The notes below the pieces were generated by a model. The model had not been told where the DNA came from. It saw nothing but the letters and a program-made list of their open reading frames with translations, and ran no database searches. From an uncultured Pelagibacteraceae bacterium (GTDB lineage Bacteria; Pseudomonadota; Alphaproteobacteria; Pelagibacterales; Pelagibacteraceae): a stretch of DNA of 64,000 bases. The stretch lies in contig CACKJD010000006.1 of the NCBI GenBank assembly GCA_902600485.1, positions 1 to 64,000 of the forward strand. The letters run 5' to 3'. This document shows, piece by piece, positions 1 to 64,000 of the stretch; positions within the stretch are counted from its first letter, which is position 1; every line of letters begins with the position of its first letter. The position numbers were made by a program, and so were the translations under genes.

Positions 1-286
1 TAAAAATATTCAATTTTACAAAAGTCCAAAAGACTTTTTTATTAGTAAAAGAAATACAAGAATAATTTTAATGACAACTAAGTCAAAAAAATCCTATAAA
101 GAATTTCTGTTTAAAAAAAATGATACTGTGTTATTTGGTAGAGAAAGCTCAGGTGTACCAACTAGTGTACACAAAAAAGTAAGTCATAGATTAATTATTC
201 CAATGATGAATAAAAAAAGATCACTAAATTTGTCATCATCAGTATCAATTGTGGTTTCAAAAATTCTAAATCAAACTAATTTTTAA
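1..286 (+). CDS. trmL: tRNA (cytidine/uridine-2'-O-)-methyltransferase, TrmL-like, 3' end only
   Basis: The reading frame is open from the left edge of the window, so only the C-terminal part is present. The visible piece carries the SPOUT-family motif FGRESSGVP followed by an IPM and RSLNLSSSVSIV stretch, which form the knotted SAM-binding site in TrmH/TrmL-type 2'-O-methyltransferases. TrmL methylates the wobble ribose of tRNA-Leu. The stop codon TAATG shares its final A with the hemF start, so the two are probably co-transcribed. Which TrmH subfamily it belongs to cannot be settled without the missing N-terminus. Confidence 0.8.
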   Translation, partial: KNIQFYKSPKDFFISKRNTRIILMTTKSKKSYKEFLFKKNDTVLFGRESSGVPTSVHKKVSHRLIIPMMNKKRSLNLSSSVSIVVSKILNQTNF

Positions 287-1113
287 TGGATAAAGATATA
301 AAAAAGAAATTAACAAGGGATTGGTTTATAAACCTTCAAGAAATGATCTGTAATACGATACAGCAAATTGAAGGTGGAAAAATAAAATTTTTAAAGAAGA
401 GTTGGGAAAGAAGTATAAAAAAGGATGAAGGAGGTGGCTGTTATTATATTCTTGAAAATGGCAAAATATTTGACAAAGTTGGTGTCAATTTTTCAGAAGT
501 TTATGGAAAACTGACTAAAGAATTTAAAAAGAAAATTCCTGGTACAAAAAATAACAGAGATTTTTGGGCATCTGGCGTATCCGTGGTAATGCACATGAAA
601 AATCCTCATGTACCAGCTATGCATTTTAATACCAGATATATCTATACAAATCATGGCTGGTTTGGAGGGGGGATGGATGTTACTCCATGTTTTAATGATC
701 CAACTGTTAAAAAAATGTTATTTAAAAAATTAAAAAAAATGTGTGATAGGCATGACAAAAAATATTTTAAAAAATATAAAAAATGGTGTGATGAATATTT
801 TTATTTATCACACCGAAAAGAGCCAAGAGGAATTGGTGGAATTTTTTTTGATTATAAAAAAAAAGATTGGGAAAAAGATTTTGGATTTGTAAGGGATTTA
901 GGAATAAATTTTATTCAAATATTTAATCAAATTATTAGTCTTAGAAAAAGTAAAAAATGGAACTTGAAACAAAAAAATATTCAATATTTAAAAAGAGGTA
1001 GATATGTGGAATTCAACTTGTTATATGATAGAGGCACAAAATTTGGTTTACAAACTGGTGGCAATGTCGAAGCTATATTAATGTCGCTACCTCCTTTAGC
1101 AAAATGGAGATAA
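286..1113 (+). CDS. hemF: oxygen-dependent coproporphyrinogen III oxidase
   Basis: The product oxidatively decarboxylates coproporphyrinogen III to protoporphyrinogen IX in heme biosynthesis, using O2. The 275-residue protein is close to the usual length of about 300. It carries the family signature MHMKNPHVPAMHFNTRY (about residues 102-118), WFGGGMDVTP (125-134), a HRKEPRGIGG stretch (about 176-185) and a C-terminal GGNVEAILMSLPP. The ATG overlaps the preceding stop by one base. An O2-dependent enzyme fits an aerobic organism, and heme is needed for the cytochrome oxidase encoded further along the window. Confidence 0.95.
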   Translation: MDKDIKKKLTRDWFINLQEMICNTIQQIEGGKIKFLKKSWERSIKKDEGGGCYYILENGKIFDKVGVNFSEVYGKLTKEFKKKIPGTKNNRDFWASGVSVVMHMKNPHVPAMHFNTRYIYTNHGWFGGGMDVTPCFNDPTVKKMLFKKLKKMCDRHDKKYFKKYKKWCDEYFYLSHRKEPRGIGGIFFDYKKKDWEKDFGFVRDLGINFIQIFNQIISLRKSKKWNLKQKNIQYLKRGRYVEFNLLYDRGTKFGLQTGGNVEAILMSLPPLAKWR

Positions 1114-1116
1114 AAT

Positions 1117-1596
1117 ATGAGTAACAAAGAACCAATTACAGTAGAAGGACTAAAAAAATTATCTGAAGAACTTGTCTTTCTAAAAGAAAAAAAAAGACCT
1201 GAAATAGTAAATGCTATATCAGAAGCTAGGTCACACGGAGATTTAAAAGAAAACGCTGAGTATCATGCCGCAAAAGAACAACAATCTTTAAATGAGGGAA
1301 GAATTCAAGAGGTAGAGGATACTATAGCGAGAGCAAATGTAATAGATGTAACTAAACATGAAAATAATGGTAAGGTAATCTTTGGTGCAACTGTTTCTCT
1401 TCAAGATTTAGACAGTAATGAAAAAATTAAATATAAACTAGTTGGTAAAGATGAGGCAGATATTAAAAAAAAATTTATATTTTATCAGTCTCCTATTGGC
1501 AAAGGTCTTATTGGAAAAAATACTGGTGACTTCGTAGAAATTAATACTCCATCTGGCAAGAAAAATTTTGAAATTATAAAAGTGGACTACGTTTAA
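1117..1596 (+). CDS. greA: transcription elongation factor GreA
   Basis: GreA enters the RNA polymerase secondary channel and stimulates cleavage of backtracked transcripts. The 159-residue length is normal. The N-terminal coiled coil (about residues 1-75) includes the characteristic stretch [19 protein letters not shown], whose acidic tip residues act at the polymerase active site. The C-terminal FKBP-like domain ends with [14 protein letters not shown]. It starts 3 bases after hemF and overlaps the convergent tRNA nucleotidyltransferase gene by 4 bases at its 3' end. Confidence 0.96.
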
Positions 1597-2858
1597 TTTC
1601 TTAAAATACTATCAACTTTTTCATCAGCTAATTTAAAATTGTTACTCAGCCATGCAGATTCTAATTGTTTGAGTTTATCACCTAATAGCTTACCATCTTT
1701 ATAATTATATTTTTCCTTTAAAAATTTAGCGTCAAAGGGAAAAACTGGCGCTTTCTCCATTTTATAAAATGAAATTAACTCATTAATATTATAAACATTT
1801 TTAGATTTAAGAATATGAAATTTGATAAGGTCAATTACTTTATCCTTACCATGTTTATAAAGGAGTATTTTTAAATTTTTCTTTTCAAAAAAATTCTTAT
1901 TTAAATCTTGATAAGTATTTTTTAAAAATAATATTCTATCTTTTTCATCTTTAGATATATTAAATTTATGCACAAAATAATCCGCATTATCAGTTTCATC
2001 GATTATTAAAAGGCTTATTAAAAAGGTAAAATCATTTTCTTTAAAGAGATTTTCATTACTCCTTTTCTCAATATTTTTAATTATATTAAAACTAATAATT
2101 TGAGGAAAAATTAATTGTATTATTTCTCTTGAAAACTGATCTTTAGGTATTTTAAAAAAACCTTTAGATAGAATTATTTTTTTTAACTCACTAAGCAACC
2201 TATCACCTGATATTATATTTATACCACTAATATTTTGTTTGATTATTTTTTTAATTTCCTCTGAATGATTGTTTTTTGAATAGATTAGGAAGAACCTAAT
2301 ATATCTTAAAATTCTCAAATAATCTTCTTTAATTCTGGTTGCGGGATTTCCAATAAATTTAACCCATCCATTTAAAAGATCTTTTTTTCCATTAAATGGA
2401 TCAAACAATTCTCCGTTCAAATTTGAATAAATTGAATTAAATGTGAAATCTCTTCTTTTTGCATCTTCTTTCCAATCCTTGCAATATTGGACCTCGGCAA
2501 ACCTTCCATCTGTTTTCACATCTTTTCTCAAAGAGGTTATTTCGAATTTTTTCTTTTCTATAATTGCTGTTATCGTTCCGTATTTTTTTCCAACATCTAT
2601 ATGTTTGATATTATTTTTATTTAAACAATTCACAACCTCATCTGGATTAAGGTTAGTTGCAAGATCAATATCCTCTATCTTCTCACCCAATATATTTTGT
2701 CTAACACATCCTCCAACAAAAAGTATTTCACTTTCTGCTGAGTGGTCGTTAATTGAATTAAAAATTTTTTTTATCTTTGGATCGTTTTTTAAATTGTATA
2801 ATCTATTTGGAGAATTAATATTACTCTTAGTAAAAAATTTTAAAAACTTTTTTATCAT
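1593..2858 (-). CDS. cca: CCA tRNA nucleotidyltransferase / poly(A) polymerase family
   Basis: This class II nucleotidyltransferase probably adds or repairs the CCA end of tRNAs. Visible motifs are GGCVRQ (residues 49-54) followed by the metal-binding DIDLAT (63-68), and [10 protein letters not shown] (135-144), which is typical of the nucleotide-binding neck. The protein has 421 residues, about the usual length for alphaproteobacterial members. A poly(A) polymerase role cannot be excluded from sequence alone. It sits just downstream of a tRNA gene on the same strand, whose 3' CCA is encoded in the DNA. Confidence 0.88.
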
Positions 2859-2862
2859 AAAA

Positions 2863-2937
2863 TGGCTGGGGCGCTAGGATTCGAACCTAGGAATGGCGGT
2901 ACCAAAAACCGCTGCCTTACCACTTGGCTACGCCCCA
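2863..2937 (-). tRNA. tRNA-Gln (anticodon TTG)
   Basis: Read on the minus strand, the 75 bases fold as a cloverleaf. A 7-bp acceptor stem pairs TGGGGCG with CGCCCCA. The anticodon stem GCGGT/ACCGC encloses the loop TTTTGGT, giving anticodon TTG. The T arm contains GGTTCGAATCC. The discriminator is G and the terminal CCA is encoded in the genome. It lies between ispE and the CCA-adding enzyme gene, all on the same strand. Confidence 0.96.
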
Positions 2938-2970
2938 AAGTCAATTTCTTATAACATAAAGTTTTAATAT

Positions 2971-3801
2971 TTATATAGTTTTAGATAAAACAGACCAATA
3001 TTTTGGGTAATTTTTTCTAAACTTTTTAAAGCTATCTATAATAGAATTTCTTGATTTAGAATAGGCGACAAAACATGACCCCGATCCTGTCATTTTAACA
3101 AAATTTATCCCGGGCTGATTTTCAAGAAATTTAATAGGTTTTTTTAACTCTGGATATTTTTTTATTACGATATCTTGCAAATCATTTTTCAGACTGCCTA
3201 AATTATTTAATTTGTTTTTAATGTTTTTTAGTGGTTTTGAGTATTTTTTTACTTTGGAAAAAATATACTTTGTTGAACATCCATATTTTGGCATAAATAA
3301 TAATAAAAAATATTTTGTCTTTTTGTTTAATATTTTTACAGAATTATTACCATCTAAATACATAATATTTTTAAAAAATCCAAGTTTCACATCCTGTCCA
3401 ATTGAGTCATTTATATTTTGTAATTTTTTTTTATTAATTTTAATAATTTTATTTTTCATAAAAATTTTAATTAAAGTAGCGGCATTCATAGATCCACCAC
3501 CCATTCCTGACTTAACAGGTATATTTTTTTTAACTATTACAAGATACTTTTTTTTCAGTAATTTTTTTTTGTCTAAAACAGATAAAGTTTTATAGATTGT
3601 ATTACGACTAGTAATTTTTTTTGAAAATTTACCCTTAAACAATATCTTATGTTTACGACTACCTATCTGTCTTAGACTAATTTCATCATAAAGTGAAATC
3701 AGTGATACTAGACTCTGTAATTTATGTAAATTTTTTGTTTTTCCTATAACATTTAAATTTAAATTTATTTTTGCATAAGACTTTTGTGATATCGTATTCA
3801 T
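2971..3801 (-). CDS. ispE: 4-diphosphocytidyl-2-C-methyl-D-erythritol kinase
   Basis: IspE phosphorylates CDP-methylerythritol in the MEP pathway to isopentenyl diphosphate. The 276-residue protein is a GHMP kinase. It has an N-terminal SYAKINLNLNV segment, the ATP-binding glycine-rich loop PVKSGMGGGSMNAATL (about 95-110) and a C-terminal KMTGSGSCFVAY motif (about 236-247). A TPR-protein gene lies just upstream on the same strand. Another MEP-pathway gene (ispH) occurs at 20 kb, next to the carotenoid genes that consume the product. Confidence 0.93.
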   Translation of the reverse strand: MNTISQKSYAKINLNLNVIGKTKNLHKLQSLVSLISLYDEISLRQIGSRKHKILFKGKFSKKITSRNTIYKTLSVLDKKKLLKKKYLVIVKKNIPVKSGMGGGSMNAATLIKIFMKNKIIKINKKKLQNINDSIGQDVKLGFFKNIMYLDGNNSVKILNKKTKYFLLLFMPKYGCSTKYIFSKVKKYSKPLKNIKNKLNNLGSLKNDLQDIVIKKYPELKKPIKFLENQPGINFVKMTGSGSCFVAYSKSRNSIIDSFKKFRKNYPKYWSVLSKTI

Positions 3802-3823
3802 AGAAACAGTTTAATTAGTAAAA

Positions 3824-5491
3824 TTATAGTCCAAAAACTAATTTTTTTTCAATTTCTTTTTTTAACTTTTCTTCGGTATCTTCTAATTTTAAAACTCCAT
3901 TCCAAAAATATCTTGCCTGCACTTTTTTGTTAAGTCTCCATAATACATCACCGTAATGATCATTAACTATTGGATCGTAAGGCATAAGTTTTACAGCTTT
4001 TTCTAGATATTTTTTTGCGTTAACAAAGTCTTCGATTAAATAATAGGCCCATCCAATTGAGTCGGTAATGTAAGGGTCATTTTCTCTTAAACTATAAGCT
4101 TCCTTTAGCATATCCATTGCTTCAGGAATTTTGTAAGATCTCTCTAACCAGCTGTATCCAAGATAATTTAAGACATATGGTTCATCTGGATCTATTTTAA
4201 GAGACTCTATTAAATCTTCATCAGCTTTTAAAAAATCTTTTTTTCTTTCGTAACTAGTTCCTCTTTTATACAAAAGATCTGCATATTCCTCTGCACTATA
4301 ATTTGAGTATTGTATTAAATTTGAATAAATTTCTATTGCTCCCTCATAGTCTTGAAAATTTCTCAATATGTTTGCCATATCAAATAAAATCTTGTTTGAC
4401 GGGTTTTGAATTTTTCCATATTTTTTTTTAATAAATTTTAAAGCACTATCGTCATTTTTAGTCTCTTGGATAATTGATGCATTTTTTTTCACTTTAAACC
4501 AGTTATATATAACGTTATCTTTTTCAATGTTACTTAGTTCATTTTTTACTAATTTATATTTTTTTGTATCCATGTAGTTTTCAATTAGTAATGTCGAATT
4601 AAGCGTAAAATTTGGGTTAAGATATTTTGCTAAGATAATATAAAAATTTGATTCTTTATATAAACCTTGTGATGAATAAAGATTAGCGATTAAATAGAAA
4701 AACTCTGCAATAATATCTTTCTCATTTTTGCATGAAAATAAATTATTTAATTTGTTATAATTTTTTTCTTCAATCCATTTTACTGATTGAGCAATTAACA
4801 ATGGTTTATTAAGTTGATTAATATTTTGTAAAACCTGGTCTATTTTTTTAATTTTATTTTGTTCAATTAAATAATCTAAATAAAAATATATATATCTAGA
4901 GCTGCTTCCATCATATTCTATAAATTCTTCAAATCTTTTATCTGTATTTTTTAGATCAAAATAACAGCTTAAAAAAGCTAAGCTAATATCGTCTAATTCT
5001 GCAAAATTATTGTTTTTATAACTTTTAATATTATTACTTTTAAAAACCTCTAAATAGTTTTTTAAAACTTTTGACAATATAATATGGTATCTATCATCTG
5101 GGTCAATTAAGCTTTCAATTTTTTCTAAATTTGAACTACTTTTTTCTAAATTTTTATTTATTAAATTATCTACTAAAAGAATCACTTCTCTCTCTAAAAA
5201 AGAATAATTATTTTGTGAATATTTGATTTTCTTAATTGCCAAATCAACTTTTTCATTTGCAACCAGTGATTTTATATAATTTTTGAAATGTTCTTCGTGT
5301 CTGTCATTTAAGATCTTTGAATTTTCTAAGAATTTTAAGGAGTTTTTTGCATCATTATTATTGATAGAAAGCACTGCTGAAAAATAATTAGATAAATTTT
5401 TTTCATTAAACTTATTCACATCACTTACTTTAGAAAACGACGAAGTTTGATATATTAAAAAAATAACAAGAAAATAAATGTATTTATGCAT
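3824..5491 (-). CDS. exported tetratricopeptide-repeat protein
   Basis: This 555-residue protein starts with a short hydrophobic signal-like segment (about residues 2-19) and is then almost entirely helical. Clear TPR repeats occupy roughly residues 370-530, with typical A, G, Y and P positions in phrases such as YVLNYLGYSWLER and YITDSIGWAYYLIED. Such repeats are protein-protein interaction scaffolds. It probably acts in the periplasm or at the membrane, but the partner is unknown. It is followed by ispE on the same strand (22-base gap). Its start codon lies only 11 bases from that of the divergent uracil-DNA glycosylase gene. Confidence 0.8.
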   Translation of the reverse strand: MHKYIYFLVIFLIYQTSSFSKVSDVNKFNEKNLSNYFSAVLSINNNDAKNSLKFLENSKILNDRHEEHFKNYIKSLVANEKVDLAIKKIKYSQNNYSFLEREVILLVDNLINKNLEKSSSNLEKIESLIDPDDRYHIILSKVLKNYLEVFKSNNIKSYKNNNFAELDDISLAFLSCYFDLKNTDKRFEEFIEYDGSSSRYIYFYLDYLIEQNKIKKIDQVLQNINQLNKPLLIAQSVKWIEEKNYNKLNNLFSCKNEKDIIAEFFYLIANLYSSQGLYKESNFYIILAKYLNPNFTLNSTLLIENYMDTKKYKLVKNELSNIEKDNVIYNWFKVKKNASIIQETKNDDSALKFIKKKYGKIQNPSNKILFDMANILRNFQDYEGAIEIYSNLIQYSNYSAEEYADLLYKRGTSYERKKDFLKADEDLIESLKIDPDEPYVLNYLGYSWLERSYKIPEAMDMLKEAYSLRENDPYITDSIGWAYYLIEDFVNAKKYLEKAVKLMPYDPIVNDHYGDVLWRLNKKVQARYFWNGVLKLEDTEEKLKKEIEKKLVFGL

Positions 5492-5502
5492 ACATCAAAC
5501 AT

Positions 5503-6198
5503 ATGTCTAAAAATAATTTAAATCAAAGAAATAAAATAGAAGATTTTTTATTTAAAACGAAATTTGATTACGAAAATCAACCAATTAATAGATTAAAGAA
5601 AGTTGAAATAATTGAAAATAAACAAGAGTTATTAAAAAAACTAAAACTAAAAATCGAAAATTTGAAGGATTGTGAATTAAAAAACAATGCTAACAAAATT
5701 GTATTTAGCGATGGTAACGAAGAAAGTTCTGTAATGATCATAGGCGAAGGTCCAGGTCAAAAAGAAGATGAGCTAGGTAAACCGTTTGTGGGTGATGCGG
5801 GTATATTATTAAATAAAATGCTTGCAGCAATTAATTTAGACAGGAAAGATATTTATATTACAAATGTTGTTAATTACAGGCCTCCTTCAAACAGAAAACC
5901 TGAAATAAAAGAAATTAAAAGATATTCTGAATATTTATACGAACACGTTGAAATTATTAATCCAAAAATGATTATTCTACTTGGTAGTACAGCTATGGAA
6001 GCTTTTTTTGGATCAAATTTAAAAATATCAAAAGAAAGAGGTATTTGGAAAGAAATACTTATCAAAAATAAAACCTTTTTGACAATGATAACTTTTCATC
6101 CAGCATATTTACTAAGACAAGCTGATCAAAAAAAATATTCTTGGTTGGATTTAAAAGAAATAAGAAAGAAAATTGATGAACTTAAAATCGATATTTAA
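5503..6198 (+). CDS. uracil-DNA glycosylase, family 4-like
   Basis: The product removes uracil from DNA at the start of base excision repair. In 231 residues the motif GEGPGQKED (81-89) corresponds to the family-4 GEAPGxxED motif, followed by GKPFVGDAG and the C-terminal TFHPAYLLR (197-205). Classical family-4 enzymes bind a 4Fe-4S cluster through four cysteines. Here only Cys57 is seen at an expected position, and two others appear as Tyr125 (NYRPP) and Tyr141. The cluster is therefore probably absent, as I recall for other alphaproteobacterial members. It overlaps rnhB by 23 bases. Confidence 0.85.
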   Translation: MSKNNLNQRNKIEDFLFKTKFDYENQPINRLKKVEIIENKQELLKKLKLKIENLKDCELKNNANKIVFSDGNEESSVMIIGEGPGQKEDELGKPFVGDAGILLNKMLAAINLDRKDIYITNVVNYRPPSNRKPEIKEIKRYSEYLYEHVEIINPKMIILLGSTAMEAFFGSNLKISKERGIWKEILIKNKTFLTMITFHPAYLLRQADQKKYSWLDLKEIRKKIDELKIDI

Positions 6199-6772
6199 AG
6201 GTATTCAAAATATTGCGGGCGTAGATGAAGTGGGTAGAGGCAGTTTAATAGGACCAGTTTATGCATCTGCGGTTATATTAAAAAAAAACTGCGATGTTAA
6301 AAAATTGAAAGACTCAAAAAAATTAACAAAAAAAGAGCGTGAAGTTTTAAACAAATATATAAAAAAAAATTCGTATTGGTCTATCGGTTCTGCATCAAAA
6401 GAAGAGATAGAGAAACTAAACATTCTAAATGCCTCTTTGTTAGCCATGAAAAGAGCTATAAAAAAATTAAAAAAAAAACCTCATTTGGTTTTAGTTGATG
6501 GTAACAGAATTCCGGTCATGAAAAATTATAATCTAAAATATGTAATTAAGGGTGATCAAAAAATACCTCAAATCTCAGCAGCCTCAATTGTTGCTAAAGT
6601 TTCTAGGGACAGTTTGATGAAAAAAATATCAAAGAATTTTTCAAAATATCAATGGAATAAAAATTGTGGATATGGAACAAAAGTTCATATTCAAGCAATT
6701 CGAAAGTTTGGTGTCACAAAGCATCATAGAAGAACTTTCAAGCCTATACACAATATATTGAGTCCAAGATAA
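6176..6772 (+). CDS. rnhB: ribonuclease HII
   Basis: RNase HII cuts at ribonucleotides in DNA and in RNA/DNA hybrids. The catalytic DEVGRG motif sits at residues 17-22 (AGVDEVGRGSLIGP), with further acidic residues in LVDGNRIP and the SIVAKVSRD stretch. The length of 198 residues is usual. I chose the ATG at 6176; an in-frame TTG lies one codon upstream. It overlaps the glycosylase gene, so both genome-maintenance genes are probably translated from one transcript. A second RNase H gene (rnhA) occurs at 22 kb. Confidence 0.94.
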   Translation: MNLKSIFKGIQNIAGVDEVGRGSLIGPVYASAVILKKNCDVKKLKDSKKLTKKEREVLNKYIKKNSYWSIGSASKEEIEKLNILNASLLAMKRAIKKLKKKPHLVLVDGNRIPVMKNYNLKYVIKGDQKIPQISAASIVAKVSRDSLMKKISKNFSKYQWNKNCGYGTKVHIQAIRKFGVTKHHRRTFKPIHNILSPR

Positions 6773-6810
6773 TAATAAACACAATTAATTCAAAATAATT
6801 CAATCATGAG

Positions 6811-6840
6811 TTGACGTGGAGTCTTACCTAGAGTCTAATT
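6811..6840 (+). promoter_or_regulatory. ccrM promoter with two GANTC sites
   Basis: A sigma-70-like promoter is visible: TTGACG (6811-6816), a 17-base spacer and TCTAAT (6834-6839), just upstream of ccrM (start 6853). Two GAGTC sequences, matching the CcrM target GANTC, lie at 6819-6823 and 6831-6835, inside the spacer and over the -10 box. In Caulobacter, GANTC methylation in the ccrM leader is known to affect ccrM transcription. Direct autoregulation here is an inference. Confidence 0.6.
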
Positions 6841-6852
6841 ATCTTTTTAAAA

Positions 6853-7926
6853 ATGGAAAAGATAAACTTAAAAAATAAAATTATTAATGGGGACAGTCTT
6901 AAAGAGCTAAAAAAAATCCCTAAAGAAACTTTCGATTTAATCTTTGCAGACCCGCCTTACAATTTGCAATTAAAAAATCAACTCACTAGACCAGACAGAT
7001 CTAAAGTGAATGCAGTAAATGACAAATGGGATCAGTTTGAAAGCTTTAAAAAATACGATGACTTTACATATGCATGGCTTGATGAATGTAAAAGAATTTT
7101 AAAAAAAAATGGAGCTATTTGGGTAATTGGTAGTTATCACAATATTTTTAGAGTTGGAACAGCTATTCAAAATTTAGGCTTTTGGATATTAAATGATGTT
7201 ATATGGAATAAAAAAAATCCAATGCCTAATTTTAGAGGAACAAGATTTACTAATGCCCATGAAACTTTAATTTGGGCATCGAAATCTGAAAATTCTAAAT
7301 ACACTTTCAACTACCAATCTTTAAAATGTTTAAATGACGATCTTCAAATGAGATCTAACTGGGAATTGCCGATTTGTAATGGTTCTGAAAGACTAAAAAA
7401 GAATGGTAAAAAAGTGCATTCTACCCAAAAACCTGAGGCTCTACTTCACAGAATTTTATTAGCAACAACAAATAAAAATGATTTTGTTTTAGATCCTTTT
7501 TTAGGATCAGGAACAACGGCAACAGTTGCTAAGAAATTGGGAAGAAATTATTATGGTATTGAAAAAGAAAAAACCTATTTTAAAGCAGCTGAGCAAAGAT
7601 TAAAAAAAACAAAACCTATAGAAGATGATTATTTAGATACTCTTCAAAATGGAAGATCTAAACCAAGAATACCTTTTGGCTCATTAGTTGAGTTAGGAAT
7701 AATTAAACCAGGAACTACTATATACGATAATAAAAAGAAAATTAGTGCAAAAATAATGGCTGATGGGAGTATTAAGCATGAACTAACAGAGGGTTCAATT
7801 CACAAAGTAGCAGCCACAATTTTAGGAGCTGAAAGCTGCAATGGTTGGACTTTTTGGCACTACAATCTTAACGGTAACATTGTACCTATTGACCACTTAA
7901 GACAAAAACTAATATCTAGTAATTAA
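6853..7926 (+). CDS. ccrM: cell cycle-regulated adenine DNA methyltransferase (GANTC)
   Basis: CcrM methylates adenine in GANTC and couples gene expression to the replication cycle in alphaproteobacteria. It is a beta-class methyltransferase: the catalytic DPPYNLQL motif comes first (residues 33-40) and the SAM-binding DPFLGSGTTA comes later (about 215-224). The C-terminal part (about 262-355, with LVELGIIKPGTTIYD and CNGWTFWHYN) is the RAMA-like domain typical of CcrM. The 357-residue length matches the family. It stands alone behind its own promoter, and its end overlaps the convergent monooxygenase gene by 4 bases. Confidence 0.95.
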   Translation: MEKINLKNKIINGDSLKELKKIPKETFDLIFADPPYNLQLKNQLTRPDRSKVNAVNDKWDQFESFKKYDDFTYAWLDECKRILKKNGAIWVIGSYHNIFRVGTAIQNLGFWILNDVIWNKKNPMPNFRGTRFTNAHETLIWASKSENSKYTFNYQSLKCLNDDLQMRSNWELPICNGSERLKKNGKKVHSTQKPEALLHRILLATTNKNDFVLDPFLGSGTTATVAKKLGRNYYGIEKEKTYFKAAEQRLKKTKPIEDDYLDTLQNGRSKPRIPFGSLVELGIIKPGTTIYDNKKKISAKIMADGSIKHELTEGSIHKVAATILGAESCNGWTFWHYNLNGNIVPIDHLRQKLISSN

Positions 7927-9068
7927 GTTTTATAAATTCTACCTAAATAATATTCTAGAAATTTTTTATTTTTTACTAATCTTTTTAGGAAAATATTTCT
8001 GAAAAATATTATTAAAGGATTTGATAAATGAAAAGCAAACAAGTTAAATTTTGATCTAAAATTAATCATTTTTAATTTATTTGCTCTCTTTTTGAAAAAA
8101 TTGATTTCTTTATCGGTATTTAAAGACATAAACAATTCATAAGCACTCTCAATCGATTGCGATGCACCTTGTGCAAATGATGGTGGAAAGGCAAAAAAGG
8201 CATCACCTATCAAATGAATATTATTATTCTTTATTTTGAGAAACTCATCACTAACAAACACTGGAAATATTTTTAATTCCTTAATGCCTGTAACAAATTC
8301 TTTAATTTCTTGAGGGACTTTTTCTAAAATTCTTTTGATAAAGGAATTTTCACTAAATAATGAATAATTACCTTGCTCCTCTAATGAAAGAGAATGTTTC
8401 ATAATAGCAATAAAATTTAAATCACCATTAGAATTTAATGGGTAAATAACATGGTGGAAGTTTGGACCTAAAAACAAAGCTACATTTTTTTTGTTCACGT
8501 TTTCAGGAAATTTAGTTAATTTACCTCTAATAGCTAATGTGTCATTATATTTTGGTTTTACTTTGTTATTTGAAATTAGATTTTTACTTTTTGAAAAAAC
8601 TCCATCAGCGATAATCAAGTAATCACATTCTTTAGTTACATTATTTTCAAATGAAATTTTAATTTGTTTTTCTTTGTCATTTATTTTTGAAATTTTAAAA
8701 CCAGTTTTTATTATATCACCCAAATCTTTTTTTAAAAAATTTATTAAAGTTGATCTTTTTAGTGTTGTATACTTGATGTCAGCTGTATTGAAATTCGTAA
8801 TATCTAGATCACAGATTTTATTTGATGAATTCATTGAAAAAAAATCAATTTTTTCAGGATTAAATTTTTCATTATCAGATAATTTATTAAACCCAATTTT
8901 ATTCAAAAGCTTAACGCTATTGACTGAAAGTTGAATACCGTAGCCGTCCTCTGAATTAATAGTGTCGTTTTTTTCATAAATTGTAATTTCATAATTTAAA
9001 CTATTTTTAAAAAGATTGGCGATGTACAAACCTGAGATACCTGCTCCAATTATCGCAATTTTTTTCAT
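7923..9068 (-). CDS. FAD-dependent aromatic-ring monooxygenase-like protein
   Basis: This is a 381-residue flavoprotein of the UbiH/salicylate hydroxylase superfamily. The N-terminal Rossmann motif is GAGISG (residues 8-13), a YGIQLSVNSVK segment follows, and the second FAD-contact motif GDAFFAFPPSFAQGASQS lies at about 285-302. Such enzymes hydroxylate aromatic rings using NAD(P)H and O2. A role in ubiquinone ring hydroxylation or catabolism of an aromatic compound is possible, but the substrate cannot be read from the sequence. Its start abuts the mutY stop. Confidence 0.75.
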   Translation of the reverse strand: MKKIAIIGAGISGLYIANLFKNSLNYEITIYEKNDTINSEDGYGIQLSVNSVKLLNKIGFNKLSDNEKFNPEKIDFFSMNSSNKICDLDITNFNTADIKYTTLKRSTLINFLKKDLGDIIKTGFKISKINDKEKQIKISFENNVTKECDYLIIADGVFSKSKNLISNNKVKPKYNDTLAIRGKLTKFPENVNKKNVALFLGPNFHHVIYPLNSNGDLNFIAIMKHSLSLEEQGNYSLFSENSFIKRILEKVPQEIKEFVTGIKELKIFPVFVSDEFLKIKNNNIHLIGDAFFAFPPSFAQGASQSIESAYELFMSLNTDKEINFFKKRANKLKMINFRSKFNLFAFHLSNPLIIFFRNIFLKRLVKNKKFLEYYLGRIYKT

Positions 9069-10048
9069 TAATTTTTCTCGAGATATTTAACTACTTTTTT
9101 AGTGAATGTTGGCAACATGTAATTATTTATTTTTCTTTGATCAATCCAAGTAGATGATGAATATTTATTGATATTTTTTAAATGAAGTATTTTTATATTC
9201 ATATTCATATTAGACAATTTAATATTAAGACTTTTATTAAATTTTTTAGGATTATGTAGTTCTTTCATGGGAAAAATTCTTAGGTTTTTTAAAAAATTAA
9301 ATTTAGTATTTTTTATTAATAAATATTTTTGATCTTTTTTATAAACTTTGAGTAAAAAATATTTGTCTTTATATTTTTTTGAATTTTTTGTTAAATTAAA
9401 GTCTTTCTTTTTAAAAGATTTGCATTTTTTAGTTATAGGACATTGGCAGCAAAGTGGGTTGGTAGGTTTGCAAACTAAAGCACCAAATTCCATAAGTGCC
9501 TGAGCATAATCACTTGAACGGTTTGAAAATCCTAAAATAGACTTTTTTTCAATTAAATTTTCTTTCTGAATTTCTTTTTCTTTTTTTAAATAAAGGTATC
9601 TTTTTATAATCCTTTCTACATTACCATCTAGTGGAATATATGGCTTATTAAATGCAATAGCTAAAATTGCATTAGCAGTATAATCTCCAATACCAGATAG
9701 TGATTTCAAATCGTCAAAATTATCAGGTATTACTCCATTAAAATTTTTGATTACTGACTGCGCTGCTTTCTTTAAGTTTCTTGCTCTTGAATAATATCCA
9801 AGACCTTCCCAAAGTTTAATTAGTTTTTTGTTATCAACACTTGCAAGTTTTTTTATGTTTGGAATTTCTTTAACAAATTTGTTAAAGTATGGAATTACGG
9901 TTGCTACTTGAGTTTGTTGCAACATAAATTCACTAATTAACGTATTATACTGCCTTTTTTCTTTAGATACATTTTTTCGCCATGGTAATGATCTTTTATT
10001 TAAATCGTACCATTTCAGAATATTTTTTGTTACAAATGGATTTCTCAT
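9068..10048 (-). CDS. mutY: A/G-specific adenine glycosylase MutY
   Basis: MutY excises adenine mispaired with 8-oxoguanine. The 326-residue protein shows the catalytic Glu40 in LISEFMLQQTQ, a helix-hairpin-helix LSGIGDYTANAILA (about 117-130), the catalytic Asp141 in PLDGNVERI, and a complete 4Fe-4S ligand set C193-X6-C200-X2-C203-X5-C209. A NUDIX-like C-terminal domain follows. The chosen start gives the usual short lead before WYDLNKRSLPW. The start codon directly abuts the ATG of the divergent DUF721 gene. Confidence 0.95.
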   Translation of the reverse strand: MRNPFVTKNILKWYDLNKRSLPWRKNVSKEKRQYNTLISEFMLQQTQVATVIPYFNKFVKEIPNIKKLASVDNKKLIKLWEGLGYYSRARNLKKAAQSVIKNFNGVIPDNFDDLKSLSGIGDYTANAILAIAFNKPYIPLDGNVERIIKRYLYLKKEKEIQKENLIEKKSILGFSNRSSDYAQALMEFGALVCKPTNPLCCQCPITKKCKSFKKKDFNLTKNSKKYKDKYFLLKVYKKDQKYLLIKNTKFNFLKNLRIFPMKELHNPKKFNKSLNIKLSNMNMNIKILHLKNINKYSSSTWIDQRKINNYMLPTFTKKVVKYLEKN

Positions 10049-10525
10049 ATGCAGTTTAAAAAATATACTAAGCAGAGATCAGGGGGCATTCAAGGTCTAA
10101 GATCTTTTAAAGACACTTTGCCCACAAAAGTAAAAAAAATCATAAATAAAAAAGGCAGTATATTTCCTGAAATATTAAATAATTGGAAATATATAGTAGG
10201 TAAAGAATTATTCGATATTTGTTATCCAAACAAATTTAAGAGTTCAAACAAAGTAAGAAGATCGACATTAGAAATTATGGTCAATAGAGGTAGTGAAGTA
10301 AATGTAGAGTATTCTAAAAAACAAATTATGAATAAATTAAATTCAATTTTTGGTTATGTGGCGGTCGATAAAATAAAGATAATAACCTTTGAAAAAAATG
10401 AGAAAATTAATCTAGAAAAAAGTAAAAGTGCGTCAAAAAGAGATTTCTCAAAAAGCTTGAACGGCATTAAAAATGTAAATATTAAAAATGCTCTTAAAGA
10501 ATTAATTAATTCATATAAAAAATAA
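10049..10525 (+). CDS. DUF721 / DciA-like protein
   Basis: The 158-residue protein matches the DUF721 pattern: a short basic N-terminus, then NNWKYIVGKELFDICYP (about residues 45-61), a beta segment STLEIMVNRGSEVNVEY, and helices ending in LNSIFGYVAVDKIKI. DciA members load or assist the replicative helicase DnaB in bacteria lacking DnaC, so a replication role is plausible but inferred. It lies in a mutY-DUF721-dsbA-smc group close to ccrM and rnhB, a neighbourhood I recall from other alphaproteobacteria. The ATG touches the mutY start codon. Confidence 0.75.
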   Translation: MQFKKYTKQRSGGIQGLRSFKDTLPTKVKKIINKKGSIFPEILNNWKYIVGKELFDICYPNKFKSSNKVRRSTLEIMVNRGSEVNVEYSKKQIMNKLNSIFGYVAVDKIKIITFEKNEKINLEKSKSASKRDFSKSLNGIKNVNIKNALKELINSYKK

Positions 10526-11107
10526 ATGAAAAAAATAAAAACTATATTATTGTTTATGTTTATTGCATTGTCTAATCCGTCTTATGCTGAAACAATTAAG
10601 CCAATAATTGACGGTAATAATAATGCAAAGATAAAACTTATAGTTTATGAGTCTTTAACATGTTCTTATTGTGCAAACTTTCATAAGAATGTTTATCCAG
10701 AATTAAAGAAAAATTTTATTGATAAGGGAATTATATCAATTGAATATAAAAGTTTTCCATTAAATATTGCGGCTTTAAATGCTTCAAAGTTTGCACATTG
10801 TGAGAACAAAGGAAATTCTGAATTGCTTCACTTTTTATATGATAATCAGAACGAATGGGCAAAAGGTTCGACAGCTGAGGAATATAATAAAAATCTAATC
10901 AAAGTTATTAAATCTGGAAACTTTAAAATTGACGAGCAAAAATGCTTGGAGAATAAGTCGTTAGAGGATCATATACTTAACGACCGAATCGAGGGAGTAA
11001 AAAGTTTTAACATAAACTCAACCCCTACTCTATTAATAAATGGGAAAAAGTTCGAAAAATCACTTACATACAAAAATTTGAAAAAAGCTATAGAAAAACT
11101 ATTATAG
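10526..11107 (+). CDS. DsbA-like periplasmic thiol oxidoreductase
   Basis: An N-terminal signal peptide (about residues 1-21, ending SYA) precedes a thioredoxin-fold domain with the active-site motif C46-S-Y-C49. A cis-proline region STPTLLING lies near residue 168. DsbA-family proteins form or isomerise disulfides in exported proteins. The protein has 193 residues. It starts immediately after the DUF721 gene and lies 6 bases before smc, so it is probably in one operon. Whether it works as an oxidase or a reductase depends on partners not seen here. Confidence 0.88.
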   Translation: MKKIKTILLFMFIALSNPSYAETIKPIIDGNNNAKIKLIVYESLTCSYCANFHKNVYPELKKNFIDKGIISIEYKSFPLNIAALNASKFAHCENKGNSELLHFLYDNQNEWAKGSTAEEYNKNLIKVIKSGNFKIDEQKCLENKSLEDHILNDRIEGVKSFNINSTPTLLINGKKFEKSLTYKNLKKAIEKLL

Positions 11108-11113
11108 TTTTTA

Positions 11114-13510
11114 ATGGAATTTAAAAAAATTCAATTAAACGGATTCAAATCATTTGCTGATAAAACCGATCTATTAATAGAAAATGGGCTCACAGGTATT
11201 GTTGGACCTAATGGTTGTGGAAAATCAAATATTGTAGAGTCATTAAGATGGTGTATGGGCGAAACTTCTGCGAAGAGCATGAGAGGATCGGGAATGGAGG
11301 ATGTTATATTCTCCGGTACTTCAAACAAACCATCAAAAAATATTGCAGAAGTAACTTTAAATTTGTTCAACAATAATAATGAGGGTCCACATCAATATAA
11401 AAATACTAATAGTATAGAAATAAAAAGAAAAATAGAAAAAGACAAAGGATCAAAATTTTCGATAAATGGTAAAGAAGTACGGGCAAAGGATGCACAGATG
11501 TTTTTTGCTGACTTGTCGACTGGTGCCCATTCACCATCACTGATAAGTCAAGGAAGAATAGGCTCATTAGTAACCGCAAAACCAAGTGACAGGAGAGCTA
11601 TTTTGGAGGAGGCCGCAGGCATAGCTGGACTACACGCAAGAAGACATGAAGCTGAAATTAGATTGAACGCTGCTGAAAATAATCTCAAAAGAGCTGATGA
11701 GTTAAGGAGACAACAGGAAAAACAATTAGCAAATTTACAAAAACAAGCGGAGGAGGCAAATAAATATAAAGTTATATCAAATGAAATAAAAAAAATAGAG
11801 GCTGGTTTATATTATCTAAAGCTTCAAGATATTGATAAAGAGATTAAACTTGAAAAAGAAATTAATGAGGACTCTGATAAAGAATTTGACAAATTCAATA
11901 ATGAAATAGAAGATTTAAAAAATAAAATTCAAAATGAATTAAATAAAATTGACCCGATTAAACAAAAAAATTTTGAAAATCTTTCAAAAATACAAAGGTT
12001 AAATTTAGAATTAAAAAGCCTAGATGAGGAAAATATTAGAATACAAGATGAAATAGAAAAACTTAATGAAAATCTTAACATTTTAGATCAAGATAAAGAT
12101 CGAGAAAAAAGCATTATAATTGACGCTAACTCTAATGAGAAGAGAATAAAAGAAGAAAAAAAAGATTTAATTGAAATAGATTCTAAATATTATGAAACTG
12201 AAAAACAATCTTCATCAGATTTAAAAGATTTTAAGGATAAACTAAATACAGAATTAGCTTCAATTAAGAATTTAATTATTTCTAATAAAAATGATGATGC
12301 AGTAATTGCTTTAGACAATTTCAAGACTACAATCGATGAATACTGTGAAGTATATAGTAAAAATCAAAATATTAAAAAAGAGTCTGTAAAAAGATCCGAA
12401 AGAATACAAAATATTGATAAAGAAATAGAAAGTTGGAAAAATCTTTTAAACAAATCAGAAATAACAATCAATAAATTAGAGGATAGAAAAAAAAAAACAC
12501 TTGATCAATTAAAAGGACTTGAGGCCAAACCAAAAGATCAAGCAGAAAAAAAAGGCCAATTAAATGAAAATCTTAGATTGTCAAATTTAGATAAAGAACA
12601 AAATGAAATTATTATTAAAGAAAGCGGAGATAAGTTATCAATGTTGAATATTAATCTCAATGAAGTTAAAGAAAATTCTATTGAGATTAGAGAGAGAAAA
12701 GCTAGTTCAGCTGCAACAATTGATGGATTAAATAAGAGAAGACTAGATCTGCTTGAAAGAATAGAAAATGAACTCAATTTAAATGAAAACAATATTCTTG
12801 AATTCTCGAACCTAGAATTAAATGAAGAGTTTCCTGATGCTGTAACGCAAGAAGAATTGCTTGATAAGAAAAAACGAGAGAGAGATAAATTAGGATCTGT
12901 TAACCTAAGAGCGGATGAAGAAACTACAAAATATCAAGATGAAATAAAAAAAATGGAAAAAGATAGATCAGACTTAGTGACTGCAATTACAAAATTAAAA
13001 GAAAGTATTAATGAATTAAATCAGAAAGGTAGAGAAAGGCTTATTGAGGCTTTTGAAAAAGTTAATAGAAAATTCAATGAAGTTTACACAAAACTTTTTA
13101 ATGGTGGTAGCGCAAAACTAGAGCTGATTGACTCTGATGATCCGCTTGATGCAGGTTTAGAGATGCTTGTAAGTCCTCCAGGAAAAAGATTGCAATCAAT
13201 AACTTTATTGTCAGGTGGTGAACAAGCATTAACAGCCCTATCTTTAATTTTTGCAGTTTTTTTAACAAACCCAGCTCCAATTTGTGTTTTAGATGAAGTT
13301 GATGCTCCTTTAGACGATGCTAACGTTACAAGATTTTGTAATTTACTTGAAGAACTTACAAAAATTACAAAGACAAAATTTGTGATTGTTACACACCACG
13401 CTTTAACAATGTCAAAAATGAACCGTCTTTATGGTGTTACAATGCCTGAAAAAGGTATTAGTCAGCTTGTTGCAGTTGACCTAGAGAAAGCCGAAAGCAT
13501 GGTCGCTTAA
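11114..13510 (+). CDS. smc: SMC chromosome-segregation ATPase, unusually short
   Basis: SMC dimers form ring complexes that compact and segregate chromosomes. The N-terminal head has Walker A GPNGCGKS (31-38) and the QGRIGSLVTAKPSDRR stretch. The C-terminal head has signature LLSGGEQALTAL (from 698), Walker B ICVLDE (723-728) and VTHHA. The oddity is size: 798 residues against about 1150 usually. Only about 460 residues of coiled coil separate the heads, and I see no globular, glycine-containing hinge between them. Both heads match alphaproteobacterial SMC closely in one unbroken frame, so a pseudogene is unlikely. It is followed directly by the F0 ATP synthase genes. Confidence 0.92.
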   Translation: MEFKKIQLNGFKSFADKTDLLIENGLTGIVGPNGCGKSNIVESLRWCMGETSAKSMRGSGMEDVIFSGTSNKPSKNIAEVTLNLFNNNNEGPHQYKNTNSIEIKRKIEKDKGSKFSINGKEVRAKDAQMFFADLSTGAHSPSLISQGRIGSLVTAKPSDRRAILEEAAGIAGLHARRHEAEIRLNAAENNLKRADELRRQQEKQLANLQKQAEEANKYKVISNEIKKIEAGLYYLKLQDIDKEIKLEKEINEDSDKEFDKFNNEIEDLKNKIQNELNKIDPIKQKNFENLSKIQRLNLELKSLDEENIRIQDEIEKLNENLNILDQDKDREKSIIIDANSNEKRIKEEKKDLIEIDSKYYETEKQSSSDLKDFKDKLNTELASIKNLIISNKNDDAVIALDNFKTTIDEYCEVYSKNQNIKKESVKRSERIQNIDKEIESWKNLLNKSEITINKLEDRKKKTLDQLKGLEAKPKDQAEKKGQLNENLRLSNLDKEQNEIIIKESGDKLSMLNINLNEVKENSIEIRERKASSAATIDGLNKRRLDLLERIENELNLNENNILEFSNLELNEEFPDAVTQEELLDKKKRERDKLGSVNLRADEETTKYQDEIKKMEKDRSDLVTAITKLKESINELNQKGRERLIEAFEKVNRKFNEVYTKLFNGGSAKLELIDSDDPLDAGLEMLVSPPGKRLQSITLLSGGEQALTALSLIFAVFLTNPAPICVLDEVDAPLDDANVTRFCNLLEELTKITKTKFVIVTHHALTMSKMNRLYGVTMPEKGISQLVAVDLEKAESMVA

Positions 13511-13780
13511 ATGAAAAGAGATGACGACCTAAAAATTCGCCTTAAAATTGCAAAAAAGAAAATTACCCCTGAAAAAGATCCACCCGCACAGTCAAATTTA
13601 GGACAGGCTTTCAAAATGAGCACTGAGCTTGTTTCTGCTGTACTAGTTGGGACAATTATTGGGTTTATTTTAGACACTTGGTTTGATACTAAACCATGGT
13701 TAATAATAACATTTTTTTTTGTGGGTGTCGTAGCAGGTATAACCAATGTTATTAGGTCTGCAAAAAAAATACAAAAGTAA
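13511..13780 (+). CDS. atpI: ATP synthase accessory protein AtpI/AtpZ-like
   Basis: This 89-residue protein has a charged N-terminus and two membrane helices (about 39-57 and 61-82, including GTIIGFILDTWFDTKPW), the pattern of AtpI. AtpI assists c-ring assembly or magnesium transport for the ATP synthase and heads F0 operons. The ATG follows the smc stop with no gap, and atpB follows after 5 bases. The assignment rests on topology and position as well as sequence, because AtpI proteins are poorly conserved. Confidence 0.85.
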   Translation: MKRDDDLKIRLKIAKKKITPEKDPPAQSNLGQAFKMSTELVSAVLVGTIIGFILDTWFDTKPWLIITFFFVGVVAGITNVIRSAKKIQK

Positions 13781-13785
13781 GATTT

Positions 13786-14520
13786 ATGGCTGCAAATCCG
13801 ATGTACCAATTCAATGTCTATAGAATTGGACCTGAAATTAAAATAGGTGAAGTTGATATATCATTTACAAATGCTAGTTTATTTATGGTCATTAGCACTC
13901 TTGCTATTCTAATTGTTTTTAATCTTGGGGCTAAAAAAAAATCACTTATACCTGATAAAATTCAATTGTTATCCGAACTTAGCTATTCTTTTGTATCAAA
14001 GATGATAAGTGATACAGCAGGAGCAAAGGCAAAACCTTATTTTGCATTTATATTTTCGTTATTTATGTTTGTATTATTTTGCAATATGTTCGGAATGATA
14101 CCTTATTCATTTACAGTAACTAGTCATATTATAGTTACTTTTGTTTTAGCAGCCTTTATTTTTATAGGTGTAACTATTATTGGTTTCTTAAAACATGGCT
14201 TAGGATACTTAAAACTTTTTGTGCCTAGTGGTGTACCAATCATTCTTTTACCTTTGATAGTTGTTATAGAAATAATTTCATACCTAAGCAGACCAATTAG
14301 TTTATCAGTTAGATTATTTGCTAATATGATGGCTGGTCACACAATGATGAAGGTCTTCGGGGGTTTTGTAGTAAGTCTTGGTTTAGTGGGAGGTTGGCTT
14401 CCATTAGGCTTTTCTGTTGCATTAACAGGTTTGGAAATATTAGTTGCTTTCCTTCAAGCTTATGTTTTTGCAATTTTAACATGTATCTATTTAAATGATG
14501 CATTAAATTTACACCATTAA
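13786..14520 (+). CDS. atpB: ATP synthase F0 subunit a
   Basis: Subunit a forms the proton half-channels next to the c-ring. The 244-residue protein has multiple membrane helices. It carries the essential arginine in SLSVRLFANMMAGH (about residues 170-183) and a C-terminal helix with LQAYVFAILTCIYL. It lies in the order atpI-atpB-atpE-atpF'-atpF. The F1 genes are not in this window, consistent with the split F0/F1 operons of alphaproteobacteria. Confidence 0.97.
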   Translation: MAANPMYQFNVYRIGPEIKIGEVDISFTNASLFMVISTLAILIVFNLGAKKKSLIPDKIQLLSELSYSFVSKMISDTAGAKAKPYFAFIFSLFMFVLFCNMFGMIPYSFTVTSHIIVTFVLAAFIFIGVTIIGFLKHGLGYLKLFVPSGVPIILLPLIVVIEIISYLSRPISLSVRLFANMMAGHTMMKVFGGFVVSLGLVGGWLPLGFSVALTGLEILVAFLQAYVFAILTCIYLNDALNLHH

Positions 14521-14533
14521 AAAGGAGGAGAAT
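14521..14533 (+). promoter_or_regulatory. strong ribosome binding site of atpE
   Basis: AAAGGAGGAG directly precedes the atpE start (14534) with ideal spacing. It is far more complete than the start regions of most genes here, many of which overlap the upstream gene. It probably serves to overproduce subunit c, of which many copies per complex are needed. Confidence 0.75.
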
Positions 14534-14761
14534 ATGGAACTAGAAGCAGCAAAAATGATAGGAGCAGGTCTTGCAGCAATTGCATTGGCTGGTGCTGGAG
14601 TAGGTATCGGAATTATTTTTGGTAACTATTTATCTGGCGCAATGAGAAATCCGTCTGCAGCCCAAAAACAGTTTCCTAATTTATTATTAGGGTTCGCTTT
14701 GGCTGAAGCAACAGGGCTTTTTGGACTTGTTGTTGCATTGATTATTTTATTTGCATTTTAA
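14534..14761 (+). CDS. atpE: ATP synthase F0 subunit c
   Basis: A 75-residue hairpin of two membrane helices forms the rotating proteolipid ring. The glycine-rich first helix (AGAGVGIGIIFG) and the proton-carrying Glu58 in FALAEATGLFGL are clear. The polar loop MRNPSAAQKQ connects them. Glutamate as proton carrier, without an obvious sodium-binding signature, suggests H+ coupling. A strong ribosome binding site precedes it. Confidence 0.97.
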   Translation: MELEAAKMIGAGLAAIALAGAGVGIGIIFGNYLSGAMRNPSAAQKQFPNLLLGFALAEATGLFGLVVALIILFAF

Positions 14762-14770
14762 ATTAAGTTT

Positions 14771-15343
14771 GTGAAAAAAATAATAATTTACTTGTATGCA
14801 CTTTTTAGCTTCAACTATGTTGCTATAAGTGCTGAGACCGGGGGTATGCCCCAATTAAATCCAGAGTTTTGGCTTTCTCAAATATTTTGGTTAACCATTA
14901 CCTTTGGGATTTTATTCATTATATTATCTAAATTTATACTACCAAAAATAAGAAATAATTTAGAGTCAAGAAAATCACAAATTATGGAAAATATTGAGAT
15001 TGCAGATAATCAAAAAACAAAAAGTGAAAAAAATCTAAAAGAATACGATAAAATAATATTGGATGCTAAAGATAAAGCCAAAAAAACCTTTAATTTAGCA
15101 AAAGAAAAAATTCAATTAGATTTAGGTAAGGAAAGAGAAAAGATAGAAAGCGAACTTAACTCTGAAATTGAAGATGCTGAAAATGAGATAAAAGATTTAA
15201 AAAAATCATCTTCAGAAAAAATAAGCCTAATTGCAGTAGATACCGCAGCTGAGATTATTCAAAAATTAATTGGGGTAGAGGTAAATAAAAGTAACGTTTC
15301 AGCAATAGTTAACGAACAAGTCAAACTTATGAAGGGCAAATAA
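14771..15343 (+). CDS. atpF': ATP synthase F0 subunit b'
   Basis: This 190-residue stator subunit starts with GTG. It has a possible short N-terminal signal-like segment, a membrane helix around residues 35-55 (WLTITFGILFIILSKFILP) and a long charged coiled coil. Photosynthetic and alphaproteobacterial ATP synthases use a heterodimer of b and b' subunits, and the diverged first copy is conventionally b'. It overlaps the next b-type gene by one base. Confidence 0.9.
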   Translation: MKKIIIYLYALFSFNYVAISAETGGMPQLNPEFWLSQIFWLTITFGILFIILSKFILPKIRNNLESRKSQIMENIEIADNQKTKSEKNLKEYDKIILDAKDKAKKTFNLAKEKIQLDLGKEREKIESELNSEIEDAENEIKDLKKSSSEKISLIAVDTAAEIIQKLIGVEVNKSNVSAIVNEQVKLMKGK

Positions 15344-15843
15344 TGGTATTTGATGCAACTTTTTGGGTAGCAATCTCTTTTATTATATTTTTTGGAGTTT
15401 TAATTTATTTAAAAGTTCCTTTAAAGATAAACGAAAACCTAAATAAATTAATTTCCGACATAAAAAATGAACTTAATGAAAGTGAGAAATTAAGGAAAGA
15501 AACAAAAGTATTTTTAGATCAATCCCAATCAAAACTTAATAGCGCTTCAGATGAAACAAAAGTTATATTAGATAATGCTAAGAAAGACGCTGACGCTATG
15601 GTTCAACAAATGAAAGATAAATTTAACAAATCTGCAGAAATTAAAAAAAGATTGACTGAGGAAAAAATTACTCAAATGAAAGAACAGGCAATAAAAGAAA
15701 TAAAAAATACCTCAATAGATATTGCAGTCACCTCGGTTGAAAAAATAATAAAAAATACAATAGATAAGTCTAAATTAGATAATATTTTTCAGAAAAATAT
15801 TGATGAAAGTAAAGAAGCTCTAAAAAAATTAAAATCAAACTAA
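15343..15843 (+). CDS. atpF: ATP synthase F0 subunit b
   Basis: The second stator subunit has 166 residues: one N-terminal membrane helix (about 7-25, FWVAISFIIFFGVLIYLKV) followed by an amphipathic, lysine- and glutamate-rich coiled coil that reaches to F1. It ends the F0 gene group. A 43-base AT-rich gap separates it from the carotenoid genes, with no convincing terminator. Confidence 0.92.
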   Translation: MVFDATFWVAISFIIFFGVLIYLKVPLKINENLNKLISDIKNELNESEKLRKETKVFLDQSQSKLNSASDETKVILDNAKKDADAMVQQMKDKFNKSAEIKKRLTEEKITQMKEQAIKEIKNTSIDIAVTSVEKIIKNTIDKSKLDNIFQKNIDESKEALKKLKSN

Positions 15844-15886
15844 ATATTTTCTTACTTTCGAATTTAAAAAAATATAAATTAACAAT

Positions 15887-17344
15887 ATGAAAACTATAAT
15901 AGTTGGATCAGGATTTGGTGGTTTATCAGCTGCTTTGAGACTTAAAGCTAAAGGACATGAAGTTACTTTAATTGAAAAACACAATGATTTAGGCGGTAGA
16001 GCAAGAGTTTTTGAAAAAAATGGTTTTAAATTTGATGCTGGGCCTACTGTAATTACAGCGCCTTATTTGATTAATGAATTATTTCAATTGTTTGGGAAAA
16101 AAGCTGAAGACTATTTAAATATTAAACCATTGCAAACTTGGTACCAATTTGTATTTGAGGATGGTTATAAATTTAATTATTCTGGGAATGAGAAAGAAAT
16201 GAAGAGACAAATCTCAGAAGTTTCTAATGATGACGTGGATGGCTATTTTGATCTAGTAAATTTTACTAAAAAAATTTTTGATAAAGGTTATATGGAACTT
16301 TCTGATGTACCTTTTAATAAACCTTCTTTTATGCTCAAACAAATTCCATCTTTGCTAAAACTAAAAAGTTATAAATCTGTTTACTCACTTGTTTCGTCAT
16401 ATGTCAAAAACGAAAAGCTAAGGAGAATATTTAGTATGCATCCGCTTTTAGTAGGAGGAAACCCTTTTACGACAACATCTATATACGGATTAATATTATA
16501 TCTAGAAAAGAAATGGGGAATTCACTACTCCATGGGTGGCACAGGTAATATTGTTAAAGGTTTAGAAACTTTAATGATAGAAGAAAATATAGAAGTGATT
16601 AAAGGAGTAGAGGTTAAAAGAATTATTGAGGAGAATAAAAATATAAAGGGTGTTGAATTAAATAACGGTGAAAAAATATTAGCAGATAATGTTGTTTGTA
16701 ATGCTGATCCACCAGGGGTTTATGAAAAATTATTAAATAAAAAAAAAGGAAATTTATTTTTCAATTGGAAAAGAAATAGAATGGATTATTCAATGGGTTT
16801 GTTTGTTTATTATTTTGGAACAAAAAAAGTTTATAACGATGTAGAGCATCATACTATTAAATTTGGAAATAAGTACAAAGAACATCTTGATGATATATTT
16901 AATAAGAAAAAACTAAACGATGATATAAGTTATTATTTACATAGACCAACTGCCACAGATAAATCAATGGCTCCTGAGGGAAATGATTGTTTTTATGTTT
17001 TAGTGCCTGTTCCAAATAATCAATCAAATATTGATTGGTCTATAGAAGGGGAAAAAACTAAAAAACTTGTAATAAGAAAAATGCAGGATGATTTATTGCC
17101 AGATCTTGAAAAAAATATAGTTGAAGATTTTTATTTATCTCCTGATTATTTTGAAAATGATTTAAATACAAAGTTTGGGTCAGGTTTTTCAATCCAGCCG
17201 AAATTTACCCAATCTGCATACTTTCGTTTTCACAACAAGTCAGAAATTTACAAAGGATTATATTTCGTTGGTGCTGGCACTCATCCTGGTGCAGGAGTGC
17301 CTGGTGTACTATCTTCTGCTAAAGTATTAGATAAAATATTATAA
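15887..17344 (+). CDS. crtI: phytoene desaturase
   Basis: CrtI introduces double bonds into phytoene to give lycopene. The 485-residue flavoprotein has an N-terminal dinucleotide-binding motif GSGFGGLSAALRL (about 7-19), an EKHNDLGGRA segment, and the typical C-terminal signature GAGTHPGAGVPG (462-473). It opens the cassette crtI-crtB-crtY-blh. No crtE is seen in the window, so geranylgeranyl diphosphate must come from a synthase encoded elsewhere. Confidence 0.96.
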   Translation: MKTIIVGSGFGGLSAALRLKAKGHEVTLIEKHNDLGGRARVFEKNGFKFDAGPTVITAPYLINELFQLFGKKAEDYLNIKPLQTWYQFVFEDGYKFNYSGNEKEMKRQISEVSNDDVDGYFDLVNFTKKIFDKGYMELSDVPFNKPSFMLKQIPSLLKLKSYKSVYSLVSSYVKNEKLRRIFSMHPLLVGGNPFTTTSIYGLILYLEKKWGIHYSMGGTGNIVKGLETLMIEENIEVIKGVEVKRIIEENKNIKGVELNNGEKILADNVVCNADPPGVYEKLLNKKKGNLFFNWKRNRMDYSMGLFVYYFGTKKVYNDVEHHTIKFGNKYKEHLDDIFNKKKLNDDISYYLHRPTATDKSMAPEGNDCFYVLVPVPNNQSNIDWSIEGEKTKKLVIRKMQDDLLPDLEKNIVEDFYLSPDYFENDLNTKFGSGFSIQPKFTQSAYFRFHNKSEIYKGLYFVGAGTHPGAGVPGVLSSAKVLDKIL

Positions 17345-18192
17345 TGTCAAACAACCTAATCTCAACTCACGCAAAATCATTTAGTTGGGCAGGTTTTTTT
17401 TTAGCTAAACAGACGTTCGAAAATGGATCGAGTCTTTATGATTTTTGTAGAACCTTAGATGACATAGCAGATGAAAACACGTCTTTAGACTCAAAAAAAC
17501 AAAAATTTAATAAAATTAAAAAAGATTTCATTGAAAGAAACTTTGAAAATATTTTGATTAAAAATATCGATAATCTTATTAAGAAGTTCAATATTTCAGA
17601 AAAAATAGTTCTGGATCTTTTTGATGGTATTGAATCTGATATTAAAGAAAATATTGAGTTTAAAACAAAAAGGGAGCTGCTTGTGTATTCATACAGAGTT
17701 GCTGGTACAGTAGGACTAATGATGGCAAAAATATTAAAAGTAGATTCAAAAATTGCACTTAGATCTGCGGTAGATCTTGGTATAGCAATGCAGTTAACTA
17801 ATATAGCAAGAGACGTTGTAGAGGATATTGGTAGAAATAGAAAATATATTGATCATGATTTTATAAAAATTAAAGAGACATTAGGTATAGCTGAACTATT
17901 TTATAAAAGCTCTTTTAAATCGATAAAAGAAATCCCTCTAATAAATAGATTTGCAATTTTGGTTGCACGTAGAGTTTATAGAGAAATTGGAAATAATATA
18001 TTAAAAAAAAAAGATTTAGAAAATTATAATAAATCTGGAAAAATTTTTGTTAATAAAATTGGCAAAATAAAACAGACAATATTAAGTATATTTGATCTAT
18101 TTATATTAATATTCTCTAAATCATATATTCATTTAACTAATGAAGAACATATGGAAATTGGTAAGGAAATTAATTTGAATGAAAGATTTTGA
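17344..18192 (+). CDS. crtB: phytoene synthase
   Basis: CrtB condenses two geranylgeranyl diphosphates to phytoene. Both aspartate-rich motifs are present: RTLDDIADE (about 37-44) and NIARDVVEDIGRNR (153-166, Asp157 and Asp161). The protein has 282 residues. The ATG overlaps the crtI stop by one base, and the 3' end overlaps crtY by 14 bases, so the cassette is tightly coupled in translation. Confidence 0.95.
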   Translation: MSNNLISTHAKSFSWAGFFLAKQTFENGSSLYDFCRTLDDIADENTSLDSKKQKFNKIKKDFIERNFENILIKNIDNLIKKFNISEKIVLDLFDGIESDIKENIEFKTKRELLVYSYRVAGTVGLMMAKILKVDSKIALRSAVDLGIAMQLTNIARDVVEDIGRNRKYIDHDFIKIKETLGIAELFYKSSFKSIKEIPLINRFAILVARRVYREIGNNILKKKDLENYNKSGKIFVNKIGKIKQTILSIFDLFILIFSKSYIHLTNEEHMEIGKEINLNERF

Positions 18193-19243
18193 TTACATTA
18201 TTATTGGAGGCGGATGCGCTGGCTTATCTCTTGCGTACGAATTAGATGCTAAAAATAAGTTGAAAGATAAAACTCTTGCTATAATAGAAACAAGGGGTGA
18301 CTATAAAAGAGATAAGACATGGTCATTTTGGAAGGTTATGGATCACAATTTTGAGGATTGTGTTATCAAAAGTTGGGATAATTTTTCAGTAAATACAGAA
18401 ACAGGCCATCACGAAATTCAAAATAAAGATTACCCTTATCAAACTATTGATAGTGGCCTTTTTTATGAAAAAATTCTTAAACGAATAAGTTTAAATAAGA
18501 ATATAAAATTTTATAAAAATACTGAGAGTCTTAATATTGAAAACTCTATAATATTCAATAGCATTCCACCTAAAAGTAATAGTGAGTTAAACCTTTGGCA
18601 ACACTTTAAAGGTGTGGAAATAAAAACAGAAAAAAATATTTTTGATGATGAAATTTTTAATTTAATGGATTTTAATTGTGATCAAAGAAAAAATGTTCAT
18701 TTTTTTTACACTCTTCCTTTTGCAAAAAATAAGGCATTAATTGAAACAACCTGGCTGTCTAAACTAAACAACAACACGTTAAATGATTACGATACTCAGC
18801 TTCAAGATTATATTAAAAATATTTTAAAGATTAAAAATTATGAAGTTAAATACAAAGAGCAAGGAGCAATACCGTTGTTTTTTCCAAAATCTGAAAAAAA
18901 GAATAATACAATTAATATAGGATCAGCTGGTGGCATGACAAGATTAAGCACAGGATATACCTTTTTAAATATTCAAGATCATTCTAGATATATTGTTAAT
19001 CAAATAGAAAATATTAAAAAAGCAAAAATTTATGATATCGGAAAGAAATACAAATTTTTAGATAAAATTTTTTTAAAAGTTTTAAATAGATACCCAGAAA
19101 AAATGCCAAATATATTCTTTAATATGTTTCAAGCACCTTCAAGATCAGTAATTAAATTTTTGTCGAATAAAAGTAATATTTTAGATGACTTAACAGTAAT
19201 TCTCAAAATGCCAAAGTGGTTATTTATAAAAAATATTTTTTAA
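18179..19243 (+). CDS. crtY: lycopene beta-cyclase
   Basis: CrtY cyclises both ends of lycopene to make beta-carotene. The 354-residue flavoprotein has the N-terminal FAD motif IIGGGCAGLSLAYEL, a DKTWSFW segment and a GSAGGMTRLSTGYTF motif (about 243-257), all typical of the CrtY family. Position between crtB and blh supports the call. Confidence 0.95.
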   Translation: MKDFDYIIIGGGCAGLSLAYELDAKNKLKDKTLAIIETRGDYKRDKTWSFWKVMDHNFEDCVIKSWDNFSVNTETGHHEIQNKDYPYQTIDSGLFYEKILKRISLNKNIKFYKNTESLNIENSIIFNSIPPKSNSELNLWQHFKGVEIKTEKNIFDDEIFNLMDFNCDQRKNVHFFYTLPFAKNKALIETTWLSKLNNNTLNDYDTQLQDYIKNILKIKNYEVKYKEQGAIPLFFPKSEKKNNTINIGSAGGMTRLSTGYTFLNIQDHSRYIVNQIENIKKAKIYDIGKKYKFLDKIFLKVLNRYPEKMPNIFFNMFQAPSRSVIKFLSNKSNILDDLTVILKMPKWLFIKNIF

Positions 19244-19247
19244 TATA

Positions 19248-20147
19248 ATGAATAAGATTAATTATTATCATTCTTTAATTTTCTTTAACTTATGTATTTT
19301 TTTATCAGCATTTGAATTTTTAAGAAATGATGACCCTTTAATTATTTGTTTATTTTTAATATTGAGTTTGGGTATATCACATGGTGCGCTTGATCATCTT
19401 AAGGGTGCAAAACTTCTAAAAATTTATAACTATAGGTCCACATTATTATTTTATGTTTCATATATTTTTGTCGGATTATCTGTAATCATATTTTGGCTTA
19501 TATTCCCAAAATTAATATTGATATTATTTTTGATAGTGGCAAGCTATCATTTCGGTAAAGAGGATTCAGAATTCATTAAAAGCTCGTCTAATTTTGAATT
19601 GACTTATTTCTTAAAAGGGTGCGTGATTATTGTAGCTCCATTAATTTTCCATAAATCCGAGACGTTAGCTATCTTTGAATATTTAAATTTTGAAATTTCT
19701 GAAAGCTTTTTGATAAATAATTACTTTCTTTGGTTAATTTTAATATTAAGCTTTATTGCAAATATATTAATCTCATTGAGGCAAAATTTTGAGACAAAGT
19801 CCCTACTATTTATGGACTATATTTCAATCTTAATTTTGAATTACTTTTTAAATCCTTTGTTGGCTTTTACAATTTATTTTTGTTTTTTGCATTCAGCTAG
19901 ACATTCATTTAAACTTTCTAACGAACTTAATAAAAAGTCACTAATAGAGGGTTTCAAGAAATTCACTTTAAAGGCAATACCTTTGACAATTTTAACTTCT
20001 ATTTTATTTGTAATATCTTTAGTTATTTTAAAAAATTATTATGTTTTGGATAATGCTATATCGAAAATTATATTTATTGGTTTGGCGTCTTTAACCTTTC
20101 CGCATATATTACTTGAGTATCTTTTAGAAAAAAATGAGAAAAAATGA
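19248..20147 (+). CDS. blh: beta-carotene 15,15'-dioxygenase (Brp/Blh family)
   Basis: Blh cleaves beta-carotene into two molecules of retinal, the chromophore of proteorhodopsin. The 299-residue protein is strongly hydrophobic with several membrane helices. It has conserved histidines in SLGISHGALDHLKG, SYHFGKED, LHSARHSF and FPHILLEY that likely bind iron. No rhodopsin gene lies in this window, so the opsin must be encoded elsewhere. Its 3' end overlaps ispH by 14 bases. Confidence 0.93.
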   Translation: MNKINYYHSLIFFNLCIFLSAFEFLRNDDPLIICLFLILSLGISHGALDHLKGAKLLKIYNYRSTLLFYVSYIFVGLSVIIFWLIFPKLILILFLIVASYHFGKEDSEFIKSSSNFELTYFLKGCVIIVAPLIFHKSETLAIFEYLNFEISESFLINNYFLWLILILSFIANILISLRQNFETKSLLFMDYISILILNYFLNPLLAFTIYFCFLHSARHSFKLSNELNKKSLIEGFKKFTLKAIPLTILTSILFVISLVILKNYYVLDNAISKIIFIGLASLTFPHILLEYLLEKNEKK

Positions 20148-21078
20148 ATTAAAAATTTATTTAGCATCTCCAAGAGGTTTCTGTGCGGGGGTAGATAGAG
20201 CAATTGAAATAGTAAAAAAAAGTATTGATAAATTTGGTTCCCCTGTATACGTAAGGCACGAGATTGTTCATAATAAGCATGTTGTTGAGAGTTTAAAAAA
20301 AATTGGTGCAATTTTTGTCGAGGAGATTAGCGAAATTAAAGATAAATCTAGACCTGTGATATTTTCTGCACACGGCGTTCCAAAAAAAGTTCCAAGAGAG
20401 GCAGAAGAATTAAATATGAAATATGTTGATGCGACTTGTCCGTTGGTGTCAAAGGTTCATAGAGAAGCAGAAAATATGCATAAAAATGGATATCATATAA
20501 TATTAATCGGCCATAAAGGACACCCAGAGGTAATTGGAACGATGGGTCAAATTCCAGTAGATGGTATTACGCTTGTTGAAACAATAGAGGACGTAGAAAA
20601 AATCGTTTTTAGAAAAGATGAAAAGTTGGCATTTATCACACAGACTACTTTATCAGTGGATGATACAAAAGAAATAATAGAATATTTAAAAAAAAAATTT
20701 CCACAAATTAATGAGCCGAAAAAAGAGGACATTTGTTACGCTACTACAAATAGACAGGCTGCAGTAAAAAAAATTGCTAAGCTTTGTGACATGTTCTTTG
20801 TAATTGGTAGCAGAAACTCATCTAATTCAAAAAGATTAGTTGAGGTTGCTAGTAAAGCGGGTTGTAACCAGTCTGAGTTAATTCATTCAGAGAGTGACAT
20901 ACCATTAGATAAAATCGGCAAATGTAAAACTATCGGTATTTCCTCAGGAGCATCAGCGCCTGAAATAATTGTGCAAGATTTTATAAGTAAAATTAAAGAA
21001 AAATACGAAGTACAGATCGAAGAAGTTGAGATCGTAAAGGAAAATGTATTTTTTAAGATCCCCGGTATGCTAAATTAA
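20134..21078 (+). CDS. ispH: 4-hydroxy-3-methylbut-2-enyl diphosphate reductase
   Basis: IspH is the iron-sulfur enzyme that performs the last MEP-pathway step, giving IPP and DMAPP. The three cluster cysteines are visible: Cys17 (RGFCAGVDRA), Cys101 (DATCPLV) and Cys200 (DICYATTNRQ). The 314-residue length is usual. It begins inside the end of blh, so prenyl precursor supply and retinal synthesis are co-translated here, and it is followed by thrB and rnhA. Confidence 0.97.
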   Translation: MRKNELKIYLASPRGFCAGVDRAIEIVKKSIDKFGSPVYVRHEIVHNKHVVESLKKIGAIFVEEISEIKDKSRPVIFSAHGVPKKVPREAEELNMKYVDATCPLVSKVHREAENMHKNGYHIILIGHKGHPEVIGTMGQIPVDGITLVETIEDVEKIVFRKDEKLAFITQTTLSVDDTKEIIEYLKKKFPQINEPKKEDICYATTNRQAAVKKIAKLCDMFFVIGSRNSSNSKRLVEVASKAGCNQSELIHSESDIPLDKIGKCKTIGISSGASAPEIIVQDFISKIKEKYEVQIEEVEIVKENVFFKIPGMLN

Positions 21079-22049
21079 TGGCTGTTTTTACCAAAATAAA
21101 TAAAAAAGACATATTTAATATTCAAAATTTTTTTAATATAGGAAAAATTATTAGTTACCGTGGAATAAAAGAAGGAATAGAAAATACAAATTATCTTATT
21201 TCCACTAGAAGACAAAAATTTATTTTAACAATATTTGAAAAAAGAGTTAAAAAAGAAGATCTCCCATTTTTTATGAAACTAATGGATAAATTATCAAATT
21301 TAAAAATTAAATGTCCGAGCCCTCTTAAAAGTAAAAAAGGAAATTATTTATTTAACTTAAAATCTAAAAAAGCCTGCTTAGTCAGTTTTTTGAAAGGTAA
21401 AGATAAGAAAAAATTAAAAAAAGAGGATTTATTCGTAATAGGTAAGAATATTGGTAAAATGCACAAAGCCTCAAGAAAAATTAAATTATACAGAAAAAAT
21501 ACTTTTTCTCCCCTTAAACTAAAAAATTTATTAGACAGTATAAATAAAAATAAAATTAATAAAATCTCAAAAAATTTAGTTTCAGAAATGAAAAATACAT
21601 TTATGGAAATTAAGCAAGGATGGCCAAAAACTTTGCCCAAAAATATAATACATGGTGATTTATTTATAGATAATATTTTTTTTCATAGAGGAAAATTTTT
21701 AGGGTTTATTGATTTTTATTTCTCATCAAATGACTTTGAGGCTTACGAATTAGCTACATGCATAAACGCCTTATGTTTCAATAAGAAAAAAAAAACTTTT
21801 TCCTATGACAAAGGTAAAACTTTACAATTGATTAAGGGTTACGAAACAATAAGAAAATTACAAAAAAAAGAGAAAGATTGTTTAAATATACTTTGTAAAG
21901 GATCTGCACTTAGATATCTAGCCACTAGATCTTATGACTATATAAATACCCCAAAATCAGCAATTATAAAAAAAAAGGATCCAAGAGAGTATATTCAAAA
22001 ATTAGCTTTTCATAAAAAAATTAATTCTTTTAGCTCATATATTAAATAA
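21078..22049 (+). CDS. thrB: homoserine kinase (ThrB, aminoglycoside-phosphotransferase fold)
   Basis: The product phosphorylates homoserine in threonine synthesis. The 323-residue protein has the kinase motif IIHGDLFIDNIFF (about 192-204) and a metal-binding GFIDFYFSS stretch, characteristic of the APH-like ThrB found in proteobacteria rather than the GHMP type. It overlaps ispH and rnhA by one base each. Threonine synthase (thrC), the next enzyme, lies nearby on the opposite strand. Confidence 0.92.
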   Translation: MAVFTKINKKDIFNIQNFFNIGKIISYRGIKEGIENTNYLISTRRQKFILTIFEKRVKKEDLPFFMKLMDKLSNLKIKCPSPLKSKKGNYLFNLKSKKACLVSFLKGKDKKKLKKEDLFVIGKNIGKMHKASRKIKLYRKNTFSPLKLKNLLDSINKNKINKISKNLVSEMKNTFMEIKQGWPKTLPKNIIHGDLFIDNIFFHRGKFLGFIDFYFSSNDFEAYELATCINALCFNKKKKTFSYDKGKTLQLIKGYETIRKLQKKEKDCLNILCKGSALRYLATRSYDYINTPKSAIIKKKDPREYIQKLAFHKKINSFSSYIK

Positions 22050-22471
22050 TGATTAAAATTTATACAGATGGTTCATGTATTGGAAATCCTGGGAAGGGTG
22101 GATGGGCTGCAATAATTTTTAAGAATAATGAAAAAAAAATTTTAAAAGGCTCAAAAGATATAACAACAAACAATCAAATGGAGCTTACAGCTACTATAAA
22201 AGCATTAGAATATATTAGTACGAAAGATAAGATTCAAATTTATACAGACTCTAAATATGTAAAGCAGGGAATAACTGAATGGATAACAAAATGGAAGATT
22301 AATGGATGGAAAACATCAAAAAAAGAAGAGGTTAAAAATAAAGATTTGTGGCTTGAATTAGATAATTTAACTTCTAAAAATTCTATAGAGTGGGTTTGGG
22401 TTAAAGCTCACTCAGATAACGATTTGAATAATGAAGTTGATTTATTAGCCAGAAAAGAAGCTGGCTTATAA
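22049..22471 (+). CDS. rnhA: ribonuclease HI
   Basis: RNase HI degrades RNA in RNA-DNA hybrids. All catalytic residues can be placed: Asp in IYTDGSCIGNPG, Glu in NQMELTA, Asp in YTDSKYV and the C-terminal acidic residue in NEVDLLARKEA; VKAHS supplies the flexible-loop histidine. The length of 140 residues is normal. The 3' end overlaps the convergent peroxiredoxin gene by 6 bases. Confidence 0.97.
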   Translation: MIKIYTDGSCIGNPGKGGWAAIIFKNNEKKILKGSKDITTNNQMELTATIKALEYISTKDKIQIYTDSKYVKQGITEWITKWKINGWKTSKKEEVKNKDLWLELDNLTSKNSIEWVWVKAHSDNDLNNEVDLLARKEAGL

Positions 22472-22951
22472 TAATTTGAAAAAATTCTCAGCACTTGAGA
22501 TGTCGCAAACCCCGGTCTCTTTTTCCTCTTGAATTTTTAAAACATTTAAATTTTCAATTAGCATTGTATATCTATTTGACCTTAAGCCAAGTCCTCTCCC
22601 CGACTTGTCAACTTCTGCACCTATTAACTTTGTAAAATTTAGAAAAGGATCAGCTAACATCATAATATTGTTCTCAACCTTATTTATTTTGCCCCATGCA
22701 TTCATTACAAATGGATCATTTGCTGCAATGCAAAAAATCTGGTCAATTCCTTTTTCATAAAATTTTTTTGAAAGGTTAATAAAACTTGGTAAATGTTTTG
22801 CAGAACAAACTGAAGTAAAAGCACCTGGCATTCCTAATAAAATAATTTTTTTGTTTGAAAATAAACTGGAAATTTTAATTTTTACTGGTTCTTCATTAAT
22901 GAGCTGAAAAACTTCACAATCTGGAAGTTTTTCGTTAATTTTTATTTTCAT
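22466..22951 (-). CDS. peroxiredoxin, Prx5 type
   Basis: This 161-residue thiol peroxidase reduces hydrogen peroxide or organic peroxides. The peroxidatic Cys49 lies in PGAFTSVCS, the Prx5-family variant of the TxxC motif, and a conserved Arg follows in RSNRYTMLIE. A further cysteine near the C-terminus (GVCDISS) could be a resolving residue. It overlaps thrC by 17 bases, so the two are translationally linked. Confidence 0.92.
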   Translation of the reverse strand: MKIKINEKLPDCEVFQLINEEPVKIKISSLFSNKKIILLGMPGAFTSVCSAKHLPSFINLSKKFYEKGIDQIFCIAANDPFVMNAWGKINKVENNIMMLADPFLNFTKLIGAEVDKSGRGLGLRSNRYTMLIENLNVLKIQEEKETGVCDISSAENFFKLL

Positions 22952-24320
22952 GTATTTTTTTTAAAATATAATTTTTTACTTGATCTAAGCTATTTTCTAA
23001 AATCTCAAATTTTTCTTTCTCTTTTAATACATTTCTTAATTCTGGAGGAAGTTCTTCATTTTTACCTAGTGCATTTTTAATAGCTTCTGGAAATTTACTA
23101 GGATGTGCAGTCGATAAGATTATACAGCTATTGTCTTGTTTAAGTTTTTTTGCAACTCCATAACCTATAGCTGTATGTGGATCTAAAACTATATTATGAT
23201 TTTTAAATACTTCCTTTATTTCATTTATTGTTTCATCCTCGCTGAGTTTTTCGGATAAAAAATCTTTATTAATTTTATTTAAAGAAGTTTCATCTATTTT
23301 GTAATTATTCTCTTTTACTTTAGCCATTATATTTTTTGTTTTGTCTGAATTGCGTCCTTGTATCTCAAATATAAGTCTCTCAAAATTACTAGCAACTTGT
23401 ATATCCATGCTAGGTGAAAAAGTTTCAGAAACTTTTTTTGACGTATAATCACCTTTGGAAATAGCTCTATGCAATATATCGTTCTGATTAGTTGCAACTA
23501 TTAATTTATCTATCGGTAAACCCATTTTTTTTGCTAGATATCCTGCATAAATATCCCCAAAGTTTCCAGTGGGAACAGAAAAATTTAATTTTTTAGATTT
23601 TAATGAAAAGAAACAAAAAAAATAATATACTGTTTGCGCTATTATCCTAGCCCAATTTATTGAATTGACACCAGACATATTAATCTTTTTTGAGAAATTT
23701 TGGTCAACAAACATTGATTTAACTAGGTTTTGACAATCATCAAAATTACCCTTAACGGCTATATTAAAAACATTTTTTTCTTTAACAGTACTCATTATTC
23801 TTCTTTGAACCGATGAAATTCTATTATGTGGATGAAGAACGAAAATATTAAGATTTTTTTTGCCTTTTATTGCGTCTATTGCAGCTGCTCCAGTATCACC
23901 AGATGTTGCAACTATTATATTTATAAAATTTTCGTTTTTTGATAGATAATATTCATAAAAATTACCAATTAATTGCATAGCGATATCTTTAAAAGCTAAT
24001 GTTGGACCATGAAATAATTCTAATATATTGAAATTTCCAACTTTTCTTAATTTAACAACTTCTTCTGATCTGAAAGAGGAGTAAGATTTTTTAACTAAAT
24101 CGTATAAATTATCTTTTTCAATGAAATCTCCAGTAAATTTGTGAACGATTTCAGTAGCGAGCTCATAATAACTCATGCCTTGTAGTTTTGACAAATCTTT
24201 TTCGTCAAATTTGTAATCTTTCTCTGGTAAAAAAAGTCCACCGTCATCAGCAAGGCCTTTAATAAAGACGCTTTCAAAAGGTAAACTTTCTGAATTACTT
24301 CTTGTGCTTATATATTTCAT
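22935..24320 (-). CDS. thrC: threonine synthase
   Basis: ThrC converts O-phosphohomoserine to threonine with pyridoxal phosphate. The 461-residue protein begins with the family stretch YISTRSNSESLPFES and carries the PLP lysine in GPTLAFKDIAMQ (Lys111). A phosphate-binding VPTGNFGD segment lies near 245-252. It belongs to the longer, E. coli-like subfamily. Its partner thrB lies about 0.9 kb away on the other strand. The start overlaps the SURF1 stop by one base. Confidence 0.96.
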   Translation of the reverse strand: MKYISTRSNSESLPFESVFIKGLADDGGLFLPEKDYKFDEKDLSKLQGMSYYELATEIVHKFTGDFIEKDNLYDLVKKSYSSFRSEEVVKLRKVGNFNILELFHGPTLAFKDIAMQLIGNFYEYYLSKNENFINIIVATSGDTGAAAIDAIKGKKNLNIFVLHPHNRISSVQRRIMSTVKEKNVFNIAVKGNFDDCQNLVKSMFVDQNFSKKINMSGVNSINWARIIAQTVYYFFCFFSLKSKKLNFSVPTGNFGDIYAGYLAKKMGLPIDKLIVATNQNDILHRAISKGDYTSKKVSETFSPSMDIQVASNFERLIFEIQGRNSDKTKNIMAKVKENNYKIDETSLNKINKDFLSEKLSEDETINEIKEVFKNHNIVLDPHTAIGYGVAKKLKQDNSCIILSTAHPSKFPEAIKNALGKNEELPPELRNVLKEKEKFEILENSLDQVKNYILKKIHENKN

Positions 24321-24976
24321 TAATAATTTTTTTTTCTAAAATACAAATATATTAAAAAAATTGAAATCGCTAATGAAAACCATGTTAATGCATATTTTAG
24401 GTGATTATTGGAAATATTTGCTGTTATATTTTTTTGAAGAGGGTAATTTTTATCGTTAACTCTATTGTTTAAATAAATAATATAATTAGGAAATATTTTT
24501 CCTGTAAATTTATTTAAATCTTCATCATTAAGTGTAAACCAATAATTATTTTCTAAGTCGTTTTCAGGCTTAAAATAATTGAATTTAGATTTTTCTTTTA
24601 ATATTGCTGTAAAATTTTTGTTGTTCAATTGAAATTTTTTACCTTTTTGATTTCTAGGTATCCATCCACGATTAACTAAAAACAATTTATCATTTATTAT
24701 AATCGGATTAATTAAATCAAAACCTGGAGCTCCTTTTTCATTTAAACTGTAAAGATAAATCTGATTATTATAGTCAATTTTACCTACAAATTTTATACTT
24801 CTAAAATTTGTTAAATTTGTGCCATTAAATTCAGATGGTTCACTATCTAATGACTGATTAATTTGTTTTATTAATGTTAACTTCCAATTAAGTCTTATCA
24901 TTTGCCAAACGCCCAATGATAAAAATACTAATATAAAAAAATATACAAATAATGAAAATGCTAATTTATTTTTCAA
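24320..24976 (-). CDS. SURF1-like cytochrome oxidase assembly protein
   Basis: The 218-residue protein has one membrane helix near each end (about 7-26 and 193-212) and a loop with the SURF1 hallmarks VNRGWIPRN (about 105-113) and GxPGFDLINP-like text in the middle. SURF1 proteins help insert heme a into cytochrome c oxidase subunit I. The gene is immediately downstream of coxC in the oxidase cluster, which supports the role. Confidence 0.9.
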   Translation of the reverse strand: MKNKLAFSLFVYFFILVFLSLGVWQMIRLNWKLTLIKQINQSLDSEPSEFNGTNLTNFRSIKFVGKIDYNNQIYLYSLNEKGAPGFDLINPIIINDKLFLVNRGWIPRNQKGKKFQLNNKNFTAILKEKSKFNYFKPENDLENNYWFTLNDEDLNKFTGKIFPNYIIYLNNRVNDKNYPLQKNITANISNNHLKYALTWFSLAISIFLIYLYFRKKNY

Positions 24977-24982
24977 TATTGA

Positions 24983-25774
24983 TTAACTGCCCCAAATATA
25001 TATTGCTGCAAATAAAAATAGCCAAACTACATCAACAAAATGCCAATACCATGCCGCTGCTTCAAAACCGAAGTGATGATCTTTGTTAAAATGACCAAGT
25101 TTACCTCTCCATAAACATACTGCTAAAAATATAGTTCCAACTAAAACATGAAAACCATGGAAACCGGTTGCCATATAAAATGTTGCACCATATATATGAC
25201 CAGAGAAGTTGAAGCTAGCATGTTGATACTCATAAATTTGCAATGCAGTGAAACATGCGCCTAATATAACTGTGAGCCACAAACCTTGAATAAAACTTTT
25301 TCTATCATCTTCAAGCAAAGCGTGGTGGGACCATGTTACTGTTGTGCCTGACAACAACAAAACTAAAGTGTTGATTAAAGGAATGTCCCAAGGATCAAAA
25401 GTTTCAATATCTTTTGGAGGCCAAACATTGCCTACAAATTCACCTGGAAAAAGACTTGCATCGAAATAAGCCCAAAACCATGCAACAAAAAACATGACTT
25501 CAGACGCAATGAATAATGTCATACCATACCTATGATGAATTTGAACTACTGGAGTATGATGTCCTTGATGTTCTGCTTCATTAACAACATCTCTGAACCA
25601 CATGAAAGCACCATAAATTAAAAGAGCAAAACCAAAAAGCATAGCCCACATAACTTTTGAGTGAAAATAGTAGACGGTACCAATAGCAGTAATTAATGTA
25701 GCGAATGAAGTATAAATTGGCCAAGGGCTTGGGTCTACTAGATGATAATCATGTTTTTGATCTTTTGCAGACAT
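24983..25774 (-). CDS. ctaE: cytochrome c oxidase subunit III
   Basis: The 263-residue subunit III has about seven membrane helices. It carries the typical stretches RYGMTLFIASEVMFF, WPPKDIETFDPW, NTLVLLLSGTTVTWSHHAL and the C-terminal YWHFVDVVWLFLF. It is the third core subunit of the aa3-type terminal oxidase. Gene order on the minus strand is ctaC, ctaD, ctaB, a small gene, ctaG, ctaE, SURF1. It starts one base downstream of ctaG. Confidence 0.97.
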   Translation of the reverse strand: MSAKDQKHDYHLVDPSPWPIYTSFATLITAIGTVYYFHSKVMWAMLFGFALLIYGAFMWFRDVVNEAEHQGHHTPVVQIHHRYGMTLFIASEVMFFVAWFWAYFDASLFPGEFVGNVWPPKDIETFDPWDIPLINTLVLLLSGTTVTWSHHALLEDDRKSFIQGLWLTVILGACFTALQIYEYQHASFNFSGHIYGATFYMATGFHGFHVLVGTIFLAVCLWRGKLGHFNKDHHFGFEAAAWYWHFVDVVWLFLFAAIYIWGS

Positions 25775-26323
25775 TTATTTTATTACCTTAGTTTGTTTAT
25801 AATAATCAGATGAAAAGAAAGTATATGACAAAGTAACATCGCTTACATTCTTTGTTTTTGGATCATTTACTACTTCTGGATCAAGATAAAAAGTCATGAA
25901 ATAACTTTTTTTTTCTCCAGGATTTAAAGTTTGTTTTTCAAAACAAAAGCATCCTAATTTGTTAAAGTAAGGACCGAATGAAGATGGAGAAACGTTATAA
26001 CTTGCAACACCACTAGTAGGATCTTTACTAAAGTTCTCAACTACGAAGTTTACTTTGTAAACTTTGCCTGGTTTGACATCAACCAAATTGTTTTCGGTTT
26101 TGAAGTTCCAAGATAAATCAGTTTGAACATTGGTATCCAATCTTACAGATACGGGCTTATCTATTACGATTTTTGGTATATCCTTTGAAATTTGCGTTGT
26201 ACCTCCAAAACCAGTTACACGACAAAAAAGGTCATATAACGGAACAGCGGCAAATGACATACCTAGCATTAGCAAAAATATGAAAGATAGTAATAGAGGG
26301 GTTAATTTTTTTTTTGATATCAT
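25775..26323 (-). CDS. ctaG: cytochrome c oxidase copper-insertion protein (Cox11/CtaG)
   Basis: CtaG delivers copper to the CuB site of subunit I. The 182-residue protein has one N-terminal membrane anchor (about 8-27), then a periplasmic domain with the copper-binding CFCFEKQTLNPGE motif (about 127-139) and a VPLYDLFCRVTG segment. Its ATG overlaps the stop of the small upstream gene by four bases (ATGA), so translation is coupled. Confidence 0.96.
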   Translation of the reverse strand: MISKKKLTPLLLSFIFLLMLGMSFAAVPLYDLFCRVTGFGGTTQISKDIPKIVIDKPVSVRLDTNVQTDLSWNFKTENNLVDVKPGKVYKVNFVVENFSKDPTSGVASYNVSPSSFGPYFNKLGCFCFEKQTLNPGEKKSYFMTFYLDPEVVNDPKTKNVSDVTLSYTFFSSDYYKQTKVIK

Positions 26324-26442
26324 ATTACTCTCTCAAATACACCAACATTATATAAAGTGAATATAAACAATAAGATTATAAAAACAACAAGTCCAATTCC
26401 TGTTAAAAGGTTTTTCTTTTTTACTTTTTTATCAATTTCCAT
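26320..26442 (-). CDS. 40-residue single-helix membrane protein in the oxidase cluster (CoxF-like)
   Basis: This short gene encodes 40 residues: a basic start (MEIDKKVKKKN) followed by one membrane helix (about residues 12-33, GIGLVVFIILLFIFTLY) and the end NVGVFERVI. Its ATG shares a base with the ctaB stop (TGATG) and its stop overlaps the ctaG start (ATGA), so it is locked into the translation chain. Small proteins of this layout between ctaB and ctaG are known in alphaproteobacteria as CoxF. The equivalence here is by position and topology. Confidence 0.72.
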   Translation of the reverse strand: MEIDKKVKKKNLLTGIGLVVFIILLFIFTLYNVGVFERVI

Positions 26443-27353
26443 CATACGAAATTATCAACTAAAAATAATACAAAAATTGCAAATAAATAGATTATTGAAT
26501 AACTAAAAACCTTTTTGGCTTTTAAAATATTAAATTTGTGTTTTTCGTCTTTGTAAAGATCAAAGCAGATATAGTTATAATATATTGTTAAAGGTAAACA
26601 AAATATTGCAAAAAAGTTTCCCACAAAACCAATATGGTATGGCAAATACAATACCGGTAACATAATTAGCGAATAAATAAGTATATTTATTTTAGTATTT
26701 TGTACTCCACTTATAACTGGTAACATTGGTATTTTTGCTAATCTATAATCTTCCGCTTTGTAGAGACTAAGGGCCCAAAAATGTGAGGGTGTCCAGAAAA
26801 ATATAATTAGGAAAAATGAAATTGGTTCTAATGATAAATTGCCCGTTACGATTGTCCAGCCTATAACTGGAGGTAATGCGCCTGCAGCTCCACCTATTAC
26901 TATATTTTGAGGCGTTCTTCTTTTTAACCAAACTGTATAAACAACAACATAAAAAAAAATGGTAAAAAAAAGTATAAATGCCGATAAAAGATTTGAAAAA
27001 TAATATAATCCATAAATTGAAATTAAAGATAATGCTAATCCAAAAATTAAAGCTTGTGACTTGTTTACTTTTCCAGTGGGTATTGGTCTTAAACAGGTTC
27101 TTGACATTAATTTATCAAGATCCGCCTCATACCACATATTCAAAGCACCGGCTGCTCCAGCACCCAATGTAACAAAACCTATGCTTATGATTGCATCAAA
27201 GATTGGTATTTGATTTGGTGCTGTAAGTAATCCTACCGCACAGGTGAAAATTACTAAGGACATCACCCTAGGTTTCATAAGATCAATTAAACCATTAAAT
27301 AGTTTGATCTCACTAAGTAGATTTCTTTTTAATAATGAGTTTAGAGCGTTCAT
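26442..27353 (-). CDS. ctaB: protoheme IX farnesyltransferase (heme O synthase)
   Basis: CtaB attaches a farnesyl chain to heme B to make heme O, the precursor of heme A for the oxidase. The 303-residue integral membrane protein of the UbiA superfamily has the first aspartate-rich motif in MWYEADLDKLMSRTCLRPIP (about 91-110) and a second prenyl-binding region around KAEDYRLAKIPMLP. It lies between ctaD and the small gene. Confidence 0.96.
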   Translation of the reverse strand: MNALNSLLKRNLLSEIKLFNGLIDLMKPRVMSLVIFTCAVGLLTAPNQIPIFDAIISIGFVTLGAGAAGALNMWYEADLDKLMSRTCLRPIPTGKVNKSQALIFGLALSLISIYGLYYFSNLLSAFILFFTIFFYVVVYTVWLKRRTPQNIVIGGAAGALPPVIGWTIVTGNLSLEPISFFLIIFFWTPSHFWALSLYKAEDYRLAKIPMLPVISGVQNTKINILIYSLIMLPVLYLPYHIGFVGNFFAIFCLPLTIYYNYICFDLYKDEKHKFNILKAKKVFSYSIIYLFAIFVLFLVDNFV

Positions 27354-27368
27354 TTAATTACTTTTAAA

Positions 27369-29823
<2,455 letters not shown>

Positions 29824-29882
29824 CTTTAAAACTATATAAAGTGATTTTATAGAAATTACACTTAAGATTTCGCGACAATTTA

Positions 29883-30590
29883 TCAATTTAACTCATAACC
29901 TACTATAGATAATGCTGATATTGCTGCTGTTTCAGCCCTCAATATATTCTTACCTAAACTCAACTTATAAATACCATTAAATTTTCCTATTTCAACTCTT
30001 TCGGATTCTGAGAAATCTCCCTCTGGGCCAATAATCACACAATTAGATTTTGATAATAACTTATCCTTATCTAGTTTTTTTGTTTTTGAATTTAAATCTG
30101 TTAAAATTAAATTTATGTTTTCTTGATTTTTACTAAGAAATTTTTTTAATGTTGTTGGTTCTTCGATACTAGGAATATTAATCCGATTGGACTGTTCGCT
30201 TGCTTCCACAACTATTTTTCTTAACCTATCTAAATTTATTTTTCGAACAATTGTTCTATCAAAAATAATTGGTATAAAATTTGTTACACCTAATTCTGTA
30301 GATTTTTGAATCATGAAATTAAAAAAGTTTGATTTGATTGGAGAAAAAGCAAGCCATAATTCATTTTTATGTTCTTTTGATCTTATTTGTTTTCCAAGTC
30401 TAAAATTTATAAATCCAGATTTAATACTTTCAAAGCGGGCAACCCATTCTCCATTTTCATTAAATAAATTAAAGTTATCGCCTTTTTTAATTCTCATGAC
30501 TTTTAATAAATAATGAGATTGATCTTTATTTAATTTACCGGTTAAATTATTAGATAAACTTTCTTTGAAAAATAATCTAATATTGTTCAT
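29883..30590 (-). CDS. rsmE: 16S rRNA (uracil1498-N3)-methyltransferase
   Basis: RsmE methylates U1498 of 16S rRNA. The 235-residue protein shows an N-terminal PUA-like domain (HYLLKVMRIKKGD) and a C-terminal SPOUT knot with IGPEGDFSESE and LRAETAAISAL. The length is as expected. A 59-base gap separates it from ctaC downstream, and its start is only 20 bases from that of the divergent HAD gene. Confidence 0.94.
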   Translation of the reverse strand: MNNIRLFFKESLSNNLTGKLNKDQSHYLLKVMRIKKGDNFNLFNENGEWVARFESIKSGFINFRLGKQIRSKEHKNELWLAFSPIKSNFFNFMIQKSTELGVTNFIPIIFDRTIVRKINLDRLRKIVVEASEQSNRINIPSIEEPTTLKKFLSKNQENINLILTDLNSKTKKLDKDKLLSKSNCVIIGPEGDFSESERVEIGKFNGIYKLSLGKNILRAETAAISALSIVGYELN

Positions 30591-30592
30591 AG

Positions 30593-30598
30593 TATAAT
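30593..30598 (+). promoter_or_regulatory. possible -10 box in the rsmE/HAD divergent gap
   Basis: A perfect TATAAT lies 13 bases before the HAD-gene start (30611). No good -35 is seen at normal spacing. If used, it would give an almost leaderless message. The same AT-rich stretch may also serve rsmE on the other strand. Confidence 0.3.
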
Positions 30599-30610
30599 AC
30601 TAAACTTTTT

Positions 30611-31273
30611 ATGAAAAAAATTAAGGTAATAATTTTTGACGCCTATGGCACTCTTTTTGATGTAAATTCTGCAGCAGAAAAATGTAAAGAAAAAATTGGT
30701 GATAAATGGGAGAGCTTTGCTAATTATTGGAGAACCACTCAGTTAGAGTATACTTGGTTAAGAAGTCTGATGAAAAGACATAAAGATTTCTGGGAAGTCA
30801 CAGAAGATAGTTTAGATAAATCTATGTTAACATTTAAGATTGATCCCAATATGAGATCAGAGTTGTTAAATCTTTATAAAATTTTAAATACTTTTCCAGA
30901 GGTAAAAGAAGTGTTAAAAAATCTTAAAGAAAAAAAATATAAAATTTCAATACTCTCAAATGGCACACCAGATCTCCTAAATGGGTTGGTAAAAAGTAAT
31001 GATCTAGAAAAAATGTTCGATGATATATTTTCAATTGAAGAGGTTGGAATTTATAAGCCAGACGAAAAAGTGTATGATATGCCCATAAAAAAGTATAAAG
31101 TTGAAAAAAATGAAGTTGCATTTTTAAGTGCAAATACTTGGGATGTTTCCGGTGCAGGAAATTTTGGTCTCAATGCTATTTGGGTAAACAGAAACAAAAA
31201 TATTTTTGACAAACTAGATTATATTCCTCATAATGAAATAAATAATCTTAATGAATTATTGAAACTAATTTAA
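30611..31273 (+). CDS. HAD-family hydrolase, haloacid dehalogenase type II
   Basis: The 220-residue protein has the HAD nucleophile region IIFDAYGTLFDV (Asp10), motif II SNGTPDLL (about 117-124), the lysine in GIYKPDEKVY, and a C-terminal FLSANTWDVSGAGNFG. Together these are typical of L-2-haloacid dehalogenases. Family members hydrolyse short 2-haloacids, but many have other substrates, so the exact reaction is inferred. It begins a group of five closely spaced genes that look like stress or detoxification functions. Confidence 0.85.
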   Translation: MKKIKVIIFDAYGTLFDVNSAAEKCKEKIGDKWESFANYWRTTQLEYTWLRSLMKRHKDFWEVTEDSLDKSMLTFKIDPNMRSELLNLYKILNTFPEVKEVLKNLKEKKYKISILSNGTPDLLNGLVKSNDLEKMFDDIFSIEEVGIYKPDEKVYDMPIKKYKVEKNEVAFLSANTWDVSGAGNFGLNAIWVNRNKNIFDKLDYIPHNEINNLNELLKLI

Positions 31274-31276
31274 AAA

Positions 31277-31513
31277 ATGAACAAACCTATTAGAGCAGGA
31301 AATAGTGCCATCGCTTTAGAAGTTGAAAAAGGAAAATCTTATTTTTGGTGTAGCTGTGGAAAAAGTTTAAAACAACCTCTTTGTGATGGGTCACATAAAG
31401 GAACTGAATTTAAACCAGTAGCTTTTAAAGCAGATGTAACAAAAAAATTATTTTTTTGTGCTTGTAAACAAACTAAAAATCAGCCATTTTGTGATGGTTC
31501 TCATAACAAATAA
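31277..31513 (+). CDS. double CDGSH iron-sulfur protein
   Basis: This 78-residue protein contains two complete CDGSH motifs, each a 2Fe-2S site with three Cys and one His. The first has C25, C27, C36 and H40 (ending PLCDGSH); the second has C61, C63, C72 and H76 (ending PFCDGSH). No membrane segment is present, unlike mitochondrial mitoNEET; it resembles soluble dual-site MiNT-type proteins. Redox sensing or cluster transfer is likely but not shown. It is spaced 3 bases from the HAD gene and abuts the DoxX gene. Confidence 0.9.
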   Translation: MNKPIRAGNSAIALEVEKGKSYFWCSCGKSLKQPLCDGSHKGTEFKPVAFKADVTKKLFFCACKQTKNQPFCDGSHNK

Positions 31514-31903
31514 ATGATGGAAAACTTATTTAGTAAATTAAATTTTATTGCACCTTGGTTTTTAAGATTGGGTCTAGGTGTAGCATTTATTATACATGGA
31601 TATTTTAAGTTTCCTTTACCACCAGCTGGATTAATAGAATATTTTGGTTTATCGCCACTTTTATCGTCTGTTGTTGCTATATCAGAAGTTGGATCTGGAA
31701 TATTATTAATTATAAGTGGATTTATAAAGGGACCTATTGGAAATTTTCTTACAAGATTAAGTGCTTTTACTATCACAATTATAATGATCAATGTGTTTGC
31801 TATTGGTCATCCAGATTGGTTTTTTACAACAAAACTTTTTACTAGTGAGCAAATATTTCTCTTTCTGATAAGTTTATATTTTGTTATTAAGGGAAACAAT
31901 TAA
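31514..31903 (+). CDS. DoxX family membrane protein
   Basis: The 129-residue protein has four predicted membrane helices and the DoxX-type opening PWFLRLGLGVAFIIHGYFKF, with a later EVGSGILLIISGF helix. DoxX-like proteins are poorly defined membrane redox components, often next to pirin or dioxygenase genes. Here it precedes a pirin gene, which fits that association. The function is otherwise unknown. Confidence 0.8.
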   Translation: MMENLFSKLNFIAPWFLRLGLGVAFIIHGYFKFPLPPAGLIEYFGLSPLLSSVVAISEVGSGILLIISGFIKGPIGNFLTRLSAFTITIIMINVFAIGHPDWFFTTKLFTSEQIFLFLISLYFVIKGNN

Positions 31904-31907
31904 TCTT

Positions 31908-32738
31908 ATGATTGAAGTAAGCAAAATTATAAATCCATCTAATGCATCAGATGGTGCTGGTGTGAAGCTAAAAAGAAGTATTGGTGTAGAGCCAAATTAT
32001 TATGATCCATTCTTAATGTTAGATGAATTTGGTTCTGAAAATAGTGAAGATTATGTTGCAGGATTTCCTCCACATCCACACAGAGGAATTGAAACTGTTA
32101 CATATATGCTAAATGGGGATTTTGAGCATGAGGACAGTACTGGCGGCAAAGGGAAAATGACTGCTGGTGATGTCCAGTGGATGAAAACCGGAAGTGGTAT
32201 TATTCATTCTGAAATGCCGGCCATGAAAGAGGGAAAACTTCACGGATTTCAGTTATGGATAAATATGCCAGCCAAATTAAAAATGAGTAAGCCTGAATAT
32301 ATTTATATTAAGGCAGATAAAATGAGTATCCATAAAGATCAAGACAAGGAAGTAAAAACTATAGCTGGAAAATTTGAAAAAGCAGAAGGTCCGGTAAAGG
32401 GTCATAATGTAGAGCCTATTTATTTTGATGTAGTGCTTAAAAAAGATAAAGAGTTTAAATTTGATATTCCTGAGACACACAATTCCTTTATATATTTAAT
32501 TAATGGAGAAATAAAAATTGGAAGCAAAGTGCACGATAAAATTAAAGATAGTACATTGATACTACTTGATAATGGAAAAGACTTAAAAGTTAAAGCATCA
32601 TCGGACTCTAAATTTCTACTCATATCTGGAAAACCTTTAAATGAAGAAATAGCAAGAGGTGGTCCATTTGTGATGAACACTAAAAAAGAGATATTAGATG
32701 CTGTTAATGACTATCATAATGGAACATTTGTTAAATAA
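31908..32738 (+). CDS. pirin-family protein
   Basis: This 276-residue bicupin protein has the pirin metal site pattern in FPPHPHRGIETVTYML (about residues 49-64), with further ligands in the HSEMPA and HGFQLWINMPA stretches. Some bacterial pirins act as quercetin dioxygenases and others as regulators, so the activity is uncertain. I chose the ATG at 31908, just after the DoxX stop, rather than an in-frame ATG inside that gene. The stop overlaps the next ATG by one base. Confidence 0.9.
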   Translation: MIEVSKIINPSNASDGAGVKLKRSIGVEPNYYDPFLMLDEFGSENSEDYVAGFPPHPHRGIETVTYMLNGDFEHEDSTGGKGKMTAGDVQWMKTGSGIIHSEMPAMKEGKLHGFQLWINMPAKLKMSKPEYIYIKADKMSIHKDQDKEVKTIAGKFEKAEGPVKGHNVEPIYFDVVLKKDKEFKFDIPETHNSFIYLINGEIKIGSKVHDKIKDSTLILLDNGKDLKVKASSDSKFLLISGKPLNEEIARGGPFVMNTKKEILDAVNDYHNGTFVK

Positions 32739-33709
32739 TGCATAGTGTATCTTTTTCAAAAACTGGTGGCCCTGAAGTTCTTGAATATAAAGAGTTAAAA
32801 CTTGAAGATCCAAAGAGTGGTGAAGTGCTAATTAAACACTCTGCAATAGGATTAAATTTTATAGATACTTACCATCGATCAGGTTTATACCCTGTACCGC
32901 TACCTTCAGGAATTGGTTTAGAAGGTGCAGGAGTTATTGAAAAAGTTGGACCAGATGTTTCAAATTTTAAAGAGGGTGATAAAGTTGCCTACGCTGCTGC
33001 ACCATTAGGCTCTTACTCTTCCCACAGAATTTATCCAACAAAAAATTTGGTCAAAGTTCCTGAAGGAATTGACCTTAATATAGTTGCGTGTTTAATGACA
33101 AAAGGATTAACGACTTTTTATTTGCTGCACAAAACTTATGAGGTTAAAAAAGGTCAAACAATATTATTTCATGCTGCAGCTGGAGGTGTTGGTCAAATTT
33201 TTTGCCAATGGGCAAAAAGTTTAGGATGTAAAGTTATTGGAACTGTTGGATCTGAAGAAAAAATAGAATTAGCAAAAAAATACGGTTGTGATGAGGTAAT
33301 AAATTATACGAAGGAAAATTTTAAAGACAAGGTTATGGAAATTACAGATAATGAAGGGTTGCCAGTTGTATATGATGGGGTTGGAAAAGTAACTCTAGAA
33401 AATTCTTTAGCATGTTTAAAAATGCGGGGGATGATGGTTTCATTTGGTAATGCATCAGGAAAACTTGATCCAGTTGATGTTGGTAAATTAATTGCTCCTA
33501 AAGGTTTATATTTAACTAGACCAAGTATTGCTCATTATACCGCAACAAGAGAAGAATTAGATGAAGCATCTGAAAAACTATTTCAAATGGTAAAAACAGG
33601 AAATGTTAAAGTTGAAATTTATAAAAAGTATGACCTTAAAGATGCAATACAAGCACACAAAGATCTTGAGGGACGTAAAATATTAGGACCTGCAATAATT
33701 ACTCCTTAA
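32738..33709 (+). CDS. NADPH:quinone oxidoreductase, zinc-free MDR family
   Basis: The 323-residue medium-chain reductase resembles Qor. It has an N-terminal GroES-like domain (SAIGLNFIDTYHRSGLYP) and a nucleotide-binding domain with HAAAGGVGQIFCQWAK (about 145-160). The zinc-binding residues of alcohol dehydrogenases are absent. It probably reduces quinones or unsaturated carbonyls. It closes the HAD-CDGSH-DoxX-pirin group and overlaps the convergent DUF2721 gene by 11 bases. Confidence 0.9.
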   Translation: MHSVSFSKTGGPEVLEYKELKLEDPKSGEVLIKHSAIGLNFIDTYHRSGLYPVPLPSGIGLEGAGVIEKVGPDVSNFKEGDKVAYAAAPLGSYSSHRIYPTKNLVKVPEGIDLNIVACLMTKGLTTFYLLHKTYEVKKGQTILFHAAAGGVGQIFCQWAKSLGCKVIGTVGSEEKIELAKKYGCDEVINYTKENFKDKVMEITDNEGLPVVYDGVGKVTLENSLACLKMRGMMVSFGNASGKLDPVDVGKLIAPKGLYLTRPSIAHYTATREELDEASEKLFQMVKTGNVKVEIYKKYDLKDAIQAHKDLEGRKILGPAIITP

Positions 33710-34115
33710 ATTTAACATCTATATCAGAAATATGTAACTTTAAGGCCTTCGTAGAAATTTGTATTTCTCTTATAAAAAAAACAATAGATATCATCATAGA
33801 TAAACAACAAGATCCAAAAATTATCCTAGCAACAAATATTTTTTCTAAATATAGAGCAAAAACAGTTAGCATATTAAATAAAAATCCAAATGCAGAAAAC
33901 ATAATTGTGTATTTTAAAACATTTATTCTATTGTTTAGGTTGATCAGTTGGTCTTTCCACTCAGGTGGAGTATGTTTTTCAAATACATGCTCATCATGAA
34001 TTTTTCTTATGAGGTTACTAAGTGTGTGAAACCTGTTACTATAAACTCCCATAATCAAAGGGATTGCAGGAAACATTAAAGCAGTCACAGTATAATCAAT
34101 ATCCATACGAATCAA
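33699..34115 (-). CDS. DUF2721-like membrane protein
   Basis: This 138-residue protein has three predicted membrane helices: one at the N-terminus (TVTALMFPAIPLIMGVY) and two in the second half. The N-terminal NRFHTLSNLIRKIHDE segment resembles the NR-rich helix of DUF2721 proteins. No function is known. It is divergent to ubiA with a 43-base gap and convergent with the quinone reductase gene. Confidence 0.6.
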   Translation of the reverse strand: MIRMDIDYTVTALMFPAIPLIMGVYSNRFHTLSNLIRKIHDEHVFEKHTPPEWKDQLINLNNRINVLKYTIMFSAFGFLFNMLTVFALYLEKIFVARIIFGSCCLSMMISIVFFIREIQISTKALKLHISDIDVKFKE

Positions 34116-34158
34116 TTTGATTATGAATCGATGCTTTGTTATTTACAAGTAAATTATA

Positions 34159-35028
34159 ATGAAAGATTTTAAACTTTTTCTTGATTTAATTAGGATTAAA
34201 AAACCAATTGGTATAATGTTATTATTCTGGCCGTGTTCCTGGGGTTTAAGTTTAGTATACGATTTTGGCAATAATTACTTTCTATATACTCTATATTTAA
34301 TTTACTTTTTTTTAGGTTCAATATTAATGAGATCTGCAGGCTGTATAGTTAATGACATACTAGATAGAAAATACGATATACTAGTAGAGAGGACTAAAAA
34401 TAGACCTATAGCATCGGGAAAGATATCGGTAAATTTAAGTCTTATATACGTAATTATATTATGCTCGCTCTCGTTTCTTATTTTAATACAATTTAATTTT
34501 ACAACCATCCTTTTAGGTTTAGCATCAATGCCATTTGCATTTAGCTACCCTTTAATGAAAAGATATACTTACTGGCCTCAATTATTTTTAGGTTTCACTT
34601 TTAATTATGGACTGATAATGGCCTGGTTTTCAATAAACCCTCAATTTAGTTACATTCCTTTTATTTTTTACTTCGGAGCCATATTTTGGACATTAGCCTA
34701 CGACACAATATATGGATATCAGGACATAAGAGATGATGAAATAATAGGAGTTAAATCAACATCAATCAAATTTAAAAAAAATCCTAAGAAGTTTATTTTT
34801 ATATGTTACTTAATTTTTATATTATTACAAATAATAACTGGAATGCTGATGAATTTTGAATATTATTATTTTATTGGGGTGTTATTTATTAGTTTGCATC
34901 TATTAATTTTTCAAAATCTAAATTTAAATATTTCAAATCCAAAGTCTTGCTTGTCCAAATTTAAAAGTAATAATTTTTTGGGGTTTATAATTTTTTTAAA
35001 TATATTAATTAGTAAAATTAACCTGTAA
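34159..35028 (+). CDS. ubiA: 4-hydroxybenzoate polyprenyltransferase
   Basis: UbiA joins a polyprenyl chain to 4-hydroxybenzoate in ubiquinone synthesis. The 289-residue membrane protein has the first aspartate-rich motif in NDILDRKYDILVERTKNRPI (about 66-85) and the second in YGYQDIRDDEIIGVKS (about 187-202). It opens a run with msbA, waaA, lpxK and lpxL, overlapping msbA by one base. Quinone produced here feeds the aerobic respiratory chain. Confidence 0.94.
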   Translation: MKDFKLFLDLIRIKKPIGIMLLFWPCSWGLSLVYDFGNNYFLYTLYLIYFFLGSILMRSAGCIVNDILDRKYDILVERTKNRPIASGKISVNLSLIYVIILCSLSFLILIQFNFTTILLGLASMPFAFSYPLMKRYTYWPQLFLGFTFNYGLIMAWFSINPQFSYIPFIFYFGAIFWTLAYDTIYGYQDIRDDEIIGVKSTSIKFKKNPKKFIFICYLIFILLQIITGMLMNFEYYYFIGVLFISLHLLIFQNLNLNISNPKSCLSKFKSNNFLGFIIFLNILISKINL

Positions 35029-36767
35029 TGAACAATATTCAGATATTAAAAAGATTATTTAACGATTATACAAAAAAATATGTTCCGTTAATATCATTAG
35101 CTTTGTTGTTTTCCTTAATTTTAGCAGCAAGCACGTCCTCAATTGCTTGGCTATTGGACCCTGCGATTGAAAAATTATTTATTAAAAAAGATCAGGCCTT
35201 AATGGTACTAATACCATTAGGAATAATTGTTGCATTTGCCTCTAAAGGATTATCGCTGTATTTAGCTAAATCTATTATGATAAGTGTTGCTGAGGAAGTT
35301 AGAAAATCTCTTCAAGTAGATATGATTAAAAATTTAGTTAATGCGGATACTGAAGTAATTGAAAAGAGACACTCAGGAAAAATTATAACTAACTTAGTCA
35401 ATGATGTTAATTTCATGACTGCACTTGTCAGTGTTGGGATATTGAATTTATTTAAAGATACTTTAACATTAGTTGGATTATTGGGGGTGATGTTTTATCA
35501 AAATTGGAAATTATCTTTGATAGCAATTATTATGATACCGCTTGCAAGTTTTTTTGCCAGGTTTTTAGGTAATAGAATTAGTAAAGTAACTACTCAAGCT
35601 ATGGATATGGCAGGTATTTTAAACAGCTACCTGCTGGAAATTTTTAGAAATCATAAATTAATTAAAGTTTTTCAAAAAGAAACTTACGAGGCTTCAAGAG
35701 CAGATCATGCACTCGAACAACTTAAAAATAAAGGTAAAAAATTAGCCATGATATATGCTAGATCGTCACCAATAATGGAATTTTTAACTGGTATAATGAT
35801 TGCGATTCTAATTTACTATTCTGGAAATTTGATAATGAAAGACGAGATAGGAATAAATAATTTTTTTTCATTTCTAGCAGCTATGATGTTGGCTTATCAA
35901 CCAGTTAGGTCACTTGCAACTTTAAACTTAACAATTAATCAAGGATTAGCAGCATCAAAAAGAATTTTGCCAGTTATAGATCAAAAACACTCTGTTATCG
36001 AGGACAAGAATTTGGATGACTTAAAAGTTCATGATGGAACTATTAAATTTGAGAAAGTAAATTTTAATTATAATTCAGATTCTAGACCAATATTAAAAGA
36101 TGTTAATTTGGATATTTCTGGAGGCAAAATGACATCATTAGTAGGACATAGCGGTGCGGGTAAATCAACAATTATGAATTTGATACCTCGTTTTTATGAT
36201 TGTTTAAACGGTGAAATAAAGATTGATGATCAATCCATTAAACAAAGGAAACTTTCGTCATTGAGGAGAAATGTTTCGTTAGTTAGCCAAGAAACTACGT
36301 TATTTGATGATACAATCTTAAATAATATAAAATATGCTAATTTAAATGCATCAGATCAAGAAATAAAAGAAGCAGCAAAACTATCTTTTTCAGAGGAATT
36401 TATAAATTTACTTCCAAATAAGTACGATACCCTGATCGGTGAAAATGGAATTAGACTTTCAGGTGGAGAGAAACAAAGATTATCAATTGCTAGAGCCTTT
36501 TTAAAAAACAGTAAAATAATTCTTTTAGATGAAGCTACCTCTTCCTTAGATTCTGAAACAGAAAAAAAAATCCAAGATGCATTGAGTTATTTAACGAAAG
36601 GTAAAACAACTTTAGTTATAGCTCATAGATTGTCTACTGTATTGAATTCCCACAAAATTTACGTAATTGACAAAGGTGAAGTTGTTGCGCAAGGAAATCA
36701 TAATGAGTTGATTAAAAATTCCTCAATTTACAAGAATTTTTACGATAAACAAATACAAAAAAGTTAA
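35028..36767 (+). CDS. msbA: lipid A export ABC transporter MsbA
   Basis: The 579-residue half-transporter fuses six membrane helices (about 1-310) to an ATPase domain. Walker A is GHSGAGKST (about 373-381), the signature is LSGGEKQR (about 478-485) and Walker B is IILLDEATSSLD. Location in front of waaA, lpxK and lpxL indicates lipid A-core flipping across the inner membrane rather than drug export. The start overlaps ubiA and the stop overlaps waaA. Confidence 0.92.
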   Translation: MNNIQILKRLFNDYTKKYVPLISLALLFSLILAASTSSIAWLLDPAIEKLFIKKDQALMVLIPLGIIVAFASKGLSLYLAKSIMISVAEEVRKSLQVDMIKNLVNADTEVIEKRHSGKIITNLVNDVNFMTALVSVGILNLFKDTLTLVGLLGVMFYQNWKLSLIAIIMIPLASFFARFLGNRISKVTTQAMDMAGILNSYLLEIFRNHKLIKVFQKETYEASRADHALEQLKNKGKKLAMIYARSSPIMEFLTGIMIAILIYYSGNLIMKDEIGINNFFSFLAAMMLAYQPVRSLATLNLTINQGLAASKRILPVIDQKHSVIEDKNLDDLKVHDGTIKFEKVNFNYNSDSRPILKDVNLDISGGKMTSLVGHSGAGKSTIMNLIPRFYDCLNGEIKIDDQSIKQRKLSSLRRNVSLVSQETTLFDDTILNNIKYANLNASDQEIKEAAKLSFSEEFINLLPNKYDTLIGENGIRLSGGEKQRLSIARAFLKNSKIILLDEATSSLDSETEKKIQDALSYLTKGKTTLVIAHRLSTVLNSHKIYVIDKGEVVAQGNHNELIKNSSIYKNFYDKQIQKS

Positions 36768-38002
36768 TGAGATTATTTTATAATTTAATAATTATAATTA
36801 TTATAATCTTATCTCCACTAATAATATTTTATAGAATTTTAAAAAAAAAAGAAAATCCTAAAAGATTTTTGGAAAAATTTGGTTTTTTTCGGGGTAATAA
36901 AAAGACGGGAAAATTGATATGGTTTCATTGCTCAAGTGTAGGTGAATTATTAAGTGTTGTACCATTAATAGAAAAATTAGAGAAGGAAAAAGATATAAAG
37001 AATATTTTACTTACTACATCTACTTTAAGTTCCTCTAATTTATTTAAAAAATTTAAATTTAAAAAAACTTTTCATAAGTTTTATCCAATTGATAATTATT
37101 TTATTGTGAATAGATTTTTAAATTATTGGAAACCCTCAGCAGTTTTTTTTGTGGAGTCAGAAATTTGGCCAGAAATGTTAAAAATTTTAAAATTGAGGAA
37201 AATAAAAGTCTATCTCTTGAATGCTAGATTAAGTGAAAGATCTTTTAGAAGGTGGAAATATCTAAAAAAAATTGCAACAAATCTTTTCAATTCTTTTGAT
37301 TATATTTTTCCTCAAAGTAAAGAAACGCAAAAATATTTAAAATATTTCAATTTAAGAAATATTGAATTTTTAGGTAATTTAAAATTTTCTGAAACAGAAA
37401 AAAAAAATATTAATAAACCCTTGCCAAAATTATTTCTAAATCGAAATATATTTTGTGCAGCAAGTACACACAAAAATGAGGAGGAAATAATTTCAAATAT
37501 ACATTTAGAGTTAAATAAAAAAATAAAAAATTTATTAACAATTATAATTCCTAGACACATAGAAAGGTCTGGAGAGATTATAGAGATTTTTACTAAAAAA
37601 AAACTTAATTATATCTGTCATAGTCAAAAAAAAAAAATAAATGACATTACTGATATTTATTTAGTTGATACATATGGTGAAAGCAAAACATTTTATGCGA
37701 TGAGCAATTTAGTCTTTTTAGGCGGATCATTAGTACCAAAAGGTGGACAAAATCCGCTGGAACCAATTAGATATGGGTGTAGAATTATTCAGGGAAAACA
37801 TACTTTTAACTTTGTTGAAATTTATAAAATGCTTATCAAAAAAGGATTATCTTTTGAGGCAAAAAATATATCACAACTCAAAAAACTAATTAATAAATTA
37901 ATATTAGAGAAAAAGAGTAATAAAAAAGAAATAAATAATTTTAAAAAAATTGGAAACAGTATTCTAAAAAGAAATTTTACTAAGATAAGAGATTTAATTT
38001 AA
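36767..38002 (+). CDS. waaA: 3-deoxy-D-manno-octulosonic acid (Kdo) transferase
   Basis: WaaA adds Kdo to lipid A precursor. The 411-residue protein has an N-terminal membrane anchor (about 4-22), the FHCSSVGELLSVVPLIEKL motif (about 49-67) with the catalytic Glu, and a C-terminal GGSLVPKGGQNPLEPI stretch that binds CMP-Kdo. It lies next to lpxK and lpxL. The cell therefore makes a Kdo-containing lipopolysaccharide. Confidence 0.93.
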   Translation: MRLFYNLIIIIIIILSPLIIFYRILKKKENPKRFLEKFGFFRGNKKTGKLIWFHCSSVGELLSVVPLIEKLEKEKDIKNILLTTSTLSSSNLFKKFKFKKTFHKFYPIDNYFIVNRFLNYWKPSAVFFVESEIWPEMLKILKLRKIKVYLLNARLSERSFRRWKYLKKIATNLFNSFDYIFPQSKETQKYLKYFNLRNIEFLGNLKFSETEKKNINKPLPKLFLNRNIFCAASTHKNEEEIISNIHLELNKKIKNLLTIIIPRHIERSGEIIEIFTKKKLNYICHSQKKKINDITDIYLVDTYGESKTFYAMSNLVFLGGSLVPKGGQNPLEPIRYGCRIIQGKHTFNFVEIYKMLIKKGLSFEAKNISQLKKLINKLILEKKSNKKEINNFKKIGNSILKRNFTKIRDLI

Positions 38003-38932
38003 ATGAGACTACTAAAACCAAAATTTTGGGATCAACAGTATTTAACCTTTCAATCTTTAATCTTGTATCCTTTTACATTTTTATTAGATCTAAGAAATAT
38101 AATTACCTTTTTTGTAAAACCAAAAAAGTATAATCAAATTAAAACTATATGTGTCGGAAATATTTACTTAGGCGGGACTGGAAAAACACCCTTAGTTGAT
38201 TTTCTCTCAAAAAATTTAAAAAAAAAATTTAAAACAGCAATTATAAAAAAAAAATATCGAGACCATCTAGATGAAAAAAGATTATTGGGTAAAAACAACA
38301 AAGTTTTTTTTAATAAGAGTAGAAAGTTATCTTTGGTCAAAGCGATTAATGAAAAATTTAACTTAGCAATTTTTGATGACGGGTTACAAGACAAAAGTAT
38401 AAAATATGATTTAAAAATAGTTTGTTTCAATGCTGTTTCATTAGCTGGAAATAAGTTAAGATTACCTTCGGGCCCTTTAAGAGAGAAAATGAGTAGTTTG
38501 AGAAAATATGATGCCGTTTTCATTAATGGAAATTCATTTAACAAAAAATTTATCAGAGACATAAAAAGAATTAATCCTAATATTGCTATATTTAGAGGTG
38601 AATATGTATGTTCAAATTTAAATAGATACAAAAAAAATAATTATCTAGTTTTCAGTGGAATTGGTAACCCACAATCTTTGAATAACATTTTAAAAAAAAG
38701 CAAAATTCATTTTGATGAAAATTTTATATTCCCAGATCATTATAGTTATTCCGATTCAGAAATTAGGAAATTTAAGAAAATTGCAAAAACAAAAAAACTA
38801 AAATTATTAACAACGGAAAAGGATTTTTATAGATTGCCTTTAAAACTTAGAAAAAATATAGACTATCTTAAAATAAACCTTAGGGTAAATAAGATAAAAG
38901 AATTTAATAATTTTATAAAAAAATATTTATGA
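38003..38932 (+). CDS. lpxK: tetraacyldisaccharide 4'-kinase
   Basis: LpxK phosphorylates the 4' position of the lipid A disaccharide. The 309-residue protein carries the P-loop GGTGKT (57-62) in the context VGNIYLGGTGKTPLVDFL, and IFDDGLQD (about 128-135). The N-terminus is membrane-associated, as usual. It starts right after the waaA stop and overlaps lpxL by 4 bases. Confidence 0.94.
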   Translation: MRLLKPKFWDQQYLTFQSLILYPFTFLLDLRNIITFFVKPKKYNQIKTICVGNIYLGGTGKTPLVDFLSKNLKKKFKTAIIKKKYRDHLDEKRLLGKNNKVFFNKSRKLSLVKAINEKFNLAIFDDGLQDKSIKYDLKIVCFNAVSLAGNKLRLPSGPLREKMSSLRKYDAVFINGNSFNKKFIRDIKRINPNIAIFRGEYVCSNLNRYKKNNYLVFSGIGNPQSLNNILKKSKIHFDENFIFPDHYSYSDSEIRKFKKIAKTKKLKLLTTEKDFYRLPLKLRKNIDYLKINLRVNKIKEFNNFIKKYL

Positions 38933-39792
38933 AAAATTTAAGATATTTTTTTGAATTTTTGATAATTTTATTTTTATTTATAATTTTTAGAATTGTTGGA
39001 TACAAAAATGCATCTAATTTTGGTGAATTAATTGGAAAAATTATTGGACCAAAGTTCAAATCAAAAAAAATTATAAGTGAGAATATCAAAATTTTTAATC
39101 CAAATATCAAAGATAAAGAAATGGAAATTATTATTAAAAAAATGTGGGGTAATTATGGAAGAATTTTAGCCGAATATCCACATATTCCTAATTTTAGAAA
39201 AAAAAGGCTAGATAACTATTTAAAGATTGAGGGATTAGAAAATTTAGAAAAAATTAAAGAGAGTAAAAAACCAGCAGTATTTATTTCTGGTCATTTTAAT
39301 AATTTTGAATTAATGGCAATGACAATAGAAAGAGAAGGAGTTGAACTTTCTGCAGTTTATAGACCATTAAATAATAAATTTTTAAATTTTGTAATGGAGT
39401 ATTTAAGAAAAAATTATATTTGTAAAAATCAAGTAAAGAAAGGTTTAAAGGGTGTTAGAAATGCTCTTAGTTATTTTAAAGAAGGCAAAAGCCTAGCAAT
39501 TATGATTGATCAAAGGGTAACTGAGGGTGTAGATGTGAGCTTATTTGGTAAAAATGCATATACGACAACTATACCAGCTCAATTTGTCAAAAAGTTCGGC
39601 TGTATTATTCAGCCAGTGTATATTCAAAGAGTTAATGGAACTCAATTTAAGCTATTATTCGATGAGCATTTAATCTTCAACAAAGAGCAAGATATCAAAA
39701 ATATAACTGAAAAGCTAAATCAATGGTTAGAACAAAAAATTACTCAAAATCCAGATCAATGGATTTGGACACACAATAGGTGGAAAAGTTAA
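38929..39792 (+). CDS. lpxL: lipid A biosynthesis acyltransferase (LpxL/HtrB family)
   Basis: This 287-residue membrane-anchored acyltransferase adds a secondary acyl chain to lipid A. It has an N-terminal hydrophobic anchor and the catalytic HX4E motif within SGHFNNFELMA (about 121-131), plus MIDQRVTEGVDVSLFG near 189-204. Only one such gene is seen in the cluster; a second acyltransferase may lie elsewhere. Its stop directly abuts the stop of the convergent DUF2093 gene. Confidence 0.9.
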   Translation: MKNLRYFFEFLIILFLFIIFRIVGYKNASNFGELIGKIIGPKFKSKKIISENIKIFNPNIKDKEMEIIIKKMWGNYGRILAEYPHIPNFRKKRLDNYLKIEGLENLEKIKESKKPAVFISGHFNNFELMAMTIEREGVELSAVYRPLNNKFLNFVMEYLRKNYICKNQVKKGLKGVRNALSYFKEGKSLAIMIDQRVTEGVDVSLFGKNAYTTTIPAQFVKKFGCIIQPVYIQRVNGTQFKLLFDEHLIFNKEQDIKNITEKLNQWLEQKITQNPDQWIWTHNRWKS

Positions 39793-39984
39793 TTATTTAA
39801 TTTTTTCTCTTTTTAATTGTGCTTCAATGAAAGAAAAATAAGCCTCTTGTAGGTCAACGTTCCAATAATTAAGATCTTCCAACATAATTTTTTTATTTGA
39901 TACAGCGCATATTACATGATCACCTGGTTCAATAATTTCGTAATTATTAGGTAAAAATTTTAATTTTGCTAATTTATTTTTCAT
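39793..39984 (-). CDS. DUF2093 protein
   Basis: The 63-residue protein shows the DUF2093 pattern: an EPGDHVICAVSNKKIMLEDL segment and the ending YWNVDLQEAYFSF. The family is small, alphaproteobacterial and of unknown function, and is often found near lipid A genes, as here. The ATG is 23 bases from the divergent purD start. Confidence 0.85.
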   Translation of the reverse strand: MKNKLAKLKFLPNNYEIIEPGDHVICAVSNKKIMLEDLNYWNVDLQEAYFSFIEAQLKREKIK

Positions 39985-40007
39985 TTTTAAGTTATAAATT
40001 AATATAA

Positions 40008-41270
40008 ATGATTGTTGGAATTATTGGAAGTGGTGGTAGAGAGCATGCAATTTGTAACAAAATTAGAGAATCGCCGAAAACTTCTAAGATATATTGCATA
40101 CCAGGTAATGCCGGTACAAGTAGAATTGCTGAAAATGTTGATATTAAATTAGATGATTTTAAATTAATCAAAGATTTTTGTCTTAACAATAGAATTGAAC
40201 TTTTAATAGTTGGGCCTGAACAACCTTTGGTAGATGGAATAGTTGATTACTTCAATGATACAAAGATAAAAGTTTTTGGCCCAAATAAATTAGCGTCACA
40301 ATTAGAGGGTTCAAAAATATTTACAAAGAAAATATGTAAAAAATATAAAATCCCTACAGCAAATTTTAGAATATTTGAAACATTAGAGGATACCATAAAT
40401 TTTTTATACACTGCAAATTATCCAACAGTTATTAAAGCGGATGGTTTAGCTGCCGGAAAAGGTGTTTATATTTGTAAAAGTTATGAAGAAGGTTTAATTG
40501 CAGCTAAAGAAATTTTTGGTGGTAAATTTGGAAGTGCTAAAAGTATATTAATTGAAGAATTTTTAGTCGGAGAGGAAATGAGTTATTTCATATTATGTGA
40601 TGGTAAAAATTATCAATTTATTGGAACGGCTCAAGATCATAAAAGAGTAGGTGAAGGCGATAAAGGTAAAAATACTGGGGGAATGGGTTGTTACTCTCCT
40701 TCAAGATTATTGAGTCCAGAACTGGCTGAGAAGATTAATCTCAAAATAATCAAACCAACTTTAAAAGCAATTAATGAACTTGGCTCTGAATACAAAGGAT
40801 TTTTATATATTGGCCTGATGGTAAAGAATACTGATCCATACCTTGTTGAATTTAATGTCAGAATGGGAGATCCTGAGTGTCAAACTATCTTACCATTGTT
40901 GGAAAATGATTTTATAGAAGTCTTAATTAGTTGTTGCGATGGAAATTTAAAAAAACAAGTTATAAAGTTAAATAATAAAAAGAGTATCTGTATAGTCTTA
41001 TGTGCCAAAGGTTATCCTGAAAATTACAAAAAGAATACGGAATTGAAGAATTTAGAAAATCTATCTTTAAAACATAATGAGTATTTATTTCACGCAGGCA
41101 CAAAATTGGAAAATAATAAAATTATTGCTACAGGCGGGAGAGTATTAAATTTTGTTTCATTATCTGAAAATTTTAAAAATTCTAGGGATGATGTGATTAA
41201 ACTAATAAATGATCTTAATTGGGATAATGGTTTTTTTAGAAAAGATATTGGTCACAAGGTTATAGACTAA
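40008..41270 (+). CDS. purD: phosphoribosylamine-glycine ligase
   Basis: PurD performs the second step of purine synthesis. The 420-residue ATP-grasp protein opens with IVGIIGSGGREHAI. It contains VIKADGLAAGKGV (about 142-154), KNTGGMGCYSPS (about 221-232) and the metal-binding EFNVRMGDPECQ (about 282-293). Its stop overlaps the rsmD start by one base. Confidence 0.97.
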   Translation: MIVGIIGSGGREHAICNKIRESPKTSKIYCIPGNAGTSRIAENVDIKLDDFKLIKDFCLNNRIELLIVGPEQPLVDGIVDYFNDTKIKVFGPNKLASQLEGSKIFTKKICKKYKIPTANFRIFETLEDTINFLYTANYPTVIKADGLAAGKGVYICKSYEEGLIAAKEIFGGKFGSAKSILIEEFLVGEEMSYFILCDGKNYQFIGTAQDHKRVGEGDKGKNTGGMGCYSPSRLLSPELAEKINLKIIKPTLKAINELGSEYKGFLYIGLMVKNTDPYLVEFNVRMGDPECQTILPLLENDFIEVLISCCDGNLKKQVIKLNNKKSICIVLCAKGYPENYKKNTELKNLENLSLKHNEYLFHAGTKLENNKIIATGGRVLNFVSLSENFKNSRDDVIKLINDLNWDNGFFRKDIGHKVID

Positions 41271-41833
41271 TGCGAATAATTGCAGGTAATTTTAAAGGTA
41301 AAAAATTGTTAATTCCTAAAGATAATCATACTAGACCTCTCAGAGATGCTGTGAAAGAATCTATATTTAATATCTTAGAACACTCAAAATTGATAACATT
41401 TAAATTTCATAATTCAAAAATATTAGATCTATTTTCAGGAGTTGGAACTTTTGGTTTAGAGTGTATTTCAAGAAATTCAAGGTATGTTACTTTTTTTGAA
41501 AATTATAATTTGACTTTAAAATTATTAAAAAAAAATATAAATAGTCTAAATTGTTTTTCAAAAACCGAAATTTTTGAAGAAGATGTTTTTAACCTAGAAA
41601 AATTTGATATTAAATTTGAAAAATATGAGTTGGTATTTTTAGATCCACCATATAAAGAAAATAAAGTTAAATCTTTGCTTGATATAATTAAGAATAAAAA
41701 AATATTAAAAGAGAACGGAATAATCTTAATACATAGAGATAAAAAAGACTTAGATCAATTTCCTAACAACTTTAAAATTTTAATCACAAAAAATTACGGT
41801 AGGTCAAAGATTATTTTTGGAAAATTTGATTAG
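41270..41833 (+). CDS. rsmD: 16S rRNA (guanine966-N2)-methyltransferase
   Basis: RsmD methylates G966 of 16S rRNA. The 187-residue protein has MRIIAGNFKGKKL at the start, TRPLRDAVKESIFNIL, the SAM-binding DLFSGVGTFGLE (about 60-71) and the catalytic FLDPPYKE (about 123-130). The 3' end overlaps pgi on the other strand by 4 bases. Confidence 0.95.
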   Translation: MRIIAGNFKGKKLLIPKDNHTRPLRDAVKESIFNILEHSKLITFKFHNSKILDLFSGVGTFGLECISRNSRYVTFFENYNLTLKLLKKNINSLNCFSKTEIFEEDVFNLEKFDIKFEKYELVFLDPPYKENKVKSLLDIIKNKKILKENGIILIHRDKKDLDQFPNNFKILITKNYGRSKIIFGKFD

Positions 41834-42990
41834 GCTAATAGTTTTTTTGTCTCAACTTTTATTAGCTCAACTGCTGGCTGATCAAATGGGTTTAATTTCA
41901 TAAGCCTACCTAATAAAATTGTCTCAAGCATAAAGAAAGTAAAAATTTCACCAAGTGTCTTTTCATTTTTTTCATATATTTCAAAACTTCTAAATGGAAT
42001 TTTTTTGGTCTTAAATATGTTCTTGGTAGCTTGTTTTTGAGCTGATTTGATGGATTGCAATGTGTGTTTTTTAAGATAGTTGAATTTACCAAATATTTTT
42101 TTTTTGTTTATTTTTTTTGATTTTAATTCGTTAACATCAAAAAATGTGTAGAAAGAATTTTTGTTTCCATCTAAGTAAAGTTGCATTAAGCTATGGTTAT
42201 CTCTTGGCATCTCGGATATTACTGGTAATACTCCTTTTGAATTTTTACCTAAACTTTCTGCTACAAGTTGTTGATACCAACTAAATATACCGTGAGAACT
42301 CTCATCATAATTAAGTATTATAGAATTGGTTTTTTTTGTTTTGATTAAAGTATAAATCATGCTTACATTATTCAATAAACTTTTCATGAAAATTTTATTT
42401 AAGATTAGACTATCAAATTGTTTAAATTTGTTACTTTTTAAACCCATTAATTCTGCTGGCAACATACCAACTTCAGATAAAATAGAGTATCTGCCACCAA
42501 TGAAATTTTTGTGTTCTATAATTTCTGATTTTAATTTAAAAGCTAAATTTCTTAAATAATTATTTTTATTTTCTGTTATAAACAATTTTTTTCCTTTTGA
42601 AAAAATATTCTCATTAACAATTGTTTCTAGAGTGCTGCCTGATTTTGAAATAATTATATTAAGATTTTTTAATTTAGTTTTTTTCAAATTATTATTAACG
42701 TCAAGATTATCAAAAAAATAGAACTTTTTCTTTATCTTAGATTTTAAGAATTCGTATATGGCTTTAACTCCTAAAGAAGATCCTCCCATACCATAAATTT
42801 GATATGTATTATATTTTTTATATTTTTTTAGTAATTCTTTATTAAATGAATATGAGTATGATTTTGTGAAGCTGTTTATAAGATCATTATTATCATTTTT
42901 TTTACTTATTAAATTTTTATAAATGGCTTTCAAATTTTTGTTAACTTTTTTTTTTCCAAAATTTTCAAATCTAATATTTTTTGAAAACAT
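41830..42990 (-). CDS. pgi: glucose-6-phosphate isomerase, short form
   Basis: Pgi interconverts glucose 6-phosphate and fructose 6-phosphate. Visible motifs are GMGGSSLGVKAIYEFL (about 67-82), ISKSGSTLET for phosphate binding, SHGIFSWYQQLVAESLGK with the catalytic Glu, and DQPAVELIK near the C-terminus. At 386 residues it is much shorter than the E. coli enzyme (about 550) and somewhat shorter than Bacillus-type forms (about 450). The core active-site elements are present. Confidence 0.9.
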   Translation of the reverse strand: MFSKNIRFENFGKKKVNKNLKAIYKNLISKKNDNNDLINSFTKSYSYSFNKELLKKYKKYNTYQIYGMGGSSLGVKAIYEFLKSKIKKKFYFFDNLDVNNNLKKTKLKNLNIIISKSGSTLETIVNENIFSKGKKLFITENKNNYLRNLAFKLKSEIIEHKNFIGGRYSILSEVGMLPAELMGLKSNKFKQFDSLILNKIFMKSLLNNVSMIYTLIKTKKTNSIILNYDESSHGIFSWYQQLVAESLGKNSKGVLPVISEMPRDNHSLMQLYLDGNKNSFYTFFDVNELKSKKINKKKIFGKFNYLKKHTLQSIKSAQKQATKNIFKTKKIPFRSFEIYEKNEKTLGEIFTFFMLETILLGRLMKLNPFDQPAVELIKVETKKLLA

Positions 42991-42993
42991 TAA

Positions 42994-43317
42994 CTAATTT
43001 TTTATTTGCTCGAGAACGAAATCTTCAGTTGAAGAGCCGCTTGATTTGCTTTGAACTTTCTCTGTTGAAATTTCATCTGATTTTATTGAAGATACAATGT
43101 CGTCTATTTCCATCTCGATATTTTCTTCTCTTGTCATGTTAGTTTGATTTTTGGGTTTTGGTAAAGCATTAAAGTCAGGTGGTAAGACTAAAGGATTTTT
43201 TTTTATTACTAAAAATTCATCACTAGATTCATATTTTTTTCCCGACAAAGCATCTTTGACTGACTGACATGAATATAAGAAAATTAGAAGAATTAATAAA
43301 AGTAAATTTTTAAACAT
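42994..43317 (-). CDS. bamF: DUF3035 lipoprotein, BamF-like
   Basis: I chose the ATG at 43317, which yields a 107-residue lipoprotein with a lipobox ending LYSC (Cys17). The mature part contains FLVIKKNPLVLPPDFNALPKP, the signature of DUF3035. In Caulobacter this family is known as BamF, a subunit of the outer-membrane beta-barrel assembly complex. It lies directly downstream of lspA, the signal peptidase that processes lipoproteins, an arrangement common in alphaproteobacteria. Confidence 0.82.
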   Translation of the reverse strand: MFKNLLLLILLIFLYSCQSVKDALSGKKYESSDEFLVIKKNPLVLPPDFNALPKPKNQTNMTREENIEMEIDDIVSSIKSDEISTEKVQSKSSGSSTEDFVLEQIKN

Positions 43318-43798
43318 CTCTTTTACTTTTAAAAATAAATTCATCTAAAATAAGGCAAATTACTCCAATAGTAATAAATATATCAGCCAGATTAAAAATA
43401 AACCAGTGCAAATTTCCAATATGAAAATCTATAAAATCTGGTACCGCATTATATACAAGTCTATCAAATAAATTGCCTAATGAGCCACCTAATATTATTG
43501 AAAAGAAATATCTTCTAAAATCATTTATCTTAATAAGAATATAAATGATAATTATATTAATTATTGTGATAAAAAAAGTTATAAAATTATATATTTCATT
43601 ATTATCAAAAGACAATAAACCGAACGCAATTCCTTCGTTCCAAATTAAATAAAGATTTAAAAAAGATGCTATGAATATCTGTTGGTCATTTAAAGTATCA
43701 AATAAATTTATTACATGAATTTTGCTAATTCTGTCTATTAAAAAAATTATAATTACAATTGATAGATTAAAAAAAAAAATTTTATTCTTTTTTTGCAT
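43310..43798 (-). CDS. lspA: lipoprotein signal peptidase
   Basis: LspA cleaves lipoprotein signal peptides. The ATG at 43798 gives 162 residues with four membrane helices. The catalytic aspartates are in GGSLGNLFDRLVYNAVPDFIDFH and FNLADIFITIG. The frame is open 90 bases further upstream but that part lies inside ileS. The start overlaps the ileS end by 17 bases. Confidence 0.95.
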   Translation of the reverse strand: MQKKNKIFFFNLSIVIIIFLIDRISKIHVINLFDTLNDQQIFIASFLNLYLIWNEGIAFGLLSFDNNEIYNFITFFITIINIIIIYILIKINDFRRYFFSIILGGSLGNLFDRLVYNAVPDFIDFHIGNLHWFIFNLADIFITIGVICLILDEFIFKSKRDV

Positions 43799-46529
43799 AA
43801 AAACCACAATTATGTCTTTCACACTTTTCCTGAAATATTTTCCAACAAACTGGACATTTTTCTCCTGCTGCTTTTTTAGTTGTAACACTCACAATTTTGT
43901 CATTTTGAGAATTTAATTTTAATTTAGCAACTGAAGTAATGCAGATTTCAGCAAAATCGTAATTTTTAAGTAGATCATACTTTTCTTTATTAAGTTCAAT
44001 TACTATTTCTGCCTCTAAACTTGATCCAATCAACTTATCTGATCTTTTAAGCTCTATACTAGAGTTGGCAATTTCTCTCACATTTAATATTTCATTCCAT
44101 TTATCAGCAAGGTTTTGATTTTTCCAATTATTTGGTATTGATACAAATTTTTCCAAATGAATACTAATATCTTTTTCTTTATTAACTAACTTGAAAATTT
44201 CTTCTGTTGTAAAAGATAAAATTGGAGCAAACCATTTTAATAAACATTCAAGTAAGATATTCAATATAATTAAGCAATTTTTTCTTCTTTTTGAATTTAA
44301 ATCATCACAATATAAAGAATCTTTTCTTATATCAAAATAAAAAGATGATAAGTCTACTGTACAGAAATTAAGCAGATCTTTATAAAGTATATGAAAATTA
44401 TAAGATTTAAAATTTTTGTGAAAACTTTCATTTAACAGATAAATTTTGTGCAACATTAATTTGTCTAACTCAGTTAAATCCTCGTAATTTATATTTTTGA
44501 AATCAATTTGTGAAAAATTGTCTTTTAAATTTCCTAATATGTATCTAAAAGTATTCCTAATTTTTCTATATGCATCTGCATGTTGTTCCAAAATCGCATA
44601 ATCTATTCTTAAATCCTCAGAATAATTAGAAGCTGCAACCCAAATTCTTAAAATATCAGCACCATATTTTTTAAGGATATCATCTGGTGAAATCACATTT
44701 CCTAATGACTTGGACATTTTAAGTCCTTTTCCATCTACAACAAATCCATGTGATAAGATTGTTTCGAAAGGTGCCTCTCCTCTAGTTCCACAAGATTGTA
44801 GAAGCGAGGAATGAAACCAGCCTCGATGTTGATCTGACCCTTCTAAGTACATAGAGGCAGGCCATTTAAGATCTTCTCTAGTTTCTAAAACAAAAGAGTG
44901 TGTAGAGCCACTATCAAACCACACCTCTACAATGTCTGACAGTTTTGTAAAATTTTCTGCTTTGTATTTTTTTCCAAGAAATTTTTGAGCATCGTCCTTA
45001 AACCAGCAGTCTGAACCCTCTTTCTCGTAAATTTTTGCAATATTTTCAAAAACTTCATCATCAACTAAAACCTTTCCATCTTTTTTGTTTATAAATATTG
45101 GTAAAGGGACACCCCAAACTCTTTGCCTTGAAACACACCAATCTGGCCTGGTCTCAATCATAGACTTCAATCTCTCTTTTCCTTTTTCAGGATAAAAAAC
45201 TGTTTTATTTATTGCTTTAAGTGCTTTGTCTCTCAGACCATGGCTTTCCATTGAAATAAACCATTGTGGGGTTGCTCTGTGAACTAAAGGAGCTTTTGAT
45301 CTCCAAGAGTGGGGGTATGAATGATTTAATTTACCATTAAATACCAATTTTTTTTCTTTTTTGAGTTTTTCTATAACGATAGCATTAGCTTTAAAAATGT
45401 GTGTACCCTCAAATAAAGGAATATTGTTAGTATATTTACCATCATCATCAACTGTCTCTAAAGCTTTAATGCCATTATTTAAGCATAAATTAAAATCATC
45501 TGGACCGTGACTTGGCGCGCAATGAACAATACCTGTTCCTTGCTCAGTTGTAACAAATCTAGCCTCTAACATTGGAACATTATAATCATAACCAAGTTTA
45601 TGAAATGGATGTGAACAGATTGTTCCTTCAAAATCATTTCCTAAAAATTCAGAAATTATTTGAAATTTTTCGATTTTACACTCGTCCACAAATGAGTTTA
45701 ATAAATCTTTCGCAACTATTAACTTTTTATTTTTAAAATCAGACTCACTAGTAACCTCTAAAATTAAATATTTAAGACTTTTATTATAAGCCAAAGCTTT
45801 ATTTGCAGGAATTGTCCAAGGTGTAGTAGTCCAAATAATTACCTCACTATCTAATAGATTTTTATTTTTTGAATTTTTAACTGGGAAAGAGGTATATATA
45901 GTATCCGATGTATGATCTAAATATTCAACTTCCGCATCTGCCAATGCAGTTTTTTCTACAGTAGACCAAAGAACTGGTTTATAGCCTCTGTATAAACTTC
46001 CCTCTTTTAAAAACTTGCCTAATTCTCGTACTATTTGAGCCTCAGCATCGAAGCTCATTGTGGAGTAATAATTATTCCAGTCACCAATTACTCCTAATCT
46101 TTGAAATTGATCTTTATGTATTTCAATCCATTTTTCTGCAAACTCTCGACACTCTTTTCTAAATTCAACTATCGGAACATCGTTTTTATTTTTTTTATTT
46201 TTTTTATATTGTTCTTCAATTTTCCATTCTATAGGTAAACCATGACAATCCCATCCTGGTACATAAACTGAATCTTGACCACTCATTTGATGAAATTTTG
46301 TTACAATATCTTTTAAAATCTTATTGAGAGCTGTTCCCATATGAATATTTCCATTAGCGTAAGGGGGACCATCATGTAAAACAAATTTTTTTTGACCTTT
46401 GCTTTTATCTCTTAATTGCTTGTAAAGATTAATATTTGTCCAATACTTAATTAAATCTGGTTCTTTAACTGGAAGATTTGCTTTCATTGAGAAAGCTGTT
46501 TTTGGTAAGTTTATTTGTTCTTTGCTCAT
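43782..46529 (-). CDS. ileS: isoleucyl-tRNA synthetase
   Basis: IleS charges tRNA-Ile. The 915-residue class I enzyme has the HIGH-type motif PPYANGNIHMGTAL (55-68), CP1 editing-domain residues including TTPWTIPANKAL, the WFDSGSTHSFVL stretch, and KMSKSLGN. A C-terminal zinc-finger-like segment (CPVCWKIFQEKCERHNC) ends the protein. It is in one minus-strand group with ribF upstream and lspA downstream. Confidence 0.97.
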   Translation of the reverse strand: MSKEQINLPKTAFSMKANLPVKEPDLIKYWTNINLYKQLRDKSKGQKKFVLHDGPPYANGNIHMGTALNKILKDIVTKFHQMSGQDSVYVPGWDCHGLPIEWKIEEQYKKNKKNKNDVPIVEFRKECREFAEKWIEIHKDQFQRLGVIGDWNNYYSTMSFDAEAQIVRELGKFLKEGSLYRGYKPVLWSTVEKTALADAEVEYLDHTSDTIYTSFPVKNSKNKNLLDSEVIIWTTTPWTIPANKALAYNKSLKYLILEVTSESDFKNKKLIVAKDLLNSFVDECKIEKFQIISEFLGNDFEGTICSHPFHKLGYDYNVPMLEARFVTTEQGTGIVHCAPSHGPDDFNLCLNNGIKALETVDDDGKYTNNIPLFEGTHIFKANAIVIEKLKKEKKLVFNGKLNHSYPHSWRSKAPLVHRATPQWFISMESHGLRDKALKAINKTVFYPEKGKERLKSMIETRPDWCVSRQRVWGVPLPIFINKKDGKVLVDDEVFENIAKIYEKEGSDCWFKDDAQKFLGKKYKAENFTKLSDIVEVWFDSGSTHSFVLETREDLKWPASMYLEGSDQHRGWFHSSLLQSCGTRGEAPFETILSHGFVVDGKGLKMSKSLGNVISPDDILKKYGADILRIWVAASNYSEDLRIDYAILEQHADAYRKIRNTFRYILGNLKDNFSQIDFKNINYEDLTELDKLMLHKIYLLNESFHKNFKSYNFHILYKDLLNFCTVDLSSFYFDIRKDSLYCDDLNSKRRKNCLIILNILLECLLKWFAPILSFTTEEIFKLVNKEKDISIHLEKFVSIPNNWKNQNLADKWNEILNVREIANSSIELKRSDKLIGSSLEAEIVIELNKEKYDLLKNYDFAEICITSVAKLKLNSQNDKIVSVTTKKAAGEKCPVCWKIFQEKCERHNCGFYAKKE

Positions 46530-47461
46530 TAATTGATTTTTTTTGCTTTTTTTATATCAAGTTTTATTTGCTTTTTTAAATAATTTATATTTTTAAATTT
46601 TTTTTCACCTCTAATAAATTTTACAAACTCAACTCTAATTCTTTTACCATATATTTTTTTATTAAAATTAAATATATTTACCTCTAGAAGTACTTTTTTT
46701 TGATTAAAAGTTGGTCTAATCCCCAAGTTAGCAATTCCCTTATAAATCTTATTGTCTGACAATAAATTAACTTTAACAGCATAGACACCTAATTTTGATA
46801 TTACATAATTTTGCATTTCGATATTGCATGTGGGAAATCCAATTGTTTTTCCTAACTGTCTTCCTTTTTTAACAACCCCTTCAACAGTCCATAATCTATC
46901 TAAGTATTTATTAGCAGTATTTAAATTCCCATCTTGTAACAACTTTCTTATTAATGACGATGAAACCACTTTATTTTTTATTTTAAGTGGCGAAGGTTTT
47001 ATAACTTTATAATTATATGTTTTTTCATACTTTTGTAATAATTTTACATCTCCTTCCCTTTTATTACCAAATTTGAAATTGTTGCTCACATATATATATT
47101 TCATTCCAATTTTTTTGATTAAGATATTCTTGATAAAATCATTACACTTTATTTTTGAAAATTTTTTATTAAACTTTTGGTTAATAACAAAGTCCACATT
47201 AAAATTCTTAAGTATTCTAATTTTTTCATTAAGATTAGAAATTCTATAATTTACTAAACCTTTGGAAAAAAACATTTTTGGAATTGGATCAAAAGTAAAA
47301 ACACCAATTTTTAGTTTTGATTTAGATTTTAATTTTTTTGCCCTTTCAAAAAGTTTTCGATGTCCCAAATGTAATCCATCGAAACTTCCAATTAATATAA
47401 TTGAGCCTTTGTCCTTATTTTTGATATTAAAATTTTTATATAAATTAATTTTTCTTACCAT
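46529..47461 (-). CDS. ribF: bifunctional riboflavin kinase / FAD synthetase
   Basis: RibF makes FMN and FAD. The 310-residue protein has the nucleotidyltransferase motif GSFDGLHLGHRKLF (about 26-39) in the N-terminal FAD synthetase domain. The C-terminal riboflavin kinase domain has KGRQLGKTIGFPTCNI (about 198-213). Overlaps: one base with ileS, seven with the upstream HAD gene. Confidence 0.95.
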   Translation of the reverse strand: MVRKINLYKNFNIKNKDKGSIILIGSFDGLHLGHRKLFERAKKLKSKSKLKIGVFTFDPIPKMFFSKGLVNYRISNLNEKIRILKNFNVDFVINQKFNKKFSKIKCNDFIKNILIKKIGMKYIYVSNNFKFGNKREGDVKLLQKYEKTYNYKVIKPSPLKIKNKVVSSSLIRKLLQDGNLNTANKYLDRLWTVEGVVKKGRQLGKTIGFPTCNIEMQNYVISKLGVYAVKVNLLSDNKIYKGIANLGIRPTFNQKKVLLEVNIFNFNKKIYGKRIRVEFVKFIRGEKKFKNINYLKKQIKLDIKKAKKIN

Positions 47462-48264
47462 ACTAAACTTTTTTGTGTGTAGTCTATATCTACATCATAT
47501 TTCTTTTTTAATTCATCAATATTGTTTTCATTTTTGTGGATACCATTCATGATAAACAGTGAATTAAAATTTTGGACATTAGCACCCTTAATATCTGTAT
47601 TTAAATTGTCTCCAATACATAGAATATTTTTGTTTTTAATGTCTGCCGATTGGGTGTAAATTAGTGGATATGGTTTACCAAAATATTCCACATCTCCGCC
47701 AAGATCTTCAAAAATTTTAGCTACAGATCCAGCACAAAATTCTCTGTTACTTCCTCTATCAACAACTAGATCTGGGTTGGTGCAAACCATTTTTTTATCT
47801 ATTTTATTTTTAAGTAGATTTTTATAGTAGTCTAAATTTTCTGAAAAATTATCATATAATCCTGTACAAATAATAAAATCAGACTCATCTAAGTTATTTA
47901 CTTTAAATTCTTCAAAAGACTTAAATAAATCAAAGTCACGTGGAGGACCAACATGAAAAAATTTTAAACCTTTATATTTAGACTTCAAATATCTCAAAGC
48001 TACTTCACCAGAAGTAGATACTTTTTTACATTTACTTTGATCTAATCCCAGATTCTTTAGAAAGTTTATAACTGTATTATTTGGTCTTGGAGCATTTGTT
48101 AGCAAAATATATTCTTTTTTGGACTGCTCAAGTTTATCAAGTACATTGATAGACTCTTTATATAATTTAATTCCATTGTGCAGGACGCCCCAAATATCAA
48201 TAAACAATAAATCAATATCATTTATTATAGATTTAAGACCTGTTTTATCTAAATTTACGGTCAT
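47455..48264 (-). CDS. NagD-like HAD hydrolase (TIGR01459 type)
   Basis: The chosen ATG at 48264 gives 269 residues. HAD motif I appears as LLFIDIWGVLHNG, followed by LLTNAPRPN (motif II) and CIGDNLNTDIKGA (motif IV). The form DIWGVLHNG is typical of the alphaproteobacterial IIA-type HAD subfamily. Substrate is unknown; a sugar-phosphate or nucleotide phosphatase is likely. It is divergent to groES, with 123 bases between start codons. Confidence 0.85.
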   Translation of the reverse strand: MTVNLDKTGLKSIINDIDLLFIDIWGVLHNGIKLYKESINVLDKLEQSKKEYILLTNAPRPNNTVINFLKNLGLDQSKCKKVSTSGEVALRYLKSKYKGLKFFHVGPPRDFDLFKSFEEFKVNNLDESDFIICTGLYDNFSENLDYYKNLLKNKIDKKMVCTNPDLVVDRGSNREFCAGSVAKIFEDLGGDVEYFGKPYPLIYTQSADIKNKNILCIGDNLNTDIKGANVQNFNSLFIMNGIHKNENNIDELKKKYDVDIDYTQKSLVW

Positions 48265-48332
48265 TAGTGAGATATAGCTTAAAAATCTATGAATTTCTTT
48301 GGTTTTTTTTACCATATATTTTTTTTCAGCAT

Positions 48333-48362
48333 CTTGAAAAATTACAGCTTTAAGACTATATG
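48333..48362 (+). promoter_or_regulatory. heat-shock-like promoter of groESL
   Basis: CTTGAA (48333-48338), a 17-base spacer and CTATATG (48356-48362) resemble the alphaproteobacterial RpoH (sigma-32) consensus (CTTGAA ... CyTATnT). The groES start lies 26 bases downstream, and a GGAG ribosome site is at 48378-48381. No CIRCE inverted repeat (HrcA operator) was seen. Use by RpoH is inferred. Confidence 0.55.
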
Positions 48363-48387
48363 ACCTCAATATTTAATGGAGTAATTT

Positions 48388-48681
48388 ATGAAATTTAAAC
48401 CTTTGCATGATAGAGTTCTTATCGAAGTCCTTGATAGCAGTGAAAAAACTGCTGGTGGAATAATTATACCTGACTCTGCTCAAGAGAAACCTCAAGAGGG
48501 AAAAGTAGTTGCTGTTGGTGGTGGTTCTAAAACTGAAGATGGCAAAATCATACCAATGGATGTAAAAGTTGGAGATAAAGTTTTATTTGGTAAGTGGTCT
48601 GGAACTGAAGTGAAAATAGATGGAAAAGAATACAACATAATGAAAGAGTCGGACATTATGGGTATTTCAACATCAAAATAA
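48388..48681 (+). CDS. groS: co-chaperonin GroES
   Basis: GroES caps the GroEL folding chamber. The 97-residue protein shows [12 protein letters not shown] at the start, a mobile loop around [17 protein letters not shown]-like text (about residues 17-34) and the C-terminal [12 protein letters not shown]. The gene is preceded by a possible heat-shock promoter and followed by groEL after 23 bases. Confidence 0.98.
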
Positions 48682-48698
48682 TATTTATTAAGGAGTAA

Positions 48699-50366
<1,668 letters not shown>

Positions 50367-50411
50367 TACGTTTCCATCAAGAAAATACCCTAAACAAAAT
50401 ACTAAACAAAT

Positions 50412-50444
50412 AACCCCTAGAACAAAAGTTTTAGGGGTTTTTTT
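50412..50444 (+). terminator. intrinsic terminator after groEL
   Basis: A 12-bp stem pairs 50412-50423 with 50428-50439 around an AAAA loop; there is one G-T wobble. A run of seven T follows (50438-50444). It is the only classic Rho-independent terminator I could see in the window, and is probably needed for the highly expressed groESL operon. It is almost symmetrical, so it may act for the minus-strand gene too. Confidence 0.85.
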
Positions 50445-50455
50445 ATTCTGAAATA

Positions 50456-51349
50456 TCAAATTTTTCTGCCAATTACTTTTAATTGATCTCCATTAATTAA
50501 ATCTAATAGATTTAAAGAAAATTCAATTATACGTGCAAATATGTTTTTAAAATTAAGTCTGATTATGTCTTTTAAAAATAAAAAAGGTAATTTAAAAAAA
50601 TTTCTTATTAATCTTCTAATCTCTACAAAAGAAAAATCATCTATTTCGACTACATCAAAACCTGATTTATTAAGCATTATTTTTGTAGACTCTTTGGAAA
50701 AAAAATGAAGATGAGATAATGGAGCCACCATTGACCATTTTTCTTTAAGGATTCTAGATTTGAATGACTCTGAGTGTGGGAAAGTCAAAAAAATTTGACC
50801 ATTTTTTTTCATTTTTTTATTTATATTTTTTAAAGTTTGGATTGGATTTTCAACATGTTCTAATACATCAAATGCGGAAACAATATCATTATTATTTTTA
50901 ATTTGATTAAAGTTTTTTTTAATTCCTTTTAATTTAACAAAAGATCTTGGTTCAAGTCCTTGACAAGTCCATCCTTTTAATAAAAAAGTTTTGTAAAGTC
51001 TGCATAATCCTGGACCAACTTCAAAAAATCTACCTTTATTAATATTCACATGTTTAAAAATCCAATGATCATTTTGAGGTAAAATATCTTTAAAACCATA
51101 AGTTATAAAATTTTTTTTTTGCTTTAATTCGTATTCTGTTCCACCGAAAACTAAGGGTGAGTCCTTTTCGTAAAGTATATTTAGTATATCTTGGCTCGGA
51201 AATTTTGAAATAAATCTATGTAAGCAATTTTGACATTTCATTAAATCAAACTTTTTGTTAATTTCTTTTAAATGATTTTTAATAGGTGCTATTTTTTTGA
51301 TATTATTATTTTGACAGATTGGACATTTGATAATTTTTCTTAATTTCAT
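50456..51349 (-). CDS. class I SAM-dependent methyltransferase with N-terminal zinc ribbon
   Basis: This 297-residue protein begins with two Cys pairs (CPICQNN near residue 9 and CQNCLHRF near 39), a probable zinc ribbon. A methyltransferase core follows, with FFEVGPGLCRLYKTF (motif I, about 109-123) and FDVLEHVENPIQTLKNI (about 159-175). Similar proteins methylate sugars or nucleotide-sugar intermediates, but the substrate is not evident here. The next gene upstream on the strand, psiE-like, is 122 bases away. Confidence 0.75.
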   Translation of the reverse strand: MKLRKIIKCPICQNNNIKKIAPIKNHLKEINKKFDLMKCQNCLHRFISKFPSQDILNILYEKDSPLVFGGTEYELKQKKNFITYGFKDILPQNDHWIFKHVNINKGRFFEVGPGLCRLYKTFLLKGWTCQGLEPRSFVKLKGIKKNFNQIKNNNDIVSAFDVLEHVENPIQTLKNINKKMKKNGQIFLTFPHSESFKSRILKEKWSMVAPLSHLHFFSKESTKIMLNKSGFDVVEIDDFSFVEIRRLIRNFFKLPFLFLKDIIRLNFKNIFARIIEFSLNLLDLINGDQLKVIGRKI

Positions 51350-51372
51350 ATTTCTATTTTTTTAAAATTAAT

Positions 51373-51394
51373 ACTTTCATGGTGGTCTGAAAGT
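51373..51394 (-). other. hairpin between psiE-like and methyltransferase genes
   Basis: ACTTTCA (51373-51379) pairs with TGAAAGT (51388-51394), a 7-bp stem with an 8-base loop and no T-run on the minus strand. It overlaps the stop of a possible 19-residue ORF. A shorter hairpin with the same stem core occurs at 55020-55036. Confidence 0.35.
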
Positions 51395-51436
51395 TGTTCT
51401 TACAAATTTATGTAGTCTTTTTCTGATTAACCACAT
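51377..51436 (-). CDS. possible 19-residue basic peptide
   Basis: In the 122-base gap between two minus-strand genes, an ATG at 51436 opens a 19-codon frame encoding MWLIRKRLHKFVRTTFRPP, rich in Arg and Lys. No clear ribosome binding site precedes it. It could be a leader peptide, a small basic protein or a chance frame; nothing here allows a function. Confidence 0.2.
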   Translation of the reverse strand: MWLIRKRLHKFVRTTFRPP

Positions 51437-51471
51437 GCTACAATTTTATTAAATAGCTAGGTTGTATTCAA

Positions 51472-51849
51472 TTATTTTCTTTTTTTTGATAATCCAAGTT
51501 TATCGCTATGTCTTAGTCTTAATACAACTATTGCAATAGCTATAAATACAATTGCTAAAGACTCGTACAATAGTTGTGAAGCGTCCATCTCTTTTCCCTG
51601 TAGAATTATAAATCTTGATAAAGCTGTTATTGCAATTAATAGGGGTAAAGTAATACTTATCGATTGCTCGTCCCAAAAAACACGCACCATTGCTAAAACC
51701 TCTAGATATAAAAACATAAGTAGTAAGTCTGCCAATGTAACAGTTTGATTCATAAACATATTTCGTATTTCCAATAAGACTGCAAGAACTGTGCAGATTA
51801 GTATAACTGCAAGTAAAATTAGCTGAATATTTTTTACTAAATCTTTCAC
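51472..51849 (-). CDS. psiE: PsiE-like membrane protein
   Basis: The 125-residue protein has four membrane helices. It matches the phosphate-starvation-inducible PsiE family: LLLMFLYLEVLAMVRVFW (about 42-59) and ITLPLLIAITALSRFIIL. The role of PsiE is unknown even in E. coli. A Pho-box-like operator is not evident upstream. It is 36 bases downstream of the next membrane protein gene. Confidence 0.8.
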   Translation of the reverse strand: MKDLVKNIQLILLAVILICTVLAVLLEIRNMFMNQTVTLADLLLMFLYLEVLAMVRVFWDEQSISITLPLLIAITALSRFIILQGKEMDASQLLYESLAIVFIAIAIVVLRLRHSDKLGLSKKRK

Positions 51850-51885
51850 AAATTTAACCTAATTGATTCTCTAAAAAATAAGAAG

Positions 51886-52344
51886 CTATTTATTTTTATC
51901 CTTTTGAGTGAAAGGTAACCATTTTTCGAAAGCAGATTTATCAGGTCCATCATACTTTATTTCGTATGAGTTAGTTCTAGTTAAAACTTCGATACCTTTG
52001 GAAAATATGAATATAAACATTAAAATAAATATTAATGACATGATTTTAAAAGGATTAAAATTTTTAGTCTTAAAAACACTAACCGATTGTGCTTCAGCGT
52101 TATGAAATTGTTTAAAAGTATAATAAACAGCAAAAATTATACCAGCATGAGCTAAAAAAACTCCAGCCCATCCAAATATAAAAGTTGTATATGAAAATAT
52201 ATACAAGCTAAATACTACCGACCAAATAAAACTTAAAACTAACAAAATTTGCAATCTAACTGTTTTTGGTAGTGCTCTTAAATCATTTTTACTATCATCA
52301 AATAGTATGTTTGCAGAATCAATCATGAATTTTTTAAGGGACAT
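51886..52344 (-). CDS. membrane protein of unknown function
   Basis: I do not recognise this 152-residue protein. It has a soluble N-terminus of about 30 residues and three predicted membrane helices (about 33-52, 56-74 and 99-118). A charged periplasmic or cytoplasmic tail contains a KYDGPDKSAFEKWLPF segment. It lies between the YczE-like and PsiE-like genes on the same strand, with gaps of 30 and 36 bases, suggesting a common transcript. Confidence 0.6.
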   Translation of the reverse strand: MSLKKFMIDSANILFDDSKNDLRALPKTVRLQILLVLSFIWSVVFSLYIFSYTTFIFGWAGVFLAHAGIIFAVYYTFKQFHNAEAQSVSVFKTKNFNPFKIMSLIFILMFIFIFSKGIEVLTRTNSYEIKYDGPDKSAFEKWLPFTQKDKNK

Positions 52345-52374
52345 ACAGCTATTTAAATATTTTAAACAAAAAAA

Positions 52375-53022
52375 TCAATTAAAGAATTTTCCCACTAAAT
52401 ATAATCCCAAAGCTACAGCGGGACCTATCCCAAAAGCAAAAAGTAATGTGCCGACTCCTACAGTGCCTCCTAAATACCACCCTATTGATACAACTGAAAT
52501 TTCTAAAAAGGCTCTTACAGATGCTATTGGAAAATTTGTTTTTCTTTGTAAGCCTGTCATAAGACCGTCTCTTGGTCCAGGTCCTAAGTTAGCAATTAAA
52601 TAAAAACCAGTACCCAATCCTACTAATAAAACTGATGCTATGGCTAATAAAAGTTTATTAAAATATATTTCTGGAGTAGGAACAAAAATTATACAAACAT
52701 CAATCATGGTAGCTATTATTAAAATATTAAATAATGTACCAAGACCTGGTTTTTGTTTAAGAAAAATCCATAAAGATAAAACAGATACACTCACCATGAA
52801 AGTAACTGTACCTACAGATATATCTGTATTAAGAGATATTCCTTGAGCTAATACACTCCATGGAGATGCACCTGTAAACGAAACTATAAGCAAACCCTCG
52901 CCTGCACCAAATAACGTTAATCCAAAAACTAAGAAAAAAATAGTTATCAATTTTGGTCTTAAATTGAATGGGTTTTTAGAACTCCATGATTTTTTTGGAA
53001 TTTTTTTTATAGTTAAAAACAT
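52375..53022 (-). CDS. YczE/YyaS/YitT-like membrane protein
   Basis: The 215-residue protein has about five membrane helices with glycine-rich motifs GAGEGLLIVSFTGASPWSVLAQG and ANLGPGPRDGLMTGL; these are typical of the YczE family. Function is unknown in most species; a Bacillus member affects antibiotic synthesis. It is the first gene of a minus-strand membrane-protein group and lies 33 bases from a divergent exported protein gene. Confidence 0.78.
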   Translation of the reverse strand: MFLTIKKIPKKSWSSKNPFNLRPKLITIFFLVFGLTLFGAGEGLLIVSFTGASPWSVLAQGISLNTDISVGTVTFMVSVSVLSLWIFLKQKPGLGTLFNILIIATMIDVCIIFVPTPEIYFNKLLLAIASVLLVGLGTGFYLIANLGPGPRDGLMTGLQRKTNFPIASVRAFLEISVVSIGWYLGGTVGVGTLLFAFGIGPAVALGLYLVGKFFN

Positions 53023-53055
53023 AATTAATTATTAGAATGTATTTTTAATCTTAAA

Positions 53056-53757
53056 ATGAAAATAATTACTAAAATATTACTTCTTACCATAATATTAATA
53101 TTTTTCCCCCTCAAATCTTTTGCACATGTAGAACACTATGAAAAAGTTGAGAAATTTTTGATGGAAATTTTTAAAGATGGAAAAAAAATTGGTTTTAACA
53201 ATTATACATTTAGTAGGAATAATCAAAATTTGGAAATAGATAATAAGACAGAATTTAATGTTTCTATATTAGGATTAAATGCTTTTTCAATTAAAGGAGC
53301 TAGTAAAGAAGTTTATAAAAATAACAAACTTGTTAGTTTTAAATCAGATACTATTCAAAATAAAAAAAAAAAATTTGTTGATTTATATTTAAATGAAAGT
53401 CAAGAAAGTTATTTTATTAAAGGATCCTCTTATACTGGCAAGGTTGATTTAAATATAGTAATTGGTAGTTGGTGGAATCATAAAATAATCCAAAGTGAAA
53501 AAAACATAAGCCCAATTTCCGGAAGTATAAACAAACAAACTATAAATTTTATAAAAAAGCAAAAAATAAACTTGTATGGTAAGGTTTACGATACCAAGCA
53601 TTTTGTAATTTTATCAAAAAGACTCAATAAAGAAGACAGTAAAGAAAGCAGATATGATGTGTGGTTAGATATAAATACTAATCATATTTTAAAAATGACA
53701 TACTCAAAGTACGGTTTATGGGAGTATAAATTAAAACAAGTTATTTATTCAAAATAA
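53056..53757 (+). CDS. exported DUF6134-like protein
   Basis: This 233-residue protein has a signal peptide (about 1-22, ending KSFA). The mature part is mostly beta: FKDGKKIGFNNYTFSR, then EIDNKTEFNVSILGL and later GSWWNHKIIQ and YGKVYDTKHFVI. The KVEKF and KKIGFNNYTF pattern matches DUF6134 proteins, which are exported, of unknown function and possibly lipid- or sugar-binding. It is convergent with the lysine-rich protein gene (4-base gap). Confidence 0.65.
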   Translation: MKIITKILLLTIILIFFPLKSFAHVEHYEKVEKFLMEIFKDGKKIGFNNYTFSRNNQNLEIDNKTEFNVSILGLNAFSIKGASKEVYKNNKLVSFKSDTIQNKKKKFVDLYLNESQESYFIKGSSYTGKVDLNIVIGSWWNHKIIQSEKNISPISGSINKQTINFIKKQKINLYGKVYDTKHFVILSKRLNKEDSKESRYDVWLDINTNHILKMTYSKYGLWEYKLKQVIYSK

Positions 53758-53761
53758 TTAT

Positions 53762-54901
53762 TTAGTTTGTCTTGCTTCTCTCTCTAGAAATCAACTGGGT
53801 TAATGAGTCTACCATTAAGTCTGATGCGGTAAATATATCTGTGGACTTAAATTCGTGGGAGTGATTTTTCTCTGGATTGCTTTTATCTTCTATAACTATA
53901 TCACCACTTAGGGAATTATCTTTAATGTATATTAAGATTAACCATTCCTCATCTTTCGAGTCATCTTTTTTAATAAAAATTTCACCTGTTTCAAATCTTC
54001 TATCTATGCATCTAAAAATAGACATCTCTCTAGTTAGATGTCTTTTATTTAATTGAAAAACTAAACTGCTAGCGCTCCTGTAAAAACTTTCTAAAGAATT
54101 TTCAATTTTTTGTCTGGAGACAATGTAATCATGCTCTTTCTTTAAAAGTGCATCTCTATCATCTTTATCAGAAGTTTTTATACCTAACGCCTCTACCCTC
54201 TCTCTAATTTTCTGGTCTCTAATTAATCTATATTTTTCTTTAAGTTTATCGATCCTGTCTTGCAAACCAGCATAATCTTCTCTTTGCTCTTTAAGTGAAA
54301 TTTTTTCTAGTTTCTCTAATTCTTTTATTTCTCTAACTCTAAATTTTTCAATCTGTTTTTGTAACTTTATTTCCTCTAAAAATTTTCTTTGTCTTTCTGA
54401 TTGTTCTTGTCTAAGAATTGCTTGTTCTTTTCTAAGGAAATTTTTTAAATCTTTAGCTCTTTGCTTTTCAAGTAAAATTTCTTCTTTTAATTGCTTTTGT
54501 TGAAGCTTTAATTGTAAATCTGCAGTTTCTAGTTCCTCTTGTTTTTCTTGTTGTTTGATTTTTTGCTCTTTCTCGTATGCTTCTATTTTCAATCTCTGCT
54601 TTTCTTCTTTTATCAATAATTTATATTGATCGATTTTATTATCAATAAAATCAAAGAAGCTTTTTATTTTTTCTTCTAGATTAATCTTGAAATTATTTTT
54701 TATATTTATTTTTATATTTTCTTGAAGCCTCAATAAATTTACAAGAAAGTGGTTTTTTTTTGTAATTTTTTTACTTACATTTTTTTTTCTACTTGGGGCT
54801 TTGCTTTTTCTTTTTTTCTTTAATACTTTTCTTTTGACGGTTCTCTTTTTTAATTTTTTCTTTTTTATTTTTTTAACTTTTTTTTTCTTTTTTTTTTTCA
54901 T
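53762..54901 (-). CDS. lysine-rich coiled-coil protein of unknown function
   Basis: I do not recognise this 379-residue protein as a named family. The first 50 residues contain 32 Lys or Arg. Residues about 55-240 are a long charged helix rich in Glu, Lys and Gln, predicted to be coiled coil. A compact C-terminal part (about 275-375) has mixed beta and alpha text with CIDRRFETGEIFIKK and ASDLMVDSLTQLI. The basic tail could bind DNA, RNA or anionic membrane. It is a single gene with a 139-base upstream region, one of the longest gaps here. Confidence 0.75.
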   Translation of the reverse strand: MKKKKKKKVKKIKKKKLKKRTVKRKVLKKKRKSKAPSRKKNVSKKITKKNHFLVNLLRLQENIKINIKNNFKINLEEKIKSFFDFIDNKIDQYKLLIKEEKQRLKIEAYEKEQKIKQQEKQEELETADLQLKLQQKQLKEEILLEKQRAKDLKNFLRKEQAILRQEQSERQRKFLEEIKLQKQIEKFRVREIKELEKLEKISLKEQREDYAGLQDRIDKLKEKYRLIRDQKIRERVEALGIKTSDKDDRDALLKKEHDYIVSRQKIENSLESFYRSASSLVFQLNKRHLTREMSIFRCIDRRFETGEIFIKKDDSKDEEWLILIYIKDNSLSGDIVIEDKSNPEKNHSHEFKSTDIFTASDLMVDSLTQLISRERSKTN

Positions 54902-55040
54902 TGGTTAGATATGTTGATTTATCAGCAAATAACTAATAAATATAGTAACTTGTAATTGAAAATTTTTTTATTCAGTTAATTATATTTAAAATATCAGCTT
55001 ATAATTAATCGATTATTTACTTTCACAACCTGAAAGATAC
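54902..55040. other. 139-base intergenic region
   Basis: This AT-rich gap lies upstream of the lysine-rich protein gene (minus strand) and downstream of the DapA-like gene. It contains a hairpin at 55020-55036 (CTTTCA/TGAAAG, 5-base loop), just past the DapA-like stop, and several TATAAT-like words. I see no RNA gene or ORF worth naming. Confidence 0.5.
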
Positions 55041-55925
55041 TTAGGCCGCAACATTTTTTTTTGCTGGAAAATCTAATGCTCTAAGCTTGTTAAAAAGTAT
55101 CTTTTCGTCCTTAGGATCTAACAATGACAAAGTGGGTAAAATATTAGCGTAATCGCCATCTTTTTCCTTCAAAAAGGAATGTAAGCCAGAAATTAAATTA
55201 AATTGATCAAACGTTTTTCTAACCTCACACAATTTATTGTTTGCGGTCTGTGTAACATTATTAAAAAAATCGTCATAAACTTTTCTAGATAATTCTGCGG
55301 TCACATTACAAGTTGCTGTTATAATCCCAGAACATCCAATTTCTAAACCAGATAATAATTTTAGCTCTGATCCTGGAAGAATTGAAAAATCTTTAATTTT
55401 AAGATTTTGATATAAATTATATGAGCTATCTTTAACCCCAATAATATTTTTTGGAAAAATTTTAGCTAATTCTAGTACGCATTTTGTAGAAAATTTGTAT
55501 CCACATAATTTTTCAAAATTATATAGTATTATTTTTGACTCAGGAACTGAATTAACTAATTTTATATAGTAATTAATAACTTCTTTGTCTCCATACTTAT
55601 AATATGCAGGAGGCATTACTAAAAATTTCTTGAAGCCTAAATTGACTGAAACCTTCATGAGGTTTATTGTATCCAACAAGGAATTTAATCCACAACCTAT
55701 GATAAAGTTATCTTTATTTTTGTTTTTGCTTAAATGTGTGACCATTTGAATTTTTTCAGCTAGAGAAATTAGTTGTGCTTGGCCCGTACTTCCAAATATG
55801 ACTACACCATGACAACCATCTTTAATAATTTTTTCACAATGATTTGCAGTTTTTTTAATATTTAACGACATATCATCATTAAGTACTGAAACTGATGCCG
55901 CATAAATGCCTTTAATTTCAACCAT
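55041..55925 (-). CDS. DapA/NAL-family aldolase, atypical
   Basis: The 294-residue TIM-barrel protein has the Schiff-base Lys165 in IIGVKDSSYN and the active-site Tyr135 in IILYNFEK. The substrate-binding loop is GSTGQ (45-49) rather than the GTTGE of true DapA, and the Arg that follows YN in DapA (YNVPxRT) is missing (YNFEKLCGYKFS). So it is a family aldolase acting on an unknown 2-oxo acid rather than lysine-pathway dihydrodipicolinate synthase. It stands alone between unrelated genes. Confidence 0.8.
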   Translation of the reverse strand: MVEIKGIYAASVSVLNDDMSLNIKKTANHCEKIIKDGCHGVVIFGSTGQAQLISLAEKIQMVTHLSKNKNKDNFIIGCGLNSLLDTINLMKVSVNLGFKKFLVMPPAYYKYGDKEVINYYIKLVNSVPESKIILYNFEKLCGYKFSTKCVLELAKIFPKNIIGVKDSSYNLYQNLKIKDFSILPGSELKLLSGLEIGCSGIITATCNVTAELSRKVYDDFFNNVTQTANNKLCEVRKTFDQFNLISGLHSFLKEKDGDYANILPTLSLLDPKDEKILFNKLRALDFPAKKNVAA

Positions 55926-55975
55926 AAAATAAGCTTATCTCTAAAGAAAAATTTAGTAAAGATATTAGTTAGTTA

Positions 55976-56932
55976 ATGAAAATATTAATTTTACAAAACA
56001 GAATGGGAATAGGAGACATGATAATGTTTCTTCCATTTATTGAGGCTATTTCTAAAAAATTCAAAACGCCTGTAACTATTTTAGCAAAAAAAAATACTAA
56101 AGTAGAAATGTATTTTAATAATAAAGAAATTGTTGAAGAAATTATGTATCTTGAAAGAGAAGATAACAAGAAACACTCTGGCGTGAAGGGATTTTTTAAA
56201 TTAGTAAATGAATTAAAATTAAAAAAATTTGATAAAGTTTTCATATTTAATTCATCCTTAAGATATTTCCTAATTTCTAAATTTTCAGGTATAAAAGAAG
56301 TCTTTCACTACCCTTTATTTAAAAAAAAAAATCAACAAATTATAGAAGCAGCAAAAGAATTTACTCTCAAATCAATCGGAGAGGATATTGAAAGCACACC
56401 AAGGTTATTTTTAAAAGAACAAGATATTCTAAAAGCCAAAAAGGATCATTCTATTGATCAAAGTATTACAAATATAATACTTGGTATAGGTGGTTCAGGT
56501 AAAACTAAGAGGGTGCCAGCTTCAATATTTAAAAGTTTTATGAGCAAGGTGCTAAAAAGATCTAATTGTAGATTTTTTTTAATGACAGGTAATAACATTG
56601 ACGAGTTAAAAATTATGGATGAAATCATTGAAAGTGAGTACAAAGAATATTGTACACCACTAAATAATTTTACCATTAAAGAAATTTTGCCAATTATTCC
56701 TAATTGTCAAATAGCAATTTGTAATGACTCAAGTTTTAGTCATTTGTCTGCTGGACTTGGTATAAAGACGATTGTATTGATGGTAGATACACCTTTAATA
56801 TATGGAAGTTATAATAAAAATATGTATCCAATTCTTCCAGAGGGAGAAACAAACGTAACTCATGATACTTTGGGGAAAGATAAAATTAATCCTGAAGAAA
56901 TTTACAATAAATTTAAAAAATTATTAGGATAA
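55976..56932 (+). CDS. glycosyltransferase family 9 (heptosyltransferase-like)
   Basis: The 318-residue protein starts with ILILQNRMGIGDMIMFLPFIEA, the GT9 opening, and has GIGGSGKTKRVP (about 164-175) and ICNDSSFSHLSAGLGIKTI (about 246-264) for nucleotide-sugar binding. GT9 enzymes usually add heptose to LPS core, but the exact sugar here is not determined. It overlaps the convergent J-domain gene by 9 bases and lies 50 bases from the divergent aldolase gene. Confidence 0.85.
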   Translation: MKILILQNRMGIGDMIMFLPFIEAISKKFKTPVTILAKKNTKVEMYFNNKEIVEEIMYLEREDNKKHSGVKGFFKLVNELKLKKFDKVFIFNSSLRYFLISKFSGIKEVFHYPLFKKKNQQIIEAAKEFTLKSIGEDIESTPRLFLKEQDILKAKKDHSIDQSITNIILGIGGSGKTKRVPASIFKSFMSKVLKRSNCRFFLMTGNNIDELKIMDEIIESEYKEYCTPLNNFTIKEILPIIPNCQIAICNDSSFSHLSAGLGIKTIVLMVDTPLIYGSYNKNMYPILPEGETNVTHDTLGKDKINPEEIYNKFKKLLG

Positions 56933-57430
56933 ATTTTTCAAAACAGTATCTTTTGCTTCATTTACTATGGACGCGAGCCTATTTAATTCTGGACTTATAT
57001 CTGGATGTATTTTTTTCATTATTTTTTTATATGATTTTTGGACATCGTCCTTTGTATATTTTTTTTTAGGGTCTAAATTTAAAATTCTATATGCTTCATC
57101 TAATGGAATACTTTTTGCACTGGATTGTTGAAATGTATTAAAATTAAAGCGACCTGAATTTTTTAGAACTCTTAATAATCCCCAAATTCTGAAGAGTTGT
57201 ATTAATGAAAGTCCTGCTTTTGTTTTTATAATAGGTAAAATCATTAACAAAAAAGGTAAAGAAAAAATAAATCTTCCAGCAAAGATCATTAATAAAGCAA
57301 GTCCTATAGAGCCAAAAATAATAAGCTTTCTAATTAAATTAGATATTTTTTTACTCGAAGTTTTGGTAAACCAATTTAATAACAAATACAGGATGACAAA
57401 AATAACTACTGATATTAAAAAAAAATTCAT
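56924..57430 (-). CDS. membrane-anchored J-domain protein
   Basis: The 168-residue protein has N-terminal membrane helices (about 3-20, 36-50 and 54-68) and a short C-terminal J domain (about 110-165) with the essential HPD at 142-144 inside KKIHPDISPELN. J domains stimulate DnaK-type Hsp70. The layout resembles mitochondrial Pam18/TIM14 and bacterial DjlA-like or DnaJ-like membrane proteins. It starts 13 bases from the divergent peptidase gene. Confidence 0.85.
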   Translation of the reverse strand: MNFFLISVVIFVILYLLLNWFTKTSSKKISNLIRKLIIFGSIGLALLMIFAGRFIFSLPFLLMILPIIKTKAGLSLIQLFRIWGLLRVLKNSGRFNFNTFQQSSAKSIPLDEAYRILNLDPKKKYTKDDVQKSYKKIMKKIHPDISPELNRLASIVNEAKDTVLKNLS

Positions 57431-57443
57431 GTATTAGATCCAA

Positions 57444-59525
57444 ATGAAAATACCACAATTAAGAAAAAAACTGGAGGTTAAATCTTGCCACAATACTAGT
57501 TGGGAAGATAATTACAGTTGGGTCCACCAAAAAAATATTCTTGAAGTCCTTAAAGATGGAAGCAAACTTCTCCCTGAAGTCAGAGATTATTTAAATGAAG
57601 AGAATAAATATACTGACTTTCAATTAAAGGACACCTCTGAAATCCAGAAAACATTATTTAAAGAAATAAAAGGCAGAATAAAATTAGAGGATGAATCTTT
57701 AAAGTACAAAGATAAAGCATATGAATATTGGACTAAAACCACTGAAAAAGGGAACTATTCTATAAAACTCAGAAAAAAAATTGGTACTGAAAATATTGAA
57801 GAAATTTGGAATGGTGATTTAGAGAAAAAAAAACTAAATACAAATTATTTTGGAGTTGGTGATTTAGAGGTTAGTTATAACGACAAATATTTAGCATACT
57901 CATTGGATGTTAAAGGCTCTGAGTACTTTACAATTTATGTAAGAGATATCAAAACAAATACCTTTGTTACAGAAGAAATTAAGGATACTTCAGGGTCAAT
58001 AATGTTTAGTCTTGATGACAAATTTATTTTTTATTCAAAACTAGATGAAAATCATAGACCTAGAAAAATATTTAGACACGAAATTGGAAAAGCTGTTAAA
58101 GATGATATTTTAATTTTTGAAGAAAAAACTAAAGCTTTTACTGTTGGTATTGGTCTTACATCAGATGAAAAATACTATTTAATTACCAGTTCAGATCATA
58201 ATACAACTGAAAAATATTATTTTCATGTTGATGAGAAAATACCTGAGCCTAAACTGATTAAAGAACGCGAGAAAGGTATAATTTATTCTATAAATTCATG
58301 GAATAATAATTTTTACATGCATACTAATAAAGATGCAGAAGACTTTAAGATTTTAGTATCAAAAAATATAAATTCAAATCAGTGGGAAGATTTTATAAGT
58401 GCCAAAGATGAGACTTTGATAGGAAGTTTAGTATTTTTAAATAACTGGATTATAAGAACAGAATTAACTAATGCTTTGGATAAAGTTTTCATAAGAAATA
58501 TAATAACAAATGAAGAAGAGGAGCTAATATTTACTGATGAAAAAGTTTATGATCCAAGTGTTTCTTTAAGACAAAAAGATCGAGATACAGATGAAATTTA
58601 TATTTCCTACTCTACCCCTAAAACTCAGAATAGAACTTATCTTTACAATATAAAAACAAAGGAAAAAAAATTAGTTAAAGAACAGATAATACCATCTGGG
58701 CATGAACCAAATGATTATATAGTTGAGAGATTGGAATGCCCTTCACATGACGGTAGGGTTGTGCCAATTACAATAACCAGGCATAAAAATACTCCTATTG
58801 ATGGTTCTGCCGAGTTGTTGCTTTATGGATATGGATCATATGGTCACTCAATGTCGCCAACCTTTTCTTCAACAAGACTAAGTTTAATAAAAAGAAATAT
58901 TATCTGGGCTACCGCTCATATCCGAGGAGGTATGGAAAGAGGAATGAAATGGTGGAAAGAGGGTAAACTATTAAACAAAAAAAACACTTTTAAAGATTAT
59001 ATTGCTTGTGCAAAATTCTTGATTGAAAAAAAATATACAAGTAAAAAAAAAATTATTGGAATGGGTGGGTCTGCAGGTGGATTGTTAATGGGTGCTGTTG
59101 TAAATGAAGAACCAGATTTATTTTTAGGTGTAATTATGGCTGTGCCTTTTGTAGACAGTCTTACGACTAATCTGGATCATTCACTACCTTTAACAATTGG
59201 AGAATTTGACGAATTTGGCAATGCAAAAGACAATAAAAAACATTTTGATTACATATATTCTTATGCGCCATATAATAATATTAAAAAAACTGATTACCCT
59301 AATATTTTAATAACAACGAGTTTAAGTGATAATAGAGTATTGTTTGATGAACCCTTAAAATTTACAGCTAAACTCAGAGAATATAAGACTGATAATAATT
59401 TACTATTACTTAAAACTGAAATGGAAGCTGGCCACGGTGGTAAGTCTGGAAGAGATGGCGCAATTGAGGATATTGCATTTGATTACGCTTTTATTTTAAA
59501 AATTGCTAATAAAATTAATGAATAA
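57444..59525 (+). CDS. ptrB: S9-family oligopeptidase (oligopeptidase B/prolyl oligopeptidase-like)
   Basis: The product cleaves short peptides. The 693-residue protein combines an N-terminal beta-propeller (about 75-410) with a C-terminal alpha/beta-hydrolase. The nucleophile Ser543 lies in GMGGSAGGLL, His664 in EAGHGGKSGR, and the Asp is likely in LSDNRV (about residue 630). GYGSYG and IRGGMERGMKWW are typical of the S9A group. No signal peptide is seen, so it is cytoplasmic. It overlaps the SET gene by 8 bases. Confidence 0.93.
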   Translation: MKIPQLRKKLEVKSCHNTSWEDNYSWVHQKNILEVLKDGSKLLPEVRDYLNEENKYTDFQLKDTSEIQKTLFKEIKGRIKLEDESLKYKDKAYEYWTKTTEKGNYSIKLRKKIGTENIEEIWNGDLEKKKLNTNYFGVGDLEVSYNDKYLAYSLDVKGSEYFTIYVRDIKTNTFVTEEIKDTSGSIMFSLDDKFIFYSKLDENHRPRKIFRHEIGKAVKDDILIFEEKTKAFTVGIGLTSDEKYYLITSSDHNTTEKYYFHVDEKIPEPKLIKEREKGIIYSINSWNNNFYMHTNKDAEDFKILVSKNINSNQWEDFISAKDETLIGSLVFLNNWIIRTELTNALDKVFIRNIITNEEEELIFTDEKVYDPSVSLRQKDRDTDEIYISYSTPKTQNRTYLYNIKTKEKKLVKEQIIPSGHEPNDYIVERLECPSHDGRVVPITITRHKNTPIDGSAELLLYGYGSYGHSMSPTFSSTRLSLIKRNIIWATAHIRGGMERGMKWWKEGKLLNKKNTFKDYIACAKFLIEKKYTSKKKIIGMGGSAGGLLMGAVVNEEPDLFLGVIMAVPFVDSLTTNLDHSLPLTIGEFDEFGNAKDNKKHFDYIYSYAPYNNIKKTDYPNILITTSLSDNRVLFDEPLKFTAKLREYKTDNNLLLLKTEMEAGHGGKSGRDGAIEDIAFDYAFILKIANKINE

Positions 59526-59988
59526 ACTTTACAGAATCAAAGACTCAAAAATAGACAAAAAAGGTTTGTATGCAAAAAAAGATATAGCACCAGGAACTAG
59601 AATAATTCAATATATTGGAAAATTAATCACTAAAAAGCAAACAGAGAACAATGATAAATTTGATAATGATAAAGATATATATTTATTTAATTTAAATAAC
59701 AGATACGATTTAGACGGTGATTTTAAATGGAATACTGCTCGATTAATTAATCATTCATGTGACCCAAATTGTGAAGTTGAAGGCAAAGGTTTAGAAATCT
59801 GGGTTACATCAATAAGATTTATAAAAAAAGGAGAAGAATTAAGTTATGATTATGGTTTTGGTTTTGACCAAGATTATAAGCAATTTCCTTGTAAATGTGG
59901 CTCTAAGAAATGCTGCGGTTATATTGTTCGTGAAGGCTCTAGATGGAGGATTAATAAAAAATTCAGAGTAAATAAAGTCAGTAAATAA
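59518..59988 (+). CDS. SET-domain protein-lysine methyltransferase
   Basis: This compact 156-residue SET domain has GLYAKKDIAPGTRIIQYIG (about 16-34), the pseudoknot motif INHSCDPN (77-84) and ELSYDYGFG (107-115). A post-SET cysteine group CKCGSKKCCG (125-134) can bind zinc near the active site. Such domains methylate lysines in proteins with SAM. They are mainly eukaryotic but occur in some bacteria; the target here is unknown. The ATG at 59518 lies inside the end of the peptidase gene. The 3' end overlaps truA by 11 bases. Confidence 0.9.
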   Translation: MNKLYRIKDSKIDKKGLYAKKDIAPGTRIIQYIGKLITKKQTENNDKFDNDKDIYLFNLNNRYDLDGDFKWNTARLINHSCDPNCEVEGKGLEIWVTSIRFIKKGEELSYDYGFGFDQDYKQFPCKCGSKKCCGYIVREGSRWRINKKFRVNKVSK

Positions 59989-60718
59989 CTCTCTCTAAGT
60001 AAAGCCCAGTTCCTGGTGCTGGAGGTGCACATAAATTTCTATTTTTAGATTTAAGAACCTTTTTAAATTTATTAATTGTCCACTTTTTTTCACCAACATA
60101 TTTTAGGCACCCAACGATTGATCTCACTTGTTGTTTTAAAAAAGATCTAGATTTTATCTTTATTTCAATAATATCATTATTCTTTTTTATTATTAAAGAG
60201 TCGATAGTTCTTATAGGGCTGGATGCTGAACAGTTTGAGGCTCTAAAAACAGATAGATCGTGTGTTCCTTTTAAAAAGTGTGATGCTTTTTTTATCAGTT
60301 TATAATCTAATTTTTTTCTAACGTACCACCCTCTATCTCTATTTATTGAAGGTAAACTTTCGCGATTATGTATTAAATATTTATAAATTCTTTTTTTTGC
60401 TGAATATCTAGCATGAAATGTCAAAGGTCTTTTTTTAATTTTAACAACAGTTATAAACTTTTCATTTAAAAAAAAATTTAAAGTGTTGAAAAACTTTTTA
60501 ATATTATTAATTTTATTTTTAACATCAAAGTGAGCCGATTGTTCGATAGCGTGTACCTTTGAGTCTGTTCTACCTGATCCATATAATTTTACTTTTTCTT
60601 TAAGAATTTTTTTTAAAATTTTTTCAACAGTGCCTTGAATTGTAATTTGTTTTTTTTGGTACTGCCATCCATAAAAATTTGTTCCTACATATTCCATTAA
60701 TATTTGGTATCTATGCAT
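59978..60718 (-). CDS. truA: tRNA pseudouridine(38-40) synthase
   Basis: TruA isomerises uridines in the tRNA anticodon arm. The 246-residue protein has the catalytic Asp52 in GSGRTDSKVHA (about 47-57), the N-terminal YGWQYQKKQITIQG segment and FLKQQVRSIVG late in the chain. It overlaps fmt by 8 bases and lies in a fmt-truA-def translation-related group. Confidence 0.96.
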   Translation of the reverse strand: MHRYQILMEYVGTNFYGWQYQKKQITIQGTVEKILKKILKEKVKLYGSGRTDSKVHAIEQSAHFDVKNKINNIKKFFNTLNFFLNEKFITVVKIKKRPLTFHARYSAKKRIYKYLIHNRESLPSINRDRGWYVRKKLDYKLIKKASHFLKGTHDLSVFRASNCSASSPIRTIDSLIIKKNNDIIEIKIKSRSFLKQQVRSIVGCLKYVGEKKWTINKFKKVLKSKNRNLCAPPAPGTGLYLERVIY

Positions 60719-61637
60719 CTATTAAATTAATACCTTTTTTTATTTTTGTGCCTAAAATGAAATCTTTGATATTTTGAATTTTTTTACCCTCTCTTTGAAT
60801 TTCTAAAATTTTGATAGAGTTTGTACCACAAGATACTTCAATATTATCATTTATTACTTTGCCAGGAGTAGCATTATTTTTTGAAACGCTTGCTTTTAAT
60901 ATTTTATATCTAGCACCATCAAAGTAAAACCACGCTCCTGGGACAGGATATAAACCATTAATTTTACCGATGATATTTTCAGCTTTATCATTCCAATCTA
61001 TTCTTCCTTCCTCTTTGTTAATTTTATTTGCGTAAGTCGCTTTAGAATGATCTTGTTCAAAAAAATTTTTTTTGTTTGCAAAAATACTCTCAATATCATC
61101 AACAATTTTTTCAGCAGCGAGATTAGATAGCCTAAGTGATAAATCCTCAGCATTATCATCTTTATTTATGTTGATTTTATACTGACTGTAAACTTTACCT
61201 TGATCCAATTTTTCGTTAATTTGCATGATACTTATGCCAGTTTCATTATCTAGATTCATAATTGAACGTTGAATTGGTGCAGCACCTCTTAATTTAGGTA
61301 GTAAAGATGCATGAATATTTATAAATCCCCTATCACAAACATCTAAAATAGCTTTTGGCAATATTTGTCCATATGCTACTACTATTGCTATATCTGCCTC
61401 TAATTTTTCTAAAATATTTTTTTCATCATCTAGGTTGTTAAAATTTTCTGGTGTTCTAACTTTTAAATCATTTTCTTCACAAAATTTATGAATTGGAGAT
61501 TTTCTTACTTTATGACCTCTGTTACTTTTGCTTGGAGGCTGGGTATAAACTATAGGTATATTGTAACCTTTGCTAAAAATTGATTTTAAAATTGGAACTG
61601 CAAATAAAGGGGTTCCCATGAAAACAATTTTTTTCAT
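60711..61637 (-). CDS. fmt: methionyl-tRNA formyltransferase
   Basis: Fmt formylates initiator Met-tRNA. The 308-residue protein has FMGTPLFAVPIL at the start, the catalytic NIHASLLPKLRG (107-118), and a C-terminal tRNA-binding domain containing YPVPGAWFYFDG. It lies 6 bases downstream of def, the enzyme that later removes the formyl group. The pairing is standard in bacteria. Confidence 0.97.
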   Translation of the reverse strand: MKKIVFMGTPLFAVPILKSIFSKGYNIPIVYTQPPSKSNRGHKVRKSPIHKFCEENDLKVRTPENFNNLDDEKNILEKLEADIAIVVAYGQILPKAILDVCDRGFINIHASLLPKLRGAAPIQRSIMNLDNETGISIMQINEKLDQGKVYSQYKININKDDNAEDLSLRLSNLAAEKIVDDIESIFANKKNFFEQDHSKATYANKINKEEGRIDWNDKAENIIGKINGLYPVPGAWFYFDGARYKILKASVSKNNATPGKVINDNIEVSCGTNSIKILEIQREGKKIQNIKDFILGTKIKKGINLIDA

Positions 61638-61643
61638 AATTGT

Positions 61644-62168
61644 TTAGATAACCAATCTTTTTTGCTCAATTTTTTGTTTTGATAATTTTTTTAATATTAT
61701 GTCTCTCTTGAGTTTAGACAAATAGTCAATAAATAGTATTCCTTTTAAGTGATCTATTTCATGTTGAATACATGTTGCTAATAAACCAGTCGCTTTTAAA
61801 ATTTTTTTTTCTCCTTTGTAATCTAAATATTGAACTTCGCACTCACTAGGTCTCTTTACCTCAGCAAATAAATTAGGTATTGATAGACATCCTTCTTCGT
61901 ATTTAGATAATTTTTCGCTTTTTTTTATAATTTTAGGATTGATAAAATACATAGGATCCTTCTTTTTTTCTTTAGTTAGTAAATCAATTACTATTAAATT
62001 TTTTGGTATACCGATTTGGATAGCTGCAAGACCTATTCCGTTTGCAGAATACATTGTTTCTAACATGTCATCTAAAAGATTTTGTATTTCTTTATTTACT
62101 TCATTTACAGGTTGTGAAACTTGTCTTAAGATTTTATTTGGTTCTATTAAAATTTTTTTTACTGCCAT
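61644..62168 (-). CDS. def: peptide deformylase
   Basis: Def removes formyl groups from nascent proteins. The 174-residue metalloprotein has all three motifs: GIGLAAIQIG (44-53), EGCLSIP (92-98) with the metal-binding Cys94, and QHEIDH (135-140) with both His ligands. It opens a def-fmt-truA minus-strand group and lies 31 bases downstream of the long exported protein gene. Confidence 0.97.
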   Translation of the reverse strand: MAVKKILIEPNKILRQVSQPVNEVNKEIQNLLDDMLETMYSANGIGLAAIQIGIPKNLIVIDLLTKEKKKDPMYFINPKIIKKSEKLSKYEEGCLSIPNLFAEVKRPSECEVQYLDYKGEKKILKATGLLATCIQHEIDHLKGILFIDYLSKLKRDIILKKLSKQKIEQKRLVI

Positions 62169-62199
62169 TAAAAGGTTTTAATACAAAATTAAGAAAAAC

Positions 62200-63927
62200 T
62201 TAAGCCCTTAAAGGCAAAACACTGTACAATATCTCATTTCTGATTGGGTCAATATTCATTTGATTAAGAGCATTGATCAAGAAATAAAGAGTTTCAGATC
62301 CTAAATCCTCAATCTTATCTTGGCCAATAATCTCAATTAATCTTAAAACTGCCATTCCAATTTCTCTATCATTTATCAAAACTTGGATATCAGTTGGGAT
62401 AGTATTTTCCTTGGAGTTGAACAAATCTTTATACTCATCCTTAATTTCAATACCATCCGAAACCATTGCTTCAATCAATATAATATCTTTAGTAATTAAA
62501 TAATTTGTTTTACTTTTTTTTACTTTTTTAAGATAGTTATTTAAGTCTTTTTCGATTTTTTTGATTGGAACATTTTCCTTACCAAAATATTTTACTAACT
62601 TGGATTGGTGTAAAATTTTATTATCATATTTGATATCTCTATCTAGTTTATCTTGTTCTAAGCTTTTAGAATAGAATTCAGTAAGATCAGAGGATAAGTC
62701 TTTTAAGTCATATTTTTTTAATATTTTTTTTAACTCATCATCAAATGCATTGGAAATATTGTCATTTTCGAAACTTTCTTTTAGAGCCCTTGATAACTTA
62801 ACTGCAATGTTAGGATCTTTGTTTAAAAGTATGCCTTGATACAACAAAGCTCTTGATTGTATTTTTGAAATTTTACGTATTTCATCATCAATATTTAATA
62901 ATTGATCTACTGAAAACTGGAATCTTTTATATAAATTTAGTAAATCTATTTCTTCATAATTTCCTTGATGAGTAGCTTTTTCAAGAAGACTGATTTGTTT
63001 CTCATCCTCAGTATCAATATTATTTAAACTTTCTAATAAATTATTAGATGACAAATATCTCCAATATATTTTAGATGTTTTATCATTTGGTATATATTTA
63101 TATTCTTTGTTTGTTAGATACGATAAATGTAAGTTTAATAGATCTGTTTCTGAAGTGTCTGGGGAGTTAGAAACATAGCCTTGTAAATATTGAAATTTTT
63201 TTTCAAAAAAAGGATCTTTATAACCTAGTTCTTTCTCTAGATCATATCTAAGAGAGGCTTGCTCGTTTTTTTTTAAATAAATGAGACAATAAATAGAAAA
63301 CTTCTTCAAATAATTATCTTTGAAATTTGTGTTAAGTTCTTCTAAAAATTCACATGCTTTTTTACTTTCATTAATTGAAAGTAACTCATTTAAAACAAAT
63401 TTAGTTAATTGGTCCTTTGAATCAATATCAATATTTTTTTTTAAATACTCTTTAATTAAATCAACATCTTTAAACTTAATCAACCAATCAGATTTAATAT
63501 CTAAAAAGACTTTTTCATCTATCTCATCTTTAGGAGAATATGAATTTGTCAAAAGAAGTTTTGTGTAAATATTTTTTGCATCTTCTGACAATGTCATATT
63601 ATTAATTTTTTTTGACAATTCAAAAATTTTGTTCGGCTCTGTATTATTCCACATTTCTAAATCAAAACCATTTTCCTCTGGATCATACAATCCAACTACC
63701 TTTTTTTTGTTTAAAATTTCACCTTCTTCAATACTGCTTGTGAGATTGTTATTTATAACAATAGTTTCAGATGGTTCGTTGTTATCTTCCAAATCTGAAT
63801 TTGTTGTAATATTTTCAACTTTTTCTTTTTCTATGCTCCATATATCAACTGGTTCATTAGCATAAGAAAATGAGTAAGAAATTGATAACAATAAAATGGT
63901 TATATTTATAAAAATTTTATTTAACAA
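62200..63927 (-). CDS. long exported helical protein of unknown function
   Basis: I do not recognise this 575-residue protein. It has an N-terminal signal peptide (about 1-23, ending SYA), an acidic low-complexity stretch (about 30-75), then the phrase VVGLYDPEENGFDLEMWNNT (about 77-96), followed by a largely helical body that may contain degenerate TPR-like repeats. The start is TTG, overlapping the end of the upstream gene; no ATG fits the signal peptide. It is probably periplasmic. Confidence 0.7.
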   Translation of the reverse strand: MLNKIFINITILLLSISYSFSYANEPVDIWSIEKEKVENITTNSDLEDNNEPSETIVINNNLTSSIEEGEILNKKKVVGLYDPEENGFDLEMWNNTEPNKIFELSKKINNMTLSEDAKNIYTKLLLTNSYSPKDEIDEKVFLDIKSDWLIKFKDVDLIKEYLKKNIDIDSKDQLTKFVLNELLSINESKKACEFLEELNTNFKDNYLKKFSIYCLIYLKKNEQASLRYDLEKELGYKDPFFEKKFQYLQGYVSNSPDTSETDLLNLHLSYLTNKEYKYIPNDKTSKIYWRYLSSNNLLESLNNIDTEDEKQISLLEKATHQGNYEEIDLLNLYKRFQFSVDQLLNIDDEIRKISKIQSRALLYQGILLNKDPNIAVKLSRALKESFENDNISNAFDDELKKILKKYDLKDLSSDLTEFYSKSLEQDKLDRDIKYDNKILHQSKLVKYFGKENVPIKKIEKDLNNYLKKVKKSKTNYLITKDIILIEAMVSDGIEIKDEYKDLFNSKENTIPTDIQVLINDREIGMAVLRLIEIIGQDKIEDLGSETLYFLINALNQMNIDPIRNEILYSVLPLRA

Positions 63928-64000
63928 TTTTTAAATTTTCTCTTGGTATTTCTTGCTTAATTAATTTATTTGGTGCAGGGAAATTTATTTTTCCTACAAA
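63917..64000 (-). CDS. 3' end of an unidentified gene
   Basis: The minus-strand frame is open from the right edge to a TAA at 63917-63919, giving 27 C-terminal residues, including GKINFPAPNKLIKQEIPREN. Its end overlaps the start of the next gene by 11 bases, as is common here. The piece is too short for identification. Confidence 0.5.
   Translation of the reverse strand, partial: FVGKINFPAPNKLIKQEIPRENLKIVK

Follow-up and report, generated by a model that had tools for sequence, protein, structure and literature searches.

SAR11 bacteria rank with the most numerous cells of the ocean, and the locus described here bears on what times CcrM in bacteria that lack CtrA, SAR11 among them: could transcription of the methylase gene be governed by methylation of sites in its own promoter? 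The window, by which the whole analysed stretch of 64,000 nucleotides of pelagibacterial DNA is meant, carries at 6853-7926 (+) an ORF of 357 aa for a CcrM-type adenine methyltransferase of the GANTC type, the product of which matches both N6_N4_Mtase (PF01555, E 2.7e-69) and RAMA (PF18755, E 5.2e-18) in Pfam. It is the single match in the 1.09 Mb assembly, and among the 80 related loci the top-ranking named records, L002-L037, show 86-93% identity and are titled Pelagibacteraceae or Candidatus Pelagibacter, which marks the window as SAR11 DNA. Between the end of rnhB (6772) and the ATG of ccrM (6853) lies a gap of 80 bp, in which the initial annotation had pointed out two GAGTC sites ahead of the gene; the observation is right (Table 1) and was even understated. 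No terminator-like site was found in 5800-8100, so that read-through from rnhB into ccrM is possible. In the same neighbourhood, two divergent ORFs at 5491-5503, which read as a TPR-like protein (-) and a member of the uracil-DNA glycosylase superfamily (+), stand 11 bases apart, a spacing that leaves almost no promoter room.

Table 1. Elements of the gap ahead of ccrM, in window coordinates.
Feature	Coordinates	Strand	Basis and remarks
-35 element TTGACG	6811..6816	+	Read from sequence; TTGAC in 53/53 type-A SAR11 rows, which were chosen for having it
CcrM site 1 GAGTC	6819..6823	+	Between -35 and -10, at offset 8 counted from TTGAC; intact in 47/53 type-A rows, in two registers
CcrM site 2 GAGTC	6831..6835	+	Offset 20; its TC also begins the presumed -10
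Presumed -10 TCTAAT	6834..6839	+	Spacer of 17 from the -35; without A at -11; exact register unproven
Second conserved element TTCAA-N7-TTGA	6799..6814	+	TTCAATC at 6799-6805; overlaps the -35; possible operator

A promoter of the form TTGACG-N17-TCTAAT had also been proposed for this gap. Its letters and its spacer stand; the strength attributed to it does not, TCTAAT having C where A(-11) is expected. A promoter scanner that requires A at position 2 of the -10 leaves the ccrM promoter out of its list, and the same scan across the region returned 11 promoter sites against 11.6 in shuffles. If the transcript starts about 7 nt after TCTAAT, the GANTC sites of the predicted ccrM promoter would fall within -40 to +40, the interval used as a criterion in PMC7987155. 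Read in this way, the ccrM leader in the window would be about 7 nt long, with no obvious ribosome site; in the g4 upstreams (L123, L129 and L131-L133) the presumed -10 stands so near the ATG that ccrM would be transcribed without a leader.

Taken alone, the GANTC pair is mildly unusual, and it is conservation that is decisive. The window is poor in GANTC, with 80 sites where shuffles average 161; the density is 2.43/kb between ORFs and 1.19/kb inside them (ORFs of at least 100 aa), and the probability of finding at least two sites in a gap of 80 nt is 0.017 at the intergenic density and 0.0047 at that of the window. Since one more intergenic gap in the window holds two GANTC and five more close pairs (8-16 bp apart) occur there, a pair of this rarity (P about 0.005-0.017) proves little by itself, and this much can be said for a chance origin. 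Depletion is more pronounced in ccrM ORFs of SAR11 (n=65), which contain a mean of 0.72 GANTC against 3.07 in synonymous shuffles and are more strongly depleted than the coding DNA of the window (ratio 0.56). Beyond the promoter, 3.8 kb of the window (6836-10648), the whole ccrM ORF included, is free of GANTC.

Conservation was followed through 63 SAR11 loci, comprising the window and L002-L063, of which L062 is titled only as an alphaproteobacterium. GANTC is not missing from the orthologous gaps, an absence that the initial annotation had named as fatal to its idea: at least one core GANTC is present in 60 of the 63 loci and two are present in 51 (36 nt from TTGAC), the loci with none being L059, L060 and L063. 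From these, 53 type-A rows were picked by TTGAC, at least three of the four letters of site 2, and TA (layout TTGAC-N15-site 2-TA). Site 2, on which the choice of rows partly rested, is intact in 52 of the 53, its N is always G and it is followed by TAAT in nearly all of them, so that site 2 alone could be kept as promoter sequence in the window's genus. Counted from the first T of TTGAC, site 1 begins at +8 in 16 rows and at +9 in 31, a register that switched four times on the ccrM tree (a quick tree with 20 of its 62 inner branches open), and all four bases occur at its N among relatives. Its fixed letters changed 3 times over 8 columns, whereas 22 other spacer columns together account for 54 changes, with a P of 3e-5 that treats columns as exchangeable; the register analysis omits three of the 53 rows (L053, L054 and L056, with no assignable first site), which slightly favours conservation.

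Beyond these loci, an order-wide set of 80 upstreams was assembled from 40 of 272 matching genomes, chosen along the ranking and thus non-randomly, and from 40 of 51 genomes of a second search; it overlaps with the 63-locus set, and the two counts are not to be added. At least one core GANTC is found in 74 of these 80 genomes (73 by script, and G203 by eye), the remaining six being all four g9 genomes and two of the four g12 genomes, and in some lineages the core sites are dispensable. Registers vary among other genera (9 + 25; 20 alone; 9 alone; 10 or 8 alone), and a second family of the order has offsets of 8 + 19, or 19 alone. Altogether, these comparisons argue that CcrM's own recognition site lies inside the predicted ccrM promoter and is maintained there by selection.

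The placement is no peculiarity of streamlined genomes, as a related geometry occurs in alphaproteobacteria with genomes of up to 6.5 Mb (G446). The survey outside SAR11 covered 64 alphaproteobacterial ccrM upstreams, made up of the loci L191-L219 except L213, which lacked an anchor (28 of 29), 16 non-SAR11 loci among L064-L081 and 20 further ones; the class search yielded 66 genomes with a ccrM match, the own genome included, with lower-ranked and weak ones left out. TTGAC with both sites, that is, GANTC at +8-10 and at +19-20, is a minority arrangement there, present in 21 of the 64, with a single site in 11 others and hence at least one in 32/64. Dinucleotide shuffles of the 64 upstreams gave a mean of 0.005 double-site loci (maximum 1), and each of seven controls with displaced offsets gave 0 loci. 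The distances from TTGAC to GANTC peak at 8 (14), 9 (7), 10 (6), 19 (23) and 20 (3), with zero GANTC at 11-18 and 21-24 and with smaller peaks at -32 (8), -15 (10) and +2 (8; partly self-overlapping TTGACTC). The 16 double-site rows from the class search represent, going by their codes, 16 different families, the other five being named records that include Novosphingobium and Altererythrobacter. Site 2 occurs in 26 non-SAR11 rows, where A follows it in 26/26 and T stands at +9 in 23/26; the predicted -10 outside SAR11 is accordingly of the form CAnnnT, with its C supplied by GANTC and a spacer of 17 bp (18 at offset 20). An earlier survey of non-SAR11 upstreams (43 of 45 loci analysed), made with crude start choices and superseded by that of the 64 stretches, had found GANTC within 150 bp in 36 loci, at 19.2/kb upstream against 2.35/kb in whole loci.

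The second SAR11 family fits this wider alphaproteobacterial geometry. In the window's genus, site 2 lies one base further and is followed by T rather than A, which makes its layout look like a derived form of the wider one. That many of the distant relatives, though not all, have the sites at almost the same places as SAR11 suggests an old self-timing circuit.

Whole genomes were searched for the pattern as well. TTGAC-N15-GANTCTA has one occurrence in the own genome, at ccrM, and its reversed control has 0; over 31 genomes of the genus it matches in 25, 33 times in total where the control matches 8 times, and the ccrM type GAGTCTA makes up 24 of the 33, with the coordinates at ccrM checked for G000, G078, G186 and G280 only. 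Across 76 genomes of the class, TTGACN{3,5}GANTCN{4,6}GANTC gave 43 matches, 15 of them just upstream of ccrM by coordinates, against 5 for the reversed control, and since the 28 matches away from ccrM exceed the control as well, that control is a weak one. Two candidates for a wider regulon were rejected in the own genome: GANTCTAAT is not enriched (43 matches against 44 for the reversed control), and TTGAC-N2-5-GANTC falls below its control (10 against 16).

The positions of the sites can thus be taken, on their pattern of conservation, as real and kept by selection, and methylation feedback on ccrM appears likely. We lean towards reading the ccrM gap as a methylation-gated core promoter that is on when hemimethylated, with GcrA-sigma70 as its most likely reader. 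RNA polymerase with the housekeeping sigma would bind TTGAC and the weak -10; the two GANTC, one in the spacer and the other at the upstream -10 edge, roughly a helical turn away, would receive CcrM's own m6A marks, and these would change promoter activity; replication would leave both sites hemimethylated until CcrM later restored full methylation; and, were the hemimethylated promoter on and the fully methylated one low, each passage of the fork would be followed by a self-ending pulse of CcrM, thereby coupling ccrM transcription to replication.

The components of this proposal differ in strength. That methylation alters ccrM transcription is probable; GcrA would be a slightly favoured candidate for the reader at the SAR11 ccrM promoter; and the direction, with hemimethylated DNA on and fully methylated DNA off or low, is an evenly balanced guess by analogy. 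That direction was chosen from two sets of results: at ctrAP1, GcrA covers -35 to +7 on fully methylated DNA and about 12 nt by the site if methylation is confined to the plus strand, and the authors suggest that full methylation may restrain polymerase (PMC3667746), and ccrM is transcribed solely off the hemimethylated chromosome (PMC2217572). In addition, methylation is described as 'most probably' acting on ccrM itself (PMC3973325), the Caulobacter start sites that carry GANTC between -35 and -10 belong to a single cell-cycle cluster (PMC4287350), and GANTC in Pelagibacter is methylated, with an ori-ter gradient (PMC9516812). Caulobacter ftsZ points in the opposite direction, with peak activity when fully methylated (PMC3708114), and an opposite sign, full methylation being on, is quite possible by the same kind of analogy.

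With regard to the reader, GcrA is encoded in the own genome (PF07750, E 8.4e-38), and both the N- and the C-terminal domain of this 162-aa protein (L190) align with solved Caulobacter-type GcrA chains (7ye1, 5yiu and 5yix). It is found in 128 of 147 genomes of the family and in 52 of the 54 near-complete ones. The Pfam GcrA model also exceeds its cut-off in a control genome, that of the archaeon Sulfolobus acidocaldarius. The expected correlation between GcrA and the geometry is absent: in 48 genomes the double site occurs in 15 of 38 with GcrA and in 3 of 10 without it (Fisher 0.72, with offsets widened to 7-10 and 18-20 and with G396, a sub-cut-off match, counted as without GcrA), a result that speaks against GcrA as an obligatory reader, although some GcrA genes may be hidden in draft assemblies. 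One or two core GANTC at ccrM are present in L230 (G461), L223 (G438), L224 (G454) and L202 (G424), where no GcrA match was obtained. Furthermore, the window sites depart from YGAKTCK, the extended motif of Caulobacter, which is not seen in Brevundimonas (PMC7987155): they read G-GAGTC-T and A-GAGTC-T, with a mismatch at the first base, and outside SAR11 site 2 is preceded by Y in 24/26 but followed by A in 26/26.

As for CtrA, the four response regulators of the own assembly (95.8% complete) were compared with their models, none passing that of CtrA. PhoB and ActR/PrrA/RegA pass their own models, PhoB also scoring 136.5 bits against the model for CtrA, which has a cut-off of 350; the third regulator is best matched by NtrX, at 539.6 bits and below the cut-off of 600; and the fourth is OmpR-type, below every cut-off shown. 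The ORF adjoining the NtrX-like regulator reads like an NtrY kinase. Together with Brilli 2010, which reports no ctrA in Pelagibacter (PMC2877005), this makes the CtrA input that drives Caulobacter ccrM appear to be missing.

Among the alternatives, positive feedback survives best: hemi- or full methylation would recruit GcrA-sigma70 and turn ccrM on, making the methylated state self-maintaining as an epigenetic memory. Such a loop would agree with the preference of GcrA for fully methylated over hemimethylated over unmethylated DNA (PMC3667746), with the order un < hemi < full at the Caulobacter ftsZ promoter (PMC3708114), with a synthetic CcrM circuit of this logic that works in E. coli (PMC5458116) and with the weak -10, which would suit activation through sigma region 2 (PMC7403470). 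It conflicts with the hemimethylated-only activity of the ccrM precedent (PMC2217572) and draws no support from the GcrA counts (Fisher 0.72), and a self-sustaining loop would, as a matter of argument, risk irreversible loss; we regard it as unlikely.

A further possibility is that the letters are kept as promoter or operator sequence for a methylation-blind factor. Site 2 would suit this, being GAGTCTAAT with a fixed N in the window's genus, as would the conserved TTCAA-N7-TTGA that overlaps the -35, in which columns -12 to -6 (TTCAATC) show 0-2 changes each in type-A rows, compared with 17 in column -5 and 10 in column -4. Site 1, however, retains GA and TC while its N, flanks and register vary, and GANTC with other N occurs in distant lineages, which leaves this reading rather improbable. 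TTCAA-N7-TTGA was itself rejected as a ccrM-specific operator, being frequent genome-wide (in the own genome 59 matches, with 42 for the control) and at or above its control in 9/9 genomes tested. A similar inverted repeat, GATTCAA-N7-TTGAATC, with GANTC at each end, lies elsewhere in the promoter of g4 (L123, L129 and L131-L133); another, TTCAACGTAAAGTTGAA, is carried by g3 promoters, and g8 differs from it by one letter. NtrX, for which sites of the forms CAAN3-5TTG and GCAN9TGC have been described (PMC9223101), is a possible binder of TTCAA-N7-TTGA, as a lead only.

Somewhat less credence still is due to the idea that CcrM protein acts as a repressor, occupying the two sites and blocking polymerase, so that occupancy and not the methyl mark would give the feedback. 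The sites do lie within the expected polymerase footprint and CcrM is dimeric on its site (PMC6787082), but stable repression would arguably be hard to achieve with an enzyme that departs once it has reacted, and the present data do not separate this idea from the methyl-mark model. Chance or shared ancestry only, perhaps with ccrM read through from rnhB as the terminator-free 5800-8100 would allow, is very improbable and for the site positions strongly disfavoured, in view of the 21/64 double-site loci against a shuffle mean of 0.005, the 0 loci in seven displaced controls and motif letters that hardly change where spacer letters do.

The methylation-gated core promoter remains the preferred reading, and a wider form of it can be put forward tentatively: paired GANTC one turn apart in the ccrM core promoter may be an ancestral alphaproteobacterial cis-element, a CtrA-independent and replication-coupled self-timer, in which RNA polymerase itself would read m6A at the -10 edge where GcrA is not detectable. 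If true, this would amount to an old and compact epigenetic feedback element common to many alphaproteobacterial families, and the recurrent two-site geometry in the promoter of the very enzyme that writes the mark offers a concrete, testable circuit.

Several known systems invite comparison. In the CfrBI restriction-modification system the methylase promoter reportedly carries its own recognition site; systems of this type share that feature with the present locus, where CcrM is instead a cell-cycle methylase and the geometry extends across many families. The GcrA-sigma70 promoters of Caulobacter (ctrA P1, mipZ and podJ; ftsZ and mipZ for CcrM) likewise have GANTC in or next to the core promoter, with activity that depends on methylation state (PMC3667746, PMC4287350, PMC3708114), and GcrA with both domains is also encoded in the SAR11 genome; unlike in those promoters, the gene here is the methylase itself, the two sites stand about one turn apart in a recurrent geometry, YGAKTCK is not matched and the geometry does not track GcrA. 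Caulobacter ccrM, under CtrA on hemimethylated DNA, is similarly proposed to depend on methylation of its own region (PMC2217572, PMC3973325), whereas here no CtrA was found in the assembly and the sites lie in the predicted core promoter. In the synthetic memory circuit built in E. coli, ccrM is likewise driven from a promoter region with GANTC that CcrM methylates, with the difference that an artificial zinc finger serves as reader and that the feedback is positive by design (PMC5458116). The closest published work, Brilli 2010, took GANTC counts over windows of 500 bp at cell-cycle genes, its conclusion being that no control by methylation could be derived from them (PMC2877005). No account of paired GANTC at fixed positions of the ccrM promoter was found in the literature searched, which mostly excluded subscription papers that may describe it. 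Relative to these systems, the locus would be a methylation-sensitive promoter of a known type that here serves the gene of the methylase itself, and its geometry is met again in many families of alphaproteobacteria.
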